Shown here: positions 1 to 64,000 of the stretch, in pieces
How positions within the stretch are numbered: the first letter of the stretch is position 1
Layout of the letters: every line of letters starts with the position of its first letter
Assembly (NCBI RefSeq): GCF_900114605.1
Contig: NZ_FOTP01000005.1
Span: 310,001 to 374,000, forward strand
Direction: 5' to 3'
Length of the DNA: 64,000 nucleotides
From: Bradyrhizobium sp. NFR13
Lineage (GTDB): Bacteria > Pseudomonadota > Alphaproteobacteria > Rhizobiales > Xanthobacteraceae
Position numbers and translations under genes: made by a program
Notes under the pieces: generated by a model
The model's input: the letters and a program-made list of their open reading frames with translations, nothing else
Told to the model about the DNA's origin: nothing
The model's database searches: none

Positions 1-273
1 CTGGATACCCGCACCGGTCGCGTCAGCGTGTCCGGCAATCCGATCAAGATGACGTCGCACGAATACCGGTTGCTGTCCTATCTGATGCACCATACCGGCC
101 GCGTGATCTCGCGCACCGAACTGGTCGAGCATCTCTACGATCAGGATTTCGATCGCGACAGCAACACCATCGAGGTGTTCGTCGGCCGCATCCGCAAGAA
201 GCTCGACGTCGATATTATCCAGACCGTGCGCGGCCTCGGCTATCTGCTCACGCCCCCGCAGCCGCCGGCCTGA
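1..273 (+). CDS. OmpR/PhoB-family response regulator, C-terminal part (5' end outside window)
   Basis: The reading frame is open at the left edge, so only the last 90 residues are present. They form a winged-helix DNA-binding domain of the OmpR type: recognition-helix region around SNTIEVFVGRIRKKL, followed by the TVRGLGYLL wing. The receiver domain lies outside the window. The product would be a cytoplasmic transcription factor phosphorylated by the histidine kinase encoded just downstream, the two forming a PhoP/PhoQ- or FeuP/FeuQ-like pair. The target regulon cannot be read from the sequence. This is host DNA left of the prophage. Confidence 0.9.
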   Translation: MDTRTGRVSVSGNPIKMTSHEYRLLSYLMHHTGRVISRTELVEHLYDQDFDRDSNTIEVFVGRIRKKLDVDIIQTVRGLGYLLTPPQPPA

Positions 274-343
274 TGTTGATCGGGGCATTTCCTGGCATGA
301 TCCTGTCCGAAAACCGCTGCGCACTTTTCGGGATCATGCGCTG

Positions 344-1720
344 ATGCGCAACAGCTCGCTCGCAACGCGGCTGTTCCTGTCGGCGACGGCCTGGGTGGTG
401 GTGATCCTCCTGCTCACCGGCATCGTCCTGTCCTCGGTCTATCGCAGCGCCACCGAACGCGCCTTCGATCGCCGTCTCAATCTCTATCTCCGCACTTTGG
501 TCGCCGAAGTCGCCAATCCGCCGGACGCGCCGGATCACGACATGCCATCGCTCGGCGAGCCGCTGTTCGAACTGCCGCTGTCGGGCTGGTACTGGGAAAT
601 TGCGCCCACCGAAGGGACGAAGACAGAGATGCGGGCCTCGCGCTCGCTGTGGGACAAGAAGCTGCCCAAGCTCGAGGACCAGGGCGTCGAGCTCACGGCG
701 TCGGGAATCCGCCAGGGCTATGTGGACGGGCCGGAAGACCAGCGCCTGCGCATGGTGGAGCGTCCCGTCGATCTCGGCGCCGACGGCAAATTCCGCATCA
801 GCGTCGCTGGCGACGCCACCGAGATTTTCGAGGAAACCCGCACTTTCGACTATTATCTCGGCGGCACTTTCGCTGCACTCTCGATCGTGCTCGTGCTCAC
901 CACGATCTTCCAGGTCCGCTTCGGCCTTGCGCCGCTGAAGCGCATGTCGAGTGCCATTGCCGATATCCGCTCCGGCCGTGCCGAGCGGCTGGAGGGCACA
1001 TTCCCTGTCGAGATCTCACCTCTGGCGGGCGAGATGAATGCGCTGCTCGATGCCAACCGGGCCATCGTCGAGCGCGCACGCACCCATGTCGGCAATCTCG
1101 CCCACGCGATCAAGACGCCGCTGTCGGTGATCGTCAACGAGGCGAACAGCCGTGGCGTCGACCCCTTTGCGAACAAGGTCCTGGAACAGGCCGATGTGAT
1201 GCGCGATCAGGTCGCGCATCATCTGGAGCGTGCGCGGATCGCGGCGCGCGTCACCATCGTCGGCACCGTCACCGATGTCGCGCCGGCGCTGGAGGCGCTG
1301 TGCCGGACAATGCAGAAAATTCACCGGGATCGCGGCATCACCATCGACCTTGAGGCCGATGCCGCCGCAAAATTTCGCGGTGAGAAGCAGGACCTCGAGG
1401 AGATGGTCGGCAACCTCGTCGACAACGCCTGCAAATGGGCGGACTCCCACGTCACCATCGGCGTGCAGGTCGAGCGCACCAATGGCACCGATCCGGCGTC
1501 GAAGCTGCGGATCATCGTCGATGACGATGGACGCGGCCTGTCCGATACCGAACGCGCCCAGGTCGCGCGCCGCGGCCAGCGGCTGGACGAGACCAAGCCG
1601 GGATCAGGTCTGGGCCTGTCCATCGTGGTCGATCTGGCCGCGCTGTATGGCGGCAGCCTGACGCTCGGCAAGGCGCCGATCGGCGGGCTGCGGGCCGAAC
1701 TGGTGCTGCCGGGTGTCTGA
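344..1720 (+). CDS. Sensor histidine kinase (PhoQ/FeuQ-like)
   Basis: This is the membrane partner of the upstream response regulator. Residues about 12-33 and 168-190 are hydrophobic and bracket a periplasmic sensor region. A HAMP-like linker follows, then the phospho-acceptor His at residue 254 in the NLAHAIKTPLS motif. The catalytic ATPase domain shows an N box (NLVDNACKWA), a G1 box (DDDGRGLSD) and a G2 box (GSGLGLSIV). At 458 residues it has the usual length of an inner-membrane two-component sensor. About 70 bp separate it from the regulator gene, which fits co-transcription. The signal sensed is not evident. Confidence 0.93.
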   Translation: MRNSSLATRLFLSATAWVVVILLLTGIVLSSVYRSATERAFDRRLNLYLRTLVAEVANPPDAPDHDMPSLGEPLFELPLSGWYWEIAPTEGTKTEMRASRSLWDKKLPKLEDQGVELTASGIRQGYVDGPEDQRLRMVERPVDLGADGKFRISVAGDATEIFEETRTFDYYLGGTFAALSIVLVLTTIFQVRFGLAPLKRMSSAIADIRSGRAERLEGTFPVEISPLAGEMNALLDANRAIVERARTHVGNLAHAIKTPLSVIVNEANSRGVDPFANKVLEQADVMRDQVAHHLERARIAARVTIVGTVTDVAPALEALCRTMQKIHRDRGITIDLEADAAAKFRGEKQDLEEMVGNLVDNACKWADSHVTIGVQVERTNGTDPASKLRIIVDDDGRGLSDTERAQVARRGQRLDETKPGSGLGLSIVVDLAALYGGSLTLGKAPIGGLRAELVLPGV

Positions 1721-1818
1721 GTTCCGGCCTTCTTGCGCCCCGTTGTCGCCCGAATTATCCCGTTCGTAACGTCTTTGACGTTTTCTGTGTTCCGGTTTGC
1801 GTTTGGGGTCTGCGGTCC

Positions 1819-2289
1819 ATGGTCAAGTTCAACGCCTTCTGTGTTGCCGCCGTCGCGCTGGCGCTGGGTGGTTGCGATATGACGACGTCGGACGGCGGGC
1901 TCAGCCTCGGCACCGATACGATCGCCCGGGCCTATAGCAGCACCAAGTCGGCCGTTGGCCTGTCCGAGGAGAACGCAGCGGCGGCGGTGACCAATGCCGC
2001 CTTTGGCGGCTTGATCGGCGCGAAGCTCGGCGCCCAGCTGAACGACGAGGATCGCCGGCTGGCCTATGAGGCCCAGATCGCCGCCCTCGACCGCGGTGCA
2101 CCCGGCGCTCCGGTGCCCTGGCGCAACGCCACGTCGGGACGCTATGGCAACATCGTTGCCGGACCGGCCTATAACCAGAAGGGCCGGGAATGCCGCGGCT
2201 TTTCCCACACCGTCACGGTCAATGGTGATCTCAAGACCGTCCGCGGCACCGCCTGCCGCAGCCCTGAGGGCATCTGGGCGGCGGCCTGA
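1819..2289 (+). CDS. Small lipoprotein resembling 17-kDa surface antigen proteins
   Basis: The 156-residue product begins with a short signal sequence ending in a lipobox-like LGGC with Cys at residue 19, so it is probably lipidated and membrane anchored. A Gly/Ala-rich helical stretch (NAAFGGLIGAKLGAQL) follows, recalling the glycine-zipper segment of the rickettsial 17-kDa antigen family. The C-terminal half has CRGFSHTVTVNG and TACRSPEG, a pattern common to that family's surface domain. Function is unknown. It is the last host gene before the integrase end of the prophage. Confidence 0.75.
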   Translation: MVKFNAFCVAAVALALGGCDMTTSDGGLSLGTDTIARAYSSTKSAVGLSEENAAAAVTNAAFGGLIGAKLGAQLNDEDRRLAYEAQIAALDRGAPGAPVPWRNATSGRYGNIVAGPAYNQKGRECRGFSHTVTVNGDLKTVRGTACRSPEGIWAAA

Positions 2290-2307
2290 TCCCGGTTCCT
2301 CAACGCC

Positions 2308-2351
2308 TTCTATAGGGTTTCATCGCGGATTCGCCTATTTCTATAGGGTTT
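2308..2351 (+). repeat. Two 13-bp direct repeats beside the integrase (possible integrase arm sites)
   Basis: The 13-mer TTCTATAGGGTTT occurs at 2308-2320 and again at 2339-2351, exactly 31 bp apart, between the last host gene and the integrase stop codon. Position and spacing by about three helical turns fit arm-type binding sites for a tyrosine integrase or its accessory protein at attL. I see no third copy at the right end of the prophage. The role is inference only. Confidence 0.45.
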
Positions 2352-2360
2352 TCGTGTTAA

Positions 2361-3434
2361 TTAGACACTTCGTTTTTTAGGACTAGACACTTCCGTTCGC
2401 TTTTTGATCGTCGCGATTCCGCCAGTTGCCAGCGTCGGTTGGTCGGCAGCAGCCGTATAACGGTCCAATTCCTTGGTGGTCTTGTGGCCCGACACAGAGG
2501 CCAACTGGCGCGCGCTGGCGCCGTTCTCGGCCATGACCCTCAGCACCGCCTTGCGCAGCCCGTGGGGCTTACAACGAGCGTCCAAGCCGGCTTGTTTGAT
2601 CGCCCGGCGCATCAGGAATGTCAGCCGGGCCCGCTGGATCGGACGGCCCATCTCGTCGCCGATCAACGAAAGCCCCTTGGACGGCGTGGCCTTCAAGACC
2701 GCGGCCAAATCCGGGTGGATAGGAATTTCCAACTCGGTTCCGGTCTTGTCCTGCTTGACCTTGATCCGGCCCTTCACGATGTCCCGGCGAGACATGCGCA
2801 CGACGTCGCCGCCACGCTGGCCGGTGTAAAAGAGTAGGGCATAAATCAGCCGCTCACGGGTACCGATGGGCCAGCGCGCCTCGAACAGCGCCATTTCCTC
2901 GTCGGTCCATGTATGTCGCGACCCGCCCTTGTAGGAGGTCAGCTTCTGCGCCAGCGGACTGACCTTTATCTGGCCCCGCTCGACGGCGCCGGCAAAGACT
3001 TTCTGTAGGACCGATTGCGTGAAATTGGCCATTCCAGGGGCTCGGGCTCCGATTCCCTCGATGATCTTCAAAATCTTGTCGCGCGGCATGTCGTGGGCGG
3101 CGCGGTGCCCATGGTCTTTTTTCAGCGGTTCCAGGGCGTAGCGATAGGCCTTCTTGGAAGACGGTTTCAGATTGGCAAAATCGACCGTTTGATAATAGGA
3201 CGCGATCAGAGCGCCGAACGTGCCGGTTGCTTGCGTCGTCGGCTGGGCGAGCGGAGCCGGCCGCGCCTCTGAATAGGCCTTGTAGGCCTCCATGAACTCA
3301 GGCGAACCGACCGGCAGGGGTAGGGGGCCGCCCTTGAAGCCCTTACGGCGATAATAGAGTCGCTGAATTCCGCAATTGTCCGTGTATTCCTTCACGTAGG
3401 GAATTTTGGCCATGCGCTGCCCCGGTGCTGGCAT
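2361..3434 (-). CDS. Tyrosine-recombinase phage integrase
   Basis: The 357-residue protein would catalyse site-specific integration and excision of the prophage. A SAM-like core-binding domain (about residues 70-165) precedes the catalytic domain. The catalytic set is visible: Arg207 in TGQRGGDV, Lys230, His291 and Arg294 in HGLR, His317 in SGHKT, and the nucleophile Tyr326 in DRYTAA. Its start overlaps the stop of the upstream HTH gene (ATGA), implying coupled translation. An internal ATG at residue 8 (MAKIP) is an alternative start. Its 3' end faces the host junction, as expected for int next to attL. Confidence 0.95.
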   Translation of the reverse strand: MPAPGQRMAKIPYVKEYTDNCGIQRLYYRRKGFKGGPLPLPVGSPEFMEAYKAYSEARPAPLAQPTTQATGTFGALIASYYQTVDFANLKPSSKKAYRYALEPLKKDHGHRAAHDMPRDKILKIIEGIGARAPGMANFTQSVLQKVFAGAVERGQIKVSPLAQKLTSYKGGSRHTWTDEEMALFEARWPIGTRERLIYALLFYTGQRGGDVVRMSRRDIVKGRIKVKQDKTGTELEIPIHPDLAAVLKATPSKGLSLIGDEMGRPIQRARLTFLMRRAIKQAGLDARCKPHGLRKAVLRVMAENGASARQLASVSGHKTTKELDRYTAAADQPTLATGGIATIKKRTEVSSPKKRSV

Positions 3435-3682
3435 CAGACGTCATCCCATGACGTGCCCAATGCCGGGGCATCTTCGCGCGGCAGAGCATCAAAAGCCACA
3501 TCCAGGTCCCGGATGTCCCACAGCTTCCGGCCCTTAATCAGCCGCGGCGGCTCGATCTTGCCGGCCGCGCGCATCTCGTCGAACGTCCCAGCACCCACGC
3601 CCAGATACATTGCCGCTTCCTCTCGGGACAATCCCCGGCGAGGCAGCGCAACGGCGCGGATCTTGGACAGGGCCCGGCTCAT
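3434..3682 (-). CDS. Small helix-turn-helix protein, candidate excisionase
   Basis: The 82-residue basic protein contains an AlpA/MerR-type winged-helix segment: SREEAAMYLGVGAGTFDEM, then a short wing with KGRKLWDIRDLD. Such proteins directly upstream of, and translationally coupled to, an integrase often act as recombination directionality factors or int regulators. Start and stop overlap both neighbours by ATGA junctions, so it is in the same leftward message as the methyltransferase gene and int. The excisionase role is inferred from position; the HTH is visible. Confidence 0.75.
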   Translation of the reverse strand: MSRALSKIRAVALPRRGLSREEAAMYLGVGAGTFDEMRAAGKIEPPRLIKGRKLWDIRDLDVAFDALPREDAPALGTSWDDV

Positions 3683-4995
3683 GCGCCGCCACCCGGTTGT
3701 TGCGGAGGGAGCGCTGGGGCCCTCACCTTGAAAACCGTCGTGTTGATGTTCGTCCCGCTCTCGCTGAACGAGCCGACAGGGAGATCACTCCACGGCCCGT
3801 CGTACCGGCTGTGGCTGCCGAGATCTTCGAGTAAGCCGTGATCGTACCGGGCCGTCACGGGCAGGATTGCTACCAGCGTGCCTTCGGGCTTGAGGAAGTC
3901 GAAGGCGTGACGAACGTGTTTGGCGTAGTGCTTGCCGTAGAAAGGCGGGTTCATGACGACAAAATCGAAGTCGCGGGTAGGGACGGTTTCCAGGAAGTTG
4001 GCCGTCAGAACATTGTGACCCTTGGCGCGGCATAGAGCGGCGCGGCTGACGTCAACCTCGATTCCGTAGGGCTTCGCCTTGGCTTTCCGCAGGGCGTCCA
4101 TGAAACGCCCATCGCCGCATGACGGTTCGAGCACGCGCTTGCCCGCCAAGCCGTAGATGTCGCTCAGCACCCGCTCAACGGTTGCCTCGGGGGTCGGGTA
4201 ATACTGCAGATCCTTAGAGACAGCGGTCGATTCCGCTTTTTTCGTCGGCTTCTCGTCCGTGGTATCCGGCAGAACGTCGCCGTAATATTCGGCCAGCGCC
4301 TTGTTGATGTCATTGAGGGTGCCCGACTCGAAATGCAGATGGCCGTTGCCATTCTTGAAGGTCTTGAGCTGCACGCCGCGCGTCGCGCTGTAGCCATGCA
4401 GCACCAGCTTTTCTAGTTCGTCATACGTGGTAAGCGGGCGTCCCTGGTACGCTGCAAGGGCGTTCAGCATGGCCTGAATCTGGTTCTTGCCGTAGCTGTC
4501 CCACCCGCCAAATCCTCTCATGACCACGCGCTTAGGCAGCCCGGCGACGCCGATCTTGACCTTGTCGTGGCTCTTGAAAGCTTGGTCGAGGCCGCAGAAT
4601 ACCTCGGCAAGCCCGCGCAGGATATTGCCGCGCGGATCAAGAATGTATTTTCCGAAAGTGCCGCGGATGTTATCGATTGTGAAGGGCGGGGGCGACGCCA
4701 TCGCCTGCTCAAACAGCTTCTTGTCTGTCGGGCTGGCGATCACATCGATGTTAAGGCCACCATAGATGTGCAGCCAAGCCGAGGTGAGCAGGTTGCTCTC
4801 TAATGTGCTCTCCCAAACGTGGCCGACGTTGATCTGCTGCCGGCCGTAAGTTCCGCCGACTGTGGCCGCCATCTTGACTTCGTTGCCTGCGTCTTCGAAA
4901 GCCTGGACAGAGGCCTTAAGGGCAGCTTTCTTCGTATCGTACTCAGCCACGACATCTGAAAGGCTGCGCTGCAGGGTTGGTACATGCTTATTCAT
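3679..4995 (-). CDS. DUF4942-type protein with C-terminal DNA methyltransferase domain
   Basis: The 438-residue product has two parts. Residues about 1-250 resemble the DUF4942 domain found in phage and plasmid proteins. Residues about 265-435 are a class I SAM-dependent methyltransferase with motif I EPSCGDG (290-296) and the amino-methyltransferase motif NPPF (349-352). The NPPF tetrad is typical of enzymes methylating exocyclic amino groups of adenine or cytosine in DNA. No restriction partner lies nearby, so a solitary modification role (evading host restriction or altering regulation) is likelier than a restriction system. The target sequence is unknown. Confidence 0.85.
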   Translation of the reverse strand: MNKHVPTLQRSLSDVVAEYDTKKAALKASVQAFEDAGNEVKMAATVGGTYGRQQINVGHVWESTLESNLLTSAWLHIYGGLNIDVIASPTDKKLFEQAMASPPPFTIDNIRGTFGKYILDPRGNILRGLAEVFCGLDQAFKSHDKVKIGVAGLPKRVVMRGFGGWDSYGKNQIQAMLNALAAYQGRPLTTYDELEKLVLHGYSATRGVQLKTFKNGNGHLHFESGTLNDINKALAEYYGDVLPDTTDEKPTKKAESTAVSKDLQYYPTPEATVERVLSDIYGLAGKRVLEPSCGDGRFMDALRKAKAKPYGIEVDVSRAALCRAKGHNVLTANFLETVPTRDFDFVVMNPPFYGKHYAKHVRHAFDFLKPEGTLVAILPVTARYDHGLLEDLGSHSRYDGPWSDLPVGSFSESGTNINTTVFKVRAPALPPQQPGGGA

Positions 4996-5303
4996 GCAGC
5001 ACCACCTGTAGCGGTGTCGCCATCATGGCGCGTGACCTGTGACGCCGCGACCATCTTTTGCCAAATCTCGGTGACGAAGGCTGCGGGATCGTTGATGTAA
5101 TATTCATCGTCCCGAATATCAGCAGCTTCGATCATTGCAATGGTTGGCTCCGCCGGCACGACGACCGAGTCCTGGAGCGCGGCGGTGACGATCGCGCGAA
5201 TGATGTCTTGCCGATCTCCCATGCTGAAAACTTCATGGAACATGCTGTCTTCTTTGCAGGCGGCCAGATCGCAACGCTCCACCATTTCATCGCTGATGGT
5301 CAT
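4992..5303 (-). CDS. Hypothetical early phage protein (103 aa)
   Basis: Start was chosen at the ATG giving MTISDEMVERC; upstream sequence in frame looks non-coding. The protein is acidic, with a predicted amphipathic helical pattern and no motif I recognise. Its stop overlaps the start of the DUF4942-methyltransferase gene (ATGA), placing it in the leftward early operon. Function unknown. Confidence 0.7.
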   Translation of the reverse strand: MTISDEMVERCDLAACKEDSMFHEVFSMGDRQDIIRAIVTAALQDSVVVPAEPTIAMIEAADIRDDEYYINDPAAFVTEIWQKMVAASQVTRHDGDTATGGAA

Positions 5304-5575
5304 GGCTGTGCCTCGGGAGTCTCGAGAGTTGGAGGGGTGAGCGCGGATGTGTGACGCACGCAAAGACCGGATTGCTCAACGATGGCGTAGCCTTCGCTGT
5401 CGCTATCGAGTTCGCAGACCTTTACACCTGGGCCAAAACCAAAAGGTGCCTTGCGGATGTGCTTGCAACTCGCGCATGACTGGCCTGCCTGCCGAAGCAC
5501 CGATAGAGCCGTCATCATCTCGCTTCGCTTCTGTTCGCGCTTCGCGATGCGTCGCTGTCTGGCGGCTGGAGTCAT
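5300..5575 (-). CDS. Hypothetical Cys-containing protein (91 aa)
   Basis: The basic N-terminus (MTPAARQRRIAKREQ) is followed by a CASCKH pair and further Cys residues at KVCEL and LCVRH. This gives a four-Cys pattern compatible with a small zinc-binding fold. The start at 5575 overlaps the stop of the upstream methyltransferase-like gene by ATGA. Function is unknown; position in the leftward early operon suggests a host take-over or regulatory role, but nothing shows this directly. Confidence 0.65.
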   Translation of the reverse strand: MTPAARQRRIAKREQKRSEMMTALSVLRQAGQSCASCKHIRKAPFGFGPGVKVCELDSDSEGYAIVEQSGLCVRHTSALTPPTLETPEAQP

Positions 5576-6069
5576 GATCCACCCTCCGTCGCTGATAATG
5601 ATTGGGTGGTCGGTGCCGGATTGAAGCAGTCGATCCGACGCAGCATCACCCACGAAGTGCCGCGTTGCTGATGTGTAACGCCATGGCCAAACAGCGGCTC
5701 CCAATACGGGGCCAGCAGGCCAAGGATGCCGGTCAGCGTGCGCGAGTGTTCATTCCACTTGAAGGCCATTAGGCCATCGTCGCGGACGACGCGATGAGCT
5801 TCCTTGGCAGTCTCAGCGACGATCTCGCGGATCTGTTGGGCCGTCCAGTGACCGTAGCTGCGCACCATGTTGCCGGTCGCCGCATTGTTCTTATGCGGCG
5901 GATCGAACACGATCAGGTCGAAGTCGTCGGGAAGCCCCGCCGGCAGCGCGCGGGAGTCCGCAACGATGTCCGGCTTTACCTCGGGGCGAATGTCGATGAA
6001 TGTCGCGCACGGGTGCGCTTTGTTAAACCAAACAGCCCGATTGCCGGCGGAAACGTCGAGCACCTTCAT
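5572..6069 (-). CDS. Small SAM-dependent methyltransferase-like protein
   Basis: The 165-residue protein starts with a motif-I-like segment (MKVLDVSAGNRAVWF) and carries DPPH at residues 56-59 within LIVFDPPHKN, the D-P-P-(Y/F/H) signature of DNA amino-methyltransferases. It is shorter than most such enzymes and lacks an obvious target recognition domain, so it may be a minimal phage DNA methyltransferase or a relative acting on another substrate. It overlaps neighbours on both sides by 4 bp. With the DUF4942 enzyme this gives two methyltransferase-type proteins in the same leftward operon. Confidence 0.75.
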   Translation of the reverse strand: MKVLDVSAGNRAVWFNKAHPCATFIDIRPEVKPDIVADSRALPAGLPDDFDLIVFDPPHKNNAATGNMVRSYGHWTAQQIREIVAETAKEAHRVVRDDGLMAFKWNEHSRTLTGILGLLAPYWEPLFGHGVTHQQRGTSWVMLRRIDCFNPAPTTQSLSATEGGS

Positions 6070-7046
6070 GAGCGTGCATCTCCGGTCTGGCCGTCATCTG
6101 GAATAGACGCGAGGGCGCGGATCTGGTGGATGATCCGAATGCCGTGATCCTGCGCGCCTTGCTGGTAGTCGTTGCCGTTCGGGTCGCCCCACTTTTGCGT
6201 CATTGCAACTGCGACTTGCGCGCACCGCTCGACGATCTCCGCCTCGTGCTTCGAAGCTTCGCCACCTGCTGCGGGGAGGGAGAGGGCGACGCGGACGCGT
6301 TCCAGAGATGCGATGACTTCGTTATCCGGGTACAGCGTTCGGCGATCATGCTCCCACTTGTCGATCTCAGTCTGCACGGCCTCTCTCGCTGCGCATGAGA
6401 CGGCGCCTGCAGGGAGGGCGTTCGCCGCGTGGTAGTCGAGAACTGCTCTCACATGCAGCAGCACAATTGCCTTGTCGCCTTCCAGGCTGTCCCAATAGTG
6501 ATTTACGAAGCGGCCCCAAAGATGTTCATCCACCTCTGGCTCCCCGTTTGGCTGCTGCGCACGGAGGCGCGCGATAATTCCAGCCTTGTTGTCCCATAGC
6601 GCAGACCTGAGTCTAGTCTCGGCTCGGTCCCGCGTCGAAGCGGCCGGGTTGTTCAGGTAGTTTTCGAAAAGGACATTCAGTTCGTCGCCCAGCGCATCAC
6701 TTGGCTGCGGCGCACATTGAGCGGCGGAAACGTAAGATTGGACCTGTGCAAGCAGTTCCTGTGGAGAACCGCCACCTGGCAATCCCAATAGCGTCACCAT
6801 GGTTTCGCATGCGTCGTGCCAAACCCTCGACCACTTGGCAAAATCTTCCTTCGTCTGGGTGGGCTCATTCCCTCCTTGAGCAACGCGCACAGGCTCGGGT
6901 ACAGCACTCTCCAGACGCCGTAGCTCGCTATCGATAGCCTTGATGCGCTCTGACCGCGCGCCGACAGCGGCACCCCAGCTTGTAGCGGCTTCGTTCTTGG
7001 ATATCAGCTCGGCCCGTTCGGCCAGCAGTTCGGCTTGCGTGCTCAC
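6066..7046 (-). CDS. Hypothetical phage protein with N-terminal coiled coil (326 aa)
   Basis: Residues about 1-50 look like a coiled coil (heptad-like AELLAERAELISKN, then a second helix). The remainder is mostly helical with no catalytic motif I recognise. It reads like the modular, poorly conserved proteins of alphaproteobacterial prophage early operons. It overlaps both adjacent genes by ATGA. Function unknown. Confidence 0.65.
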   Translation of the reverse strand: MSTQAELLAERAELISKNEAATSWGAAVGARSERIKAIDSELRRLESAVPEPVRVAQGGNEPTQTKEDFAKWSRVWHDACETMVTLLGLPGGGSPQELLAQVQSYVSAAQCAPQPSDALGDELNVLFENYLNNPAASTRDRAETRLRSALWDNKAGIIARLRAQQPNGEPEVDEHLWGRFVNHYWDSLEGDKAIVLLHVRAVLDYHAANALPAGAVSCAAREAVQTEIDKWEHDRRTLYPDNEVIASLERVRVALSLPAAGGEASKHEAEIVERCAQVAVAMTQKWGDPNGNDYQQGAQDHGIRIIHQIRALASIPDDGQTGDARS

Positions 7047-7540
7047 GGGCGTGGCTCCTTCGCGATTTCGGCCTTCGCGTACTCGCGCGCAGCCTGGTAG
7101 ACATCGAGGCGTCGTTCAGGATCGGCTCTATTCAGCCAAGCGTCGAAGGCCGCGCGCACGTCGTCAGGCTGTTCGCCAACGGTGGCCAGCTCTGCATGGA
7201 ATGCGGCGAGGATCTCTCTGACGTTACCGAAGGGTGCGAGCATCGCCGCGACATAGCCCGAGCAAAGCTTCTGCGGCTCGCCTTCCTTCAGCCCGTGATG
7301 GCACGCGAAGCGGTCGGTATCGATGCGAAGCACGATGTTGAGCGCGACCATGCCGGTGCCGGCGGTCATGTTTGGCATCGTGCCCTCGCGGAAGGCGCAG
7401 GTCAGGCAAGGGTCAGGGATGGCCATAGGCGCATCGCGGCGACCCATCTCTGCGATGATGGACAACGCTTTGCCCAGCATCTTCCCGTGGATCGACGGAC
7501 GATCGCCTTCGGCGGCGGGGCCAGTTGTTGCGATGTTCAT
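7043..7540 (-). CDS. Hypothetical protein with putative zinc site (165 aa)
   Basis: The middle of the protein has PCLTCAF, then CHHG and a further Cys in LCSGY, a spacing that could bind a metal. The N-terminal part is variable and the C-terminus is helical. It overlaps the following gene by 4 bp. A gap of about 280 bp separates it from the next leftward gene upstream and contains a small rightward ORF, so this may begin a separate transcript. Function unknown. Confidence 0.6.
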   Translation of the reverse strand: MNIATTGPAAEGDRPSIHGKMLGKALSIIAEMGRRDAPMAIPDPCLTCAFREGTMPNMTAGTGMVALNIVLRIDTDRFACHHGLKEGEPQKLCSGYVAAMLAPFGNVREILAAFHAELATVGEQPDDVRAAFDAWLNRADPERRLDVYQAAREYAKAEIAKEPRP

Positions 7541-7670
7541 GACCGCTGACCTCCGGCGTTGCGATCCGCACCCGACACCACTGATGCATTCCAGTACCGC
7601 TTTGGTACTTGCATCTCACAACGGATCGTTAAGAGCATCGGCACATCATGAATTCGCAGGAGGGCGGCCG

Positions 7671-7871
7671 ATGCACAGTCCCCAAGTGGTTGATATCGGC
7701 GTGATCGTGCTGTCCTGTGGAATGATCGTCGGCTTTGTTGTGTTGGCCTTTGAGACCAGGGTGCAATCCCGCTTCTTCCGTAAGAGGCGACACCAGATGA
7801 GTTTACGTTCGGCGGAAGACTCACAGCGATTCCTCCGAGGCGAAGCTACGGGCGACAGGTCGGCTTGCTGA
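7671..7871 (+). CDS. Small single-pass membrane protein (66 aa)
   Basis: This rightward ORF stands alone between leftward genes. It has a good ribosome-binding sequence (GGAGG about 8 bp before the ATG), an N-terminal transmembrane segment (IGVIVLSCGMIVGFVVLAF) and a basic cytoplasmic tail. Its 3' end overlaps the 3' end of the HNH gene on the other strand by about 50 bp. No family assignment is possible. Confidence 0.5.
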   Translation: MHSPQVVDIGVIVLSCGMIVGFVVLAFETRVQSRFFRKRRHQMSLRSAEDSQRFLRGEATGDRSAC

Positions 7872-8216
7872 ATTCTGTGGCGGGCGCTTTGCAAACCCGA
7901 GCGAGACAATCTTCTGTTTGCGTGGAGTGAGCCCAAACGACTTCTTCAGAACGCGGTCAGCCTTCTGCATGCGCGGATTGTCTTCGGTGAAGGTCTTGAC
8001 GTCGGCACACGTGCGGCAGTGAACCTTGCAGTTATCCAGGGTGGGTTCGCCGCCCAGGCCATCGGGCACGACATGCTCGTAGATCGTCGATGTGCGCCCG
8101 TTGAGCTCACACCCGCATGTCTCACAGTGCGGGACGCCATCACGGCAGCAGCGTTTGAACGCCGCCTTGCGCACAGACAGCGGGAATTCGCGTCGTTCCT
8201 GGCCTCTGATGTTCAT
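7821..8216 (-). CDS. HNH endonuclease family protein
   Basis: The 131-residue protein shows the HNH/zinc-ribbon layout: CETCG near residue 34, EHVVPDGLGG as the catalytic His region, LDNCKVHCRTCADVK as the Asn/second Cys pair, then a basic tail. It should be a metal-dependent DNA endonuclease acting in the cytoplasm. In phages such proteins are often free-standing or assist recombination or packaging. It overlaps the next upstream small gene by ATGA, in the leftward early operon. Confidence 0.85.
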   Translation of the reverse strand: MNIRGQERREFPLSVRKAAFKRCCRDGVPHCETCGCELNGRTSTIYEHVVPDGLGGEPTLDNCKVHCRTCADVKTFTEDNPRMQKADRVLKKSFGLTPRKQKIVSLGFAKRPPQNSASRPVARSFASEESL

Positions 8217-8368
8217 GCGCCGGCTCCGCGCGCAACATCCTCGACGGTGAGGGCGTCAACGGGAACGTCCGGCGTCGCACTAACGCGGTCAGCCAGCCAA
8301 GCGTAGGTCACAAGTGCCCCGCCAGTGAAACCGAAAACGAAGATCGCGATGCCGAGAGCAAAGTCCAT
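8213..8368 (-). CDS. Small membrane protein (51 aa)
   Basis: This gene starts at an ATG overlapping the stop of the upstream gene and its own stop overlaps the start of the HNH gene, so it sits in a chain of coupled cistrons. The product begins with a membrane segment (FALGIAIFVFGFTGGALVTY) and has a short acidic tail. The perfect junctions on both sides are the main evidence that it is translated. Function unknown. Confidence 0.6.
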   Translation of the reverse strand: MDFALGIAIFVFGFTGGALVTYAWLADRVSATPDVPVDALTVEDVARGAGA

Positions 8369-8619
8369 CAGCCGATCTCCTCTGTGATGGCAGAGTTGAC
8401 GGCGTCGAGATACATTTGGCCTGCGACGTCCATCGCGCCGCTGAGATTCGCAAGCACATCACGTACACGGTGAGGATAGAGGTCGAGCAGAAAGACTTGG
8501 CACTCTTCCGGGTCGGAAGGATCTTTGCGCGCACGGTGCAGGTCGGCGCCTAACTCAGTGGCCAGAGCAGACGAAGGCACAGGAATGCGAAACTGAGAGA
8601 GCGTGACAACGTTGCTCAT
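8368..8619 (-). CDS. Hypothetical early phage protein (83 aa)
   Basis: A short soluble protein beginning MSNVVTLSQFRIPVP, largely helical and acidic towards the C-terminus. Coupled start/stop overlaps on both sides place it in the leftward operon driven from the promoter near 9.22 kb. No recognisable domain. Confidence 0.6.
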   Translation of the reverse strand: MSNVVTLSQFRIPVPSSALATELGADLHRARKDPSDPEECQVFLLDLYPHRVRDVLANLSGAMDVAGQMYLDAVNSAITEEIG

Positions 8620-9005
8620 GCCCGGCCTCCATAGGCAGCGATGCTGCGCCGCTGGCCGGGCCGCAGGACGTATTTGTTCTCGCGACCGACGACATATTCA
8701 GCCGTCCTACGCTCGCTGTTCGGTTCTGCGTCGACGCTCTCTGCAGCCTCGGGCTCGTCCCAAAGCAATTCCTTGTTCACGAGCCAGCGCGGCAGCGAGA
8801 TCGCAGCCCAATGCTGTGCTTCGTGCGTGTGGTTCCGGATCAGAGAGCGGGGCAGGTTGACGATCCGCTTTCTGCCGTATGACCAGACCTGCACAGATTT
8901 GCGCGCGGGGTCGTTAACGCGGACATCGGCGAGAATGCAGACCGTTTCGTGCGGGGCGCCGTAATCCCTTCCGCGCGCGAGTTGGGAGACGCTGTATCGC
9001 TCCAT
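8616..9005 (-). CDS. Hypothetical early phage protein (129 aa)
   Basis: Start was set at the ATG giving MERYSVSQLARG because it overlaps the upstream stop (ATGA); a longer in-frame extension exists but lacks support. The central segment (RKRIVNLPRSLIRNHT) is basic with small-domain character, followed by an acidic then basic tail. The family is not recognised. It may bind nucleic acid, but that is only suggested by composition. Confidence 0.6.
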   Translation of the reverse strand: MERYSVSQLARGRDYGAPHETVCILADVRVNDPARKSVQVWSYGRKRIVNLPRSLIRNHTHEAQHWAAISLPRWLVNKELLWDEPEAAESVDAEPNSERRTAEYVVGRENKYVLRPGQRRSIAAYGGRA

Positions 9006-9190
9006 CAGATCCTCCCGGCGCCGATGCCGCACCACAAGACGGCGCAGGCAAACATCAGGAGGGCGGCAACGACTTCAGCGAGAACGGGGAGGGCGACCGA
9101 CATGGTGTCGGTTGGTGGCTCCTGGTCAGGGCCTTCGAATTCGCGGTTTGCTTCTTCGAGGTCGGCGTATCGCTGGGATACTTTCGCCAT
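9005..9190 (-). CDS. First gene of leftward early operon: small membrane protein (61 aa)
   Basis: The ATG at 9190 follows a purine-rich ribosome-binding sequence (GGAGAGAGA) and lies about 25 bp after a promoter-operator with repressor sites. The protein has an acidic N-terminal half and a C-terminal membrane helix (VAALLMFACAVLWCGIG). It is the lambda-N position gene, but nothing in the sequence looks like an antiterminator. Confidence 0.6.
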   Translation of the reverse strand: MAKVSQRYADLEEANREFEGPDQEPPTDTMSVALPVLAEVVAALLMFACAVLWCGIGAGRI

Positions 9191-9215
9191 GTCTCTCTCC
9201 GATTTGATGGGAGAG

Positions 9216-9266
9216 AGCGTAGTAGGAAAAATTCGACTGGTCAATACGGAAGTAGGAAAAATTCGA
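9216..9266 (-). promoter_or_regulatory. Leftward early promoter with two repressor operators (PL/OL-like)
   Basis: The 12-mer GGAAAAATTCGA occurs at 9225-9236 and 9255-9266, 30 bp apart. On the minus strand a -35 hexamer TTGACC (9239-9244) is followed by exactly 17 bp and a weak -10 (TACGCT, 9216-9221), so the first operator fills the promoter spacer. The same 12-mer with the same placement occurs at the cro-side promoter near 14.7 kb. This is the layout expected when one repressor shuts both early operons. Confidence 0.75.
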
Positions 9267-9363
9267 CGATGTAATTTGGCCGTGACACCGAATCAATGAC
9301 TCGACTCCAGCTTAGACCTGAGTCCTTAATGAGAACATAAAAAGAACATGCGACGGGGCGTCG

Positions 9364-9567
9364 GTGGTGCAGGTGGTCTGGATTGAATGTCGTGATTGCG
9401 GCCACGGCCGCCGGTTGAAAGCCCCAAAGGAAGCGACCCGGGAATACTGGTCTCGCTTCTATTGCAGCCTCTGCGTCGATGACGGCGGCCTCGGCCGTCG
9501 GGTCAGGATTTCAACTCTGGACACTACCTGCGGCCCAGCAGACGGCTTACGCCGTACAGCTTCTTAA
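9364..9567 (+). CDS. Small putative zinc-ribbon protein (67 aa)
   Basis: The ORF starts with GTG and encodes CRDCG and, about 23 residues later, CSLCVDD, a two-pair Cys arrangement typical of a zinc ribbon. It is basic and short. There is no strong ribosome-binding site, so the start is uncertain. It lies on the plus strand just outside the leftward operon. Function unknown. Confidence 0.4.
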   Translation: MVQVVWIECRDCGHGRRLKAPKEATREYWSRFYCSLCVDDGGLGRRVRISTLDTTCGPADGLRRTAS

Positions 9568-9655
9568 AGAGTGACGGCGCGCGCATCCCTTGAAACAAAA
9601 CGGCTCGAGTTGCGTCATCGTCCCGGGAGCGACCCTTATCGGGAAAGGACAAGCG

Positions 9656-10003
9656 ATGTTACGGAAAGCTGTACTCGTTGCAGGTGCTGTTGCCGCCATG
9701 AGTCTTCTTCCACTGACCGACGCTTCGGCTCGCGGTGGGTTCGGCGGCGGCGGGTTTCATGGCGGTGGTTTTCGGGGCGGCGGCTGGCATGGTGGAGGCG
9801 GTTGGCATGGCGGTGGATGGCGTGGAGGTGGCTGGGGCTGGGGAGGGCCGGCTCTTATCGGCGCCGGACTCGGCCTGGGCCTTGCCAGTGCTAGCTGGGG
9901 CGGTTGGGGTCCAGGTTGGGGTTGGCGCGACCCATGTATTCGCCATCGACAGGTTTGGACGAGTTGGGGCTGGCGAGTTGTGCCCGTGAACGTTTGCTGG
10001 TGA
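9656..10003 (+). CDS. Glycine-rich exported protein
   Basis: A Sec signal peptide (MLRKAVLVAGAVAAMSLLPLTDASA) precedes a low-complexity tract of repeated GGG(F/W)(H/R)GGG units, then a short Trp-rich C-terminal domain with two Cys. The start has a good Shine-Dalgarno (GGGAAAGGA). Proteins of this design are common, functionally unassigned chromosomal genes in Bradyrhizobium relatives. Here it sits inside the prophage with its own terminator, so it is probably cargo expressed from the lysogen. Confidence 0.75.
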   Translation: MLRKAVLVAGAVAAMSLLPLTDASARGGFGGGGFHGGGFRGGGWHGGGGWHGGGWRGGGWGWGGPALIGAGLGLGLASASWGGWGPGWGWRDPCIRHRQVWTSWGWRVVPVNVCW

Positions 10004-10070
10004 AGTTGAAGTCGGCCGCTGGGAAATTCGCATTTCAACGCAATCGGCGCGTCGACTCCCAGCTGCTTTG

Positions 10071-10106
10071 AAAAGCCCGTTCGGTGTCATGCCCGGGCGG
10101 CTTTTT
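10071..10106 (+). terminator. Rho-independent terminator after the Gly-rich exported gene
   Basis: An inverted repeat pairing AAAAGCCCG with CGGGCGGCTTTT is followed by a T run at 10102-10106. It lies about 70 bp after the stop of the Gly-rich gene. Confidence 0.6.
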
Positions 10107-10251
10107 GCCGTATGGACCACGTCTTAGAGTAGTGGCTCAGGAGCGGGGAGGGGCCATCGCCTTCAGCCGCGGCGGGGACATGGAGTTCGGCGATTCGATG
10201 AGCCGGTGATCTTGGGCCGCTTTGGCGATGTGCCACGGGATTTCGAATGGC

Positions 10252-10278
10252 AAAAAGCCCGCCGGGTGAGGGCGGGCT
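10252..10278 (-). terminator. Rho-independent terminator for the 10.3-11.3 kb gene
   Basis: Read on the minus strand, AGCCCGCC and GGCGGGCT form a perfect 8-bp stem with a 7-nt loop, followed by a run of five T. It begins 17 bp after the stop of the leftward gene ending at 10295, marking that gene as a single-gene transcript. Confidence 0.8.
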
Positions 10279-10294
10279 CCGTGCGCTTAGCCCT

Positions 10295-11290
10295 TTACCT
10301 TGGGCCTGAAATCGATGGGGGCGCGAGCGCAGCAATCGCAAGCTGTGCGACCGACGGCGCAATCTGTCCGCTAGAGACCTTGCCTTTCAGATAGGTCCCG
10401 AATTTCCCGCCTTCTAGGTATTCAGTTTGAAGCCATTCCCGGTAATAACCGAGCGCAGCGACAGGGTAACACCAAGACTCTTGCGGGTTTGATTTCGCTT
10501 GCGGGTGGCTGGCAGGGTAGCAATGCGGGTATTTTGATCGATCTCCAAATTGATCGATCAATTCGTTGTCGGTCCAGTGCTTGGCCCAATGTTGTCCGAT
10601 CGAAATATCAACGACCATCTTCTCGCCGATATCGATGCCGGCCAGGATCATCTCATAAATCATAGTGTGCGCTTCATTGAATACATGAAAAAAGCCACGC
10701 GGCGCTGACTGATAGTTGAGCGCAATTCTCTCGTGCCATTTATCAAAGCGGTTCGCCCCGGTGGGGTCGTAGCCAACTTGTCGATAGATGAGCTCGCGCA
10801 GTTTAGATCCGGCGAGCAGACGGAAATTGTCTCGTGCCTCAGGCTGGCAATTGGCCCCAGCGTCGAATGCATAGTATTCGAGAACGGCCAAGCTGATCTC
10901 GACCGGGTAGCAATAGTTGATCTGCTTGGCGTGGATGATCTCGATGTGCGCCGCCGGCGCCGTGTAGCCAGCCTTCTCGAGGATCGCCTTGATCGCCTTG
11001 ATGCGTGGCTTTTGATCTGGCTCGCTCCACTGCGCACTGATGGTGCCGATGTGTGCATTCTGCACGCCGCACAGGGCCGCTAGCCCTCGTTGGTTTAGGT
11101 AGGGTGTGCCGTCCGAGAGCACGCCCATTCCAATCCCGTTAACATCAGTGTCCTTGTCGATGTCGAGGCCCAGAACTCCTTGAGAGGGGGTGATTTCCTT
11201 TGGGGTCATTTTCGGTGCCAACACGCTGATGCGATTGGCGTTTAGGGTGATTTCCTCAGTCGGGTTTGGTGGAATGAACTTAAACGTCAT
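10295..11290 (-). CDS. Prophage accessory protein with KilA-N/Rha-like N-terminus (331 aa); possible defence gene
   Basis: After a leader of about 45 residues comes a segment of antirepressor/KilA-N flavour (SDGTPYLNQRGLAALCGVQ), suggesting DNA binding. The larger C-terminal part is a conserved-looking helical domain with YYAFDAGAN, RQVGYDP, VDISIGQHWAKHW and WCYPVAALGYYREW. It is transcribed alone, away from the lytic operon, with its own terminator, as lysogeny-expressed accessory genes often are. Size, domain layout and position recall prophage abortive-infection proteins such as BstA, but I cannot establish homology from memory. An antirepressor-like regulator is the alternative. Confidence 0.6.
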   Translation of the reverse strand: MTFKFIPPNPTEEITLNANRISVLAPKMTPKEITPSQGVLGLDIDKDTDVNGIGMGVLSDGTPYLNQRGLAALCGVQNAHIGTISAQWSEPDQKPRIKAIKAILEKAGYTAPAAHIEIIHAKQINYCYPVEISLAVLEYYAFDAGANCQPEARDNFRLLAGSKLRELIYRQVGYDPTGANRFDKWHERIALNYQSAPRGFFHVFNEAHTMIYEMILAGIDIGEKMVVDISIGQHWAKHWTDNELIDQFGDRSKYPHCYPASHPQAKSNPQESWCYPVAALGYYREWLQTEYLEGGKFGTYLKGKVSSGQIAPSVAQLAIAALAPPSISGPR

Positions 11291-11607
11291 GGTCGCATGT
11301 CCTGTAGATTGCGACCGCTACGCGCTTGAAGAATCCCTTTAGGGTTGTAAAAGGAATCTTGTCGGGGGATGGCTGTACTGCGCAAGCGGTCCGGTTTCCG
11401 ATTGAAGGGCGGTTCCTGGTGGTGCAGGGCCGCCTTTCGGCTATCCGGCGACGAATCGTCGGAAGTTCCAGAATACCTTGAGTCGGCAGGAATGGAACAT
11501 TTCAGCGCCGCCGGGCGCGCGAATATCCCCGCAAAAATTCAATGAGTTACGGTGTGTCGTTCGGCGATGCCTCTCTGGAGCGGCTGAACGTGGACATGGT
11601 GCCTCGG
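11291..11607. other. Intergenic stretch, no well-supported gene
   Basis: The 317 bp hold the promoter side of the leftward 331-aa gene. A rightward 58-codon ORF (11369-11545) follows a G-rich ribosome-binding-like sequence and encodes a Trp/Arg-rich N-terminus (GFRLKGGSWW). It has no recognisable family and I give it low weight. No terminator, tRNA or repeat is seen. Confidence 0.4.
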
Positions 11608-11799
11608 TCATATGCCCAGGTCACCCGGAACATTCCCGGATGCGATGAGTGCCTCTAGGTCGCGGGCCATCTTTTGGTATTCGTCGGCTAGTTGCGCGAA
11701 TGCGTTCCGTTTGACCGGGTTCGTGGCAAGCTGGCTGATGAGCTGACACTCCTCAGCGTCGACACGCAGTTTCTCCAGTCTCTGTTTAAAGTCCTGCAT
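11608..11799 (-). CDS. Small helical protein (63 aa)
   Basis: A short, mostly alpha-helical, charged protein beginning MQDFKQRLEKLR with heptad-like leucines, resembling unassigned small proteins common in Bradyrhizobium genomes. It lies between the accessory gene and the outer-membrane protein gene, oriented leftward. There is no operon partner. Confidence 0.5.
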   Translation of the reverse strand: MQDFKQRLEKLRVDAEECQLISQLATNPVKRNAFAQLADEYQKMARDLEALIASGNVPGDLGI

Positions 11800-11977
11800 G
11801 CTACTTGGCCCTCGTCGCCGGCAAGCAGTGCCGAAGAATCGATCCTACCGGCCCTGCAACTCAAGCGGGCCCGCAGGTTGCATGGTCTGAAACTGCGCGT
11901 GTGTGGCGATTTGGTGACAGCACAGAGGCGCCGCGTTGCCTAATATGGCGAACTCAAAGATTCACGGGAGTTCCGAA

Positions 11978-12694
11978 ATGAAAAAATTGTTCCTCGCGAC
12001 GGCAGCGATCACGCTCATGAGCGTCGGTGCATCGTCCGCAGCAGATCTGGCCGCTCGGCCATACACCAAAGCTCCGCCGGCCCCTGCAGCGGTCGGCTAC
12101 AACTGGTCCGGATTTTATGCCGGCGTCATGGGAGGCTACGGCTGGTCTGATCGCGTCCGCGTTGACGGCTTCACCACTGCCACTAACGGCGACATCAATG
12201 GCGGCTTCGGCGGCGGCACCATCGGCTACAACTGGCAGGCGCCGGGCAGCAACTTCGTCTGGGGCCTCGAAGTGGACGCGGCTGGCAGCGACATCAAGTA
12301 CAGTGAAACGGGCTTCTTCGGCCTCGTTCCGGTTACCGCTGAAGACAAGATCCGCGCCTTTGGTAGCGTGACGGGCCGCCTGGGCGTTACCGCCGGTGCA
12401 GCGCTGTTCTACGTCAAGGGCGGTTACGCCTGGGCCGACAATCGCCTCTCGCTCACCATCCCGGCAGCAACCCTGTACTCGCAGAGCAAGGTTCACTCGG
12501 GCTGGACCGTTGGCGGAGGCGTGGAATACATGTTCGCCCCCAACTGGTCGCTCAAGGGCGAGTACATGTATGCCGACTATAGCAGCGAGCGCTACGGCGA
12601 TGTGGTCAACGGTTTCGCCGATCTCGGCCTGACCACACATACCGTCAAGGGCGGCATCAACTATCATTTTAACTGGGGCGGGACAGCTTTCTAA
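11978..12694 (+). CDS. Outer-membrane beta-barrel protein of the Omp25/Omp31 type
   Basis: A 20-25-residue signal peptide (MKKLFLATAAITLMSVG, cleavage near SSAADL) precedes an 8-strand barrel pattern: YNWSGFYAGVMGGYGWSD, alternating hydrophobic strands, then the C-terminal strand GGINYHFNW. This is the RopB/Omp25/Omp31 family of rhizobial and Brucella surface proteins, 238 residues as usual. The start follows GGGAG. It has its own terminator and stands between the accessory gene and the immunity region, so it likely changes the surface of the lysogen. Confidence 0.9.
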   Translation: MKKLFLATAAITLMSVGASSAADLAARPYTKAPPAPAAVGYNWSGFYAGVMGGYGWSDRVRVDGFTTATNGDINGGFGGGTIGYNWQAPGSNFVWGLEVDAAGSDIKYSETGFFGLVPVTAEDKIRAFGSVTGRLGVTAGAALFYVKGGYAWADNRLSLTIPAATLYSQSKVHSGWTVGGGVEYMFAPNWSLKGEYMYADYSSERYGDVVNGFADLGLTTHTVKGGINYHFNWGGTAF

Positions 12695-12719
12695 GTCCAC
12701 TCTGCATCTTAAAGACGAC

Positions 12720-12753
12720 AAAGGCCCGGCTCGTCGCCGGGCCTTTGCATTTG
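12720..12753 (+). terminator. Rho-independent terminator after the outer-membrane protein gene
   Basis: A perfect stem AAAGGCCCGGC / GCCGGGCCTTT with a TCGTC-type loop ends in a short T-rich tract, 25 bp after the stop codon. Confidence 0.9.
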
Positions 12754-12796
12754 TGCCGAGCCCATGACTAAGCGCTGTTTAAGGTGCTGCTGCACG

Positions 12797-13009
12797 CTAC
12801 GTGGCGTCCTTGCCGGCTCGAAGTGTTTCCCTCGACTTCCGAACACCAACCAATGGCTTCCCCAATTCACGGGCCTTGCTTTGCACTGCGGTCGCAGGCC
12901 TGCCGAGTGCGGCTGCAGCTCGGAGGACCGTTGCGCCGCTATCGGCGAGACTGATCAACCGAGCGATATCTTCGGGGGTCCAGGTTTTAGTAATCAAGCG
13001 TCTCGCCAT
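12797..13009 (-). CDS. Small Myb/HTH-like DNA-binding protein (70 aa)
   Basis: The ATG at 13009 gives MARRLITKTWTPEDIARLISLADSG, a SANT/HTH start of the type also seen in GcrA (TWTPED...L..L...G.S). A second helix follows with GRPATAVQSKARELGK. It is very basic. It is the last of three leftward genes downstream of the repressor-side region. It probably binds DNA; target unknown. Confidence 0.65.
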   Translation of the reverse strand: MARRLITKTWTPEDIARLISLADSGATVLRAAAALGRPATAVQSKARELGKPLVGVRKSRETLRAGKDAT

Positions 13010-13017
13010 GGCATCGC

Positions 13018-13197
13018 TCAATGAATTTTTCGGTATCCGGCTTCGGTCAGTTTCATTTGGTCGTTCACGACTTCAACGAACCCCATTTCGAGCAACTCGC
13101 TAAGTTGGTCTTCTGTGATCGGCGACAGCTTTAGTCGACCCGCGTAAATGTCGCGGAGTGTCCAAGCGAGATCGATGTCATCTTTCCAGTTTCTCAC
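13018..13197 (-). CDS. Small winged-helix-like protein (59 aa, GTG start)
   Basis: The reading frame from GTG at 13197 encodes WTLRDIYAGRLKL, then a helix-turn-wing pattern (ITEDQLSELLEMGFVEV, MKLTEAGYRKI) that resembles the end of a MarR-type winged helix. It ends 8 bp before the start of the next leftward gene and begins 10 bp after the stop of the 223-aa gene, fitting a compact operon. The start codon lacks a clear Shine-Dalgarno. Confidence 0.5.
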   Translation of the reverse strand: MRNWKDDIDLAWTLRDIYAGRLKLSPITEDQLSELLEMGFVEVVNDQMKLTEAGYRKIH

Positions 13198-13207
13198 GGT
13201 AGGACTG

Positions 13208-13879
13208 TCATGTCTTCTCGGTGTCCGGCGCGACAGAGTACGACGCGACGTGTTGCCATCGAATTTTCATGGTACCGGCCGATGTATCGACGGCTACAAA
13301 TTCGCCGCCATCATGCGCAAATTGCATGGTGTCCACCACGTCCACGAGCCCATCGACGACGTCGCCCTTGTCCTTTCCATAGGTCAAAAGGAATTGAGAC
13401 TTCTCAGAGAGGGAGAGATTTGCGTAGTCGATCCGCCGCGGGATGCGCTTTTCGGCCAACCAGAGATTGGGCGATGGATGTTCACGGTTAGCGATGGTTC
13501 CGATCGCGAATGTTTCCCCTGAAGCAGCAAGCTCCAGGCTTTTTCGCTCGGCTTCACGGAGAATAGTCACGCCCTCCTTCCGCGCGGAGGATGACATGGC
13601 TCGTTCGAGCAAGCCTAAAGCGAGGCCGCCTCCGATTGCCCATCCGGGCGAGCCTACTAATCCGACTCCCGTCGAAACGCCCTCGAGTTTCGTAGATGCC
13701 AGTTCGCGAAGGCGGACGATCTCTGCAAGCCTGTCGGCTGGATACAGAGTCACCCCGCGAACTTTCAGGAGGTGCCCCGAGACAAGAAGGACGGCAGCGA
13801 CCAACGGTTCTTGGGGCAAGAGTGGAGCCACTTCCTTCGATTGGCCCCAAGCGTGTCCGAACTCCAAACCATCCTCCAT
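13208..13879 (-). CDS. Hypothetical immunity-region protein (223 aa)
   Basis: The protein has hydrophobic N-terminal stretches (PLVAAVLLVSGHLL) and a glycine-rich segment (GVGLVGSPGWAIGGGLALGLLERA) that could contact membrane, followed by a soluble C-terminal half. No known domain is recognised. It lies directly downstream of the repressor gene on the same strand and is probably expressed in the lysogen. A superinfection-exclusion role would fit the position but has no direct support. Confidence 0.6.
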   Translation of the reverse strand: MEDGLEFGHAWGQSKEVAPLLPQEPLVAAVLLVSGHLLKVRGVTLYPADRLAEIVRLRELASTKLEGVSTGVGLVGSPGWAIGGGLALGLLERAMSSSARKEGVTILREAERKSLELAASGETFAIGTIANREHPSPNLWLAEKRIPRRIDYANLSLSEKSQFLLTYGKDKGDVVDGLVDVVDTMQFAHDGGEFVAVDTSAGTMKIRWQHVASYSVAPDTEKT

Positions 13880-13927
13880 TGATCTTTTATCTGCAGGTAG
13901 TCAGATCTGCCGGCCGAGAAGACCGCT

Positions 13928-14632
13928 TCAGCCTAAGAGGTCCCTCGGTTTTAATACACGATAGATCTCTTTGACCTCGCCGGCGTCAAATTCGACTTCC
14001 TTGGCGGGGTTAAACTGCTTGCACGTCACCCGGAGGCCTGTTCGTCGAACAAGCTGCTTCACAAAGCTCTTGCCAGCCTGCCCCTCCGTCTCCGGATAAA
14101 GTTCAACGACCACAAAGTCATCTATAGCCGCGTGCGCCCGCTGCACGTAAATCAGCTCCCCATCCTCGTATCGTGGCCACATGCTTGTTCCGGAAACGGT
14201 AAGGGCAAACACATTTTTCGCGCGGCGGATGCCCGGCGGGCGGCGGACCAGCCCGTCAATTTCACCGTTAAAGTGAAACTCGTCATCAGCTCCTCCTGAT
14301 GCAATCCCGCGGACCTCGACGTCGAAGTCGCCCAGCTGGGATAGGGCAGGGGCGTTTTCCGTGACTTGGACGTTGCTGATTTCCGGTCCTGATGGACGAA
14401 TGAGTTGGGGGCTAGGTCCAGCCACCTCATTCCGAAGCTCTTCCTCGGTCCAATCGAGCCCTTTAGCGATACCGGGGTGGGCGTCGCGCTTCACTGTCTT
14501 CTTTCTGCCGTTGAGCAGATCGCGAAGGTAGCTTCGCTCTAAGCCGCCCGTGACCGCGGCCGTGATCGGGCTGCGACCAAGTTCTTGCAGTCGCGCCCGA
14601 ATTCGCTCTGTCAGTTCAGCGTCGGTGATCAT
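13928..14632 (-). CDS. Prophage repressor with S24/LexA-type self-cleavage domain (CI-like)
   Basis: The 234-residue protein has an N-terminal helix-turn-helix (SPITAAVTGGLERSYLRDLL) and a C-terminal S24 domain with catalytic Ser150 (SGTSMWP) and Lys192 (SFVKQL). A plausible cleavage site is near residues 111-112 (IASGG). It should bind the 12-bp operators at 9.2 and 14.7 kb and be inactivated during the SOS response. I chose the ATG at 14632 over an upstream TTG because the longer leader is unlike the family. The gene is divergent from the cro-position gene. Confidence 0.92.
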   Translation of the reverse strand: MITDAELTERIRARLQELGRSPITAAVTGGLERSYLRDLLNGRKKTVKRDAHPGIAKGLDWTEEELRNEVAGPSPQLIRPSGPEISNVQVTENAPALSQLGDFDVEVRGIASGGADDEFHFNGEIDGLVRRPPGIRRAKNVFALTVSGTSMWPRYEDGELIYVQRAHAAIDDFVVVELYPETEGQAGKSFVKQLVRRTGLRVTCKQFNPAKEVEFDAGEVKEIYRVLKPRDLLG

Positions 14633-14670
14633 GTCGGACTTATCCGACGCGGCCACGCAAATTTCCAATG

Positions 14671-14720
14671 GGATTTATTCGACGATTCTGCTTGAAAAGT
14701 AGGAAAAATTCGATCATGCT
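14671..14720 (+). promoter_or_regulatory. Rightward early promoter with operator pair (PR/OR-like)
   Basis: Operator copies are GGATTTATTCGA (14671-14682) and GGAAAAATTCGA (14702-14713), 31 bp apart, between the divergent repressor and cro-position genes. A -35 hexamer TTGAAA (14692-14697) is followed by 17 bp and CATGCT (14715-14720) as a weak -10, so the second operator fills the spacer exactly as at the leftward promoter. Transcription would start around 14727, only 1-2 nt before the ATG at 14729. Confidence 0.75.
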
Positions 14721-14728
14721 CCGTCGTT

Positions 14729-14989
14729 ATGGAGCAAGAGCTGCGAAACAACCTGCTTTCCCTCGCGCGCGAATTTGCTGCTGCCAGGACGATAGCCCTT
14801 CCAACCGTCGGTCGGCTTGCCGCTGGTGACTGGCGCTTCTTTGACCGGCTCCTCGACGAGGACAAATCGTTCACTGCACGCAAATACGACGAGATCATTC
14901 AATGGTTCTCGGACAATTGGCCAACTACAGCGCAGTGGCCTGTTGATCTCGTTCGCCCAGCTGTTGCCGAGCAGGCGGGTGCCGCATGA
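14729..14989 (+). CDS. Cro-position early protein (86 aa)
   Basis: It is the first gene rightward of the operators and divergent from the repressor, the place of lambda cro. The product is helical, with a possible HTH (ALPTVGRLAAGDWRFFDRLL) and a Trp-containing C-terminus. No Shine-Dalgarno precedes the ATG, and the predicted transcription start is almost at the ATG, so the mRNA may be leaderless. The DNA-binding role is inferred mostly from position. Confidence 0.65.
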   Translation: MEQELRNNLLSLAREFAAARTIALPTVGRLAAGDWRFFDRLLDEDKSFTARKYDEIIQWFSDNWPTTAQWPVDLVRPAVAEQAGAA

Positions 14990-15397
14990 CCGGTGGTCAC
15001 ATTCGTTCCGATTCAGATCGCACTTCGGTGCCCCCCAAGGCCGACGTGCGTGTGCTGGCCGCTGAATCCCCATCGGCGGTCAGCACATCTATTTTCCAGC
15101 CTGTGAAAGCAGGGCTGCGATCCGCCAGCTCCGTTCTTTCCTTTGATGCTGAGGTCGTCGCCTTAGAACGCGCGTGGTTGTCGCTGCCTAAGCTACCCAA
15201 ACGCCAATGCGATGAAGCTTCCGCAGAGCAGGAAGATGCCCGCAGCGGTGACCGCAAGGTATCGCTCGGGAACGTCGTATCGATCAGTACGCATGACACA
15301 CCTGTCAGTTCGGCCCCCGCCGATGGTGCGGACAAATTGATTAAAGCTTTCGGAATCAAATGCATTGCTGCAGCCCTGACGGGTGCCGCATGACCGG
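14976..15397 (+). repeat. Two 18-bp exact repeats spanning start codons of consecutive genes
   Basis: CGGGTGCCGCATGACCGG occurs at 14976-14993 and 15380-15397. In each case it covers the end of one gene, the overlapping ATG of the next and its first codons. It suggests that the two following ORFs arose by duplication or that the junction is a conserved recombination point. The span given covers both copies. Confidence 0.6.
14986..15393 (+). CDS. Hypothetical early phage protein (135 aa)
   Basis: The start overlaps the stop of the cro-position gene (ATGA). The protein is Ser/Ala-rich and low in secondary structure at the N-terminus; a central DAEVVALERAWLSL helix resembles a helix in the following protein. 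No domain recognised. Composition is unusual for a globular protein, so the reading frame could be partly fortuitous, but the chained junctions favour translation. Confidence 0.5.
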   Translation: MTGGHIRSDSDRTSVPPKADVRVLAAESPSAVSTSIFQPVKAGLRSASSVLSFDAEVVALERAWLSLPKLPKRQCDEASAEQEDARSGDRKVSLGNVVSISTHDTPVSSAPADGADKLIKAFGIKCIAAALTGAA

Positions 15398-15761
15398 CGC
15401 AATCGTGAAGTCACAATGCAGCTTCTCGGTGCCGGCTCCAAGCGGCTCCGAGACCGTGGCGACTGTGTCTGAAGCCTCCCAGCCCCAGGGCGTAGTCGCC
15501 ACACCTAATTCAGTCGTCGCGGAAATCGGTCGCGATGCGCCAGCCCGCATGGGCGTTTCCTCCCGTGACTTACCGGCGGCGTCGTTCGGCGTCGCCGGTC
15601 TTTCAGACTGCATCGGCGATATCGACGCCGATCTCGAAGCTGCAATAGTTGCGCTTGAGATCTCGTGGCTTCGCTGCGGCATCGTCATGAACGCTGCCAC
15701 GTTGGCGACCATCGCCGCGAGCGAGAGCTTTTCGAATTCCACATCATTGGCGAAGGCGTAA
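15390..15761 (+). CDS. Hypothetical early phage protein (123 aa), possible relative of the preceding gene
   Basis: It starts with MTG inside the second copy of the 18-bp repeat and overlaps the preceding stop by 4 bp. The N-terminal half is Ser/Pro/Val-rich; the C-terminal half has DLEAAIVALEISWLR, similar to a helix of the preceding product. Function unknown. Confidence 0.5.
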   Translation: MTGAIVKSQCSFSVPAPSGSETVATVSEASQPQGVVATPNSVVAEIGRDAPARMGVSSRDLPAASFGVAGLSDCIGDIDADLEAAIVALEISWLRCGIVMNAATLATIAASESFSNSTSLAKA

Positions 15762-15764
15762 TCC

Positions 15765-16391
15765 ATGCGCATAGCATCGGCGATCACAGCGCGTTGCGCA
15801 AAAAGCGGGGGTGCCGAAACGGGTATCGATTTCTCCGTTTTGGGTATCGAAAAGAACATCAACTCCGCGCTCACTGAGGCCATCAAGATCAAATGGCCCT
15901 TGAAAACATGGGCAATTCTTTGCGAAGTGCTTTGGGACACGAAGCGCATCGAGATGACCGAGCGCGTTGCGAAGCACCGCCTTTCGAACACGCGTGACTA
16001 CTCGGTCGAAGAACTGCAGGCGATGCTGCAGTCAGAAGACGGCCTCGACTTCCTAGCGGTGCTCATGGCCGACGCCCAGCCGAAGTGGTGGTGGTGGGCC
16101 AAGCAGGTGATGACGGTCGCGTCCATTAAGCGCCGCCGAGCCGAAGACGAGCAAGAAATCCTGAAACTGGAAACGAGTGCACCTGCTGAGACCGGTGCGC
16201 GTCGTCGCATCAAAGGTGCCCTCGATGCCAACCGAAATATCAAGGCCGCTGTCGACCGGGCTGAAACTGCCCTGGGCTTTCAGCGCCCGGACATGGCTGG
16301 CCGAAATGCTGATGCGTCGAGCAACGGCGCTGGCGTATCGGGTCGCGCCGTGGCTCCAGCCAAGCGAGCCTACGCGGGGAGGGGCCGATGA
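15765..16391 (+). CDS. Hypothetical early phage protein (208 aa)
   Basis: The middle segment IKWPLKTWAILCEVLWDTKRIEMTERVAKHRLSNTRDYS looks like a conserved helical module, followed by a Trp-rich patch (KWWWWAKQ) and a basic, disordered tail. It is the fourth gene of the rightward early operon and overlaps the gcrA-like gene by ATGA. The Trp-rich surface with basic tail is compatible with protein-nucleic acid contact. No family name can be given. Confidence 0.6.
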   Translation: MRIASAITARCAKSGGAETGIDFSVLGIEKNINSALTEAIKIKWPLKTWAILCEVLWDTKRIEMTERVAKHRLSNTRDYSVEELQAMLQSEDGLDFLAVLMADAQPKWWWWAKQVMTVASIKRRRAEDEQEILKLETSAPAETGARRRIKGALDANRNIKAAVDRAETALGFQRPDMAGRNADASSNGAGVSGRAVAPAKRAYAGRGR

Positions 16392-16957
16392 CGAAGCCGA
16401 TGGAAGGCCGTGACATGCGCGGCGACCCGAAGTGGACGCCTGAGCAGGATATCGAATTGCGCCGTCTGCTAGAGCTTGGACGCTCATATACGGCGGTTGC
16501 CGAGCAGATCAACGCGGACTTCGGCACGACCTTCTCACGCAACGCCGCAATCGGCCGCGGTCATCGCTTGGGCATCAAGACCGACCGCCGCGGGTTGCCC
16601 GGCGCCGGGCGCAAACCCACCGGCCGCAAGCCGCGCGCGGTCAAGCCGTCCGCCAAACCGCTGCCGTTCAAGGAGCCGGAGCCACTTGAACTGGCGCCGC
16701 CGTTCGCGGGATCACTGAGCCTTGAGTTCGCAGACCTGCGCCCGTTCAGCACTGAGCAGGTGAATCAGTGTCGTTTCCCAGAAGGTGAAGGACCGGCATT
16801 CCTTTACTGCGGCAATCCTACGGCGCCAGGTGCGTCGTGGTGCGGACACTGTCACGAGAAGGCTCATCAGCCGGACAGCCGACCGAAATTCAGGGCCACC
16901 AGAAGTTTGCGCGGCCAAGGAGCAGCGAATTTCAGCCGGAGCTTTGCGGCCGCATGA
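16388..16957 (+). CDS. gcrA: GcrA-family cell-cycle transcription regulator, phage-encoded
   Basis: GcrA is the alphaproteobacterial cofactor that binds sigma-70 RNA polymerase and, in Caulobacter, reads GANTC methylation to activate cell-cycle promoters. Here the N-terminal HTH is clear (WTPEQDIELRRLLELGRSYTAVAEQIN, then SRNAAIGRGHRLGI). After a basic Pro/Lys-rich linker comes the C-terminal polymerase-binding type domain with QCRFPEGEGPAFLYCGN and the ASWCGHCHEKA Cys/His cluster. At 189 residues it has the family length. It lies in the early operon, so it would act soon after induction or infection. Whether it replaces or antagonises host GcrA is unknown. Confidence 0.9.
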   Translation: MTKPMEGRDMRGDPKWTPEQDIELRRLLELGRSYTAVAEQINADFGTTFSRNAAIGRGHRLGIKTDRRGLPGAGRKPTGRKPRAVKPSAKPLPFKEPEPLELAPPFAGSLSLEFADLRPFSTEQVNQCRFPEGEGPAFLYCGNPTAPGASWCGHCHEKAHQPDSRPKFRATRSLRGQGAANFSRSFAAA

Positions 16958-17625
16958 TTCACCCAATCATCATCGCTGTGATGCGCAGCTCCAACATCTC
17001 GGAAGAGATGTTCTTTGGCCCGCGTCGCTGGAAGGAGCTTGTGGCGGCGCGTGTTCAGGCGATTCACGATCTGACTGCGTCCGGCTTGAGCCAGGCAGCG
17101 ATCGCCCGTGCCATGCGCCGTGACCACGCCACTGTCAATTATTGGCAGAAAGCCAAGACTAGAGAGAAGCGGTCGGCATACTACAAGGTCTACCACGGTG
17201 CTCGGCGAATTCTGAAAGGCTGCCCTCCGTGCATCGTCGAGAAGACGACCGAGGAGCAGCGTCGGCAATTGCTGGATCTCCACGCAGCGGGCCGCAAAGC
17301 CGAAATGCGGGAGCTACAGAAGGATATCGGGGTTGGCGTCGACTACACCCGGCGTTTGGCCGGGAGGCGCAGAGGGAAGCTCCCTCGTGCCGAAAGGGTT
17401 AAGCAGGAGAATATCGCCAAGTTGAAGCAACCGCGCCCGTCGCCGGTGCTGGTCCGGCCGCAGCGCGTGGTCGCACTTGAGCCTACGCCGCGAGAACTAG
17501 CGCATGCCGCCATGATGGAAGATGCGCGCCGCCGCGAGATGGCTCCTCGGTCCGTAACAGCCTTGCTGTTTGGCGATCCTCCGCCCGGTTTTTCAGCCCT
17601 TGATAGAAGGGAGACGCGCGCATGA
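16954..17625 (+). CDS. DNA-binding protein with DnaA domain IV-like helix-turn-helix (223 aa)
   Basis: Start at the ATG overlapping the gcrA stop gives MIHPIIIAVMRSS. Residues about 28-55 read LTASGLSQAAIARAMRRDHATVNYW, close in pattern to the DnaA box-recognition helices (IG..F..RDH.TV). The rest is basic, with no AAA+ domain, so it is not an initiator by itself. Its C-terminal 24 residues (APRSVTALLFGDPPPGFSAL... DRR) are nearly repeated at the end of the next protein. It probably binds DnaA-box-like sites, for replication control or gene regulation. Confidence 0.65.
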   Translation: MIHPIIIAVMRSSNISEEMFFGPRRWKELVAARVQAIHDLTASGLSQAAIARAMRRDHATVNYWQKAKTREKRSAYYKVYHGARRILKGCPPCIVEKTTEEQRRQLLDLHAAGRKAEMRELQKDIGVGVDYTRRLAGRRRGKLPRAERVKQENIAKLKQPRPSPVLVRPQRVVALEPTPRELAHAAMMEDARRREMAPRSVTALLFGDPPPGFSALDRRETRA

Positions 17626-17984
17626 ACGTGAAATGGACGGAAGATCAGGACGCGCTGGCCCGCCGGCTGTTTCAGATCGAGGCTTCGGAAGAGACCTTCC
17701 GTGAGCAGCTTGGTCGAACCAAGCGCGCTGCGCGGTTGCGCCTGCGTTATCTCGATGATGCGGGCTTCCGACTTGCTGCGAAGGAGCGCAAAGCGACCGC
17801 GCGGTACGCGGCGCCAAAGAAGATCGTCAGCATCGCATCGCGCCCGCAGCCCAGCGGCGATCAACTTGAAACAGCGCTTCACCGGAACTATGCGCCGCGC
17901 TCGGTTACAGCCTCGCTGCTCGGTGACCCGGCGCCCGGTCAGTCTGCCCTCGATCGTCGCAACACAGCGGAGGCCCGTCTCTAA
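17622..17984 (+). CDS. Small basic Myb/SANT-like protein with shared C-terminal motif (120 aa)
   Basis: The N-terminus (MNVKWTEDQDALARRLFQ) is a SANT/HTH-like start related in style to GcrA. A basic middle follows, and the C-terminus carries APRSVTASLLGDPAPGQSAL then DRR, matching the tail of the preceding protein. The start overlaps the preceding stop by ATGA. The shared tail suggests a common partner or targeting signal. Function otherwise unknown. Confidence 0.6.
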   Translation: MNVKWTEDQDALARRLFQIEASEETFREQLGRTKRAARLRLRYLDDAGFRLAAKERKATARYAAPKKIVSIASRPQPSGDQLETALHRNYAPRSVTASLLGDPAPGQSALDRRNTAEARL

Positions 17985-18337
17985 TGGAATCCCCCGGCGC
18001 ACTATTTGATTGGGCTGAAGGCGCGCGCGCTCGTGACGCGGGCATGATCGAAGCCTCCTTTGCGGAGACGCTGTCCGGCTCTGACTATCCAGAGGCATTG
18101 GAGGCTGCAATCCGTCATGTCGCGATTCACCAGTGCACCGTGCATATCGACGATGTGCTGCCTTTGCTGAAAGTGAAGCCTCTACACCCGAACTCGGCTG
18201 GCTGGGTGTGGACCAAGCTGATCGCGGACAAGGTGATCGTCGAGACGAACGAGTCGTTGCGCTCAAAGGACCCGAAGAAGCGTCGCCATCGGTATCCCGT
18301 CTACGCCTCCGGCCTGTTCTCCGGGAGGCGTGCTTGA
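17984..18337 (+). CDS. Hypothetical early phage protein (117 aa)
   Basis: The ATG overlaps the preceding stop (TAATG). The protein has a helical N-terminus and a compact-looking C-terminal domain (IDDVLPLLKVKPLHPNSAGWVWTKLIADKVIVET) that looks like a winged-helix fold. A DNA-binding role is possible but unproven. Confidence 0.6.
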   Translation: MESPGALFDWAEGARARDAGMIEASFAETLSGSDYPEALEAAIRHVAIHQCTVHIDDVLPLLKVKPLHPNSAGWVWTKLIADKVIVETNESLRSKDPKKRRHRYPVYASGLFSGRRA

Positions 18338-18339
18338 AT

Positions 18340-18603
18340 TCAATCCAAACGCAGATCGTAGATCTCCCGCAGTTTCTTCTCAGTTGCCGCCACAGCTCTT
18401 GCGACGTCGCGGTACGTCCGCTCGTCTTCCGCCGGATTGCCGCCCGTCCTACGGACATCCGCGATCGTCCAATTCGCACCGGCAGGGCCTTGGGGTTCAT
18501 GGCGGATGGTGAGTTCGGTGACGCATTCGCATCCGTGGCACGCTCTGATTTCAACAAGTGCCGTGCGTTCCAACGCGGATTTCGTGAGCAGCGTCTTATT
18601 CAT
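18340..18603 (-). CDS. Small leftward protein with CxxCxC motif (87 aa)
   Basis: This gene runs against the surrounding rightward operon. The ATG at 18603 gives MNKTLLTKSALERTALVEIRACHGCECV, with a CHGCEC cluster that could bind metal, then a helical C-terminus. Its stop lies 2 bp from the stop of the previous plus-strand gene. It may be expressed in the lysogen or may act as antisense control on the operon. Function unknown. Confidence 0.5.
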   Translation of the reverse strand: MNKTLLTKSALERTALVEIRACHGCECVTELTIRHEPQGPAGANWTIADVRRTGGNPAEDERTYRDVARAVAATEKKLREIYDLRLD

Positions 18604-18686
18604 CGGCAACCTTCCATCGTCTTTAGCGAGGATAGGTACGGCTCAAGCACTTGTCACCATGGCATCGGACAGAGGGGTGGTGCCTC

Positions 18687-18986
18687 ATGAGGGCGAAAGA
18701 GGTACTCACAACCGCCATGGAACTCGTCGGTGGCGACCGTAAGGAAGCCTATGGCGACGTATTGCTCGGGCTCGATCGCATTGCGCTGATGTGGAACGCG
18801 CTGCTGACCATTGCCGGCAAAGCGCCGAGACAGCCGATCAACGCGCATGACGTGGCGCAAATGATGGTCTGCCTGAAGCAGGCGAGGGCATACACGGGTC
18901 CCCTGCGCATCGACAACCACATCGACGCGGCCGGATGGTCAAGCGTTGCTGGCGAAGCTGCCAGCCGTGTTTCGGAGGCGTCATGA
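18687..18986 (+). CDS. DUF6378-family phage protein (99 aa)
   Basis: The sequence MRAKEVLTTAMELVGGDRKEAYGD followed by IALMWNALL and NAHDVAQMMVCLKQAR matches the DUF6378 family, small proteins common in phages of Rhizobiales and other groups. GDRKEAYGD is the conserved motif. The biochemical role is not established. The start follows GAGGGGTGG, a good ribosome-binding site, and the stop overlaps the next gene. Confidence 0.8.
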   Translation: MRAKEVLTTAMELVGGDRKEAYGDVLLGLDRIALMWNALLTIAGKAPRQPINAHDVAQMMVCLKQARAYTGPLRIDNHIDAAGWSSVAGEAASRVSEAS

Positions 18987-19189
18987 CCGAAGCATCGAAG
19001 AAGATGGTACCGACGGGCTATCAGGTGCTTCAGGTCCATGACGCCGATCTGCAGGGACTGTACGACGCGGGCTGGGCTTACGTCGAACCCGCCGAGGTAC
19101 CGGGCTTCAGCATCATTTCCTGGGAGAGCGACAAGCCGCCGGTCGTGCCGCTGTCGTTCGCCCGCGCACCTGCGCCGGAGGGCGTCTGA
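18983..19189 (+). CDS. Hypothetical early phage protein (68 aa)
   Basis: The ATG overlaps the previous stop (ATGA). The product is a small beta-rich looking protein (GYQVLQVHDADLQGLYDAGWAYV) ending in a Pro-rich tail. It is followed after 1 bp by the winged-helix gene. Function unknown. Confidence 0.55.
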   Translation: MTEASKKMVPTGYQVLQVHDADLQGLYDAGWAYVEPAEVPGFSIISWESDKPPVVPLSFARAPAPEGV

Positions 19190-19190
19190 C

Positions 19191-19493
19191 ATGTCGATCC
19201 AACCAACGCTTCCGAATGAATGGCAAGTCCACGGGGCGCAGAAGCGCATCCTGCTGATGCTTCTGGAGGCGCCAGGCGGCGCCATCACGCACCAGGAATT
19301 GCTGTTTGTCACCGGCACCCGCGCGAAGCCGCAGAGCCAGCGGGTGATCGTGCGCCGTCATATCCGTGAAATGCGGGAGAAGCTCGGTCCGCTTGGAATC
19401 GTCATCAACGCTCGCTGGGGCGAGGGCTATGAGATGCCCGCGCCGTCTCGCGACATCGTCAGAACCGCCATTCAGAAGAGGCTAGCAGCATGA
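19191..19493 (+). CDS. Winged-helix DNA-binding protein (100 aa)
   Basis: The product is a lone OmpR/PhoB-like winged helix: [22 protein letters not shown], then [24 protein letters not shown] and the wing [11 protein letters not shown]. There is no receiver domain, as in several phage early regulators. The start lies right after the preceding stop, and its stop overlaps the gapR start by ATGA. It likely regulates phage or host transcription. Confidence 0.8.
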
Positions 19494-19786
19494 CATTCGA
19501 CGGCAGCAACACCGGCGTCAGCGCCTCATCGGTCCTCGACGACCAGGCCACGCACAGCTTCGCCAAGGACCAGCTCAAGGCGATCGTAGAGCGGATTGAG
19601 CGGCTGGAAGAGGAAAAGAAGACGATCTCCGACGACATCAAGGACGTTTACGGCGAAGCCAAAGGCAACGGCTACGACGTGAAGGCGCTGCGCACTATCA
19701 TCCGCATGCGCAAGCAGGATGCCAACGAACGTGCCGAGCAGGAGACGGTGCTCGAGACCTATTTGCAGGCATTGGGAATGCTGTGA
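19490..19786 (+). CDS. gapR: GapR-family (DUF2312/UPF0335) nucleoid-associated protein, phage-encoded
   Basis: The 98-residue protein matches GapR closely: [53 protein letters not shown] and a C-terminal [10 protein letters not shown]. GapR is an alphaproteobacterial DNA-binding protein that encircles overtwisted AT-rich DNA, aids topoisomerases at the replication fork and affects cell-cycle progression. All helices of the family are present. It is embedded in the phage replication operon with ATGA/TGATG overlaps, so it probably serves phage DNA replication or redirects host topology control. Confidence 0.93.
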
Positions 19787-20334
19787 TGGAGCGGATCGCA
19801 CTTTCCAAAAAGACCCGGTTCGAAGTTTTTAAGCGAGATGGCTTCCGTTGCGTCTATTGCGGCGCCACGCCGTCGGAAACCGTGCTGCTTGAGGCTGACC
19901 ACATCCACCCGGTCGCTGCGGGCGGCACGAACGATATAGACAATCTCGTCACCGCCTGTGACGCCTGCAATCGCGGCAAGGGCGCGCGGCTGCTCACCAG
20001 CGTGCCGCCAACTCTCGAAGAGAAGGCGCTGGAGGTCGCGGAGCGGGAAGCGCAGATCCGGGCCTATTACGAGATCCTGGACGCCAAAAAGCAGCGCAAG
20101 GACGATGAACTGTGGTCGATCGCAGACATCTACATGGAGCGGTTCGGAGACGACAACATCCTCCGAACGCGCCTCGCCAGCATCGGCACATTCCTGGATC
20201 GCCTTGACTATCACGAGGTGGTCGAGGCCATGGAAATCGCCACCCGGAAGATGAGCAGTCGCGTGCCGGCGTTCAATTATTTCTGTGGCATTTGCTGGCG
20301 CAAAATCAAAAGAGCCAACGGAGAAGACGTCTAA
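19786..20334 (+). CDS. HNH endonuclease with C-terminal helical domain (182 aa)
   Basis: The HNH fold is clear: RFEVFKRDGFRCVYCGATPSE, LEADHIHPVAAGGTND, LVTACDACNRGKG, with two CxxC zinc pairs and the catalytic His. A helical C-terminal domain of about 110 residues follows (LRTRLASIGTFLDRLDYHEVVEAM). The start overlaps the gapR stop (TGATG). Position before the replication protein suggests a role in phage DNA metabolism such as recombination or replication. Confidence 0.88.
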   Translation: MERIALSKKTRFEVFKRDGFRCVYCGATPSETVLLEADHIHPVAAGGTNDIDNLVTACDACNRGKGARLLTSVPPTLEEKALEVAEREAQIRAYYEILDAKKQRKDDELWSIADIYMERFGDDNILRTRLASIGTFLDRLDYHEVVEAMEIATRKMSSRVPAFNYFCGICWRKIKRANGEDV

Positions 20335-21300
20335 ATGGCCCGCATCCGCAGTATTCATCCGCCGATTTTCACAGACGAGGGCTTTGTGTCGCTCTCCATG
20401 GCTGCGCGCGTGCTGCTGATGGGTATCTGGACGGAATCTGACGACCACGGCGTGTTCGAATGGAAGCCGGTCACTCTCAAGATGCGCGTCATGCCAGTCG
20501 ATAACGTCAACATTCCGGAGCTGCTCGCGGAATGCGAGGCCGCAGACGTAATAAAGCGCTTCATAGATGGCAAGAGTTACGGACTGGTTCGTAACTTCTG
20601 CAGGTATCAGAAGCCAAAAAAACCGAACTACGTCCACCCCATCCCTCCTGAGTTGTTCCTTTATGCCGGTTTAAATGCCGACGGTTCGTTACCGGTAACC
20701 CACCGGTCAGGTACTGGTACGGGAAAGTCTCCGCAGAGGGAGGAGGGAGGAGGGATGATGGAGGAGGAATCGGAAGATGAAAAAGAGGAGGGAGAGAAGC
20801 CCGCTCCCTCGAAATTGAAATTGGTCTCGGAAGAGAAGGCGATCCCAATCGATCTGAACTACGAACCGTCGGATCGAGCGGTCGAATACGCGTATAGCCT
20901 CGGCATGAAAAAGGCGGAACTGAGTTCCGAGCTTAGCAAATTCATCGCCAAGGCCATGACCGTGCGCAAGGTCAGCTTCAATCCGGATATGGATTTCAAG
21001 CTGTGGTGCGACCGCTGGCTGGAGTTCAAGCGAGAAAAGAACCCCGACTGGAGGCCGGTGCCACCGCCCGTGCCTGAAATAGATCGCAGCGATTGGAAAA
21101 TCGTCGTCGAGGGCACGCAGGAGCATACGTGCTGGAACATCGTGCGTCGTGAACGCAACGAGATGCCGCTGTTCCTCTGCAAACAGGTCGGTCCGGACGG
21201 GACCGTGTACGAGCGAGCCGCCAAGTGCCCGACGCTCTACCCGCCAGGTTTCAACGACTTCGGCGAACGGATTCCCCCATCAGCAGAGGATGCGGCATGA
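20335..21300 (+). CDS. Phage replication protein (initiator/replisome-organiser-like, 321 aa)
   Basis: The N-terminus MARIRSIHPPIFTDEGFVSLS followed by AARVLLMGIWTESDDHGVFEW is the winged-helix start typical of phage replication proteins that bind the phage origin. An acidic linker rich in Glu (about residues 135-155) separates it from a C-terminal domain (NPDMDFKLWCDRWLEFK) of the kind that contacts helicase or helicase loader. No helicase gene is seen nearby, so host DnaB is probably recruited. It starts immediately after the HNH gene. Confidence 0.7.
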   Translation: MARIRSIHPPIFTDEGFVSLSMAARVLLMGIWTESDDHGVFEWKPVTLKMRVMPVDNVNIPELLAECEAADVIKRFIDGKSYGLVRNFCRYQKPKKPNYVHPIPPELFLYAGLNADGSLPVTHRSGTGTGKSPQREEGGGMMEEESEDEKEEGEKPAPSKLKLVSEEKAIPIDLNYEPSDRAVEYAYSLGMKKAELSSELSKFIAKAMTVRKVSFNPDMDFKLWCDRWLEFKREKNPDWRPVPPPVPEIDRSDWKIVVEGTQEHTCWNIVRRERNEMPLFLCKQVGPDGTVYERAAKCPTLYPPGFNDFGERIPPSAEDAA

Positions 21301-21509
21301 CGGGCCAGGAGCGCGCCGATCAGCGCAGGAAGGTCTGCACAGAAGCGATGGCGAAATACTTCTGTCGGGTGGTCGGTATTGAGCCAGTCGATACCGGTGA
21401 CGATTCGGCCAACTGGTGGATGTTCGTCAACGAGGCGGGCGAGATTTACGACGGTCTGCTCGCACGGTTCCCGGCGACGGCCTCGAACCAATCCGAGGAT
21501 GCGACATGA
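21297..21509 (+). CDS. Hypothetical early phage protein (70 aa)
   Basis: The ATG at 21297 overlaps the replication gene stop (ATGA) and yields MTGQERADQRRKVCTEAMAKYF, a helical acidic protein. Function unknown. Confidence 0.6.
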   Translation: MTGQERADQRRKVCTEAMAKYFCRVVGIEPVDTGDDSANWWMFVNEAGEIYDGLLARFPATASNQSEDAT

Positions 21510-21703
21510 GTGCGCTTAACGGCTTCCGTCCATTGCCGCCGCCCGACGATGGGACTGATTGGCGCGGCCCCGTCAAGTGGCCATGGTTCAGCGCTCGGCG
21601 CCGAGGCCACTTGCTTGAGGAACGCGTCAAAGACCTCGAAGAACGGCTGGCCAACGTCGAGCGCTACATGTCTGGCCCTCCGCCACGCCCGCGCAAAAAG
21701 TAG
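21506..21703 (+). CDS. Hypothetical early phage protein with C-terminal coiled-coil helix (65 aa)
   Basis: Overlaps the preceding gene by ATGA. A Pro-rich N-terminus is followed by the helix RRRGHLLEERVKDLEERLANVERYM, a likely oligomerising coiled coil, and a basic tail. A short inverted repeat (GCCCGG...CCGGGC) follows the stop without a T tract. Function unknown. Confidence 0.6.
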   Translation: MSALNGFRPLPPPDDGTDWRGPVKWPWFSARRRGHLLEERVKDLEERLANVERYMSGPPPRPRKK

Positions 21704-21758
21704 CCCGGCGTATTCCGGGCCGTTCGCACTGCAATTGAGATTGAGAGGGGATACGACC

Positions 21759-22682
21759 GTGCCAAAGATCGAAATGGACATTGAGAAGTTGCTGCACTGG
21801 GCGTTCCGTGACGAGCTATCGAAGCGGGCGGTATCCGCAGCGGAGGGCATCTGGGATCGTATCCAGGAGAACCAACACCACGGCGGCATTGACCGCAGCC
21901 ATCACGGCGCCGGCCAGCGATACGCTCAGATCGGGCTGCCGCACCCTGACGCAGAGCGCATTGAGCGCGCCGTGACCGGGTTGCAGATGCTGGTCGTCGA
22001 ATGGGACAAGTGCATCGACATAATTGCCGGTGACCTTGGTGGCTTGATCACGATCAACGATGTCGCTCCGTCGACGGCTCCGAAGCGGGTGCCAAAGGTC
22101 GGCTGGGGTGCCGCCGGCAACAGGGCGCTGAAGGGCATGTTCGGGCCCGGCGCGGAGCGGCTGCATCAGGACCGTCCGCGCGATGTCATCATGGTGGCAG
22201 GCATCCGGACTGACGTGCTGGTCGCCATGCATGCCATCAAGGGAACGCGGCCAGACTGGTTCGAGGAGCAACCCCAGCCCAAGCGCGTCCAGGCGGAGCG
22301 CGGCGTTAACGCCAAAATCATCGGCGAATGTCGCGGCAAGGATCTATACACGGTCGGATCTTACTGTCCGCTTCGATATGATCCGTCGCCGATGACGGTA
22401 GTGCATAGTCGGGCAGACTATGCAGCGTGGCATCGTGGGCTGCTGGTGCTCAGCGAGACTTTGGAGCTTGAGAAATTTGTGGCGCTCCCACCCAAAGCGC
22501 CAGCCACGCCATGGTTTGAAGATGAGGTAGAAGAAAGATCGCGGGTTCTCCGGCCTTCCAATCTTTGGCCAGCGTCGCACAGTATTCTGCCATTGAGCCC
22601 CGAGCGCGAACGGACGCGGTCTCCTTTGCGGCGGTCTAAAGCGAGCCCCGTGCGATATCCGCTTGAGGCGACCTCTGATTAA
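21759..22682 (+). CDS. Hypothetical phage protein, probably altered at the C-terminus (307 aa)
   Basis: The start is a GTG at 21759 preceded by GAGAGGGG. The first 255 or so residues look like a normal globular protein (LLHWAFRDELSKRAVSAAEGIWDRI, an HHG-containing N-terminal segment, then a GTRPDWF segment). From about residue 262 (after PATPWFEDEVEE) the sequence becomes Arg/Ser/Pro-rich and low-quality. This suggests that the original end was replaced or frameshifted where the insertion at about 22.7 kb begins. Function unknown. Confidence 0.6.
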   Translation: MPKIEMDIEKLLHWAFRDELSKRAVSAAEGIWDRIQENQHHGGIDRSHHGAGQRYAQIGLPHPDAERIERAVTGLQMLVVEWDKCIDIIAGDLGGLITINDVAPSTAPKRVPKVGWGAAGNRALKGMFGPGAERLHQDRPRDVIMVAGIRTDVLVAMHAIKGTRPDWFEEQPQPKRVQAERGVNAKIIGECRGKDLYTVGSYCPLRYDPSPMTVVHSRADYAAWHRGLLVLSETLELEKFVALPPKAPATPWFEDEVEERSRVLRPSNLWPASHSILPLSPERERTRSPLRRSKASPVRYPLEATSD

Positions 22683-22822
22683 CCCGAGATCCGCTATTCC
22701 TGCGGGAAAGGCCAGCACCTGGTAACTGATGTGCCACCTTAGACAAACTTCGATATTGATGAGTGTCGAATTGTATTTGTCATCTAGACCTTTCCTTGAG
22801 TTGGTTGTTGTCAGCTAGATCC

Positions 22823-24349
22823 ATGCAGCTGCTTAGCAACCGAGCGGTACAGTACCTCCGTATGTCGACCGACATGCAGGAGAGCTCGATCGCCATACAG
22901 GCGGAAGCAATCGCGCTGTTCGCCGCACGTCACGGCTTAGCCGTCGTTCGTAGCTATGAGGACCTGGGACGAAGTGGGTTGAAGTTTGATCGCCGGCCAG
23001 AGCTTCAGCGTCTCGTCGCGGATGTGCGGTCTGGGAGCGCCGATTTCGGAACGATCCTGATTTACGACGTTAGTCGGTGGGGCCGGTTTCAAGATACGGA
23101 TGAGAGTGCCTACTACGAATATGTCTGCCGTTCCCATGGTGTGACCGTGGAATATTGTGCCGAGCCGTTCAGAAACGATGGAAGTCTTTCTGCTTCTATC
23201 CTGAAGACATTGAAACGAGCCATGGCGGGTGAATTCAGCCGGGAGCTCTCCGCGAAAGTATTCGCGGGGCAAGCGAAGGCGGTGGCCCGTGGATTTCACC
23301 GAGGATCGGTCGCGGGCTACGGACTGCGAAGATGCCTTATCGATAGCCTAACCAATGAACGGACTGTGCTTCGAGACGGGCAACGCAAGAGACTCTCCAC
23401 TGATCACGTCATTCTGGTGCCAGGTCCCGACGACGAACGTGAAGTAATCCTGAAGATATACGGTTGGTTCCTGAACGAGAAACTATCGCTCTCTGCGATT
23501 TCCAGGCGGCTGAACCAAGACGGAACTCTGAACTCGAGCGGCCGAAGCTGGAACGATGTTTCGGTCCGCGAGATCTTGACGAACGAGAAGTATATCGGTG
23601 CGGCTCAGTTCAACAAGACATCTCGGAAGTTGGGAACGCCTTCGATGAGAAACCGGAGGGAGAGTTGGATAGAGACGGCTGATGCGTATGAGGCTCTTGT
23701 TCCGAAAAGTGTGTTTCTCAAGGCTCGCGGTCAGCTTGCCTTTAACGCCCGTGCTTATACCGACAACGAGCTTTTGGATTCCTTATCGGCGATCTGGTGC
23801 GCTAAAGGCGGAATTACAGCGGCTACAATCGGCGCGTCTCCAGTGACGCCTTGCGTGAACGCCTACAAGGAGCATTTTGGGGGGCTTGCTGCTGCGTATG
23901 AAAGAATAGGATATCGGCCAGCGTTCCGTAGCGGGCACGCGACGCAATCCCGTATCATCATCACGAGCCAAATGGTCGCTCAATTGAAGGCGAGCGGTTG
24001 TTCGGTCGAGTGGCCATCGGGCAGTTCTCAGATAATCGTGAACGAAGATCTGATTATTGGCGTCGTGGTCGTGTCAGCCCGGCCTATGTGCGGAAAGAAC
24101 CAGTGGCAGGTCAACCGTTCAAGCTGGAGAAAGCCGGACGTGATCGTGCTCGCGCGCATCGCAGATCACAGCGTAGCGGTAGAGGATTACACGTTTGTGC
24201 CCGCGCTCTTTTTGACCAATCCAACTTGGCTCACTTTCACGCCTCGGCGGCTGAGCCGAATGAAGGCGTTTCGGGCACGCTCGCTCGATCCGTTGTTGCG
24301 AATTTGCTCTTGCAGCCCAATAGGAGAGCTGGATGCCCCGAACCCGTGA
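22823..24349 (+). CDS. Large serine recombinase (resolvase/invertase family)
   Basis: From the ATG at 22823 the protein has the resolvase N-terminal domain with catalytic Ser15 in YLRMSTDMQ, then YDVSRWGRF and other conserved motifs. The recombinase domain follows (GSVAGYGLRRCL, LNQDGTLNSSGRSW...VREILTNEKYIGAAQFN), and a long C-terminal region with a Cys-containing segment. At 508 residues it belongs to the large serine recombinases that integrate and excise DNA without a host tRNA target. An upstream in-frame start (22763) is possible. Its stop overlaps the start of the next ORF by 17 bp. Confidence 0.92.
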   Translation: MQLLSNRAVQYLRMSTDMQESSIAIQAEAIALFAARHGLAVVRSYEDLGRSGLKFDRRPELQRLVADVRSGSADFGTILIYDVSRWGRFQDTDESAYYEYVCRSHGVTVEYCAEPFRNDGSLSASILKTLKRAMAGEFSRELSAKVFAGQAKAVARGFHRGSVAGYGLRRCLIDSLTNERTVLRDGQRKRLSTDHVILVPGPDDEREVILKIYGWFLNEKLSLSAISRRLNQDGTLNSSGRSWNDVSVREILTNEKYIGAAQFNKTSRKLGTPSMRNRRESWIETADAYEALVPKSVFLKARGQLAFNARAYTDNELLDSLSAIWCAKGGITAATIGASPVTPCVNAYKEHFGGLAAAYERIGYRPAFRSGHATQSRIIITSQMVAQLKASGCSVEWPSGSSQIIVNEDLIIGVVVVSARPMCGKNQWQVNRSSWRKPDVIVLARIADHSVAVEDYTFVPALFLTNPTWLTFTPRRLSRMKAFRARSLDPLLRICSCSPIGELDAPNP

Positions 24350-24767
24350 GATCGCTAGGCAGCGCGCACGCGCGTATCGGGCGGCAAAGGCCAAGACGGT
24401 GGAAGAGGAAGAGATCGCAAGGCGAGCGCAGTTGTCTCATGTCCTCGGTATTGTGCGCGCTATTGTCGCGGATCCTGCATTCATTGAACTGGCCTTGCGC
24501 GAGAAAGCTGACAAGATTCCCGACCGGCTTCGCTCTGAGGGCATGACAACCATTTTTGGATCTCAAGAAGCTGACGCACCTTTCGAATTTGTGGTCGCAT
24601 GGAAATATCTCTTCCCGGTGCTTGGTCAGGGGGCGATGAGGACGTACTTCGACACCAATTGGCCCGGTTTTGTCGAGCAATTCAAAGACGCGTTTATCGG
24701 CTTGGTAATGAAGGGACCGTTTTTAGGAGAGAGGAGGCCGACGCTTAGTCGCGGCCTCTTCAACTGA
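24333..24767 (+). CDS. Hypothetical partner protein of the serine recombinase (144 aa)
   Basis: The ATG follows a strong AGGAGAG ribosome-binding sequence and lies inside the recombinase gene end, so the two are translationally linked. The protein is helical: a basic N-terminus (MPRTREIARQRARAYRAAKAK), then a globular domain ending in MKGPFLGERR. The family is not recognised. Coupling suggests a directionality factor or target-selection partner, which is inference. Confidence 0.65.
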   Translation: MPRTREIARQRARAYRAAKAKTVEEEEIARRAQLSHVLGIVRAIVADPAFIELALREKADKIPDRLRSEGMTTIFGSQEADAPFEFVVAWKYLFPVLGQGAMRTYFDTNWPGFVEQFKDAFIGLVMKGPFLGERRPTLSRGLFN

Positions 24768-24809
24768 GAGTCTCTTGACACTCCAGCGCGGCATGTTCGA
24801 TGGTCAGTC

Positions 24810-25565
24810 ATGCGGATTTTCTCAGTCTCTTTGTTCGTTGCCTTGATCTCATTTCCGGCACACGCACTCGTTGGAGGCGCAAGTGTCGATACTGATGTGA
24901 TCAGTCGAAGTGTCATCACCATCGTTGGTTCGCGCGGCAATTTTTGTTCGGGCGCGCTGATCGCGCCCACGCTGGTCCTTTCTGCGGCACATTGCGTGTC
25001 GCCTGGTGCCAGCTACAAGATCGTGCTTTACGATGCGCAAAAGCAGCCGCAATTGCTTGCGGTTAAGCGCGTTGCCGATCATCCAGATTTCAATGCGCAG
25101 GGCATCAAGGCGCACCGCGCCAGCGCCGACGTCGCGCTGCTGCAACTCGCCGAGCCATTGCCGGGCAAGAGCGCTCTGCCGCTCGGTGTGCCCACGGAGC
25201 CCTTCGCTGCCGGGCAGAATTACATGGTGGCCGGCATCGGCGTTGCCGAGCGCGGCGACGGCAAGAGCGGTGGCACCGTGCGCGCGGCGTCCCTGGTCTC
25301 CACCAGCCATCCCGGCAAGTTGCAGATAAGGCTGGTCGATCCCGCGACCGAAAATAAACGAGACGGTCTCGGCGCCTGCACCGGCGACAGCGGCGGGCCT
25401 GTGCTGCAACAGCAGAATGGCCGCAATGTCGTGATCGGCGTGGTGTCTTGGTCCACCGGCGCGAAGAGCAGTTCCGGTTGTGGCGGTCTCACCGGAGTGA
25501 CGCCGCTGACGCTGTATCGCGACTGGATCGTGCAGACCGCGCGCGCTTGGGGCACGCCGCTCTGA
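24810..25565 (+). CDS. Secreted trypsin-like serine protease (S1 family)
   Basis: A signal peptide (MRIFSVSLFVALISFPAHA) precedes a chymotrypsin-fold protease with a complete triad: His61 (LSAAHC), Asp107 (SADVALL), Ser194 (TGDSGGP). Cys residues are placed for disulphides, so it is probably periplasmic or secreted. At 251 residues it is a minimal S1 protease. It is unlike any phage gene nearby and resembles chromosomal trypsin-like genes of Bradyrhizobium relatives. Function in the cell is unknown. Confidence 0.92.
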   Translation: MRIFSVSLFVALISFPAHALVGGASVDTDVISRSVITIVGSRGNFCSGALIAPTLVLSAAHCVSPGASYKIVLYDAQKQPQLLAVKRVADHPDFNAQGIKAHRASADVALLQLAEPLPGKSALPLGVPTEPFAAGQNYMVAGIGVAERGDGKSGGTVRAASLVSTSHPGKLQIRLVDPATENKRDGLGACTGDSGGPVLQQQNGRNVVIGVVSWSTGAKSSSGCGGLTGVTPLTLYRDWIVQTARAWGTPL

Positions 25566-25630
25566 TCGCCAGCGCCGCGCAAGGCAGCCGTTAAGATCCG
25601 TGAAAGGTTCTCCGCTATGATCCGCGAATC

Positions 25631-25966
25631 ATGGAGGTCTCCGATTTGCTGCGTCTGCTCATCCTTGCCATCTCGACGCTAGCCCTGATCGCGGGCGCGC
25701 AGGCCGCCGACATGGCCGACCAGGGCCGCATCGGTCGCCTGTTCGACGAGCCGGTGGTGAAGAGCCGTCGCGCCGTCGTGGTCAAAGACGAGCGGCCGAT
25801 GGAAGAGCCGATCGTGCAATATGCGCCGGAGGTGGATATCCCTTCCATCGTGCACGGCTATTACGGCAAGCCGAATTCCTATTATTACCGCAACTATTAC
25901 GGCACCCCGTCCGAGACGATTTTCAGTCGCGCGCCCTATGGCTGTGGCTATTACGGCTATTGTTGA
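25631..25966 (+). CDS. Small Tyr-rich exported protein (111 aa)
   Basis: A signal peptide (LLRLLILAISTLALIAGAQAA) precedes a short mature chain ending in a Tyr/Gly-rich region with repeated GYYG and SYYYRNYYG-like motifs and a terminal CGYYGYC. The protein encoded at 26925-27287 has the same design, so the two look like diverged paralogues. Such proteins are common in Bradyrhizobium relatives and have no assigned function. Confidence 0.7.
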   Translation: MEVSDLLRLLILAISTLALIAGAQAADMADQGRIGRLFDEPVVKSRRAVVVKDERPMEEPIVQYAPEVDIPSIVHGYYGKPNSYYYRNYYGTPSETIFSRAPYGCGYYGYC

Positions 25967-26125
25967 GCGCCGCGCGGAACCCGCGCGGACCGCCGTAGTT
26001 CCAGACTGCGACAACGGTTGCCTGCGACATCTTGATATTGGCGTCTCTCATTCTTGTGAACTGCGTCTCCGAAACGCCGCCCCAATTAAGCGGTAGCTGT
26101 CACAGAGCAGCACGGGAAGCCGGTT

Positions 26126-26335
26126 GTGGGAAAAGAAGAAAAGACCGAAGCCGAACTCGAGGAAATGATCGCCCAGCGCATCGTTGTCGGCGGCGTCTAT
26201 GTCTCGGTACGCAGAGATGCGTTGCTCGGCTGGCGGCCGATGGTGATCACCGCGCCGAAACACGCCACCTATGCGCAGCAGCTTGCCGACGAAGTCGCCA
26301 ACGAGCTGCGCAAGAAATTCGTGTTGAAGGAGTGA
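26126..26335 (+). CDS. Hypothetical small protein (69 aa, GTG start)
   Basis: A soluble, charged protein: an acidic-helical N-terminus (KTEAELEEMIAQRI), a beta-like middle (GGVYVSVRRDALLGWRPMVIT) and a helical C-terminus (QLADEVANELRKKF). No family recognised. It lies among host-like genes in the inserted block. Confidence 0.55.
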   Translation: MGKEEKTEAELEEMIAQRIVVGGVYVSVRRDALLGWRPMVITAPKHATYAQQLADEVANELRKKFVLKE

Positions 26336-26388
26336 ACCTGCCGGTGACCAGGCTTTCGGGCCCATGCTGCAGCATGCGCCCATTTAGC

Positions 26389-26700
26389 CTAGTCCTTCTT
26401 CTCGGTCACATTGCTGATCGTCTTGACGCCATTACTTTCGGTATAGGTCACCGTGACGCGCTCGCCGGCATGCAGCGACTCCGGCACGGTGCGCAGCCTG
26501 AATTTCTCCACCGCCCCCGGCGTATTCGCGCCAATGGTCTCCCCAGCCGGCGCCTGCTTGATCACCACTTCGCTGGTGGTGCGATCAAGGATAGTGACGA
26601 CGCCCGTAAAGGTCTGGTCAGCAGCCTGGGCCGCCAATCCCCCAAAGGTCCCCGTCACGGCAATCAGCGCCGCAGTCGCGACGCGTTCGGTCAGTCTCAT
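26389..26700 (-). CDS. Small exported protein (103 aa)
   Basis: The ATG at 26700 gives a typical signal peptide (MRLTERVATAALIAVTGTFGGLAAQA). The mature part is a small beta-rich domain (FTGVVTILDRTTSEVVIKQAP, ERVTVTYTESNG). No catalytic residues are evident. It is probably periplasmic and of host origin. An upstream in-frame extension lacks signal-peptide logic and was not used. Confidence 0.65.
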   Translation of the reverse strand: MRLTERVATAALIAVTGTFGGLAAQAADQTFTGVVTILDRTTSEVVIKQAPAGETIGANTPGAVEKFRLRTVPESLHAGERVTVTYTESNGVKTISNVTEKKD

Positions 26701-26924
26701 TGTCGTTCTCCCAACCTTGCGTGAACGGAGGTAACGACGTCGGCGGGTGGAAGGTTCCTTTCGCCAGAGGTGGTAGACCGCCTGAAAGTCGCCCATCATT
26801 CGCTCCCCCGCGATTCACTCTAGAACCGCACCGAAGGGGAAATTCTCCAGAGCGAGACACGGGATGTGCGCCTTGGGCACGCAAGACCAGCCTCGCACAA
26901 GCTCTTTGCAGCACCATGTGACTC

Positions 26925-27287
26925 ATGGAATTTGCAAAGTGCCCATGGATTGAAGGAACGCGCTGTCTGCTACGCCCGCTCGCCTTCGCCTGTATCTTCG
27001 CCGCCGGGACGCTGCCCGCCGCCTCAGCTGATCTCTCGGGTACTCCGCGCTATGGCAATGGTCAGGTAGCGGAGCCGGCACCGCTGGCTGGCCGCGGACG
27101 TTATCTTGCCGTCGAGTCTCCGCCGTGGGACAATGTCACCACTTATTCGTCCCCGGGCGGAGCTCCAATTCAGTTTCACCGCTATTTCGGCCCGCCGCAG
27201 GTTTCCTATTACTACAGCCACTATGGTGTGCCGCCGGAGCTGCTTGTTGGCCGCCAGCAATTTGGCTGCAACTACCGCTATTGCTAA
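26925..27287 (+). CDS. Small Tyr-rich exported protein, paralogue of the one at 25.6 kb (120 aa)
   Basis: An N-terminal hydrophobic export signal (LLRPLAFACIFAAGTLPAASA) is followed by a mature chain with VSYYYSHYGVPPELL and a terminal CNYRYC. The arrangement parallels the 111-aa protein upstream: signal, linker, Tyr-rich strand, two closing Cys. Function unknown; host-like. Confidence 0.7.
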   Translation: MEFAKCPWIEGTRCLLRPLAFACIFAAGTLPAASADLSGTPRYGNGQVAEPAPLAGRGRYLAVESPPWDNVTTYSSPGGAPIQFHRYFGPPQVSYYYSHYGVPPELLVGRQQFGCNYRYC

Positions 27288-27395
27288 CCATAGATCCCGT
27301 CGCCCGACGGACGACGGCCCGTCGCCCGGCCAAAGCCAGATCATGTAAGGCAGAGCTTGGCTGGCGCCCAGCCTTGCCGCCTCACGGCTGTGAGG

Positions 27396-27647
27396 TCACT
27401 GCCTCACCGCCGCGCGGCGCAGGCGCCAGGCGCGCACCAGTAGCAGCAGGCCAAAGCCGATGCCGACAAAACCACAAATGAGCAGCGCTTGGGCATATTC
27501 GGTGCCGGATGACGACAGTCCCAAGGCTAGGCCGGCCGCCAGACACGTCGCGCCCACGACGTCCTCGACCCATGGCCATCGCGCGGTGACCCAATCCGAC
27601 AACAACTCGGCTAGGAATTCGACGACGGCTTCAATAATCGAGGACAT
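27396..27647 (-). CDS. Small two-helix membrane protein (83 aa)
   Basis: Two hydrophobic segments (VVGATCLAAGLALGLSSSG and ALLICGFVGIGFGLLLLVRAW) are preceded by an amphipathic N-terminus and followed by a basic tail. No recognisable family. Oriented leftward within the host-like block. Confidence 0.55.
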   Translation of the reverse strand: MSSIIEAVVEFLAELLSDWVTARWPWVEDVVGATCLAAGLALGLSSSGTEYAQALLICGFVGIGFGLLLLVRAWRLRRAAVRQ

Positions 27648-27725
27648 ACAAGGTGCCGATTGCAGTTGCGTTGCCGGTTAGGCGTCGCAGCGCGGCCTTT
27701 GGTTCACGAAGTCACATCCGCCTCA

Positions 27726-28406
27726 TCAGGGCGCCGGCGGCCCGGTGATCTCGATCAGCTCCACCGGCCCGCCGGGCAGCGCGTCATCGAACACACCGAT
27801 CACCAGCCGGCCGGTTTTCCAGGCATAGGTGTCGAAATTGCTGCGGCCCTGTTTCAGCAGCGGCCCATCTGCATGGCGGTCATGACCGTGGACCACATGG
27901 CGCGCGCCCTCGCCAGCATCATGGCCGGACGCGTCATCATCCGCATAACGCTTTGTCATCAACAATACCGGATCCTGCTGCGCCATCGGCAATGCCGGAT
28001 CGACGCCGGCATGGACATAGATGCGATGCTCATCCATGTGCCACAGTGGGCGCGCGTCGAGCCAGTCGATATCGTGTACCGGCACATCGGCGATGTCGCC
28101 TCCATAGGAGGCGAGCGCGGTATCGCCGCCCTTCGTGAGCCAGTTCGCCACGGCCATATCGCCGCGCAGTACCGCCACCATCAGCGCATCGTGATTGCCC
28201 TTGAGCATCGCTAGCCGCAAAGCTGGCGCATGAATTAGGCGCAGCCGCGCAATCACACCGCGCGAGTCCGGTCCTTTATCGACGTAATCGCCTAGCAAAA
28301 CGAGCGTGGCAGGTTCGCCAGCCAGATGGCTCTCGATTCGAACGAGTGCGAGATCTAGCAAGTCGCGCCGGCCGTGCAGATCGGGGATGACATAAGTTAA
28401 GGGCAT
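27726..28406 (-). CDS. PPP-family metallophosphatase (ApaH/PrpA-like serine/threonine phosphatase)
   Basis: All signature motifs of the calcineurin-like PPP family are present: PDLHGR (Asp9, His11), GDYVDKGPDS (Asp40), GNHD (Asn71, His72), YVHAGVDP and HGHD. The 226-residue enzyme binds two metal ions and would hydrolyse phosphoester bonds in proteins or dinucleoside polyphosphates; the substrate cannot be told from sequence. It is a common chromosomal gene in this bacterial group, and some phages carry a similar enzyme. It is the last host-like gene before phage genes resume. Confidence 0.9.
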   Translation of the reverse strand: MPLTYVIPDLHGRRDLLDLALVRIESHLAGEPATLVLLGDYVDKGPDSRGVIARLRLIHAPALRLAMLKGNHDALMVAVLRGDMAVANWLTKGGDTALASYGGDIADVPVHDIDWLDARPLWHMDEHRIYVHAGVDPALPMAQQDPVLLMTKRYADDDASGHDAGEGARHVVHGHDRHADGPLLKQGRSNFDTYAWKTGRLVIGVFDDALPGGPVELIEITGPPAP

Positions 28407-28510
28407 CGATCAGTATCCTATGCCAGCGACCTGTGAGTAAGTATCAAAAAGCTTGCTTTGGGGGCAAATCATTGACATGGTGCGGATCATCCAGACTTCT
28501 CTGAAAGAGT

Positions 28511-28540
28511 GACCCGCCCGGCACCCGCCGCGGCGGGTTT
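28511..28540 (+). terminator. GC-rich hairpin near the right border of the host-like block
   Basis: ACCCGCCG and CGGCGGGT form a self-complementary stem followed by only three T, with an alternative pairing to an upstream ACCCGCC. It could be a weak terminator or a hairpin left at the insertion border. Confidence 0.35.
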
Positions 28541-28565
28541 CCGCTTCTATGGGCACAGCTATGTA

Positions 28566-28754
28566 ATGTCGCTGCACACCAATTATCCGAACCGTTCAAT
28601 CGGTCGTTCTGTCGATCATCACGCCATCAAGGTTCACGCATTCAACGATCAAGGGATTGTTGTGGCCAGCGTCGATGATCCGCGCCTTGACAGCTTCGAG
28701 CGCCAGTTCCTGAAGAATGTCGGCGCCAAACTCTACGGACCAAAGGCAAGCTGA
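28566..28754 (+). CDS. Hypothetical small protein (62 aa)
   Basis: The ORF from ATG at 28566 encodes MSLHTNYPNRSIGRSVDHHAIKVHAFN and a helical C-terminus. An in-frame GTG at 28509 would extend it through the GC-rich hairpin and is less likely. Its stop directly abuts the stop of the convergent gene. Function unknown. Confidence 0.45.
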   Translation: MSLHTNYPNRSIGRSVDHHAIKVHAFNDQGIVVASVDDPRLDSFERQFLKNVGAKLYGPKAS

Positions 28755-29015
28755 CTATTCCTCGTCTTCTGGAAGCGGTGGGCTATCGCCTCGCAGGAAC
28801 GTCCGAACTTCCTGGACGATTGCGTTGGCCATCTGCTCGTCGATCATGAAGTCGTAATGACCGTCTCGGGTCACGAAGGTCAACAGGCCTAACAGTGGCG
28901 AGTCGCTGATTGCCATCGCGCCGACCTCGAACGCCACGATTGACTCGATGTCGCCATCGTCGGGCATATTTAGCGGATCTTTATGTGTATTCGGCAGTTT
29001 CGGATTCATTGTCAT
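28755..29015 (-). CDS. Hypothetical protein (86 aa)
   Basis: An acidic protein with a beta-like core (IVAFEVGAMAISDSPLLGLLTFVT) and a helix (MIDEQMANAIVQEVRTFL). Small proteins like this occur in prophages of Rhizobiales; no function is assigned. It is the last of three leftward genes preceding the packaging module. Confidence 0.6.
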   Translation of the reverse strand: MTMNPKLPNTHKDPLNMPDDGDIESIVAFEVGAMAISDSPLLGLLTFVTRDGHYDFMIDEQMANAIVQEVRTFLRGDSPPLPEDEE

Positions 29016-29073
29016 AGAACTGAGTCTTTCATTGTTGAAAGGCTGGCGCCGCTGAGGCGCAACGGACCGAACA

Positions 29074-29316
29074 TCAGCACGCGGGACACTGATCGCTCAG
29101 GCCGTCTAGTACGCTCTCTACTGCGGCGATCCGCTCCTTCTTGTTTTTGCCTGAGAATTTACGGTGTTCTGCCAGAGACAGGGCGTAGTCCACCGCGTGA
29201 TGGCTGTGTCGCAGGCGCATGTAACCGTGTTCCGGACAGGGCGTTATGGCTTGGGCTTCCATCAGTAAGTCAGCGGCCCACATTTCGAGTGTGCTGTCAG
29301 TCTTCTTCCTAGGCAT
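29074..29316 (-). CDS. Hypothetical protein with possible zinc site (80 aa)
   Basis: The ATG at 29316 gives MPRKKTDSTLEMWAADLLMEA. The protein contains PCPEHGYMRLRHSHH and a terminal CPAC, so Cys/His residues could bind a metal. The start lies 3 bp downstream of the preceding leftward stop. Function unknown. Confidence 0.6.
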   Translation of the reverse strand: MPRKKTDSTLEMWAADLLMEAQAITPCPEHGYMRLRHSHHAVDYALSLAEHRKFSGKNKKERIAAVESVLDGLSDQCPAC

Positions 29317-29318
29317 GG

Positions 29319-29639
29319 TCAAGCCTTCTTGGTTCGCTTCGGTTTGGGAGGAGGTTGCTGCGGTGTCGATCGAAAGATCACGTCGCCGATGACGTGCCGC
29401 TCCGACGTCTCGATGCTATCCGCCGTGAAAACCAGCGGATCGCGCCAATTCCGACCCATTGGATCAGCTGTTGTGGCTATAGCGCGGGCGTCATCCTCTG
29501 TTTCAGCGGGGACGATCGCTATCTGCCTGCTCTTTTCCAGGAGGTTTAGTGCAGGCGTGAGGCGCCATAGCCGGCTGGTCTCAGAAACCAGGACCGGCGG
29601 AGCGGCGACCTCTACGACTGGCTCATCGTCATCTGACAT
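29319..29639 (-). CDS. Hypothetical protein with Pro/Lys-rich tail (106 aa)
   Basis: Start chosen at the ATG giving MSDDDEPVVEVAAPP. The middle looks globular (LWRLTPALNLLEKSRQIAIVPAE) and the C-terminus is PPPKPKRTKKA. First of three consecutive leftward genes. No family recognised. Confidence 0.55.
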   Translation of the reverse strand: MSDDDEPVVEVAAPPVLVSETSRLWRLTPALNLLEKSRQIAIVPAETEDDARAIATTADPMGRNWRDPLVFTADSIETSERHVIGDVIFRSTPQQPPPKPKRTKKA

Positions 29640-29910
29640 TTGGTAGAAACGACCGGATTTAGTGACAGTTCCGCTCGTTTGCGCGTCGCTGGAGAGCCAG
29701 TGATCGTCCCGCAATTCCTAGCGTCTGAAGCTGGAGACAACGTCGTCGTGGTGGCCTTCGGTCGGAAGACCATGGATGGCGGCAGGGCTCGCATAAGAGC
29801 CCGTCGTCGCCTCATCTTCCCACAGGAAGGCGCCTGCGACCTGTCCATGCGTGAGGCTGATACCGCACCATGTGAGATGAACCCCGCATCCTGACCACTT
29901 AGGCATTCCA

Positions 29911-30279
29911 TTGGCGCTGAAGACACTGAAGCCCGGCCTGCCGGTAGGAAAGCCTAGGTTAGGCTACGATCCAGGAGACGCGGTAGCTGCCGATCGTCAT
30001 CGCAACATGATGTCGCCTTGGCGTGAGTGGTACCGGACCAAGCGCTGGTATCAGCTACGCCAACAGGTGTTCGTGCGTGACCTATACAAGTGCCAGCGCA
30101 CCGGAGAGATGTGCACAGGCAAGTACCCCGCACCGAACAGCCCGGTCGCGAACCATAAGGTGCCGCACCGAGGCAGCCCGGATCTATTCTGGGACATCAA
30201 CAACATCGAGACAGTTACGAAGGCTGCTCATGACAGCCTGATCCAATCAGAAGAAAGGAAGCGGTATCCGGGGGGGTAG
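29911..30279 (+). CDS. HNH endonuclease of the packaging module
   Basis: The product (TTG start) has WYRTKRWYQLRQQVFVRDLYKCQRTGEMC, then VANHKVPHRGSPDLFWDINNIETVTKAAHDS, the His/Asn pattern of HNH nucleases that sit next to terminase genes and help cos cleavage and genome packaging. It lies 105 bp before the small terminase gene. A run of seven G just before the stop makes the exact C-terminus prone to sequence or frame uncertainty. Confidence 0.85.
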   Translation: MALKTLKPGLPVGKPRLGYDPGDAVAADRHRNMMSPWREWYRTKRWYQLRQQVFVRDLYKCQRTGEMCTGKYPAPNSPVANHKVPHRGSPDLFWDINNIETVTKAAHDSLIQSEERKRYPGG

Positions 30280-30384
30280 TCCGATTTTGCTTTTGCTTTC
30301 ACTTAGGCACCGGCGGCCCCCTCACGCACAGATTTTTTCCTGGGTGGAGAAATCAGAGGTGCGTACCGCTCTGCGTACTTTTCA

Positions 30385-30954
30385 ATGAGCGACAAGCAAG
30401 AGCCCGTTGATTGGGAGGGCATCAAGCGAGATTTCTGTGCTGGATCAATGTCTAACCGCGAGTTGGCGGCTTGGTATTCGATCTCGGAAGGTGCCATTCG
30501 TAAGCGCGCCAAGAAAGAGAATTGGGTGAAGACTGGTACGCAGCCAAAAGCGCGTACCGAGCCGGCCCGGATATCCATTGTTCCGACACCGGTCACGCCT
30601 GAGACCACCAGCCCTGAAGCCATAGTCGGCAGGGGGCGCAATCTGACGCTCCGCCTGCTCGATGAACTGGACGCCACCACATCCAAGCTCGGTGAGCTCG
30701 AGGCGATCATCGACACCGCAGTGGATGGCGAGGATGCAGAGAACAAGCGGGAAGCCCTGAAGCAGGCGATCTCGCTAAAGCAGCGGGCCGAGGTGCTGAA
30801 GTCTCTGGCGCTCGCAGCCAAGACCCTCAACGAGTCCGGCGCCGCCGCCGACGGTGGCAAGAAGGCCCAGCGCCAGCGATCCGCGGAGCAGGTGGCCCAG
30901 CCTGGCAGCAAGTTCGCACCACCGGCGCCGCCTAAGACGGTTTCGACGCACTGA
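30385..30954 (+). CDS. Terminase small subunit
   Basis: The N-terminal helix-turn-helix ([38 protein letters not shown]) is typical of TerS proteins that bind the packaging site. A helical oligomerisation region follows ([41 protein letters not shown]), with a disordered tail. It overlaps the large subunit gene start (TGATG), the standard pairing. The intergenic DNA just upstream (30280-30384) is the natural place for the cos or pac site. Confidence 0.88.
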
Positions 30955-32648
30955 TGTCCAAACTCGAATGGACGACGGCTTGCCTGGATTGGCGCGAGCG
31001 GATCGTCCAGCGTCGATCGCTTATACCGAGTCCGCTGTTTGCCGATGAGGCCGCGGTCGCGCTCGACGTCTTCAAGTCCCTGAAGATCGTTGATGCCCCG
31101 GGTAAGCCTACGTTCGGGGAATCGTGCGAACCTTGGGTGTTCGATTTCGTCGCCGCCATCTTCGGGGCGTATAACCCGGACAGTGCTCGCCGACTGATCC
31201 GTGAATTCTTCCTGCTGATTAGCAAGAAGAATGCGAAGTCCACGATCGCGGCCGGCATCATGGTGACGGCGCTGATCCGTAATTGGCGCCACTCGGCCGA
31301 GCTGCTGATCTTGGCGCCTACGATCGAGGTAGCAAACAACGCGTTTCAACCGGCGCGCGATATGATCCGCGAGGATCCCGAGCTTGATTGGGCGCAGGGT
31401 GGCCTGCTGCACGTCCAAGATCACATCCGATCGATCACCCATAAGACCACGAACGCGGTCCTGAAAGTGGTGGCGGCCGACAACGAGACTGTATCCGGCA
31501 AGAAGGCCGCGTTCGTTCTAGTCGATGAGCTCTGGCTGTTCGGCAAGAAGCCCCACGCCGACGCTATGCTTCGCGAAGCGACCGGCGGGCAGGTGTCGCG
31601 CCCGGAGGGTTTCGTCATTTATCTCTCGACGCAGGCTGACGCTGAGCCTGCCGGTGTGTTCAAGGCGAAGCTGGAGTATTTCCGATCCGTCCGGGATGGG
31701 AAAGTTGACGACCGCAAGAGCCTACCAGTGCTTTACGAGTTCCCGGATCTGATGATTGAGAATGAGGCCTATCTCGATCCGATAAATTTCTATGTGACCA
31801 ACCCGAATATCGGACGCTCAGTCGACCTCGAATGGCTGGTCGACGAACTCAAGAAGGTCAAGGACGCGACCGGCGGCGAATATCAGGTCTTCCTCGCCAA
31901 ACACTTGAATGTCGAGATCGGGCTGCGTCTGGCCAACAATCGATGGTCGGGCGCAAACTATTGGGAGAAGTGCGCGAACCCTTCGCTCCGCGATCTTAAT
32001 ACGTTCCTCGCACGTTGTGACGTGGTCGTCGTCGGTGGCGACGGCGGCGGTCTGGACGATTTGCTCGGGCTTGTTCTCCTCGGCCGTGATCGCGATACGC
32101 GCAAATGGCTCCTCTGGGCTCATGCATGGGCCCATCCAGATGTGCTGAAACTCCGCCAGGAGATTGCGCCCCGGCTGCGGGATTTTGAGAAAGAGGGCTC
32201 GCTGACGATCTGTGAGCATCCGACCCAGGATCTCGAGGAACTGGCGGACATCATCGAGCGAGTCCACAAGGCTGGACTATTGCCCGAAGAGGCAGCAATC
32301 GGACTCGATCCATTCGGCGTCACGGCGATGATCGAAGAGATGGTCTCTCGCGGAATCGACGAGAAGCAGCTCTTGGGTATCGCCCAAGGCTACAAATTGA
32401 ATGGGGCCGTGCTTGGGTTGGAGCGGAAGCTCGCCGACGGCACCATCGAGCACGATGGCTCGGCTATGATGAATTGGGTGGTCGGCAACGCCAAGGCTGA
32501 GAAGCGCGGCAATGCCACGCTCGTGACCAAGCAGATCGCCGGCAAAGCGAAGATCGACCCGCTGATCGCGGCGTTCAACGCCGTGATGCTGATGGCTCGA
32601 AACCCCGAGCCCAAGCGGGACCCCGAATATCAGATGCTGTTCGTTTAA
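30954..32648 (+). CDS. Terminase large subunit (ATPase/nuclease)
   Basis: The 564-residue packaging motor has a Walker A-like motif KKNAKST at 91-97 and a Walker B FVLVDE with Asp191/Glu192. The RNase H-like nuclease domain follows with [15 protein letters not shown] and a later DPFG acidic site. The Lys-Asn-Ala-Lys form of Walker A is the usual one for this Terminase_1 group. It docks on the portal and cuts and pumps phage DNA into the prohead. Confidence 0.95.
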
Positions 32649-32659
32649 GGATCAATGAC

Positions 32660-33283
32660 ATGACCGCGCTCACACGCGCCTACTCAGTCATCGAGGTGAA
32701 AGCCCTCGACGAGAAGCGCCGCCGTTTCTCTGGCTGGGCCACCACCCCGGCAATGGACCGCGTGCAGGACACCATCAACCCGATGGGCGCCAAGTTCGCC
32801 AATCCGCTCGTTCTGCTGCATCAGCACAACCACGATGCGCCGATCGGCAACGTCACGTTTGAGAAGCCGACACCGAAGGGCATCAAGTTTGAAGCGGAGA
32901 TGCCCGTCATCGGCGACGCCGGGCCACTCAAGGACCGTGTCGATACTGCCTGGGGCGAGATCCAGCACGGCCTTGTGCGTGCTGTGTCCATCGGCTTCCG
33001 CCCGTTGAAATACGCATTCAAGGAAGATGGTGGCATCGAATTTCAGGAGATCGAGATCTTCGAGCTTTCCACCGTGTCAATCCCAGCCAACGCGGAGGCT
33101 ATCATCTCCGCTGTCAAATCCATCGATCGCGGCCTGCGTGATGCAGCCGGCGTGGTCGACTCCGAAATTCCAATCGACCCCAAGAGCGTTGCCGCGACAG
33201 GCAAGGGCGCTCGTGTGGTTCGGCTGGCTGACCCCGCCCGCGATCGGGCTTCACCCTTCGTTATCCGCTCGATCAAAAGGTAA
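32660..33283 (+). CDS. HK97-family prohead protease
   Basis: The 207-residue protease has the expected HK97 motifs: SGWATTPAMDRVQD at the N-terminus, the catalytic His in LLHQHN, the catalytic Ser in LVRAVSIGFRP and the ELSTVSIPAN strand. It matures the capsid by removing the delta domain of the major capsid protein encoded next. Confidence 0.93.
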   Translation: MTALTRAYSVIEVKALDEKRRRFSGWATTPAMDRVQDTINPMGAKFANPLVLLHQHNHDAPIGNVTFEKPTPKGIKFEAEMPVIGDAGPLKDRVDTAWGEIQHGLVRAVSIGFRPLKYAFKEDGGIEFQEIEIFELSTVSIPANAEAIISAVKSIDRGLRDAAGVVDSEIPIDPKSVAATGKGARVVRLADPARDRASPFVIRSIKR

Positions 33284-33289
33284 TCAGCC

Positions 33290-34669
33290 ATGAGCAAATA
33301 TGCAGAACAGATTTCGGCCTATGAGGCCAAGCGCGCGTCCCTCGTCGCCTTGATGGAAGGCGTCATCGACAAGTCGGCCAAGGACGGCACGACCCTCGAT
33401 GCGTCCCAGCAGGAAGAATACGATGGCTTCGCCAAGGACGTTGAGGCTGTCGACCAGCACCTCGAGCGCCTTCGCACGCTCGACAAGCTGAGCAAGGCCG
33501 CTGAGACCGCACGACCGGTCGCCGGTGGCAATGGCGAACAGGGCACGCAGTCCCGCACGCTGGCTGCTCCCGCCGTCATCAAGCGCGGCGACAAGGAAGA
33601 AGCATTTCCTGGCCAGAACTACACCCGTATGGTCATCGCCAAGACCCTGGCGCGCATCGACGACGTGTCGGCGGTCGGCATCGCCTTCAAGCGGTGGGGG
33701 CAGTCGGCACCGCAGCTGGTCGAAACGATCAAGGCTGCGGTTGCCGGTGGTGGCACGGAGTCGGGTGAATGGGGCGCTGAGCTCGTCCACATCGATCGCT
33801 ATACCGGCGACTTCATCGAGTATCTGTACGCTCAGACGGTGTTCGACAAGCTGCCGCTCCGCGAGGTGCCGGCGAATGTTAACATCGGTGGTCAGGACGG
33901 TGCGGCCACGGGCTACTGGGTCGGTCAGTCGAAGTCCATCCCGGTCAGCAAGGCTGACTTTATGGACGTCAACCTGACGCCGCTCAAGGTCGCCGCGCTC
34001 GCCGTGGTCTCCAAGGAGCTGTTGCGGGACTCGTCTCCGTCGGCTGAAAAGCTGGTGCGCGATGCTTTGGTAGAGGCGTCTGCTCAGCGCGTCGACACCA
34101 CGTTCTTCAGCGCCGCCGCTGCCGTCGCCAACGTGTCTCCGGCCGGTATTCTCAATGGCGTGACGGCGAAGACCACCGCTGGCAACGACATCGACGGGGT
34201 GATCGCGGACATCAAGGCGCTCTACGCACCGTTCATCGCAGCGAACAACGCAAAGGGCCTTCAGTATGTCACGACTGAATCTCTGGCGAAGTCGCTCGGC
34301 CTGATGCAGAACCCGCTTGGCCAGGATGCTTTCCCTGGCATTTCGGCGAACGGCGGCACGCTTAAGGGTGACCCGATCTCGGGTGGTGGCAACGTCGGCG
34401 CCGGCGACCTGATCCTGCTGAAGCCGTCCGATATCTACAAGATCGGCGACCGCGGCGTGGAAGTCTCCCTCTCGACCGAAGCGGCCATCCAGATGGACAA
34501 CGCTCCCGATGGTGCCAGCGATACGCCGGTGGCAAACGCTAGTGTCGTGTCGATGTTCCAGACGGAGTCGGTGGCCATCAAGGTCGTCCGGCCTCTGAAC
34601 TTCGCCAAGCGTCGCGCGTCGGCCGTCCAGTATATCGGCGATGCCGATTACGGCGCGTTCTCGGGCTAA
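33290..34669 (+). CDS. HK97-fold major capsid protein
   Basis: The 459-residue protein has an N-terminal coiled-coil delta domain (about residues 1-90, EQISAYEAKRASLVALMEGVIDKSAKD), probably removed by the preceding protease. The HK97 core follows: GAELVHIDRYTGDFIEYL, FMDVNLTPLKVAALAVVSKELL and a C-terminal strand (FQTESVAIKVVRPLNFAKRR). It forms the icosahedral shell. A strong terminator-like hairpin follows the gene. Confidence 0.95.
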   Translation: MSKYAEQISAYEAKRASLVALMEGVIDKSAKDGTTLDASQQEEYDGFAKDVEAVDQHLERLRTLDKLSKAAETARPVAGGNGEQGTQSRTLAAPAVIKRGDKEEAFPGQNYTRMVIAKTLARIDDVSAVGIAFKRWGQSAPQLVETIKAAVAGGGTESGEWGAELVHIDRYTGDFIEYLYAQTVFDKLPLREVPANVNIGGQDGAATGYWVGQSKSIPVSKADFMDVNLTPLKVAALAVVSKELLRDSSPSAEKLVRDALVEASAQRVDTTFFSAAAAVANVSPAGILNGVTAKTTAGNDIDGVIADIKALYAPFIAANNAKGLQYVTTESLAKSLGLMQNPLGQDAFPGISANGGTLKGDPISGGGNVGAGDLILLKPSDIYKIGDRGVEVSLSTEAAIQMDNAPDGASDTPVANASVVSMFQTESVAIKVVRPLNFAKRRASAVQYIGDADYGAFSG

Positions 34670-34680
34670 TCGAAATAGGA

Positions 34681-34710
34681 GCGGGCGGTTCGCCGCCCGC
34701 TTCCTCTCTT
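34681..34710 (+). terminator. Hairpin with UUCG loop after the capsid gene
   Basis: GCGGGCGG-TTCG-CCGCCCGC is a perfect 8-bp stem with a stable tetraloop, followed by a T/C-rich tract. It can act as a partial terminator or an mRNA-protecting 3' hairpin, which would raise capsid mRNA relative to downstream genes. Confidence 0.7.
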
Positions 34711-34723
34711 GTGAGGATAAATC

Positions 34724-35023
34724 ATGCGGAATCTGATCGCGACCAAGCCGTTCGTGTATGCCACCCGCCGGCTGAAGGCGGGTGATGGGTTTATCGCGCG
34801 ATCCGGAAAGGACGAGCGCGTCCTCGTGGCTCTCGGCAAGGCAACTCGCTGTGTCGCGTCGGCCGACGCGCCTGTCGAGCCCAAGCGTGAACAACATGAC
34901 GTCGATTCCGCCATCCGGGATCTGCGGACCGAATACAAGGCGCTCACCGGTAAGCCGCCGTTCATGGGCTGGAACGTTGAGCAGCTAACCAAGAAAATTG
35001 CGGCAGCCAAGGCCAAGGGCTAG
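34724..35023 (+). CDS. Hypothetical head-module protein (99 aa)
   Basis: A small protein: a beta-like N-terminal half (NLIATKPFVYATRRLKAGDGFIARSGKDERVLVAL) and a C-terminal helix (MGWNVEQLTKKIAAAKAKG). Located between capsid and portal genes, it may be a decoration or head-assembly protein, but no family name can be given. Confidence 0.6.
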   Translation: MRNLIATKPFVYATRRLKAGDGFIARSGKDERVLVALGKATRCVASADAPVEPKREQHDVDSAIRDLRTEYKALTGKPPFMGWNVEQLTKKIAAAKAKG

Positions 35024-35026
35024 ACA

Positions 35027-36391
35027 TTGCGCATCTTCGGTCTGCCGGTACCATTCACTAGCACGTCGCAAAAGGCGCTTTCGCCTGTCGCGGAGTCGCG
35101 TGGCTGGTACACGATCCTTGAGCCGTTCGCCGGTGCATGGCAGCGGAATATCAAGGTCAACCGGGACAACGTTTTATCGAATCCGGCGAACTTCGCCTGC
35201 AAAACCCTGATCGCGTCGGATATCGCGAAGCTGCGCGTGAAGCTTGTCGCCAAGGACTCGAACGGCATCTGGACCGAGGTCGATAACGCGGCCTATGGTC
35301 CGGTCTTGCGGAAGCCCAATCATTTTCAGACGCGCAATCAGTTTTGGGAGAGTTGGGTTCTTTCGAAGCTCGGGCACGGCAATACATACGCTCTGAAACA
35401 GCGCGACAATCGCGGCGGTCAGGGGTTCGGCAACGTCAAGGCTCTCTACGTTCTCGATCCAAATCTCGTGACGCCGCTCGTCTCCGAGGACGGCTCGGTA
35501 TTCTATCAGCTGCAGCAGGACAATCTTTCGGGCGTCAACATCGACGTGGTCGTTCCGGCCAGCGAGATCATCCACGATCGATATAATTGCCTGTTTCACC
35601 CGCTCGTTGGTCTGTCGCCGATTTTCGCGAACGGCGTGGCCGCAACCCAAGCGCTGAATATTCAGAACGGTTCGGCAAGGTTTTTCGGCAACCGCTCCAT
35701 GCCCAGCGGCATCTTGACCGCTCCCGGGGTCATCTCCGATGAAACCGCGAAGCGTCTGAAGGAAAACTGGGACAAGAACTACACCGGCGAGAATGTCGGC
35801 AAAGTGGCGGTGCTCGGCGATAACCTGAAGTTCGAGTCCATGGCGATGAAGGCCACGGACGCGCAACTGATCGAGCAACTGAAGTGGGCCGATACGGTGG
35901 TCTGCTCGACCTATCACGTTCCGCCTTACAAGGTGGGCATCGGGCAGATGCCGTCGGTATCTAACGTCCAGGCGCTGAACCTCGAATACTATTCGCAGGC
36001 ACTTCAGCACTTGATTGAGGCCGCCGAGGAATGTCTCGATGCCGGCCTCGGCATCGGCTACGGCTCAAATCTTGGGGTTGAGTTCGATACCGATAATCTG
36101 CTCCGCATGGACAGCGTGACGCAGATGGAAGTGATCGACAAGGGCAAGAACACGTTCACGCCCGACGAGGCGCGAGCGCGGATCAATCTTGGCCCGACGC
36201 CAGGCGGCAACGTCGTTTATCGCCAGCAGCAGGATTTCAGCCTCGCGGCGCTCGCAAAGAGAGATTCCCAGGACGATCCGTTCGCGAATGAAAAGACTCC
36301 GGTTGATGTCGCGCCGTCCGAGCCGGTGCGCAATGTTTCGCCGCTAAAGGTCAAGTCGAATTGTGCTGGTCATTATGAGAAGGCTGCCTAA
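35027..36391 (+). CDS. HK97-family portal protein
   Basis: The 454-residue protein has the portal pattern: SRGWYTILEPFAGAWQRNI near the N-terminus, NPANFACKTLIASDIAKL, a core with LSPIFANGVAATQALNIQNGSARFFGNRSMPSGIL, and a C-terminal stem/crown. It forms the dodecameric DNA entry ring where terminase docks and the neck attaches. The start is TTG at 35027, 3 bp after the preceding stop. Unusually, portal lies downstream of protease and capsid. Confidence 0.93.
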   Translation: MRIFGLPVPFTSTSQKALSPVAESRGWYTILEPFAGAWQRNIKVNRDNVLSNPANFACKTLIASDIAKLRVKLVAKDSNGIWTEVDNAAYGPVLRKPNHFQTRNQFWESWVLSKLGHGNTYALKQRDNRGGQGFGNVKALYVLDPNLVTPLVSEDGSVFYQLQQDNLSGVNIDVVVPASEIIHDRYNCLFHPLVGLSPIFANGVAATQALNIQNGSARFFGNRSMPSGILTAPGVISDETAKRLKENWDKNYTGENVGKVAVLGDNLKFESMAMKATDAQLIEQLKWADTVVCSTYHVPPYKVGIGQMPSVSNVQALNLEYYSQALQHLIEAAEECLDAGLGIGYGSNLGVEFDTDNLLRMDSVTQMEVIDKGKNTFTPDEARARINLGPTPGGNVVYRQQQDFSLAALAKRDSQDDPFANEKTPVDVAPSEPVRNVSPLKVKSNCAGHYEKAA

Positions 36392-37395
36392 TGGACCTGC
36401 AACAGGCCTTTGATGAAGGCTTTGACGCGCTCAAAGGCTATGTTGATCGGTCTTTTGACGCTTTCGCAAAGCGCATTGCTGAACTCGAGGCGCGGCATCC
36501 GGCACGCGGAGAGAAGGGCGCCGACGGTCGCGATGGCGTCGACGGTCGCGATGGCGTTGACGGCCGGGATGGCGTCGATGGCTCATCAGTCACAGACGAA
36601 CAGATTGCTGCGGCCGTGGCCCGCTATCTTGAGGTCAATCCGCCGGCAGCAGGCAAGGATGGGCGCGACGGCGTCGATGGGCAGCCTGGGGCTGATGGGC
36701 GCGACGGCACGAACGGCCGTGACGGTGTTGACGGTTTGCCAGGAGAGAAGGGAGCCGACGGCCGCGACGGGCTTGATGGCGCCGCCGGCCGTGACGGCGC
36801 CGCCGGGCGCGACGGCACGAACGGCCGTGACGGTGTTGACGGTTTGCCGGGAGAGAAGGGAGCCGATGGCCGCGACGGTGTCGATGGCGTCGATGGCCGC
36901 GACGGCACGAATGGCCGCGACGGGGCTCCGGGCGAAAAGGGGGCAGATGGCCGCGATGGCGTCGGGATGGCCGGTGCGGTGATTGATCGCGCTGGCGATC
37001 TCATCGTGACATTGACGAATGGCGAACACAAGAATCTTGGTCCTGTGCTGGGCAAGGATGGTGCCAATGGGCGCGATGGCGCGCCAGGAGCCGATGGGGC
37101 CGATGGTCGCGACGGTGCCGACGGTCTCGGTTTTGACGACTTCGACCTGATCGAGGGAGAACGTGGCCTGACACTCCGCTTTGCCCGCGGCGCGGTCGTG
37201 AAGGAATTCCCGCTGCCGGTTGTCATCGATCGAGGTGTCTGGCGTCCGCAGGAATACACCAAAGGCGCCGGGGTGACTTGGAGCGGCTCGTTCTGGATCG
37301 CCCAGCGTGATACGTCCGACAAGCCCGAGACGTCCGACGCATGGCGACTTGCCGTGAAGCGCGGTCAGAACGGCAAAGACGGTAAGGCTGCGTGA
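36391..37395 (+). CDS. Collagen-like triple-helix protein with C-terminal carbohydrate-binding-like domain (334 aa)
   Basis: After a short coiled-coil start come about 60 Gly-X-Y triplets, mostly GRDG/GADG/GEKG and VDG, interrupted once by a helical segment (TDEQIAAAVARYLEVNPPA). This forms a trimeric rod. The C-terminus (YTKGAGVTWSGSFWIAQRDT, ETSDAWRLAVKRG) resembles chitin/carbohydrate-binding modules of the 5/12 type. It starts with a TAATG overlap of the portal gene. A virion surface fibre or head/neck appendage that sticks to glycans is the best reading. Confidence 0.75.
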   Translation: MDLQQAFDEGFDALKGYVDRSFDAFAKRIAELEARHPARGEKGADGRDGVDGRDGVDGRDGVDGSSVTDEQIAAAVARYLEVNPPAAGKDGRDGVDGQPGADGRDGTNGRDGVDGLPGEKGADGRDGLDGAAGRDGAAGRDGTNGRDGVDGLPGEKGADGRDGVDGVDGRDGTNGRDGAPGEKGADGRDGVGMAGAVIDRAGDLIVTLTNGEHKNLGPVLGKDGANGRDGAPGADGADGRDGADGLGFDDFDLIEGERGLTLRFARGAVVKEFPLPVVIDRGVWRPQEYTKGAGVTWSGSFWIAQRDTSDKPETSDAWRLAVKRGQNGKDGKAA

Positions 37396-37739
37396 TGGAC
37401 CTGATCACGATCGAGGAAGCCAACGATCAGCTTCGGCTGGATCTGGAGAGCGATGGCGGCAGTCCGCCGGACTATTCGGGTGATATCCGCCTTGCCGAGG
37501 TCGAGCGTATGATCGCTGCAGCCACTGGCGCGGTCGAGGATTACATCGCCGGCTACATCGAGCGTGAAGAACCCGAGTGGGACGAGGAAACGGTGCCTCC
37601 GCCTGTAAGGATGGCCACCCTCATGATTATTGCCTGGTTCTGGGAGCATCGCGGCGAAGAAGAAGCGGAAGCTGAGGGTTATCTCTCCGCTGCCGTCAAG
37701 GCGCTTCTGCATCGGTACCGAGACCCTGTTTGTGCCTGA
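37395..37739 (+). CDS. Head-tail connector protein (gp6-like)
   Basis: The 114-residue protein has the connector pattern: MDLITIEEANDQLRLD, a helix with VERMIAAATGAVEDYIAG, then PPPVRMATLMIIAWFWEHR, as in HK97 gp6-family proteins that sit under the portal. Start overlaps the collagen-like gene stop (TGATG). Confidence 0.85.
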   Translation: MDLITIEEANDQLRLDLESDGGSPPDYSGDIRLAEVERMIAAATGAVEDYIAGYIEREEPEWDEETVPPPVRMATLMIIAWFWEHRGEEEAEAEGYLSAAVKALLHRYRDPVCA

Positions 37740-38310
37740 CTGGTCGGGCGAGACGGCAATTGTCGTGGCGTCGGGGCCGAGCGCGGTGGATGCTCCGCTC
37801 AGTACAGCGGTTGGCAAGGCAAGGTTCATCGCAGTCAATGATAGTTGGCTGCTCTGCCCTTGGGCGGACGCGCTGTATGCATGCGATGGCGCGTGGTGGC
37901 GGAAGTATCGCGGCGTTCCGGAATTCAAGGGGCTGAAGCTGACCTACGAGGCAGCAGCAGCCCGGCAGTTCACTTTGACGCGGGTTGCAATTGATCGCGG
38001 CAATAACGCGATCCTAACCGGCGGTGATGTGGTCGGCGACGCTGGCAATAGCGGGTTTCAGGCTCTGAACCTCGCGATCAACTGGGGCGTAAAGCGCATT
38101 CTATTGGTCGGTTACGACATGACGCTCGACCGCGGGGAGCATTGGCACGGACTGCACCCCGCAGGGATGAATAACCCGCGTCAGTCCAATATTCGAAAGT
38201 GGTTGTCCGCCGACTGGTCGACGCCAGCGGGCGTTGAGGTCATCAACTGCAATCCGGAGTCGGCGCTAAGCGCTTATCCGAAAATGAAATTTGAAGAGGC
38301 ATACGCATGA
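37732..38310 (+). CDS. Rossmann-type protein with VVASGPS motif (192 aa; DUF115/glycosyltransferase-like)
   Basis: A GTG start at 37732 overlaps the connector gene and gives VPDWSGETAIVVASGPSAVD. The ASGPS loop is typical of nucleotide- or sugar-nucleotide-binding Rossmann proteins (DUF115, MptE-like and some glycosyltransferases). Later motifs include ALYACDGAWWRKY, GNSGFQALNLAINWGVKRILLVGYDM and HWHGLHP. Similar proteins recur in alphaproteobacterial phages without assigned function. It is followed by a GT9-like gene and a methyltransferase, suggesting a modification cassette. Confidence 0.65.
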   Translation: MPDWSGETAIVVASGPSAVDAPLSTAVGKARFIAVNDSWLLCPWADALYACDGAWWRKYRGVPEFKGLKLTYEAAAARQFTLTRVAIDRGNNAILTGGDVVGDAGNSGFQALNLAINWGVKRILLVGYDMTLDRGEHWHGLHPAGMNNPRQSNIRKWLSADWSTPAGVEVINCNPESALSAYPKMKFEEAYA

Positions 38311-38507
38311 TCGACATCGAGGACGTGAAGCGCCTGACGCTTGGGCCGAAAGACATCCTCGTGGTTAAGGTTGACGGCCATCTCTCCACGGAGATGACCG
38401 CGCGGTTGAAATCGCAGCATCTGTCCGGATTTCCGGGTCTGGAGAATAAGATCATGGTTCTTGATCGGACGACTTCGCTGGCGATCGTCGAGCAGGAATC
38501 TCTGTGA
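38307..38507 (+). CDS. Hypothetical small protein in the modification cassette (66 aa)
   Basis: Starts with an ATGA overlap of the preceding gene. The sequence (ILVVKVDGHLSTEMTARLK...IMVLDRTTSLAIVE) is a short alpha/beta protein. Its own stop overlaps the GTG of the next gene. Function unknown. Confidence 0.6.
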   Translation: MIDIEDVKRLTLGPKDILVVKVDGHLSTEMTARLKSQHLSGFPGLENKIMVLDRTTSLAIVEQESL

Positions 38508-39460
38508 CGCCGCTTCTTATCCGTGGAATGCACGGGCTCGGCGATAACATCCGCCAACGCGCCATTATCCGTCAGCTGATGGCGTCACACGACGTCTGGC
38601 TCGAGAGCAGCTGGGTCTCGGTCTATCACGACCTAATCGTTGATGGTTTGAGGGTCATTAACAAGCCAACTCGGCTCCGGACGCAGGCCAAGAACGCGGC
38701 GCGTGAGAGTGGTTTGTTCTTGCGATCCCGCCCGCCAGCGGGCACGCGTGCCCTGGCCGTCAACTATCCGCCGGATGATGTCCGCCGCCACGGGTCCGTG
38801 ATGGCTGCGATGTGCGCGGTGACTGGGACCGACATCGCGACGGCGGATTTTCGTCTGCCCATCCCGATGAGTTGGAAGGCCAAGGCCGCAGTCTGGCTTG
38901 AACAGTGGAACACGGATCTGCCGATTATGCTGTATCGGCCGCTTGTTGATCGTCCGGCCGATTGGGGTGGCTGCGCGGCGCGCAATCCCGATCATGCGGC
39001 TTACGCTGACCTATTCCGCTCTATCCGGGATCGGTTCTTCGTTGTCTCCATTGCCGATCTCGCGCGGGGCAAGGAGTGGATGGTCGGTGAGCAGGTCCAT
39101 GCCGATGCGACATGTCACGCGGGTGAGCTCGAATTCGAGACGCTGGCGGCTCTGACGTCCATGACCGCGATGGTGTTCTGCTCACCGGGTTTCGCGGGCG
39201 TCCTCGCCCAGGCCGTAGGCACGCCGGCGGCCATGACATTCGGCGGGTACGAGCGGAGCGCGTTCTTCTTCGAGGGGGCTCAGTCTGGGCCGGTGCTGGG
39301 CATCGACCCGATCGAGCCCTGTTCCTGTTTCAGTCACCACCACGCATGCAAAAAGAGCATTGACATTGAGCAAGCCAAATCCCGCCTTGAACTATTCGCC
39401 CGCGAAGCGATCGACCGTCATCATCGAAGCGCCGAAGGCGGATCTGAATGGGCTGCCTAG
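38504..39460 (+). CDS. Glycosyltransferase family 9-like protein (318 aa)
   Basis: The N-terminus LLIRGMHGLGDNIRQRAIIRQL matches the nucleotide-sugar GT-B fold of heptosyltransferase-like (GT9) proteins, where GMHGLGDN replaces the usual gGiGD loop. The C-terminal half includes MVFCSPGFAGVLAQAVGTPAAMTFGGYE and a Cys-rich segment, PCSCFSHHHACKK. It starts with GTG overlapping the previous stop (GTGA). It may add a sugar to virion proteins, phage DNA or cell surface; the substrate is not evident. Confidence 0.7.
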   Translation: MTPLLIRGMHGLGDNIRQRAIIRQLMASHDVWLESSWVSVYHDLIVDGLRVINKPTRLRTQAKNAARESGLFLRSRPPAGTRALAVNYPPDDVRRHGSVMAAMCAVTGTDIATADFRLPIPMSWKAKAAVWLEQWNTDLPIMLYRPLVDRPADWGGCAARNPDHAAYADLFRSIRDRFFVVSIADLARGKEWMVGEQVHADATCHAGELEFETLAALTSMTAMVFCSPGFAGVLAQAVGTPAAMTFGGYERSAFFFEGAQSGPVLGIDPIEPCSCFSHHHACKKSIDIEQAKSRLELFAREAIDRHHRSAEGGSEWAA

Positions 39461-39980
39461 CCGATACGTTCATCCGGGCGAGCTCGACATTCTGATCTAT
39501 CTCATCCGAAGCGCCGAGGCTCGCACCGTCGTGGAGTTCGGGTGCAACAGCGGCCGGACTGCCGCCGCCATTCTTCGCAACGTCGATAGTGTCGAGCGCT
39601 ACGTCGGAGTCGATGTCCGGCCCGGTTACAGTTTCGCCTGCAAGGTTCAGGCAAGGGAGGTTCCGGCGGTCCCGGGCGAGCTTGCGATCGGTGACAAGCG
39701 GTTCGAGTTGCTTCTGCGTGACCGCGGCACTTTCGATCTGACGCCCGATGATTTGCCGTCCTGTGATGTCGTCTTTATCGATGCCGATCACAGCCGCCCG
39801 GCGGTGCTGAATGACCGGAAACTGGCAAAAGCCATTGTCCGGCCCGGCGGGTTGGTCGTCTATCACGACGACAACGGCCTTGAGGTCGTCGACGTGAGTC
39901 TGGCGCTTGATGGCCTGGCTGACGAGGGAGCCGAGATCGTGCATATCGCGGGGACGTGGTTGGCATTCGAGAGGATGTGA
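39366..39980 (+). CDS. Class I SAM-dependent methyltransferase (about 204 aa)
   Basis: The SAM-binding motif VVEFGCNSGRTAAAIL and VFIDADHSRPAVLND are clear class I methyltransferase signatures, followed by GGLVVYHDDNG. No ATG is available; the start is a TTG near 39360-39366, which overlaps the glycosyltransferase gene by nearly 100 bp, or the gene may be translated from another weak start. The overall architecture suits a small-molecule or glycan methyltransferase. Last gene of the sugar/methyl cassette. Confidence 0.75.
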   Translation: MSKPNPALNYSPAKRSTVIIEAPKADLNGLPSRYVHPGELDILIYLIRSAEARTVVEFGCNSGRTAAAILRNVDSVERYVGVDVRPGYSFACKVQAREVPAVPGELAIGDKRFELLLRDRGTFDLTPDDLPSCDVVFIDADHSRPAVLNDRKLAKAIVRPGGLVVYHDDNGLEVVDVSLALDGLADEGAEIVHIAGTWLAFERM

Positions 39981-40315
39981 TGAAGGCTGGGACCCTCGAC
40001 CGACGTGTCACGTTCCAGAGCTTCACGACGACGCCAGATGGCGCCGGGGGGGCGACTAAGGCTTGGACGGATTTTGCGAAGTTGTGGGCGCAGTTCTCTC
40101 CCGAGCGGGCGAGGGAGCGAATTCAGAACGGTCGCATCTCATCCGCTCAGGCAGGGGTGCTGCGCGTAAGGCTATCGCGCCGGTCTCAACAGATCGATGA
40201 CACGTTCCGCGTCGTTGTCGACGATGTTTTGATGAACGTCCGATCTGTGACCGTTCCCGATCAGCAGAACGACATGATCGAGCTGGCGGTCGAGACAGAT
40301 GGCACTGAGAGCTAG
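39980..40315 (+). CDS. Head closure / head-tail adaptor protein
   Basis: The 111-residue protein beginning MKAGTLDRRVTFQSFTTTPDGAGGATKAWTDF is typical of the SPP1 gp16-type head-completion (Phage_H_T_join) family, a beta-barrel ring that closes the head after packaging. Start overlaps the methyltransferase stop (TGATG). Confidence 0.88.
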   Translation: MKAGTLDRRVTFQSFTTTPDGAGGATKAWTDFAKLWAQFSPERARERIQNGRISSAQAGVLRVRLSRRSQQIDDTFRVVVDDVLMNVRSVTVPDQQNDMIELAVETDGTES

Positions 40316-40805
40316 AATCACGCGCGAGAGCCGTGATGCGGTCATGAAGCGGTTGCGCGAGATCGTGCCTGAAGCCGAGGCCGCAGCGGCGGCGGCGCAA
40401 GAGATCTCCGCCAAGGAGCTAGCGGAAGCGATCAAAGGCCGGGCGCCGCGGTTCAGCGGTGAGTATGTGAACTCGATCCAGGCCGTGAAACTCGCCGGCC
40501 GCAACGACGATTTAAAGCCGGTCGGATTGGAGCAAACCAAGGACCCGAACGCATGGGGAATTGTCGCGCTCTACATCTGGCGATTCATCGAATTCGGAAC
40601 TAGGCCGCATACGATTGCGGCGAAGAAGAAGGGACGGCTGGCGTTTAGGATCGGCGACAGGCTGATACGAACGCCTCTGGTGGCTCATCCCGGCATGAAG
40701 GCGCGACCGCACATCTTCCCGACTTATCGCGCACTGAAAAAGAGCATTCGTCGCCGTGTGGCGACGGCCATCAACAAGGCGATCAAGGCGAAGGCGTCCA
40801 ATTAA
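40299..40805 (+). CDS. HK97 gp10-family tail completion/neck protein
   Basis: The 168-residue protein has a helical N-terminus (SRDAVMKRLREIVPEAEAAAAA), then the family motif RAPRFSGEYVNSIQA and a C-terminal HPGMKARPHIFPTYRALKK. These proteins form the ring joining head and tail tube. It overlaps the preceding gene by 17 bp. Confidence 0.85.
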   Translation: MALRARITRESRDAVMKRLREIVPEAEAAAAAAQEISAKELAEAIKGRAPRFSGEYVNSIQAVKLAGRNDDLKPVGLEQTKDPNAWGIVALYIWRFIEFGTRPHTIAAKKKGRLAFRIGDRLIRTPLVAHPGMKARPHIFPTYRALKKSIRRRVATAINKAIKAKASN

Positions 40806-41212
40806 TGAGCGACGGTTCTTTCGAGCTTCAAGGGGCGGTCTTCACCGTGCTGAGCGCTCTTTCTCCCGATCTGGTCTCTGGCGGCATCCACGCTCCGGCA
40901 CCGCAGGATAATCCGCTTCCATATGTGGAGATCGGCGAGAGTGACGCGGTCGGTGCGGATGTGCAGACGCGTGCCGGACTGGCAGAGGCGATCACGATCC
41001 ATGTTTGGACCATGCCCGGCAGTTTCGCTCCGGCCAAGCAGATCATGTCTCGCATCCGCGACGCACTCCACGCGAAGAAGTTGACCGTCTCTGGTCGGTC
41101 GGCGGCACTCGCCAATGTGACCAATACCAGGGTCTTTACCGACGATGACGGAGAGAGCGTCCACGGCGTCGTCACATTGTCTGTCAACCACTTCGGCCAA
41201 AAGGAAACCTGA
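40805..41212 (+). CDS. DUF3168-family tail completion protein
   Basis: The 135-residue protein carries the DUF3168 pattern: FELQGAVFTVLSAL, PYVEIGESDAVGADVQT and ITIHVWTMPGSFAPAKQIMSRIRDALH. The family caps the tail tube at its head-proximal end. Start overlaps the previous stop. Confidence 0.88.
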   Translation: MSDGSFELQGAVFTVLSALSPDLVSGGIHAPAPQDNPLPYVEIGESDAVGADVQTRAGLAEAITIHVWTMPGSFAPAKQIMSRIRDALHAKKLTVSGRSAALANVTNTRVFTDDDGESVHGVVTLSVNHFGQKET

Positions 41213-41214
41213 CT

Positions 41215-41649
41215 ATGAGCCAACAGAATGCACGCGAGCTCGTCATCAAGCGCGGCAACGGAGCCAGCCCGGAGGTCTTCACCTTCGTGTGCGGCATCCG
41301 GACCCGCACGTTCCAGATGTCGAGCGCCCAAATCGACACCACGGTGCCGAGCTGTGAGAACCCAGCCAATCCCATCGTCGCGACGGCTCGACCTGGCCGG
41401 CAAACGATCACCTTCTCCGGTGACGGTCTCTTCGACAGCGACGCAGTCGGCAAGTCGATCGCCGATGACGCCCGCCTGCAGACCACGGACACCATTTATC
41501 AGGTCATCGTGCCGGGCTATGGGACGTTCGAGGGCCCGTTCTTCATCTCCGATTTCCAATGGAACGGCGACATGGAAGATCCGCTCGCCTTCTCAGCAAC
41601 CTGGGTGCCGCTGTCGGCGGATGCCCTCGAATTCACCCCGGCCGCCTAA
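41215..41649 (+). CDS. Major tail tube protein
   Basis: The 144-residue protein (ELVIKRGNGASPEVFTFVCGIRTRTF, FSGDGLFDSD, GTFEGPFFISDFQWNGDMEDPLAFSATW) matches the siphophage tail tube family, in which hexameric rings stack to form the non-contractile tail. It has the expected place between the completion protein and tail assembly chaperones. Confidence 0.9.
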   Translation: MSQQNARELVIKRGNGASPEVFTFVCGIRTRTFQMSSAQIDTTVPSCENPANPIVATARPGRQTITFSGDGLFDSDAVGKSIADDARLQTTDTIYQVIVPGYGTFEGPFFISDFQWNGDMEDPLAFSATWVPLSADALEFTPAA

Positions 41650-41987
41650 TGTCGCTGGCCTATAACGCAGAGCGGGGCGAAGTCCCGCTCACCGTCGGAG
41701 GCGTCGATCTCGTTATCGCCGCTGAGATGGGCCGGCTCGCATCGCTGTCCGGCCGGCTCAATTGCCAGAGCTTCATGGAGCTCTACCTGAAGCTGGCTGG
41801 CGTGGAGATCGGCGCCACGGTTGCGGCCGTCGAAATCCTCGCTGTGAAGGGCGATGCCACGAAGGCTATTGCGGCAATGTCGATTGCTGACCTGCCGGCA
41901 TGCAAGGATGCGTTCCTGGCGGCAATGCTCCATCACGCGGACAAGCCCTCGGGAAACGCGCAAACCGCCAAGGAAGCGACGACCTGA
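41649..41987 (+). CDS. Tail assembly chaperone, upstream (G-like) part; GTA gp10-like
   Basis: The 112-residue product (GEVPLTVGGVDLVIAAEMGRLASLSGRL...MELYLKLAGVEIGATVAAVEIL) resembles gene-transfer-agent tail assembly chaperone proteins. It coats the tape measure while the tube polymerises. Near its 3' end lies a classical slippery heptamer (41951-41957), so a fraction of ribosomes should shift to the -1 frame and produce the longer fused chaperone, as lambda gpG/gpGT. Confidence 0.85.
   Translation: MSLAYNAERGEVPLTVGGVDLVIAAEMGRLASLSGRLNCQSFMELYLKLAGVEIGATVAAVEILAVKGDATKAIAAMSIADLPACKDAFLAAMLHHADKPSGNAQTAKEATT
41951..41957 (+). other. Programmed -1 ribosomal frameshift site GGGAAAC
   Basis: The heptamer has the X XXY YYZ pattern and is in phase: zero-frame codons are GGA (41952-41954) and AAC. 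Slipping back one base gives GGG AAA and enters the frame that runs to 42178. The lambda G-T site is GGGAAAG. Confidence 0.85.
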
Positions 41988-42178
41988 CCATTCCTTGGCG
42001 GGATTGGCTCGGCTTTGCAGTGGTACGCCTTCAGTGGCGTCCGGCTGACTTTTGGTCGGCAACGATGACGGAATTTATGTCAGCGATGGATTTCTGGGCC
42101 GTTGTCAACGGTCTGAAAAAGATCAGCAGCGCTCCGACGCGTGCACGGCTTGAAGAGTTGAAGCAGAAGTATGGCTGA
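41951..42178 (+). CDS. Tail assembly chaperone, downstream (T-like) part, reached by -1 frameshift
   Basis: The frame from the slippery site encodes [47 protein letters not shown], a GTA-type second tail-assembly chaperone segment (as in the gp10.1-like group). It has no good start codon or ribosome-binding site of its own, which supports expression as a fusion with the upstream part. The coordinates start at the slip site. It ends just after the start of the tape measure gene. Confidence 0.8.
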
Positions 42179-44375
42179 TCTCGAACAACTCGTCCTCTCC
42201 ATCTCCGCTGATACGCGGCAGATGCAGCGCGCTCTGCAGCGGCTCACAACCGATACGCAGCAGGCCGCCGACGGCGTCGACAAGGCCTTCGGTGCCGCTA
42301 CGCCGAAGATCGACAATGTTGCGAAGTCGCTCGGCAAGACGCGTTTTGAAACGGCCAATCTTGCTGCGCAATTTCAGGACATTGCTGTGCAGCTTCAGGG
42401 CGGTCAGTCGCCATTCACGGTCGCCTTGCAGCAGGGCACGCAGATCAGCCAGGTTATCGGCCAGCAGGGTGCGGCCGGCGCCGTCGGCTTGCTCGGCGGG
42501 GCGTTCACCTCGCTGCTAAACCCTGTCGCACTTGGGACCATCGCGATCATCGCGCTCGGCGGTGCCGCTATCCAGTACGCCGTCAAGGCAATCGGTGGTG
42601 TCGGAGATCTTGACGACAAGCTGAAGGCCCATAGCGATCTCATCAAGTCGTTAAAGGACGCCTATGGCGAAGCCGGCAAGGGCGTCGACACTGCGGTTAA
42701 GGAGAGCATCGCAGTCTTAAAGTCGTTGCTCGGGCTGAGCACCGCGGACCTGCAGAAGCAATTCAAGGCGCTTGCCCAGTCTGCCGTGGGGTCGATGTCG
42801 TCATTTGAGAACCTGGGTGACGCGGCCGGCATAACGATTGAATCGACGTCCAAGAAGTTTCAGGCCTTCAAGGGCCCTATCGACGATCTGCGGGAGGGCC
42901 TGAAGAACGGGACTCCAGACGTTAAGGCCTTTCGTGAAGCGGTAGCGCAGATCGAGCAGTCGACGTCCGATGAAAAGATCAAGAAGCTCGCTCAACAGCT
43001 GCTCGATTCGACAGACAGTGCAGCAAAGGCGGAGGCCGCAATCAACGGAACCGCGAAGGCGGTGCGTAATCTTAGCGTCGAGTCACTCGCCGCAGCCGAG
43101 CAGGGCGAAAAGTTTGCGGATGCTCTGAAAAAGCTCGGAACAACCGTCGCGCCCAACCTCTCTGATCGCCAGAAGATCATGGAGAATTATAACAAGGCCA
43201 TGGAGCAGGCTGGCGCTACGGAAGAGAGGCGTGCGGCGGCGCGCACGCGCGATGATCAGCTGTCGATCTTGTCCGCCAACGAACGCAAGAAGGCAGCAGA
43301 GGACGCTTCGAAGGAGGCGGAGTCGGCTCAGAAGCGGTTTGACAGTGCGCTCGATTCAACAGGGCGCCGCACTGCTTCGATAACCGGTGCCACGACTGCA
43401 GTCGGGCTTGGAGCCGGCGCGCTCGCTCAATTGGAGACGCAAGCAAGGTTGACCGAGACCGCCCAGCAGACCCTCGGCAAGGTAACGGACGAAACGGCGG
43501 CGAAAATCAGGGCGCAGGCTGAAGCCGCCGGCAAGGCAGCTGACGCGCTGGCCAAGGCCAAGGTCGCCTCACAAATTGATTTCGCCGGCAGAACTGCGTT
43601 CCTTTCGGACCAGGATGTCAAGGTCGCTCAGCAACTCTCGTCGATCTACGGAAACGACGTCACGGCGGCGCTGAATTCGACGTATGCCGCGGCGATCATC
43701 TTGAACGACGCGCTTCGAGCAGGGGCCTCGTCGCTGGGCAACAATCTCACCAGCGGGCTTACGGATATTGTTTCCGGGGCCAAGTCCGCCAAGGACGGCG
43801 TCAAGGATATGGCGGCGTCGATCATCCGAGACATCGAACAAATCATCATCAAGCTGACGGTCGTCGGCCCGTTGATGCGAGCGATCCAGACGGGTTTCAG
43901 CGCTCTGGGCATCGGAGGGCTTAGCCTTGGAGGAGGGACCGGTTTTTCGTTGACTGGCACCGGCGGTCTGTACGCTGATGGCGGCTACACCGGTCCCGGC
44001 GGCAAATACACTCCTAAAGGCGTCGTGCATGCCGGCGAGGTCGTTTTCTCGCAGCGTGACGTGGCGCGGGCCGGCGGGGTCAGCGCCGTGGAGGGGATGC
44101 GCCTTCGAGGCTACGCCGATGGTGGCGCTGTGGCCATGCCGTCGCTGCCGCGCGTCCCTAAGGCCGGCGGCGGGTCGGCGGCGCCGAGCGTCCAGATCAT
44201 CAACCAGACGAGCCAGCCAGCGACGGCGACGGCCTCAACCGGGCAGAACGGCGATGTTCAAATCACGCTCCGGGACATGGTGCGCGGCGTCATCGACAAC
44301 GATCTGGCGAGTGGCACCGGTGTGGCGCGGTCACTGAAGTCATTCTCGGCCGCTTCTAATTTCAAAGGTGGATGA
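42171..44375 (+). CDS. Tail length tape measure protein
   Basis: The 734-residue protein has long amphipathic helices with Gln/Ala-rich repeats ([28 protein letters not shown]), the conserved [34 protein letters not shown] segment and a hydrophobic patch around residues 95-145. The C-terminus is Gly-rich ([22 protein letters not shown]). Its length would set tail length; by analogy with other siphophages it indicates a moderately long tail. Confidence 0.92.
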
Positions 44376-44749
44376 TGGCGCTACCAACCTGGCCAGCCGG
44401 CGTGCCGATCATTCCGCGGCTCGAAGAATTCCAGCCCATTGAGAGGCTTCTTCCGCCGATCGCGACAGATATGGAGGGTGGCAATACGCGCCTGCGGTCT
44501 CGACCAGGCGATAACGTGGGAAAGCTGCCACTGCGTGTCCGGATGACCTTCAGTCAGTTCGACACCTTCACGAACTGGTGGAAAACGACGCTCAATAACG
44601 CGACAGCACGGTTCACGGCTCACGTATTTCTCGGCTCGGTTTGCGCAAACAAGGTGTGCCAATTCACGCGTGATGGCATCCCTCAGGATCAGTTCATCGA
44701 TAGCAATACGATCGATGTAACCATGACGCTGCGGGTCTACGACGTCTGA
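44372..44749 (+). CDS. Distal/minor tail protein (lambda M-like position, 125 aa)
   Basis: The product ([39 protein letters not shown] then [19 protein letters not shown]) is a small beta-rich tail protein directly after the tape measure, the usual place of the first tail-tip component. Start ATG at 44372 or 44375 (ATGATGG). Family name uncertain. Confidence 0.75.
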
Positions 44750-45273
44750 TGCCGACGCACAACGAAGCCCTGCTCGAGGCGTATGCATCATGTCCGCCGA
44801 GCTCGCGGGTGTATTTCACGCTGGAAATCTGGCAGTCGAGTTTCGATGTCCCGGCGCGGGTTGTCGCGAACGTCGGGGAGGACATGGATTTTGGAATCGA
44901 GGCCGGTGCGCCTTTCAACGCCGGCGAGACGGTAACTTTCTTGGCCTGTCCGTTTTCGGCTGAGTATCCGGAGCAGAGGGAAGGGCAACCGCCGTCGACG
45001 AAGATCAAGATCGACAACGTCAACCGCGAGCTGGTGCCGAAAATCCGCGCGGCTCTCGGCACGCGCCAATACATCCAGATCCTCTATCGCGAGTATCTCG
45101 GCAGCGATCTGAGCGAGCCCGCGTATGGACCGATCGAGTTCCTGCTGTCGAATGTCGTGATGACGGGCGCGTCGCTAACCGGGACCGCCATGGTGAAGAA
45201 TCTGCAGAATAAGCGCTTCCCGCGGCTCGATAAGAACTACAGCTACACGCAGTTTCCGAGCTTGCTGCCTTGA
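44749..45273 (+). CDS. DUF1833-family tail protein (lambda L-like position)
   Basis: The 174-residue protein has the DUF1833 pattern (LEAYASCPPSSRVYFTLEIWQSSF, AGETVTFLACPFSAEYPEQREGQPP, EYLGSDLSEPAYGPIEFLLSNV). It lies between the minor tail protein and the NlpC/P60 gene, where lambda gpL is found. Probably part of the tail-tip complex. Confidence 0.85.
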   Translation: MPTHNEALLEAYASCPPSSRVYFTLEIWQSSFDVPARVVANVGEDMDFGIEAGAPFNAGETVTFLACPFSAEYPEQREGQPPSTKIKIDNVNRELVPKIRAALGTRQYIQILYREYLGSDLSEPAYGPIEFLLSNVVMTGASLTGTAMVKNLQNKRFPRLDKNYSYTQFPSLLP

Positions 45274-45692
45274 CCCGCTCCGATTTCCTCGCGCCGCTCA
45301 TCGGCCAGCCGTGGGCATGGCGAACGCGTAATTGCTGGGACTTCGCCTGCCACGTCCAGCGCGAACTGTTCGGCCGAGCGTTGCCTTGCATCACTGTCCC
45401 GGACGATCCGAAATGGAAGTGGATGGTCGCCGAAATCGGCCGGCATCCTGAGCGTGAAAATTGGATGGCCGTTCCTGAAGGTCCTCACGGCCTTGTCAAG
45501 GCCGTCGACGGCGCGCTCTGCCTCATGGGGCGGTTCAGTGGTCCCGGTCACGTTGGCGTGTGGCTAGCGGACCAGCGCAAGGTTATCCACTGCGACCGCA
45601 AGCGAGGAGTCTGTCTCGAAGACGATCTGTCCCTGAAGCAGCAGGGATGGATCAAGCGGACGTATTATGAGCCGAGGAGTCGAGAATGCTGA
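45270..45692 (+). CDS. NlpC/P60-type tail assembly peptidase (lambda K-like)
   Basis: The 140-residue protein has a Cys/His pair for a papain-like peptidoglycan hydrolase: Cys22 in RNCWDF and His94 in GPGHVGVW. Tail-borne enzymes of this kind cleave peptidoglycan locally during DNA entry and are coupled to tail-tip assembly. The start is TTG overlapping the preceding stop (TTGA). Confidence 0.88.
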   Translation: MTRSDFLAPLIGQPWAWRTRNCWDFACHVQRELFGRALPCITVPDDPKWKWMVAEIGRHPERENWMAVPEGPHGLVKAVDGALCLMGRFSGPGHVGVWLADQRKVIHCDRKRGVCLEDDLSLKQQGWIKRTYYEPRSREC

Positions 45693-45904
45693 CCGCCGTA
45701 AAGAGTGGATGCGTCGTTATCGTCAATGGCCCTAAGGACGGTAGGCTATTCGTCTTTGGTAACGAGACGGAAGCGAGCGCGCTTTATGAGGGCGTCAAGA
45801 AGATCAACGCCGATTTTCATGCCCTCGGCCTCGACTTCAATTTGGACACCTTCCGCGACGGTGCTCTTGGCCTCTCGCAAGATCTCTTGCTCCAACTCAT
45901 CTAG
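45686..45904 (+). CDS. Possible small ORF (72 aa), conflicting with an antisense gene
   Basis: The ATG overlaps the preceding stop, and the sequence is coherent at the N-terminus (MLTAVKSGCVVIVNGPKDGRLFVFGNETEA). From 45746 it is antisense to another ORF with a better ribosome-binding site. Both may be real, or only one. No family recognised. Confidence 0.3.
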   Translation: MLTAVKSGCVVIVNGPKDGRLFVFGNETEASALYEGVKKINADFHALGLDFNLDTFRDGALGLSQDLLLQLI

Positions 45905-46048
45905 CCATGGGCCGTTAGCATTACCGTGATGCTCAGCGAGGCGCGTAAGGAGAGTGTCAATAGCGCCGCTGAGGGCGACGATCGTAAATTGAGCTTCGAG
46001 AAGATTTCGGGGCGATTGCAGCGAGAACAGCTTCTTGCTTTTCGGCAC
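45746..46048 (-). CDS. Antisense gene within the tail module: hypothetical helical protein (100 aa)
   Basis: The GTG start at 46048 is preceded by AGGAGGG, one of the best ribosome-binding sites in this region. The product is helical and acidic (ARNLLEAQFTIVALS-like helix, WLDELEQEILREAKS, VEAEGMKIGVDLLDALIKRARF). It runs opposite to all other tail genes, so it is probably an accessory gene expressed in the lysogen. Function unknown. Confidence 0.6.
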   Translation of the reverse strand: MPKSKKLFSLQSPRNLLEAQFTIVALSGAIDTLLTRLAEHHGNANGPWLDELEQEILREAKSTVAEGVQIEVEAEGMKIGVDLLDALIKRARFRLVTKDE

Positions 46049-46105
46049 AGTCCCTCCTGTTTGATTTTGAACATTTCAGCAATCCTAGCCTGAACAAGTG
46101 AAGAA

Positions 46106-49100
46106 ATGCACGCACCCGTTCACAAGCTGCCGGCTTTGCCGTCGCCGCAGCGCTCCCGGTCACGCCGGGAACGCCGTAGCGATGCCGCACGCAAACCCGT
46201 CCTGCTGGTCGTCATGCCAGGGCAGGAAATTGCACGCGCGGAGATCAAGCCTTGGGAGACGATCTCATCATTCCTGCGCCGTGTCGGGTGGGCATCGCGA
46301 GACCGCAAGCACGGCTGGCAGTTCAGGAAGGGACTTCCAACCGTCCTCGAGATCAACGGCGAGCGGGTGGTGCGTCGGCTCTGGACGACCAAGCGCATCG
46401 CCGCGAACGACAACGTTCGGTTCGTCTCGTATCCGCTCGGCGGGCAGGGCAGCAGCGCCAAGCAGGTTATCGGCTTGGTCGCTCTGGTGGCCGTGTCCGC
46501 GTTCGCGCTTTGGGCGGGGCCGGCATTTGCAACAGCAATAGGGTATGGCGGATCGGCAGTAGTTGGCGGTCTGGCCACGGCGGCGATCGGCATCGGCGGC
46601 TCGCTGCTCATCAATGCGCTGACGGCGCCGAAGGCTGGCGCGACGAATGCTCCGGATGCGACGCAGGATCAGATCTACAGCGTCTCAGCGCAGGGCAACG
46701 CGGCGAAGCTTGGCGAGCCGCTGCCTGTCTGGCATGGGCGCCTGAAGCGCTATCCGGATTTCGCGGCCACGCCGTGGGGCGAGTTTGTCGGCAATGATCA
46801 ATATCTGAACGTTCTGCTGTCGGTCAGCATGGGCTCGATGGACTACGAGACCGTGTTCGTGTCCGACACGCCGATGTGGACCGCTGCCGACGGTGTATTA
46901 CCGTCCTTCTCGACGGCGCAGATCGAGTTCTATGAGCCCGGCGCGCCCGTGACACTTTTCCCGGTAAGCGTAGTCTCGTCGGATGAGGTGAGCGGCCCGC
47001 AGCTGCCGGATGGCTCCGGAACGTTCGGTGGCCAGTACGAGGCGCCAAGCGCCCAGACGCCGGGCGCTTGGATTGGCGGTTTCATCGTCAACGCAGCCGG
47101 CACATTGGTTCAGTCGATCGCAATCGATTACGTCCTTCCCGGTGGCTGCTTTACGGTCAACACGGACAGCGACGATCCCAACCGGAACAACATTGGCTCC
47201 GCCATCGTCGGCATCGGCGCGGAAATCTGCCCGGTCAACGACGCCGGCGCTCCGATCGGCTCATATGCCACGCTGTTTCAGGTGCAGCGTTCCTATGCGA
47301 GCACGGCTCCGATCCGCGACACCATCAAAGTCGACGTCGGCGAGGGGCGCTATCTCGTCCGCTTCCGCCGGCTGGACGCGGCGCTCCCGTCGCAGCAGGG
47401 CTCCAACCAGGTCGTCTGGGCCGGCCTTCGCGGCTTCCTCAAGGGCGACAACTCGTTCCCCGATGTCTCGACCATTGCCATCCGGATCAAAGCATCGGAA
47501 TCAACGCAGGGCTCGTACAAGTTCGGCGTGCTGGCGACCCGGAAGTTGCCCGTCTGGAACGGCAGCACCTTCGTGCTACAGGCCACCCGCAACCCGGGCT
47601 GGGCCTTTCTGGATGCCGTCTCGAATGCGCAATACGGCTCAGGACTCTCGCTTGCCAAGGTCGATTTTAACACGCTGGCGAGCTTCGCTGCGAACTGCGA
47701 CACGCGCGGGGACACCTTCGACTATTGCTTCTCCGCGGCGACGGCGGTCCCGGAGGCCTTCGACAAGATCCTGACGCCGGCGCGCGCGCGGCACTTCTGG
47801 CTTGGTGACACGATCTCGGTTGTCCGCGACGAATGGCGCGATGTGCCGGCGATGCTGCTGACTGACCGGGAGATCGTCCGCGATTCCACCCAGGTCACGT
47901 TCACGATGCTTGGCGACGAGGACCCTGATGCGGTCGTCGTCGAATACGTAGATCAGGACACATGGCGCCCTGCGCAGGTGCAGTATCCGCCGGACGACAT
48001 GTTCTTCCAGGCAACCCATGCCGAAGTGAAGCGCATCGACGGCATCATCAAGCGCGACCAGGCCTATCGCGAGGCGGCGTTCTATTATCTGCAGTCGATC
48101 TATCGGCGTGAGAACGTCCAGATCGGCACGGAATACGAGGGCAGGGCGATCACGTTCGGCTCAGTCCTGCGGGTGCAGTCGGAACTGCCGATGGCTTATG
48201 GCTACGGCGGCGCAGTCACCGGCGCGGCCGGCACGTCGCTGACGCTGAGCCCGTCGCCTGTTTGGGAAGATGGCCCGTTCTATATCCGGCTCCGCCGTCC
48301 CAACGGAAAGTGGTTCGGCCCCGTCATCGTCACCAAGGGCGCTGGCGACGCGATCGCGATCCTGGACGCGGACGATCTCGCCGATGTCGAAACCGCGCAG
48401 GGAATAGTGCTGGCAGACGTGCTGGCGCGCGAGGATGGCGGCGAGGATCCGTCCTTCGAGTTCGGGACCGCAGAAAGCCAGTCCAAGCTGTGCGTCGTCC
48501 TCAACGGAACGCCGAATGGCGACACCTGCACGCTGAACCTCGTTGTCGACGACATCCGGGTGCATACGACGGACCTTGGCTCGCCTCCGGCGCTCCCGTC
48601 CTCCCAATTTCCGACGAATGCCAACGTTCCGCTGCTCATCGGCCTGAATGCCACGTTCGGGCAGGGCACGGCCGAGCCGAAGCTCGAGGCCAGCTGGTTC
48701 CCGTCGCCCGGCGCGCTCTATTACGTCGCCGACATCAGCTTCGACGGCGGCAATTCCTGGCAGCAGGTCTACGAGGGCCAGGACAACAAGTTCTCGCAGG
48801 TTGTCACGCTTGCGGCGCTGAAGCTTCGCGTGCAGGCAGTGTCCGCTTCCGTCGCCGGGCCCTATTCATCTGTCGATCTGAGTGCGCCAACGATCGTTGT
48901 CGCGCCTGGGACAGTGGCGTTGTCGTCAGTCGTCGCTGGCATCCGCGATCAGATTACGACGATTTTCGACCGCGAGTTTGCCCAGATCAATGCGGCAAAG
49001 AACGAGCTTGCGAAAATCGCACAGCAGATCGCAGCGCGCACGGACATCAACAAGAAGGAAGTCCGGACCCAACTTTTTGCCACGGCCGGCAATGCCAAGG

Positions 49101-49609
49101 CCCTGATCGAACAGCTTAGCGTCGTAGTTGCCGACCAAGCACTCGCCTTCGCGTCATTCTCGACGGAAGTCTCCGCGACGTTCGGTCCCGACTTCTCCAG
49201 CGTGAACACGGTCTCGGAGGCCGTCGCGACCCTCGATGGTTTTGCCGCCTCGCAGTATGCGGTGACGCTCGACGTCAATGGCTACGGCATCGGCTTCAAC
49301 CTCTTCAACGGCGGCCCGAGCACGTCGGCCGCGATTTGGACCGTCGATAAATTCCAGATCGCGGCGCCGGGTGTGACCGGCGGTGCCCCTGTTCCAATCT
49401 TCACCGTATCGACGGTCGGCGGGGCGCCGAAAGTCGGCATCCGCGGCGACGTCATTATCGACGGCTCGGTCACGGCCGGAAAGATGAGCGTCGGCTACCT
49501 GAGTGCGATAAGCGGGAACATTGGCGAAGTCATTGCCGGCATCATTCGCAGCTCCGACAACAAGTTCCGCATCCTGCTGGATGAGAGCCGCCTCGAGGTT
49601 TGGTCGTGA
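46106..49609 (+). CDS. Tail tip / host-specificity protein (lambda J-like, 1167 aa)
   Basis: The long protein begins with a basic stretch, then a hydrophobic region (about residues 118-165: QVIGLVALVAVSAFALWAGPA, AVVGGLATAAIGIGGSLLINAL) typical of J-type tail-tip proteins. Successive beta-rich domains follow, with PVWHGRLKRYPDFAATPWGEFVGNDQYLNVLLSV early and DAVSNAQYGSGL and LGDTISVVRDEWRDVPAMLLTDREIV in the middle, then a C-terminal part with FN3-like and receptor-binding character. It forms the tail tip that contacts the host receptor. Confidence 0.92.
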   Translation: MHAPVHKLPALPSPQRSRSRRERRSDAARKPVLLVVMPGQEIARAEIKPWETISSFLRRVGWASRDRKHGWQFRKGLPTVLEINGERVVRRLWTTKRIAANDNVRFVSYPLGGQGSSAKQVIGLVALVAVSAFALWAGPAFATAIGYGGSAVVGGLATAAIGIGGSLLINALTAPKAGATNAPDATQDQIYSVSAQGNAAKLGEPLPVWHGRLKRYPDFAATPWGEFVGNDQYLNVLLSVSMGSMDYETVFVSDTPMWTAADGVLPSFSTAQIEFYEPGAPVTLFPVSVVSSDEVSGPQLPDGSGTFGGQYEAPSAQTPGAWIGGFIVNAAGTLVQSIAIDYVLPGGCFTVNTDSDDPNRNNIGSAIVGIGAEICPVNDAGAPIGSYATLFQVQRSYASTAPIRDTIKVDVGEGRYLVRFRRLDAALPSQQGSNQVVWAGLRGFLKGDNSFPDVSTIAIRIKASESTQGSYKFGVLATRKLPVWNGSTFVLQATRNPGWAFLDAVSNAQYGSGLSLAKVDFNTLASFAANCDTRGDTFDYCFSAATAVPEAFDKILTPARARHFWLGDTISVVRDEWRDVPAMLLTDREIVRDSTQVTFTMLGDEDPDAVVVEYVDQDTWRPAQVQYPPDDMFFQATHAEVKRIDGIIKRDQAYREAAFYYLQSIYRRENVQIGTEYEGRAITFGSVLRVQSELPMAYGYGGAVTGAAGTSLTLSPSPVWEDGPFYIRLRRPNGKWFGPVIVTKGAGDAIAILDADDLADVETAQGIVLADVLAREDGGEDPSFEFGTAESQSKLCVVLNGTPNGDTCTLNLVVDDIRVHTTDLGSPPALPSSQFPTNANVPLLIGLNATFGQGTAEPKLEASWFPSPGALYYVADISFDGGNSWQQVYEGQDNKFSQVVTLAALKLRVQAVSASVAGPYSSVDLSAPTIVVAPGTVALSSVVAGIRDQITTIFDREFAQINAAKNELAKIAQQIAARTDINKKEVRTQLFATAGNAKALIEQLSVVVADQALAFASFSTEVSATFGPDFSSVNTVSEAVATLDGFAASQYAVTLDVNGYGIGFNLFNGGPSTSAAIWTVDKFQIAAPGVTGGAPVPIFTVSTVGGAPKVGIRGDVIIDGSVTAGKMSVGYLSAISGNIGEVIAGIIRSSDNKFRILLDESRLEVWS

Positions 49610-50037
49610 GTGACAGACGCGTCGTTCTCGGCAAAAGGCTCGATGGCACCTTTGGTCTCGACGTGTCTCTGCCGGGATATGACGCTCTGACCGCAGATCG
49701 CAGTGATGCGACGAAGTTCTCGTTCAGTAGCGATTGGACTGACATCGTCCAATACTCAGCATTCGGCAAGGTCACAGTTCCTGCCGCGGCGCCAGCCGCC
49801 ACGCCTTATGAGGGCGCCCATACCGTTGTTCCAATACCGGACCGTGGCTATATCCCGCACTTCGAGGCGCGTGGCTGGGACGGCGGCGGTCGCGTCTACG
49901 ACGACTTCTTTGGTTCAGGTGACGGCTATGGCGTGCGCGTAGAGTGCTTTCCAGGTGCCATGAGTTTCAATCGCTTCGCTTCGTTTACCTGGTACGCCAT
50001 TTATCTGGTCTATCGATACCCGACGGACCTGCAGTAA
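49606..50037 (+). CDS. Tail fibre-associated protein, first paralogue (143 aa)
   Basis: The GTG overlaps the J-like stop (GTGA). The N-terminus SDRRVVLGKRLDGTFGLDVSLPGYDALTA is nearly repeated at the start of the next protein, showing tandem duplication. The rest is beta-rich with Gly and aromatic residues. It is probably an adhesin or fibre-attachment component. Confidence 0.7.
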   Translation: MSDRRVVLGKRLDGTFGLDVSLPGYDALTADRSDATKFSFSSDWTDIVQYSAFGKVTVPAAAPAATPYEGAHTVVPIPDRGYIPHFEARGWDGGGRVYDDFFGSGDGYGVRVECFPGAMSFNRFASFTWYAIYLVYRYPTDLQ

Positions 50038-50445
50038 ATGTCTGACCGGCGCGTCGTCTTCGGAAAGCGTGCGGACGGCACCCTTGGCGTGTTCGTCTCT
50101 CCAGTGGGAATCGATGCGTTCACCGCGACAGATGACCAGCTTCTACTCAACATCAGCAGCAAAATCCCGCAACTAATCCTGCTGGGTGCTGTCGCTAGCT
50201 CGCAATCGGTCCCGTTGGGCGTCGGCCGCGCCCCCTATGTTTTCTTGACCAATCGTCAGTCGATGGGGACCGTTCCTGGATACGGAGCCCTTGATGGTCC
50301 GGTGAGGCCATCGCCAAACTTCGCCTATGGAGCGCCGACTGGATTCGCCTATGCCGATGTCGCTTCTGATGGCAGCGCGATGAGTGTGTCCGTGCCAGGC
50401 GGGAATCGCGTCGCGTATGCCGTCTACAACATACCGTTCAGCTAA
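50038..50445 (+). CDS. Tail fibre-associated protein, second paralogue (135 aa)
   Basis: The N-terminus MSDRRVVFGKRADGTLGVFVSPVGIDAFTA matches the preceding protein, while the C-terminal half differs. This points to a shared attachment module with variable binding domains. It begins immediately after the preceding stop. Confidence 0.7.
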   Translation: MSDRRVVFGKRADGTLGVFVSPVGIDAFTATDDQLLLNISSKIPQLILLGAVASSQSVPLGVGRAPYVFLTNRQSMGTVPGYGALDGPVRPSPNFAYGAPTGFAYADVASDGSAMSVSVPGGNRVAYAVYNIPFS

Positions 50446-50903
50446 TGCCCGCACGCCTGCGCATCCAAGGTGGCTCATCGAGTCCATTCAAGGTGTCCGC
50501 ATCCAATGTGGACGCTGACGACACATTCGCCCTGATCTTTGACGGCAACCAGTCGCCACTACGAGTTTTGACGCACGGGCAGGTAGCTGCGAACCGCACT
50601 GCTGGCAATATCGCGCCGGCGGTCTTCACTCAGTCGGCAGTCGGCTACACGGCGCCGCCCGGCCTGTTTCCGTTGTTCGCATTGGCGGACTATCTACCGC
50701 CGCTGACTGCCGGCGGTGGCATTCCTGCTGGAGGACGGGCGCGTAATCCGTTCCTTCAACAGAACACCGCTCCGCCTCCACCTGGCAACGGGTTTGGTGG
50801 AGCGCTGGCGAATGGCTGGTTCTACGGCATGAACTTCACAAACCTTTCGTCTGGCGTCAGCACCTACAACATCAGCTTCATCATCTTCCGAAACATGGGT
50901 TGA
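50445..50903 (+). CDS. Tail fibre-associated protein, third gene (152 aa)
   Basis: The ATG overlaps the preceding stop (TAATG). The N-terminus (MPARLRIQGGSSSPFKVSASNVDADDTFALIFDG) has the same overall length and placement but little identity to the two genes before. It contains a Pro/Gly-rich loop and a beta-rich C-terminus. Likely part of the same fibre-attachment set. Confidence 0.6.
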   Translation: MPARLRIQGGSSSPFKVSASNVDADDTFALIFDGNQSPLRVLTHGQVAANRTAGNIAPAVFTQSAVGYTAPPGLFPLFALADYLPPLTAGGGIPAGGRARNPFLQQNTAPPPPGNGFGGALANGWFYGMNFTNLSSGVSTYNISFIIFRNMG

Positions 50904-50906
50904 GCA

Positions 50907-51347
50907 GTGACCGTATTCTGCATCTACGACGCGAGCGGCCGGATCATCCAGACCAACAAGGTGTACGACCCGCCAGAGAATTACGAGGCGTCGATACGGG
51001 AGCTCGGCCACAAGTTCGTCAAGTTGGACCGCAGCACGCTGGTCTCGATGGATCATTTCTACGTCGGGCGTCGCAAAGTGCGCGAGCGCCCCGTGATGCC
51101 GATCGACGTGTCAAAGAAGGTCATCAAGGCGGGAGGTGTCGACACCGTGGTTCTGACCGGGGCACCCAAGAAGGCCGAATACTCCTTTGACGTGAACATT
51201 CCGGGCATTGGGGTCCAGAACGTCCAGTCCGGCAAACTGCCAGATGGCGAATTGGAAATCGGAATGGACATGCCGTGCCTGTTCACGGTTCGCATTTCGC
51301 TCTGGCCCTATCAAGACTTCGCACAAGAGATCGAGGCCGTCGCATGA
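50907..51347 (+). CDS. Tail fibre/assembly-associated protein (146 aa)
   Basis: The GTG start gives VTVFCIYDASGRIIQTNKVYDPPENYEASIRELG. An ordered alpha/beta domain follows, with a motif VTVFCIYD...GRIIQ also seen in other fibre-module proteins. Possibly a chaperone or fibre connector; unproven. Confidence 0.6.
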   Translation: MTVFCIYDASGRIIQTNKVYDPPENYEASIRELGHKFVKLDRSTLVSMDHFYVGRRKVRERPVMPIDVSKKVIKAGGVDTVVLTGAPKKAEYSFDVNIPGIGVQNVQSGKLPDGELEIGMDMPCLFTVRISLWPYQDFAQEIEAVA

Positions 51348-51679
51348 GCCGCGTTACGGTCACGATATCGCCGATGGCCGACTTCCGCGATGAGGCCATT
51401 CGCCAGGTCAACGAGCGCTACAATCAAATAGCGAGAGCGAATCTTCACCGCGATCACGCTCATTTCATAAAGCGCACCCTTGCCGCTCAGATCATTGAAG
51501 GCGGGTACGTTCCGGCCGAATTCGCTGACGAAGCCGCACTCCGCAATATCACGCCTCTGGATCTTGCCAATCTGATCAATAGCAAGCCGAACGAAGCCGC
51601 GCAGCGTGAACTCAATCGCCAGCGAGAACTGCTGGCGATTGCTGCAGCAACGACACCCGCCGATCTCCCGCAAGGATAA
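51344..51679 (+). CDS. Hypothetical fibre-module protein (111 aa)
   Basis: Starts with an ATGA overlap and MSRVTVTISPMADFRDEAIRQVNERYNQIARANLHRDHAHFIKR. The middle and C-terminus are helical with a repeated REL/RQRELLAIAAA segment. It precedes the fibre gene and may be a fibre assembly chaperone; no family is recognised. Confidence 0.55.
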   Translation: MSRVTVTISPMADFRDEAIRQVNERYNQIARANLHRDHAHFIKRTLAAQIIEGGYVPAEFADEAALRNITPLDLANLINSKPNEAAQRELNRQRELLAIAAATTPADLPQG

Positions 51680-51682
51680 TCG

Positions 51683-53569
51683 ATGACGCTCCCGACATAC
51701 TCAACCGGCACGGTTTCCGTGTCGGCAGACGGCACCGTTGTGACCGGCCTTGGCGGGCCGATCTGGTCCGGCACCAACGTGAAAGAAGGTGACTGGATCG
51801 AAATCGATGGCGCGCCTGCCGTGCTGATCCTGACCGTCACGGACATGACCCACCTTGTCATCCCGCCTTGGCAGGGGGGCGACAAGGTCAGCGTCCCTTA
51901 TGTCGTCTACAACAACTTCTCGGCCCGCGACGACGGCACGGCGATTGCTCGCGATGTCTCGACGCTGGTCGCTGCCCTGAACAAAGAGGGCTTCATCTGG
52001 TTTGTTGGGCCCAATGAAACCAACCCCGACCCATCCCGAGGTGACGAGGGGCAGTGGGCCTATCAGCCGTCGACCGGCAAGCAATGGCACAAGGAAGGTG
52101 GCCTCTGGCTCTATGACGGCATCTTCAAGGGCTTTGGTGTCCCGGCGCCTTACGACAATGGCGCAATCTATTCCCTGAATGACGTCGCGACATCCGGCGG
52201 TTCTTCTTACGTCTGGATTAACGCGACGCCAGGATCAGGCCATGCGCCGCCGGACGCGACATACTGGGCGGTGCTGGCGTCGATCGGCGCGACCGGCCCG
52301 ACCGGTGCCACGGGTCCGGGATACGGTGGCACGAGCGCAACCTCACTCACGATTGGAACGGGGGCAAAGGCGCTCACGACGCAGGCTGCGCTGGCCTACA
52401 CCAACGGAGCCCGCGTCAGAGCCACATCGTCGGCCAACACCTCGAATTGGATGGAGGGCATTGTTACCTACTCAGGAACGACGCTGACCATCAACGTGGA
52501 CAAGACCAATGGCAGCGGCACGATTGCCAGCTGGAATCTCAACGTCGTTGGCGAGCCGGGCGCGGGCGATCTATCGAGCGCGAACAACCTCTCTGATGTC
52601 ACGAACAAGAAGTCCGCCAAGGACAACATCTCGGTTCATGGTGCGGATGTTGCGTCGGCTTCCACGATTGATCTCGAGGCTGCCACGGGTGACCTGGTTG
52701 ATGTCACGGGTACGACCACCATCACCGCCGTCACGCTCTCGGAAGGTCACGAACGTACCGTGCGCTTCACCGGCGCGCTGACGCTCACACATGGTGCGTC
52801 GCTGGTCCTGCCAGGAGCCGCCAACATCACGACAGTCTTTGGCGCCTTTGCTGTCTTCCGAGGATATGCGTCCGGTGTCGTTCGCTGCGTTGAATACACG
52901 CCGGCCGGCGGAAACTTGGGCGTCGATCCTCAGAATCTCAACGCGGCGCAACAAGCGCAGGCGCGAGTCAATCTTAACGCCGGCCGCAAAGAAGGGGTCA
53001 CCACCCAGTCATTTTTAAGCGGAAGCGGAACGTACACCAAGCCGGTTGGATGCACTTGGATCAAGGTGAGAGGCATTGGCGGAGGGGGCGGAGGCTCTGG
53101 TAGCGGTTCATCCGCTGGAAACGGTGGCGCTGGCGGAGTTACCACGTTTGGCAGCCTGACCGGAAGTGGTGGTGGGGCTGGAGGCGCCGGCGGTACCGGT
53201 GGTGGCGCCGGCGGTGCGGCGAGTGGTGCCGACATCAATTTAGCAGGAGCACCCGGACAGAATGTTGTGACTGGTTGGGCCAATCAACTCGGCGGCAGTG
53301 GCGGCAGCGGCTCATTTGGCGGAGCTGGTCTGTCCGGAAACGCCGGCCTACACGGTGGAGGAGGGGGTGGAGCGGTTGCCGTGTCCACAGCCTCGCCAGG
53401 GTCTGGAGGAGGAGCGGGAGGTTATTTCGAAAAGACGTTCGCTAACCCAAGCGCGACTTATGCGTATGCAGTCGGCGCAGCGGGGACCGCTGGGTCTGGC
53501 GGGACTGGCGGATTTGCAGGAAGCGTCGGCGGCTCTGGCGCCATCTTTGTAGAAGAGCACTACGATTGA
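51683..53569 (+). CDS. Tail fibre protein with glycine-rich distal domain (628 aa)
   Basis: The N-terminal third is a virion-attachment type domain (STGTVSVSADGTVVTGLGGPIW, WAYQPSTGKQWHKEGGLW). A short collagen-like GATGPTGATG piece lies in the middle. The last 160 residues are extremely Gly-rich (many GGxG and GGAGGxGG runs), like polyglycine II domains of phage adhesins such as gp38-type tips. A receptor-binding role is inferred from this architecture and from position at the end of the tail cluster. Confidence 0.85.
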   Translation: MTLPTYSTGTVSVSADGTVVTGLGGPIWSGTNVKEGDWIEIDGAPAVLILTVTDMTHLVIPPWQGGDKVSVPYVVYNNFSARDDGTAIARDVSTLVAALNKEGFIWFVGPNETNPDPSRGDEGQWAYQPSTGKQWHKEGGLWLYDGIFKGFGVPAPYDNGAIYSLNDVATSGGSSYVWINATPGSGHAPPDATYWAVLASIGATGPTGATGPGYGGTSATSLTIGTGAKALTTQAALAYTNGARVRATSSANTSNWMEGIVTYSGTTLTINVDKTNGSGTIASWNLNVVGEPGAGDLSSANNLSDVTNKKSAKDNISVHGADVASASTIDLEAATGDLVDVTGTTTITAVTLSEGHERTVRFTGALTLTHGASLVLPGAANITTVFGAFAVFRGYASGVVRCVEYTPAGGNLGVDPQNLNAAQQAQARVNLNAGRKEGVTTQSFLSGSGTYTKPVGCTWIKVRGIGGGGGGSGSGSSAGNGGAGGVTTFGSLTGSGGGAGGAGGTGGGAGGAASGADINLAGAPGQNVVTGWANQLGGSGGSGSFGGAGLSGNAGLHGGGGGGAVAVSTASPGSGGGAGGYFEKTFANPSATYAYAVGAAGTAGSGGTGGFAGSVGGSGAIFVEEHYD

Positions 53570-54600
53570 GACTCCGCCCGCGCCGAAGCTAGTTTGGACG
53601 ACGTAAGCCGACCGAGTGACCCCATTCTGATAAGAGATCGAATCCCTTCGAGCGAGTTTTCGGCTCTTATCAAGCAGTACGATATTGGTGCCGCGAGAAT
53701 AAGGCTTCCGAAGAATGCCACGGGCCGGCTGGGACCGAAAACGCTCACCACGGGCACTGCGCACGCGAGATGAAGTAAAAAAAGAGGATACGAAAAATCT
53801 CCTGCCAATCGCGCAGCGGCTTCGATGCTCGGTGACGGCTTTGGGAAGGTCGGTAGCGCCGTCAATATTATCGCGACAGAGGCGACGCTGATCAGAAGAA
53901 AGAAATGTGGAATGGGACCGGCGTATTGCTCAACTCGCATAAAATGCGGGAGACCAAACATCGATACTCCGTACAATGCCAAACAAATCAGAGCAGCGGT
54001 TCTTGGCACCCTGATCCTCTTTGAGGCGAAGTAGGCGAGAGATCCTGAGAAGAATACAAAAGCCGTGCCCATCGGATAGAAGTAGAATGGGTACTCGGCC
54101 ATGTGAAACATGCCGTAGAAGGCCCATCCGATCGATACAACAAAGCCGATAAGCGTGAGGGCTAAAGACCTAAACGTTGCAAGGCCAACGACCAGATACA
54201 TGATGAGCTCGATGTAGAGGGACCATGTTTGCGTAATTGTCCGCCCGTTGGACCCAATCTCAAAGATCGCAATATTCGTGAGCCATCCTGATGGGCCGCT
54301 CGGCCATGGCGTCGTCAACCAGACTTCTTCAGCGATGGTCCTCGGAAATAGTACAGCGGTCGCGAGTGCAAGGATCAGGCAGACCCAGTAAGTCGGGTAA
54401 ATCCGCAGGGCCCGGTTCAGTAGGAATGCGCCAGGTCTGTCACGGTAAACTTCGTTAGCGATCATCGTGATCAAGAAGCCACTGATAGCGAAGAACCCCA
54501 TTACCGCGTGGCGACCCGTATCTGGAAACAGAGGGGTCCAAATATGGAAAGCGGCAACAGAGATCGCGAGAAAGAGTCTGAGTGGTCCAAGATAATGCAC
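53560..54600 (-). CDS. Membrane acyltransferase (acyltransferase 3 / O-acetyltransferase family)
   Basis: About ten hydrophobic segments and an N-terminal RLFLAISVAAFHIW with a conserved FFAISGFLITMIAN motif identify the acyltransferase 3 family, which transfers acetyl or acyl groups to surface polysaccharide in the inner membrane. The start was set at GTG 54600 (VHYLGPLRLFLAIS) after GGGGAC; an upstream TTG is possible. It converges on the fibre gene with a 10-bp overlap. Serotype change of the lysogen is the likely outcome. Confidence 0.85.
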   Translation of the reverse strand: MHYLGPLRLFLAISVAAFHIWTPLFPDTGRHAVMGFFAISGFLITMIANEVYRDRPGAFLLNRALRIYPTYWVCLILALATAVLFPRTIAEEVWLTTPWPSGPSGWLTNIAIFEIGSNGRTITQTWSLYIELIMYLVVGLATFRSLALTLIGFVVSIGWAFYGMFHMAEYPFYFYPMGTAFVFFSGSLAYFASKRIRVPRTAALICLALYGVSMFGLPHFMRVEQYAGPIPHFFLLISVASVAIILTALPTFPKPSPSIEAAARLAGDFSYPLFLLHLACAVPVVSVFGPSRPVAFFGSLILAAPISYCLIRAENSLEGIRSLIRMGSLGRLTSSKLASARAESQS

Positions 54601-54804
54601 GGAACAGGTCCCCAACCGGCGGGGAAACTACCGACACAATCAGAAATGTAAAGGCCGGCTGCAGAAAACCGCACCGCACAATTCCAGCTAGTTTTCTCAG
54701 CGAGCGCACTTGTGTCGGTACTGCCCTAGTGCAGCACTTTCACTGGAACGCGCGACAGAATGGGAGCCGATTCGGCGCAGCGTAGGCTAGTTGCCTCCGG
54801 TGCA

Positions 54805-55193
54805 TCACTTCGGCTTGCCCGTCCGACGGTCGATATCCACGCCCTGGCCATTGTAAACGACTGCCGTGATCTCTCGCGTCACAACATTCTCGATTTTTCG
54901 GATCGTCGCGATCACGCTTTAAGGCGATGTTGACGTGCCTGTCATCCTCGTTATCCGGCGCGCGATCGTGTCAGGCTTAGCGAGCGCAAGTTCTCCCATC
55001 AATTTCGATGGGATTTGCGACGTATTGAATACGGCCGAACGGGCGTTTTGCAAGGTGATACCGCCAACTTCCAATTTACTCAGGCTCAGGCCAATACGGC
55101 TGCGGGCTTGCACGTCACCGCTATACAGGCTCACTGAGGCGCTGCTTGCGGTGAGGCTGTATGAATGTGTAAAGTGCTGGGCTGATTGCCGCA
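54805..55193 (-). pseudogene. Possible decayed leftward ORF(s) in the 54.6-55.2 kb gap
   Basis: On the minus strand one frame encodes 91 residues (54919-55194) with LSKLEVGGITLQNARSAVF, then a stop, then in the same frame a 36-codon ORF from GTG (54805-54915) with ITAVVYNGQGVDIDRRTGKPK. This could be one gene broken by a stop, or two short fortuitous ORFs. No family recognised. Apart from this the 54616-55193 stretch, between the acyltransferase and glycosyltransferase genes, shows nothing; no terminator or clear promoter was seen. Confidence 0.2.
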
Positions 55194-56420
55194 ATGTCCC
55201 GGATGGCTATGTCAAAGTTAACAGTGATCTACTTTACCGTGGTTCCTATTTCCTCTGCGGCGAACGGCGGCAACATTGCGTGTAGGAATCACATCGATCG
55301 CCTCAATCGCGACCCTAATATCGATCTGCGAGTATTAGCGGCCCCGACATTTCAAGATTCGGTAGCCACTGAAGAGTATTTGCGTAAGGCCGAGATCGAG
55401 CACATCGTTATTCCCCGCAAAGAAGGAAACTTCCACCAAGCAGACAACACCGTTGCAAGCACTCTTCGCTTTGCCGCTTTGAGCGCAGTATACTTTCCCT
55501 GGGAATTAGAAGCCCACGCGCAGCCCCAGTACGACGATGCGCTGGAGTGGGCGATGAGGCATTGGCAGGCTGATCTTATCTTAATCGACTACACGTTCAG
55601 CGCGCTGTTTTGCCCGAGGGTCATGCGAGGTCCCATCAAGAAGGCCATCGTGACGTTCAACCGAGAGGCGGAATTCTACCGTGATATGATTGGCTTGGGG
55701 ATGATAAAGCATGATCGTTTCTCAGCGGAGATTAGCGCGCGGCGCCTCGCCAGATTTGAACGTAACGCCTATCGTCAATGCGATAAGGTTATTGCAATCA
55801 GCGCGAATGACCTGCCGAGCTACGTCCCAGCGGAGCGCAAGTCCGTCATCGTGCCGTATCTTGACCCTAGATTGCGTTGGTCTTTCACGAATACTAATGC
55901 GCTGTTCTTTGTCGGCAACATTGGGCACTATCCAAACCGTGAGGCGATAGAATTTCTTGCGACTCGATTGGCCCCGCAGCTGGAGGCAGTTTCGCCCTCG
56001 ACGATCATCAAGATTGTCGGTGCAAGCTCCGCCGATGTGCCAAAGGAATGGCTGCATCCAAAGATCGAGTACCTCGGTTTCTCTGATAGTGTGACAGTAG
56101 ATTTGTTGTTCCGGTCCTGCGATGCAATGATATCTCCCATCAAGAATACATATGGGATGAAATTCAAAATGGCTGAAGCGGTCGCTTACGGCACGCCGCT
56201 CATTTCCAGTAGCGAAGCGCTGGAATGTCTCCCCTACATCGAGGGCGCTCAGGCTTTCCCGTTCGGTGATGGAAAGCGTGCTGCAAGTCTCGTGGCGCGC
56301 GTTATTGGGAACCGAAATGAACTTGAATCAATTAGCGGTTCGATGATTGCCTCATCAGAAGCGTATATATCGTCCCAAAAAACTCGATGGTCCGAAGAAC
56401 TCGCTCCATTGGTCCAATGA
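55194..56420 (+). CDS. Glycosyltransferase (GT4-like, 408 aa)
   Basis: The N-terminus has SKLTVIYFTVVPISSAANGGNIACRNHIDRL, a GT-B fold with the Gly-rich acceptor-side loop. The C-terminal half has FVGNIGHYPNREAIEFLATRL, IKIVGASSADVPKEW, DAMISPIKNTYGMKFKMAEAVAYGTPLISSS, which contains the E/K-type active-site motif of GT4/GT1 enzymes. It probably adds a sugar to LPS O-antigen or capsule. The DNA is more AT-rich than the tail module, suggesting a separate origin. Confidence 0.88.
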   Translation: MSRMAMSKLTVIYFTVVPISSAANGGNIACRNHIDRLNRDPNIDLRVLAAPTFQDSVATEEYLRKAEIEHIVIPRKEGNFHQADNTVASTLRFAALSAVYFPWELEAHAQPQYDDALEWAMRHWQADLILIDYTFSALFCPRVMRGPIKKAIVTFNREAEFYRDMIGLGMIKHDRFSAEISARRLARFERNAYRQCDKVIAISANDLPSYVPAERKSVIVPYLDPRLRWSFTNTNALFFVGNIGHYPNREAIEFLATRLAPQLEAVSPSTIIKIVGASSADVPKEWLHPKIEYLGFSDSVTVDLLFRSCDAMISPIKNTYGMKFKMAEAVAYGTPLISSSEALECLPYIEGAQAFPFGDGKRAASLVARVIGNRNELESISGSMIASSEAYISSQKTRWSEELAPLVQ

Positions 56421-56428
56421 TTGTGTGT

Positions 56429-56713
56429 CTACTCCGAAGGTTTACAGGCCGGGAACATCTGATCGTTGTTGGAGGGAGACATAACCTTTTGTTGAAGCCG
56501 TTTTGCGGCGTCTCGCATTGGGCCGTCGTGTTCTATCGCCCGAACCACGCCATCGGGGCCGCGTAAATTGCCCGCATTTTCTGGCCGGTCTGTGGGGCCA
56601 CCGGGATACGGCCACATCGGTCTTCGAACCGAAAGTGCTTCTCGTTTCAATTCGTTCAGTGGTTTCGTTTCGTATTGGGGAATTGGATCTGGTGGACGCA
56701 GCATCTTGATCAT
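56429..56713 (-). CDS. Hypothetical protein (94 aa)
   Basis: Starts with MIKMLRPPDPIPQYETKPLNELK, a Pro-rich N-terminus followed by polar, mostly disordered sequence. It is adjacent to but convergent with the glycosyltransferase gene. No domain recognised. Confidence 0.45.
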   Translation of the reverse strand: MIKMLRPPDPIPQYETKPLNELKREALSVRRPMWPYPGGPTDRPENAGNLRGPDGVVRAIEHDGPMRDAAKRLQQKVMSPSNNDQMFPACKPSE

Positions 56714-56765
56714 GAAGGTGACCCCATTATTCGGCAGCCGCTGTCATTCTTCAAAGTTGAAATAC

Positions 56766-57638
56766 CTACTTGCGGCCAATCGCCTTGTAAAATGGATGCA
56801 TCAGTCTTTCGGATAAAGTTTGATAGGGTTTGCTCATGCAAAGGAGGTCTGCCCAATGGTGGCCCGGGACAAGTTCTTTCTCTACATCCCGAAAAGACTT
56901 GGCCCGAACCGGGACAGCATGCCGCTCATCGCTAATAATGTAGATGTACTTGTAGATAGAGGACAGGCGGTCGAAGAACGCTTCAGGCTGAATGCCATAG
57001 TAAAGCGACAAGGTATTCTTGTTCAGCTCAACGATCAGTTTAGGCTTGAAACGTTCGAACGTCTTCGCTCCGCCTTCGAGCACGGCGAGCTCACTGCCTT
57101 CGGCATCCATCTTAACAAAATCTAGGCGATCGATCTTGGTGCTTGTGGCCCATTGGTCGAGGGTTTCGATCTGTACGGTTTCGGTCACGCGTTCAAGGTT
57201 CTGCCCCCATGCTTTCATTAAAACGTCTTCGACCGGCTCTTCGGGCGAGAGGAATGAACACCCTGCGAGTCCTACGAGATGAGTAAATTCCTGCTGACCA
57301 GAAGAGCTTCCCAGGCCAATTGTTTGCACGCTGACGTTATCGAGACCATTCGACGTCACGTTTTCGGAGAGAAACCCCGAATTGATAAACGACGGCTCGA
57401 AGGCATATACCTTTCTCGCGAGTTCGGACATCACTAGGGTGTGCGCGCCAAGGTTGGCGCCAATATCCAGGCAGACATCATCGGGTCCAACCAGCTTGGC
57501 AAGCAAATCCATGATCTGAGGCTCCCAAGCCCCATCGTGCTGCTTGATCGAGTTGAAGACACTGTCGTCAGCGTCAGATCCCACGATATCGAAGGTTCGC
57601 CCCGAATAAGTGGTCTTGAGTGTGGTGTGCGCTTTCAT
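56766..57638 (-). CDS. FkbM-family SAM-dependent methyltransferase (290 aa)
   Basis: The motif CLDIGANLGAHTLVMSELARKVYAFEPS is the FkbM/class I SAM-binding signature, with LDFVKMDAEGSELAVLEGGAKTF further on. This group O-methylates sugars or polyketides. Start ATG at 57638 follows AGGGGAA. Together with the acyltransferase and glycosyltransferase it forms a surface-glycan modification set downstream of the tail fibre, typical of lysogenic conversion. Confidence 0.88.
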   Translation of the reverse strand: MKAHTTLKTTYSGRTFDIVGSDADDSVFNSIKQHDGAWEPQIMDLLAKLVGPDDVCLDIGANLGAHTLVMSELARKVYAFEPSFINSGFLSENVTSNGLDNVSVQTIGLGSSSGQQEFTHLVGLAGCSFLSPEEPVEDVLMKAWGQNLERVTETVQIETLDQWATSTKIDRLDFVKMDAEGSELAVLEGGAKTFERFKPKLIVELNKNTLSLYYGIQPEAFFDRLSSIYKYIYIISDERHAVPVRAKSFRDVEKELVPGHHWADLLCMSKPYQTLSERLMHPFYKAIGRK

Positions 57639-57755
57639 GGGTTCCCCTGTCCGGGGCGGGACCATACTTCGGCACCTGTTAAGCGTAAAGCCTCAACCCG
57701 CGCTTCGGTTGGAGGACAATCTTGAGGACAATGAAGTCCATAGGAGATGCACTCA

Positions 57756-57836
57756 ATGACGACCATCGCTGCCCTTGTGGCGGCGCGGTCCGGCGCTCAT
57801 AGTGAGAGAACAGCCGGGCCGGTCAGCCGTGAATGA
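57756..57836 (+). CDS. Very short ORF resembling the endolysin start (26 aa)
   Basis: A strong ribosome-binding sequence (AGGAGA) precedes ATG of MTTIAALVAARSG, which resembles the first residues of the endolysin downstream (MTIAALVASE). It may be a translated leader, a decayed duplicate or chance. Stretch 57639-58157 otherwise holds only this and the small antisense ORF below. Confidence 0.3.
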   Translation: MTTIAALVAARSGAHSERTAGPVSRE

Positions 57837-57921
57837 TCATCGCCATAAAAGCCGCAGCGGGGGCGGCGCAGGCAGTTGCAAGTAGCATCAGGCCAATCAT
57901 CAGTTTTTCAAAGCGGCCCAC
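57823..57921 (-). CDS. Tiny hydrophobic protein (32 aa)
   Basis: A GTG start after AGAGGTG gives a 32-residue product with one membrane helix (LMIGLMLLATACAAPAAAFMAM). Such very small hydrophobic proteins next to endolysin genes can be lysis-related, but the orientation is opposite to the lysis genes. Low certainty that it is translated. Confidence 0.35.
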   Translation of the reverse strand: MGRFEKLMIGLMLLATACAAPAAAFMAMIIHG

Positions 57922-58157
57922 GACGCACCTCTTGAACTAGGCGGGGGCCGCCGCCTGCAGGGTCAGCGGCCCCCTTGCGCGTAATTGAAATCCTGGTCGT
58001 GGGTTGTCCCCCTCCGGCCATTTCTACGCGCAAGGCAAATTCAAATCTGTCCACACAATTTTGAGAAGAGGGATTTTGAGATCCCTTTGCGGAACACGTC
58101 CACTGTTGCGTGGCAGAAACAGTTTTCCAGCCGCATTCCCACCCACGGAGAAAACCC

Positions 58158-58919
58158 ATGACAATCGCCGCACTCGTTGCGTCGGAACCCTTGCGCATGG
58201 GCGCAAAGGGGCCGGCAGTGACCGCCGTTCAGCTCGCTTTGCGCAATGCGGGATACGACCTAGAGGCCGATGGCGGCTTCGGAACCATCACGCAGACGGC
58301 CCTGAAGGCCTTCGAGGCGAGCCACGGGCTGCAGCCGGATGGCGTGGTTGACGCGCCGACGGCTCAGGCCCTCGACAAGATCGCCCCGCCGCCGTCAGTA
58401 CTAACGGTGGCACCTTGGCTTTCGACCATGCGCGCCATCACCGGCACGAAAGAAGCCCCATCCTCGAAGGACAATCCCTTCATTATTGAGATGGCCCACG
58501 AGATCGTGCGTCGCTATCCGGACTTGAAGGGGAACGTCGGCTGGTACAACCACGACAGCGTCCCGTGGTGCGGTCTCGGCATCGGTTACGTCATGGCAGT
58601 GAACGGCATCAAGCCGGCCAGCGCTCCGCTCTCAGCGCTTGGCTGGGCGACCTGGGGCCAGCGCCTCAAAGTGCCGACGCCCGGCGCTGTGATGGTCTAC
58701 AGCCGCACCGGGGGAGGCCACGTCACGCTGTATGAGTCCGAGGACGCGAACTATTACTACTGCCGCGGTGGCAACCAGGCCGACAGCGTCAACGTCACCA
58801 AGATCCCGAAGTCTCGACCCATCAAGGCGATCCGCTGGCCGGCTGGCGTGCCGCTGCCGACCACGGGCCGCAAACTGGGCGTTACCGGGCAGGCGGTGAA
58901 AGCTGGCAGCGAAACGTAG
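58158..58919 (+). CDS. Endolysin: peptidoglycan-binding domain plus TIGR02594-type hydrolase (253 aa)
   Basis: Residues about 10-75 are a PG_binding_1 repeat (GAKGPAVTAVQLALRNAGYDLEADGGFGTITQTALKAFE). The catalytic part has Cys138 in DSVPWCGLG and His188 in GGGHVTLYE, the Cys/His pair of the TIGR02594/CHAP-like group. It cuts host peptidoglycan at lysis. Start ATG at 58158 follows CGGAG. It begins the lysis cassette; no signal peptide is present, so release depends on holin. Confidence 0.9.
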   Translation: MTIAALVASEPLRMGAKGPAVTAVQLALRNAGYDLEADGGFGTITQTALKAFEASHGLQPDGVVDAPTAQALDKIAPPPSVLTVAPWLSTMRAITGTKEAPSSKDNPFIIEMAHEIVRRYPDLKGNVGWYNHDSVPWCGLGIGYVMAVNGIKPASAPLSALGWATWGQRLKVPTPGAVMVYSRTGGGHVTLYESEDANYYYCRGGNQADSVNVTKIPKSRPIKAIRWPAGVPLPTTGRKLGVTGQAVKAGSET

Positions 58920-59135
58920 TTAAGCTGCTGCTTCTGTGGTGTCTGAAGTTCGTCTCACCGGTAACTCGAGCGGAAAGGTCGACGCGGTGAAAGCGTCCAA
59001 TTTGGATTGCTCTTCATCAAGCCGCCTTACGATAAAGTCGCGCTCGATGGTCGTCAGTTCTGTTCTGAGTAGCCGAATGTATCGAACAATGTTGGCCCTG
59101 TAGCAAAGCAGAAGCGCGAGCCTTCTATCACTCAT
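58920..59135 (-). CDS. Hypothetical leftward protein (71 aa)
   Basis: ATG at 59135 gives MSDRRLALLLCYRANIVRYIRLLRTELTTIERDFIVRR, a helical protein with a hydrophobic start and charged C-terminus. Its stop abuts that of the endolysin gene on the other strand. Function unknown; small proteins of this appearance are common in Bradyrhizobium relatives. Confidence 0.5.
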   Translation of the reverse strand: MSDRRLALLLCYRANIVRYIRLLRTELTTIERDFIVRRLDEEQSKLDAFTASTFPLELPVRRTSDTTEAAA

Positions 59136-59290
59136 GATCCTCACCCTACACGGTGGACTTCCTACCCTATGAGCTAGCCTCGGACCGAAAAAGCTAATTC
59201 GAATTTTCCGGTCGTCAAGCTCGAAGATTTTCTTAAACCGCCGCGCGACGGTATCGCGCACAACCTCCCAACATCATTGGAGATAAGACT

Positions 59291-59551
59291 ATGACTGACC
59301 AGTTCTGGCAGACGCTTCGTTATATCTTGATCGGCATCGGCATGTTCCTCGCTGGTCGGGGCATCATCCCGGCCGAACACGTCGCAACTCTCGTCGACAG
59401 CATCATCAACATCGGCCCTGGTTTGGTTGCCCTTGGCGTCGCGATCTGGGGGCTCGTGGTTAAGAAAGGGACCGCAACCGTCCCGGCGTCGACCGCCGCT
59501 CGGCCGGACGTCCCGACGGTCTCGGCTGCGACCGGCGCTGTCACCTCGTGA
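59291..59551 (+). CDS. Putative holin (Pam3-gp28-like family)
   Basis: The 86-residue protein has an N-terminal transmembrane segment (LRYILIGIGMFLAGRGIIP) and a second (IINIGPGLVALGVAIWGLVVKKG), then a polar tail. Size, two helices and position fit the Pam3-gp28-like holin group that permeabilises the membrane at lysis. Next gene overlaps by GTGA. Confidence 0.8.
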   Translation: MTDQFWQTLRYILIGIGMFLAGRGIIPAEHVATLVDSIINIGPGLVALGVAIWGLVVKKGTATVPASTAARPDVPTVSAATGAVTS

Positions 59552-59799
59552 CCTGGCTCGCCTTCATAGCCGCATTGGCGAAGGCGCTTCCTGTCGTGCT
59601 CGACCTCGTGTCGCGGTTCAAGGCGTCTGCGGACGCCAAGGCTGCGCAAGGGGTCGGGTACGACCAGGCGGTGGCCGATGGCGTCAAGCTGATGGTCAAG
59701 CAGCTTGCCGAGATCGACGAGTCCGTCGAGGAAGCCCGCGCAAAGCAGGCGGCCACGCCGGGCGACGAAGGTCGTGACATACAATTCCGGAGGGACTGA
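59548..59799 (+). CDS. Small lysis-cassette protein with N-terminal hydrophobic helix (83 aa)
   Basis: The GTG start overlaps the holin stop. The N-terminus TWLAFIAALAKALPVVLDLVSRF is a membrane or amphipathic helix; the C-terminus is helical and charged (LMVKQLAEIDESVEEARAKQAA). This layout recalls i-spanin-type proteins, but the case is weak. Confidence 0.6.
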   Translation: MTWLAFIAALAKALPVVLDLVSRFKASADAKAAQGVGYDQAVADGVKLMVKQLAEIDESVEEARAKQAATPGDEGRDIQFRRD

Positions 59800-60065
59800 T
59801 GCGCTGGATAGCCGTCCTGCTGCTGACTGCCGGGGTAAGCCCGGCCACGGCTGCAAAGACCATCTGCCGCCCGACGTTCGACGGCTTCATGGAATTCGAA
59901 TGCGAGACCAAAGACCCGCCGGTCAATGCCGCGTCGTTCTGCGACGTCATGAACCGGCAGGGCGGCCCGGTGCGCTGGTCGCGCAACGATACCGAAGAGA
60001 CCAAGAACCGCGCCGACCTCATCAACGCCGCCGGCAAGCGCGCCTGCGGGTGGGGGAGGCGATGA
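59799..60065 (+). CDS. Small exported Cys-containing protein in lysis cassette (88 aa)
   Basis: An N-terminal signal sequence (MRWIAVLLLTAGVSPATAA) precedes a polar mature domain with four Cys (KTICRPTF, EFECETK, SFCDVMN, CGWGRR). Mature part is periplasmic. It may be the outer partner of the lysis system or an unrelated accessory. Start overlaps preceding stop. Confidence 0.6.
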   Translation: MRWIAVLLLTAGVSPATAAKTICRPTFDGFMEFECETKDPPVNAASFCDVMNRQGGPVRWSRNDTEETKNRADLINAAGKRACGWGRR

Positions 60066-60484
60066 GAACAGCTCTTAAAAGTTTGGCCGATCGCACTAAC
60101 GAATGGTTTTCGTCGCTGGTGATGATCGCGTGGGGGGCGACGTTGGCGCTGCCTGGCGATATGCTCAGTCAGCCCGAGTTCGTCGCGTTTCGACGTTTCG
60201 GGATGACCGAGACCTCATGGGCGGTTCTGTTCGCCTTTGTAGGATCGGCTCGCCTCGTGGCGCTCTACATCAACGGACGGTGGCCTCGGTCACCACACAT
60301 ACGAATGGTCGGCGCATTGTTCGGCGCCGTGTCGTGGGTGCAAGTGTCAGTTCTTCTCTACGAAGCGGCAGGAATCAACAATACCCCGATCACGACCGGG
60401 TGCGCGGTTTACGCCCTGCTTGCAGCGTTCGAGCTTTTCTCGATCAACAGGGCGGCCTTCGATGCTCGGTATCACGTTAGCTGA
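60062..60484 (+). CDS. Membrane protein (140 aa, four hydrophobic segments)
   Basis: Start ATG at 60062 (ATGA overlap). Hydrophobic segments at about residues 15-33, 47-67, 84-104 and 110-128 predict a four-helix membrane protein. Proteins like this lie near lysis genes of related phages without assigned function; an antiholin or second holin is conceivable. Confidence 0.6.
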   Translation: MRTALKSLADRTNEWFSSLVMIAWGATLALPGDMLSQPEFVAFRRFGMTETSWAVLFAFVGSARLVALYINGRWPRSPHIRMVGALFGAVSWVQVSVLLYEAAGINNTPITTGCAVYALLAAFELFSINRAAFDARYHVS

Positions 60485-60794
60485 CGCTGCTGTCTTCTGC
60501 ACGATTGCCGGCGCGATCGTCGCCATGGTCCGGGGCACCTCGCAGGGGGACAGCGCAAAGAAACAGGCCATTCAGTCCGCGCCGATGGTCAACATCGCGA
60601 CGGGGATAGTCGAGGCCAACCAGTTCGCCGATTACATGAAGGTGCTGGACAAGCTGGCGATTGCCCTCAAGGGCCACGCCGAGGCGCTGGACCGCCAGCA
60701 TCAGGTCAAGTTCACCAACGCGCTCGAAGAACTCGCGGACAAGGTGGATGAAGCGCTCGAAGCCCGACGCGAGCACCCGCACCGCCGGAAGTAA
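60462..60794 (+). CDS. Hypothetical membrane-anchored helical protein (110 aa)
   Basis: The ATG at 60462 lies inside the preceding gene (23-bp overlap) and gives an N-terminal membrane anchor (ITLADAAVFCTIAGAIVAMV), then a long coiled-coil-like helix (FADYMKVLDKLAIALKGHAEALDRQHQVKFTNALEELADKVDEALEARR). An anchor plus long helix fits an inner-membrane spanin, but no partner is proven. Last rightward lysis gene. Confidence 0.6.
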   Translation: MLGITLADAAVFCTIAGAIVAMVRGTSQGDSAKKQAIQSAPMVNIATGIVEANQFADYMKVLDKLAIALKGHAEALDRQHQVKFTNALEELADKVDEALEARREHPHRRK

Positions 60795-60799
60795 AAGGA

Positions 60800-60823
60800 G
60801 GCCCAGCGAAGGACCGCTGGGCC
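60800..60823. terminator. Inverted repeat after the last lysis gene
   Basis: GGCCCAGCG and CGCTGGGCC form a perfect 9-bp stem just after the stop codon. The plus strand lacks a T tract; on the minus strand a TCCTTTTA tract follows. It may be a weak, possibly bidirectional terminator. The remainder of the 60795-61052 gap shows no gene. Confidence 0.4.
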
Positions 60824-61014
60824 ACCTCGTCGAACTCGGTGCGGAACGATCCGAGCCCGCCGAAGATAATTAAAAGGTTCGGCGGTCGGAGTCGGGGGCC
60901 GCCGAGCCTGGCCGGGAACTCGGTGCCAACCGGGAAACAAACACGAAATTTCCGGAATCATTCCTGCAAGCGGAGTAAGCGGCAGTAATTCAGCCGGAAC
61001 AGATCGGCCTAAAG

Positions 61015-61042
61015 AACAAAACGCCCCGGCGAACCGGGGCCA
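61015..61042 (-). terminator. Rho-independent terminator for the PRC-barrel gene
   Basis: On the minus strand GGCCCCGGTTCGCCGGGGC forms a strong stem-loop, followed by GTTTTG, about 10 bp after the leftward stop. Confidence 0.8.
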
Positions 61043-61052
61043 AGAGCATAGC

Positions 61053-61406
61053 TTAGACTAAGGGGGCGCCGTAGTAATCGTTGAGCGAGCGGGCCCGCTT
61101 GGTATCAGTCCAATCCCAATCATTCTCGTTGGCGTATTTTGGCGCGCCTTCGAGTTGAGCCTTCGTTACGTTTGTGACGTAACCTTCAAGATCAGTGTCG
61201 TATTTCAGCGTCTGCCACGGGAGCGGGTAGTGCTCATCGCCCATGCCAAGAAAACCGCCGAAGCTCAGTACGGCATAAGCGACCTTGCCATCGACTTTGT
61301 CGATCATGACGCTTTCAATGGAGCCGATCTTTTCGCTGTCGGGACCATAAACGGCGGTACCTTCAACCTTCTCGCTGCTAATTAGATTGCCCGATTCGTT
61401 TGCCAT
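61053..61406 (-). CDS. PRC-barrel domain protein (117 aa)
   Basis: ATG at 61406 follows GGGAGAG and gives MANESGNLISSEKVEGTAVYGPDSEKIGSIESVMIDKVDGKVAYAVLSFGGFLGMGDEHYPLPW, the PRC-barrel pattern also found in RimM and photosynthetic reaction-centre H subunit. Stand-alone copies are frequent, stress-associated proteins of unknown mechanism in Rhizobiales. Has its own terminator; could be host DNA or phage cargo. Confidence 0.88.
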   Translation of the reverse strand: MANESGNLISSEKVEGTAVYGPDSEKIGSIESVMIDKVDGKVAYAVLSFGGFLGMGDEHYPLPWQTLKYDTDLEGYVTNVTKAQLEGAPKYANENDWDWTDTKRARSLNDYYGAPLV

Positions 61407-61773
61407 TCTGGCTCTCCCTCGTTTGTGTGTCGGTAAAACTGAGGGAAGTGTGCTTCGTTCCGGTGCTTGTTGCTGTGCAGGCACTCGCCTGAGCGGTTAA
61501 ACCAACCGCGAACCCCTCGTGCGGAGATGATCCGATGGATGAGGCTCGGCGGTGTTGAGTTCGGGGGCTAAGGAGACCGCCGAGCCGGGCCGACAGTGCA
61601 GGGGGACCAACCTTGCCGGCCGTTAGCAAAATACGAAGCTTTTTGAATCGTTCCCGATTGGCCTGAAACGGCCCGACGCTCAACCGAATCGATGAGCGCC
61701 GGGCCGAGCCTTGGCGTGGCTTCTGGGGTCACGCAGGCCCTGAATCTCTAGCATCACAACCGAAGGAATCTCA
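61407..61773. other. Intergenic stretch without gene at the right end of the prophage
   Basis: The stretch contains the promoter side of the PRC-barrel gene and a GC-rich segment at about 61550-61615 that partly resembles the one at about 60886-60930 (shared CCGCCGAGCC-GGCCG core). No open frame with a plausible start, no tRNA and no convincing attachment core. The right attachment site may lie here or further right. Confidence 0.4.
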
Positions 61774-62388
61774 ATGACCCGCCTGTTTTCGGCGTGCGCT
61801 TTGCTGTGCGCGTTTTTCACCATGCCTGCAGAAGCCAAGCAACTCCGGAGGTCCGCCTGCACCGAGACCGGCACCGTGATGGCACCAAGCTGCATGGGCC
61901 AGTCCGCCAATTTCCTCGCCGGCGTGCGATCGATCCGGGTGATTATGAAGCGCGAAATGCGGCGGAAGGAAATCACCCAGAAAGCCAATAGGCATGGGCA
62001 AAAGTCGACTGTTTCGGACCCAAAAGAAATCAGCTCTTTCGGTATCCCATCGCCGGACATTGACTACAGAATCGCGCGGCCAGCCCGGTACATTGCCGGC
62101 CGGCTCATCTGCGCCATCAACGTCGGCGCTGCGCTGGCGGAGCGCGGCATCAAAGGCACCGGGAGCGCGCTGGCGCGTTCCTACGATCGCTGGGGCGTCC
62201 GTGTAGCGCAGCCGGTCCCAGGCGCTGTGGCGGTTACTGACAGGCGAGGGGGCGGCCATGTGGCCATTGTCTCGCGTGTCGAGGGCTCACGGGTGTTTGT
62301 TTGGAACCCCAGTACGCGTGGTCGCGGCTGGCGTGAAGTCGAATACACGAACCGCCATGCCCGATATCGGGTGGCCGGAGTGCCGTGA
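61774..62388 (+). CDS. Exported TIGR02594/CHAP-like cell-wall hydrolase (204 aa)
   Basis: A signal peptide (MTRLFSACALLCAFFTMPAEA) precedes a basic linker of about 80 residues, then a hydrolase-like domain with Cys113 in RLICAINVG, a GTGSALARSY segment and His162 in GGGHVAIVSRV. This is the same Cys/His type as the phage endolysin, but exported and with a different N-terminus. It may be host peptidoglycan remodelling or a second phage lysis gene. A terminator follows. Confidence 0.75.
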   Translation: MTRLFSACALLCAFFTMPAEAKQLRRSACTETGTVMAPSCMGQSANFLAGVRSIRVIMKREMRRKEITQKANRHGQKSTVSDPKEISSFGIPSPDIDYRIARPARYIAGRLICAINVGAALAERGIKGTGSALARSYDRWGVRVAQPVPGAVAVTDRRGGGHVAIVSRVEGSRVFVWNPSTRGRGWREVEYTNRHARYRVAGVP

Positions 62389-62465
62389 AGTAATTCGGGC
62401 TACCGCCCGTCACCAGGCCCGAGAGGGCGACCGGACGACCCGGTCCTGTTTATCTCTGAAAACTT

Positions 62466-62496
62466 GCCCGGTGCCGAAAGGTGTCCGGGCTTTTTT
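62466..62496 (+). terminator. Rho-independent terminator after the exported hydrolase gene
   Basis: GCCCGG and CCGGGC form the base of a stem-loop followed by six T, 78 bp after the stop. Confidence 0.8.
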
Positions 62497-62564
62497 GCTT
62501 TGTGGGCTGAAGCTTGCGCATGAGAGGCAATGAAATAAGCTGCGCTGAGCGTGGAGGCTCGGCG

Positions 62565-62711
62565 ATGTGGTTGACACTGGCAGCGTGCTTCGCTTGTTTT
62601 CTGGTAGGTGGGTATGCGGGCCTTTATCTTGGCTGTTGTGCCGGCCGGGAGGAGGTCCGTGAAGAGGTGCGAGATTTGCTCGAGCGACGACCGATGCCCG
62701 AACTGCCTTGA
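62565..62711 (+). CDS. Small membrane protein (48 aa)
   Basis: The ATG follows GGAGG and gives one membrane helix (WLTLAACFACFLVGGYAGLYL) with a charged C-terminus (REEVREEVRDLLERR). Below the usual size cut-off; translation is supported only by the ribosome-binding site. Confidence 0.5.
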   Translation: MWLTLAACFACFLVGGYAGLYLGCCAGREEVREEVRDLLERRPMPELP

Positions 62712-62820
62712 ACTAGGACGCGGACTCATTAAGGCGCAGCCATAGCCTGATTGACGCGGGTTGAACGAAGGCAAGATAGTTGGCGGCGAGCGGCTTATTC
62801 GCTGCCACGCCGGGTAGACT

Positions 62821-64000
62821 TCACCAGACGATGCGGAAGCCGCCAGTGCCCTTGTAGCTGCGGTTCGCCGCCGCGTCCTCAAGGCTCGCGCTATAGGAGA
62901 CCTCGCCGAACACAGCGTAGCGACCGTTGGCCCAGCTATAGGTGCCGCCGCCGCCGATGCTGCCCCACAGCCGGTCTTGCGCGCTGGCGAAGCCGGTGCC
63001 GGCGACATCGACACGGGTGCCGTCGAGGAACTCGTAGCGTAGGTTGCCGATGCCGTAGATATCCGAGCGCACGATGCCTGCGCCGTCGTTCCAGGTCTTC
63101 TGGTGGTTGAGCGCAAGGCCGGCGCGTCCGAGCAGGCTGTCGCCGTCGCGCAGCGACACCGGCGCGCCGAACCGGTCGGTGAAGCGATCGAACTCCGCCT
63201 TCGCATAGGACAGCTGCGCCTGCGGCGTCAGCGACCAGCCGTTGCCGACAAAGAACCGCTTGCCGGTTTCAGCGCTGAAGGCATAGCCCACGCCTTCGTT
63301 GCCGTGGGTCATGCTGCCGGCCAGCACCGAGGAGAGATCGCTGCGGTAGAACATCGATTGCGCCTGGCCGTCGACATAGAAGCCGTTGTCGCCAAACCAT
63401 GTCAGCGTGCCGCCGACACCCGAACCTTCGACGCGGATCCGGCCATTGCCGAAGGCCGATGCGATATTGGCGGTTGTCAGGCCATATTGCCCGGTGAGAC
63501 CGACGATCAGCCTTCCACGCTCATTCTCCATCAGGAGACCGTCGAGGCCGGCCTGCACTTTCAACTCGTCGGTCTTATAGGTCGAGCCTGTGGTGGCGGA
63601 GGGCTGCAAATTGGATTGGCCGCCTTCGATGCGGCCCCAGAACGCCGTGGGCGTCGGCGACGCCTCGCCTGGCGCCAGTGCGACACCGGCGCGCGCCATG
63701 GCATCGCTGCCGCCCCAATAGCGATTGCCGACGCGCTGCTGCATGGTCGGCAGCTCGTTCATGCCGAGCAGCACCTGCGCATAGTTTTCGTAAAGCGGAA
63801 CGCCGGGCTGATAGAGCGGACCGGGAGGCGCCGAGACCGGCGGATTGATCAGGCTGGAGCGCAGATACCAGTCGCCATCGGTCGGCGTGCTGACGCCGTT
63901 CTTCTGCAGCGTATAGGCATAGGCGCCGCCGACCACCGCTTGCTGGCCCTGGATCACATAATCGCCGAGCAGCGAGAACGCGCCGTTCGACGCGCCGCCG
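62821..64000 (-). CDS. Autotransporter outer-membrane beta-barrel protein, C-terminal part (5' end outside window)
   Basis: The frame is open to the right window edge. The visible 393 residues include the end of the passenger (FSLLGDYVIQG then VVGGAYAYTLQ) and a complete autotransporter barrel, with strands ending in SYKGTGGFRIVW; the final residue is Trp instead of the more usual Phe. Type V secretion: the barrel inserts in the outer membrane and displays or releases the passenger. This is host DNA right of the prophage. Confidence 0.9.
   Translation of the reverse strand, partial: GGASNGAFSLLGDYVIQGQQAVVGGAYAYTLQKNGVSTPTDGDWYLRSSLINPPVSAPPGPLYQPGVPLYENYAQVLLGMNELPTMQQRVGNRYWGGSDAMARAGVALAPGEASPTPTAFWGRIEGGQSNLQPSATTGSTYKTDELKVQAGLDGLLMENERGRLIVGLTGQYGLTTANIASAFGNGRIRVEGSGVGGTLTWFGDNGFYVDGQAQSMFYRSDLSSVLAGSMTHGNEGVGYAFSAETGKRFFVGNGWSLTPQAQLSYAKAEFDRFTDRFGAPVSLRDGDSLLGRAGLALNHQKTWNDGAGIVRSDIYGIGNLRYEFLDGTRVDVAGTGFASAQDRLWGSIGGGGTYSWANGRYAVFGEVSYSASLEDAAANRSYKGTGGFRIVW

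Follow-up and report, generated by a model that had tools for sequence, protein, structure and literature searches.

The early region of a prophage in Bradyrhizobium sp. NFR13 encodes proteins of the GcrA and GapR families, which raises the question of what such proteins do for a phage and on whose DNA they act. The window, i.e. the whole stretch of 64,000 nucleotides that was analysed, carries a temperate tailed prophage. The explanation we prefer, on which our judgement is evenly balanced, is that these genes belong to an early control and replication module of the phage that is wired into the host CcrM/GcrA methylation circuit. The leftward and early genes concerned are as follows.

2361-3434, minus strand: tyrosine integrase (PF00589, 70.9 bits)
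3679-4995, minus strand: DUF4942 protein with a methyltransferase domain and, by eye, an NPPF motif (PF13708, 98.1 bits; DNA methyltransferase PHROGs)
5572-6069, minus strand: short DNA methyltransferase-like protein with, by eye, a DPPH motif (phrog_954, E 7.3e-27)
13928-14668, minus strand: CI-type repressor with S24 peptidase domain (PF00717, 32.2 bits; phrog_4, E 5e-19)
16388-16957, plus strand: phage GcrA (PF07750, 58.1 bits against a cut-off of 26.9)
16954-17625, plus strand: HTH protein that shows a signature like DnaA domain IV (RDHATV) and has a SALD tail at its C-terminus (core 17572-17604)
17622-17984, plus strand: SANT-like small protein with a SALD tail (core 17922-17954, by profile)
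18340-18609, minus strand: ORF within the early region
18687-18986, plus strand: DUF6378 protein (PF19905, 73.8 bits against 27.1)
about 19191-19493, plus strand: lone winged-helix (Trans_reg_C) protein (26.7 bits against 26.2)
19490-19786, plus strand: phage GapR (PF10073, 118.9 bits against 22.6)
19783-20334, plus strand: HNH endonuclease-like protein, directly 3' of gapR (PF01844, 53.4 bits)
20335-21300, plus strand: replication initiation protein (phrog_1408, E 2.9e-28)

The initial annotation, made from the letters alone, had named clear GcrA and GapR genes and, in the leftward operon, a pair of methyltransferase-like genes, and all four are borne out, the latter two by their PHROGs matches and motifs; the shorter methyltransferase-like protein had no Pfam match over the cut-off. 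Phage-encoded GcrA has been known since 2012. The sequence of the window protein comprises two modules, an N-terminal DNA-binding domain and a C-terminal domain of the sigma70-interacting type. It matches the full-length Caulobacter GcrA (7ye1_G) in a phmmer search at E 4.8e-07, with the sigma70-interacting domain region covered, and the residues R51, G56, R60, C128, C141 and C152 are unchanged in all 15 aligned phage GcrAs. The best Foldseek match was also 7ye1_G (E 0.029), and 5yix_B was found as well (E 0.83), both matches being weak. Against the NCBIfam equivalog for chromosomal GcrA (sig70cofacGcrA) it scores 36.8 bits, below the cut-off of 280, so that the scores make it a member of the family without placing it in the chromosomal equivalog. 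Back-translated patterns recovered no close relatives among viral or genome contigs and gave two weak matches in phage records; the GcrA genes of other contigs and genomes were picked up by the Pfam profile instead.

The phage GapR also exceeds the cut-off of NCBIfam PRK13694 (136 against 94), while the window copy scores below that of the Caulobacter-type GapR equivalog (99.6 against 140). It equals the host protein at 85 of 86 aligned residues, one being different, and the two genes are separated by 25 silent codon differences; dN is 0.0196 and dS 0.545 over the 77-codon core, and on these codon comparisons phage GapR is under purifying selection. Binding of overtwisted DNA is a property of the GapR family, and gapR stands directly before the HNH gene and the replication initiator gene. 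Because of its near identity to the host protein, the phage copy would be better read as additional GapR that serves phage replication than as a factor for host takeover.

Other parts of the early region were only partly as first described. The HTH protein passes the cut-off of HTH_38 (28.2 against 27), which confirms the HTH half of its designation as DnaA-type, but the DnaA half is not upheld, since on Bac_DnaA_C it reaches 26.9 bits, or 28.9 in the genome search, under a cut-off of 31.5, while the host DnaA scores 111.8 in the genome search. A structural model of the protein (pLDDT 74.5, pTM 0.37) had no PDB match at E<=0.001 in the fold search. Two SANT proteins had been placed in the operon; one (17622-17984) is on the expected strand, though with no Pfam match at E<=1, and the other (12797-13021) lies on the minus strand. 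The lone winged-helix regulator is present, just above its cut-off, and has homologues in L223, L227, L006 and L007. The proposal of one chained operon fails, as the chain is interrupted from 18337 to about 18687 by the minus-strand ORF, a homologue of which (E 6.4e-07) is found in a related prophage, L222, likewise on the minus strand and between the GcrA and DUF6378 genes.

The DNA that could connect these genes with the host lies in a control element at 9200-9370 and in the interval between the repressor and the early genes:

9222-9267, plus strand: a 16-base repeat present twice, probably the operators by which the repressor controls the leftward promoter
9290-9324, no strand assigned: cluster of four GANTC sites (9290, 9298, 9303 and 9320), beside the repressor operators
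9333-9347, no strand assigned: GAAC-N7-GAAC, a LexA-type direct repeat, kept in four of five phages by eye
9364-9567, plus strand: small zinc-ribbon-like ORF (two CxxC, by eye) right of the control element, with homologues found
14683-14689, plus strand: single GANTC site, CGATTCT
14699-14714, plus strand: third copy of the 16-base repeat

Shuffled sequences gave a mean of 0.20 matches to the 16-base repeat at up to three mismatches. In motif, the clustered sites are those of host CcrM, GANTC being the CcrM/GcrA site that GcrA is known to read. In 400 kb of host DNA there was no cluster of three or four GANTC within 40 bp, and sites 9290, 9298, 9303 and 9320 are kept in five, five, four and three of five phages, respectively. 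The single site at 14683 fits by eye the motif YGAKTCK (PMC7987155), and the LexA-type motif is taken from the part of PMC3323433 drawn on here. As a general trait of GcrA-bearing phages, GANTC clusters were considered and rejected: three sites in 60 bp occur 1.59 times per 100 kb in GcrA-bearing viral loci and 1.93 times in other viral loci, and four in 100 bp 0 and 0.5 times, with no enrichment, a point that also weighs against the preferred explanation.

Other phages, Agrobacterium phage Atu_ph08 among them, also combine GcrA with GapR in their early region; GcrA accompanies GapR in 12 of 50 GapR-bearing viral contigs (matches over the cut-off) and in three of 18 genus genomes. Because of this recurrence and of the rare, conserved GANTC cluster in the control DNA, a tie of the phage to the CcrM/GcrA circuit is plausible, and the link to host cell-cycle circuitry made in the initial annotation stands to that extent. 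Its further proposals, that the phage reprograms transcription or the timing of replication in the host and that it has a methylation mark of its own, are not supported; for the mark, the clustered sites carry the motif of host CcrM. The DnaA label is sub-threshold.

The control element was found in four of the 18 genus genomes, each of which has more than one GapR, and three of the four (G000, G051 and G063) also carry a phage GcrA. The preferred explanation has to contend with the fourth, G055, whose sole GcrA match is that of the host; with seven other genus genomes that have more than one GapR match and are without the element; with the promoter scan, in which neither the control element nor the early promoter showed a consensus sigma70 site; and, for its methylation circuit, with the Brevundimonas GcrA, by which the extended motif is not preferred (PMC7987155). 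G055 speaks for a somewhat unlikely alternative, namely that host CcrM and host GcrA alone read the GANTC cluster, which would act as a switch that times the prophage, the phage GcrA and GapR doing other work, as GapR might in late transcription like T4 DsbA. A prophage operon that depends on host GcrA has been described (PMC7987155), and the portion of PMC7824862 available describes DsbA as homologous to GapR and as a possible recruiter of RNA polymerase. The presence of phage GcrA in the three other element-bearing genomes and the position of the window gapR next to replication genes argue against it.

The HTH protein and the adjacent SANT-like protein end in a common C-terminal peptide, TAxxxGDPxPGxSALDRR. 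We name SALD-tail proteins those with a C-terminal GDPxPGxSAL[DE] and a threonine at -5, for which both window proteins qualify; this threonine is found in 56 of 64 tail proteins. The tail occurs in 73 distinct ORFs, on several unrelated DNA-binding heads in many phages. None of the Pfam families matches more than 17, and none of the PHROGs families more than 11, of the 64 members scanned at E<=0.01; by these searches, with match positions seen for the first member, the tail appears uncatalogued in either collection, and a literature text search with its letters returned nothing relevant, judged by titles and abstract openings. The letters GDP are common, by eye, to the tail and the sigma-interacting domain of GcrA.

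GapR is present in 23 of 50 tail contigs, and tail gene and GapR share a strand in 25 of 25 pairs, which are not independent and come partly from closely related phages. The commonest families at 46 tail loci are a tailed family (22), GapR (20) and, by eye, a replication initiator (19). An obligatory phage-encoded partner of the tail was rejected as no family reached half of these loci, weakly so, given that they are fragments. The tail as a core feature of the host was likewise rejected: among the best 150 candidates per genome it lies at no fewer than seven places in at least five of the 18 genus genomes, and five of the seven are within about 4 kb of GapR or a GapR fragment. Among the best 24 candidates per genome it is found in at least two of 299 phylum genomes, one being that of the window.

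We tentatively propose, at somewhat less than even confidence, that alphaproteobacterial phages use interchangeable early DNA-binding heads (SANT/Myb, DnaA-like, ribbon-helix-helix and others) with one docking peptide of about 40 residues, TAxxFGDPPPGxSALD[RKQ][RK], which would recruit one and the same host partner, most probably RNA polymerase. Together with GapR, and in some phages with GcrA as well, these proteins would form a system in which transcription and replication are gated by the cell cycle. It is unlikely, in our estimate, that the tail is instead a tag for degradation, serves oligomerisation or is left over from gene duplication and fusion. Its occurrence in two adjacent window genes would permit local duplication, and short helices are predicted in it by the structure model; however, it sits on unrelated heads in many phages, its core serine is encoded by both TCN (56) and AGY (17) codons among the 73 ORFs, and in 69 of these no more than 30 residues follow the core, although a tag would still be compatible with all three points.

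According to the preferred explanation of a phage module wired into the host circuit, DNA damage would relieve both the repressor and LexA, and phage GcrA, perhaps together with host GcrA, would act with sigma70 at methylated GANTC sites in the phage's own control region. The different heads of the tailed proteins would pick DNA sites while the docking peptide recruits a common, probably host, partner, for which RNA polymerase is a first guess, and the extra GapR would deal with overtwisted DNA in front of the replication forks of the phage. Phage DNA would be the principal target, with secondary effects on the host. The converse, that the host chromosome is the principal target of phage GcrA and GapR, which would force replication-competent transcription on it, alter replication timing and perhaps come with a new methyl mark, is quite improbable, for although both are host cell-cycle and nucleoid proteins and such a role for phage GcrA was proposed by the phiCbK authors in the part of PMC3556154 available, the rare GANTC cluster sits in the phage's own control DNA.

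Beyond the initial annotation, the locus has a near-host GapR before replication genes, a GANTC cluster and LexA-type box by the operators, and a shared C-terminal peptide. An old guess, that phages of Alphaproteobacteria read the host methylation clock, thereby becomes testable. In the control element, repressor, LexA-type and GANTC sites meet in a compact reporter target, and the tail, if it does serve for docking, would give phage regulators a new and general means of connecting to one host machine. Pieces of the module are already present in published phages, with GcrA beside gapR in Atu_ph08 and GapR in Caulobacter phages, which makes the module testable there too.

Like the window, phiCbK-like Caulobacter phages (PMC3556154) and Atu_ph08, with gp5 (PMC6630229), encode a GcrA-family protein, for which the available parts of both accounts suggest the same replication-related role in transcription; unlike in the window, a GANTC control element, a SALD tail and a link to GapR are not among the features described in those parts. 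In Atu_ph08, gapR lies 3 bp upstream of gcrA and is annotated as hypothetical. Erythrobacter phage R34L1 resembles the window in encoding a GapR, thought to be host-derived in the part of PMC12185513 available, and differs in that the window GapR is nearly identical to the protein of its own host. The claim of a first GapR in a phage made for R34L1 holds for the name only, because GapR-like genes are present in 155 of 50,697 phage records, the Caulobacter phages Jess A, RapA and SR18 included. The window HTH protein is reminiscent of GafA of Rhodobacter capsulatus, in which a DnaA-like DNA-binding domain serves the transcription of phage-type genes, and of which split versions exist in Hyphomicrobiales (both from the available part of PMC9638019), but it has a SALD tail and no DUF6456 match in the Pfam scan, whereas GafA joins an omega-binding region and DUF6456 to its DnaA-like head. 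Finally, the methyltransferase of Sinorhizobium phage phiLM21, cited as having CcrM-like specificity, also ties a phage gene to the GANTC circuit, whereas the methyltransferases of the window match other families.

A temperate tailed prophage lies in the window. It encodes a tyrosine integrase and a CI-type repressor, has early genes running rightward, and includes a tail protein and the two subunits of the terminase. Its leftward operon contains an HNH gene and the two methyltransferase-like genes already listed in the initial annotation, both of which are present. The features considered here are as follows.

9200-9370, control element with repressor repeats, a GANTC cluster and a LexA-type box
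9364 (start), small zinc-ribbon-like ORF to the right of the GAAC-N7-GAAC box
16388-16957, plus strand, phage GcrA
16954-17625, plus strand, HTH protein
17622-17984, plus strand, SANT-like protein
18340-18609, minus strand, ORF within the rightward early region, with a minus-strand homologue in a related prophage
19490-19786, plus strand, phage GapR
22763-24349, serine-type recombinase (Resolvase and Recombinase domains), the second recombinase besides the tyrosine integrase
24810-25565, trypsin-like protease gene, with early genes on one side and terminase genes on the other

The GcrA-family gene that had been assigned to the early region was recovered with Pfam (PF07750, 58.1 bits versus a cut-off of 26.9), and the alignment of its product to Caulobacter GcrA spans the DNA-binding and sigma-interacting domains. 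Residues R51, G56 and R60 and three cysteines are common to 15 aligned phage GcrAs, including that of the window. Against the NCBIfam model of chromosomal GcrA the protein scores 36.8, far under the cut-off of 280, and the host carries its own gcrA on contig 6. The structural model (pLDDT 71.8) had no Foldseek match at E 0.001; the first three matches were GcrA in a transcription complex (7ye1_G, E 0.029), a human Timeless domain, and the GcrA sigma-interacting domain with sigma70 domain 2 (5yix_B, E 0.83). The GcrA family also exceeded the cut-off in the archaeal control genome of Sulfolobus acidocaldarius, which is unexpected for an alphaproteobacterial regulator. GcrA was also matched in two phage records bearing a Synechococcus label, and GapR in records bearing a Microcystis label; for alphaproteobacterial genes such host assignments seem doubtful.

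Genes of the GapR type are common among phages, with matches in 155 of 50,697 phage records and in at least 567 IMG/VR stretches; the first phage GapR claimed in a 2025 paper (PMC12185513) is therefore the first in name only. The host gapR is located on contig 8. In the proposed alignment of phage and host copies, 29 of 258 bases differ over 86 aligned codons, giving 25 silent and one replacement codon, and the 77-codon core has a dS of 0.545 and a dN of 0.0196. Trees placed the window GapR near Tardiphaga hosts with low support. Among named matches, the best one for the phage protein comes from T. robiniae LMG 26467, whose own GapR core is identical to that of the host (77/77), so that the host genus is probably Tardiphaga. 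Since phage and host GapR are nearly identical whereas Bradyrhizobium copies in the compared set share only 63-68 of 77 residues with the phage copy, the phage gene may derive from a Tardiphaga-like donor and have been under strong purifying selection since. Among the genus genomes (G-numbers; G000 is that of the window), the second GapR copies of G055, G063 and G053 are identical to the window copy at 71-74 of 77 positions with dS > 1.1, those of G051, G066 and G062 at 59, 49 and 33, and a G058 copy at 55 (5 of 57 sequences were excluded from this core comparison by length). G058 contains a tandem pair of GapR matches (G058:C25:153775-154264), the first with an internal stop codon.

Three of the 18 genus genomes (G000, G051 and G063) contain a second GcrA over the cut-off, in each case followed on the same strand by a GapR that lies 2.5 to 4 kb downstream. 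GcrA was over the cut-off in 12, and at E<=1e-3 in 15, of 50 GapR-bearing viral contigs scored out of 80 kept. With our own profile, both genes occur together in 16 distinct contigs, including the window, and on one strand in 15 of them (GcrA upstream in nine, downstream in six). Atu_ph08, an isolated Agrobacterium phage, has a gapR that is annotated as hypothetical and ends 3 bp ahead of the GcrA gene. No paper in the literature collection searched combines GcrA, GapR and phage; GcrA and UPF0335 appear among the Sinorhizobium prophage genes tabulated in PMC12429752.

The control element contains two copies of the 16-base repeat GTAGGAAAAATTCGAC (9222-9267), with a third, one-mismatch copy at 14699 beside the repressor, and these repeats are probable repressor operators. 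Adjoining the pair are four GANTC sites in 35 bp (9290-9324). The host DNA sampled (400 kb) contains no cluster of three or four sites in 40 bp and none of four in 60 bp; looser clusters of three in 60 bp and of four in 100 bp each occur three times. Of eight palindromes tested, only GANTC forms a four-in-60 cluster in the window; overall, the prophage has 2.14 GANTC sites per kb and the host sample 1.73. Three more groups of four GANTC within 160 bp occur in the window (11331, 28900 and 61645), versus four in 400 kb of host DNA. The element is present in four of the 18 genus genomes (G000, G051, G055 and G063), all of which have more than one GapR match, yet so do seven genomes lacking the element. 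In an alignment of five phages, those of the four genomes and one on a viral contig that was read by eye, all five keep sites 1 and 2, four keep site 3 and three keep site 4. On the minus strand site 1 reads TGATTCG, matching the extended motif that has been put forward for activation by GcrA in Caulobacter; the same study (PMC7987155) saw no such preference for Brevundimonas GcrA. The cluster is followed at 9333 by a GAAC-N7-GAAC box, kept in four of the five phages as judged by eye and corresponding to the alphaproteobacterial LexA direct repeat (PMC3323433); there are 11 such boxes in 400 kb of host DNA and two in the window. The element may act on either the zinc-ribbon-like ORF or the leftward operon, and a promoter scan found no consensus site at it. 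GANTC clusters are no commoner in GcrA-bearing than in other viral loci, and G055 has the element with a chromosomal-type GcrA as its sole match, which argues against a general rule linking GcrA to such clusters.

The HTH protein and the SANT-like protein that follows it end in a C-terminal peptide of identical type, the SALD tail. Its core, as the degenerate pattern GDPPPGxSALD, occurs in 72 IMG/VR stretches, and once in the window versus none in 100 shuffles. In the loci compared, GDPxPGxSAL[DE] lies on 73 distinct ORFs, within 10 residues of the end in 47 and within 30 in 69. Conservation of the core is itself no evidence, because the core was the selection pattern; outside it, threonine occupies position -5 in 56 of 64 non-redundant ORFs, and two upstream arginines occur in 47 and 46. 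The codon of the core serine belongs to TCN in 56 ORFs and to AGY in 17, two sets that are unrelated. Pfam heads among the 64 ORFs comprise Myb-like (17 and 12, which may overlap), HTH_38 (4), HTH_23 (4), Bac_DnaA_C (3), sigma region 4 (2), and CopG/ribbon-helix-helix, MerR and GcrA (one each), while the widest PHROGs family matches 11. As no family in either library matches most of the ORFs, the shared tail is covered by none. A tblastn search of the window tail against the 50,697 phage records gave two matches at E<=10, the 30-residue query being insensitive. Bradyrhizobium phage ppBdUSDA122-1 has a near-exact tail on a protein annotated SANT/Myb, encoded upstream of an HTH gene, an HNH gene and the large terminase. 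In the structural model of the HTH protein (pLDDT 74.5), block means over the C-terminal 50 residues are 74-91, and short helices surround the GDPPPG turn in this segment. Short ORFs with the tail and no obvious DNA-binding head occur in loci L237, L244 and L286, and one ORF of L236 has the motif distant from the C-terminus.

GapR was over the cut-off in 23 of 50 tail-bearing contigs drawn from the 72 stretches. In the loci compared, where some phages are close relatives, all 25 distinct tail-GapR pairs are on one strand; the tail lies 0.28-5.4 kb downstream of GapR in 22 and upstream in three, including the two of the window.

The first observation of a GcrA/GapR early module is largely right, and its direct support consists of sequence, conservation and placement; the suggested takeover of the host is a hypothesis, and the phage-specific methyl mark suggested alongside it found no support. 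Phage GcrA would act with sigma70 at GANTC sites of phage DNA, the tailed proteins could recruit a common partner, and GapR may relieve supercoiling while the phage replicates. For the HTH protein, a role in transcription appears likelier than origin binding because of the GafA precedent (PMC9638019). An apparent prophage operon of B. subvibrioides requires GcrA (PMC7987155), and therefore apparent-prophage genes can depend on this regulator. Each part of the module is of a known kind, and the novelty lies in finding them together with the GANTC/LexA control element; the SALD tail may represent a new module.
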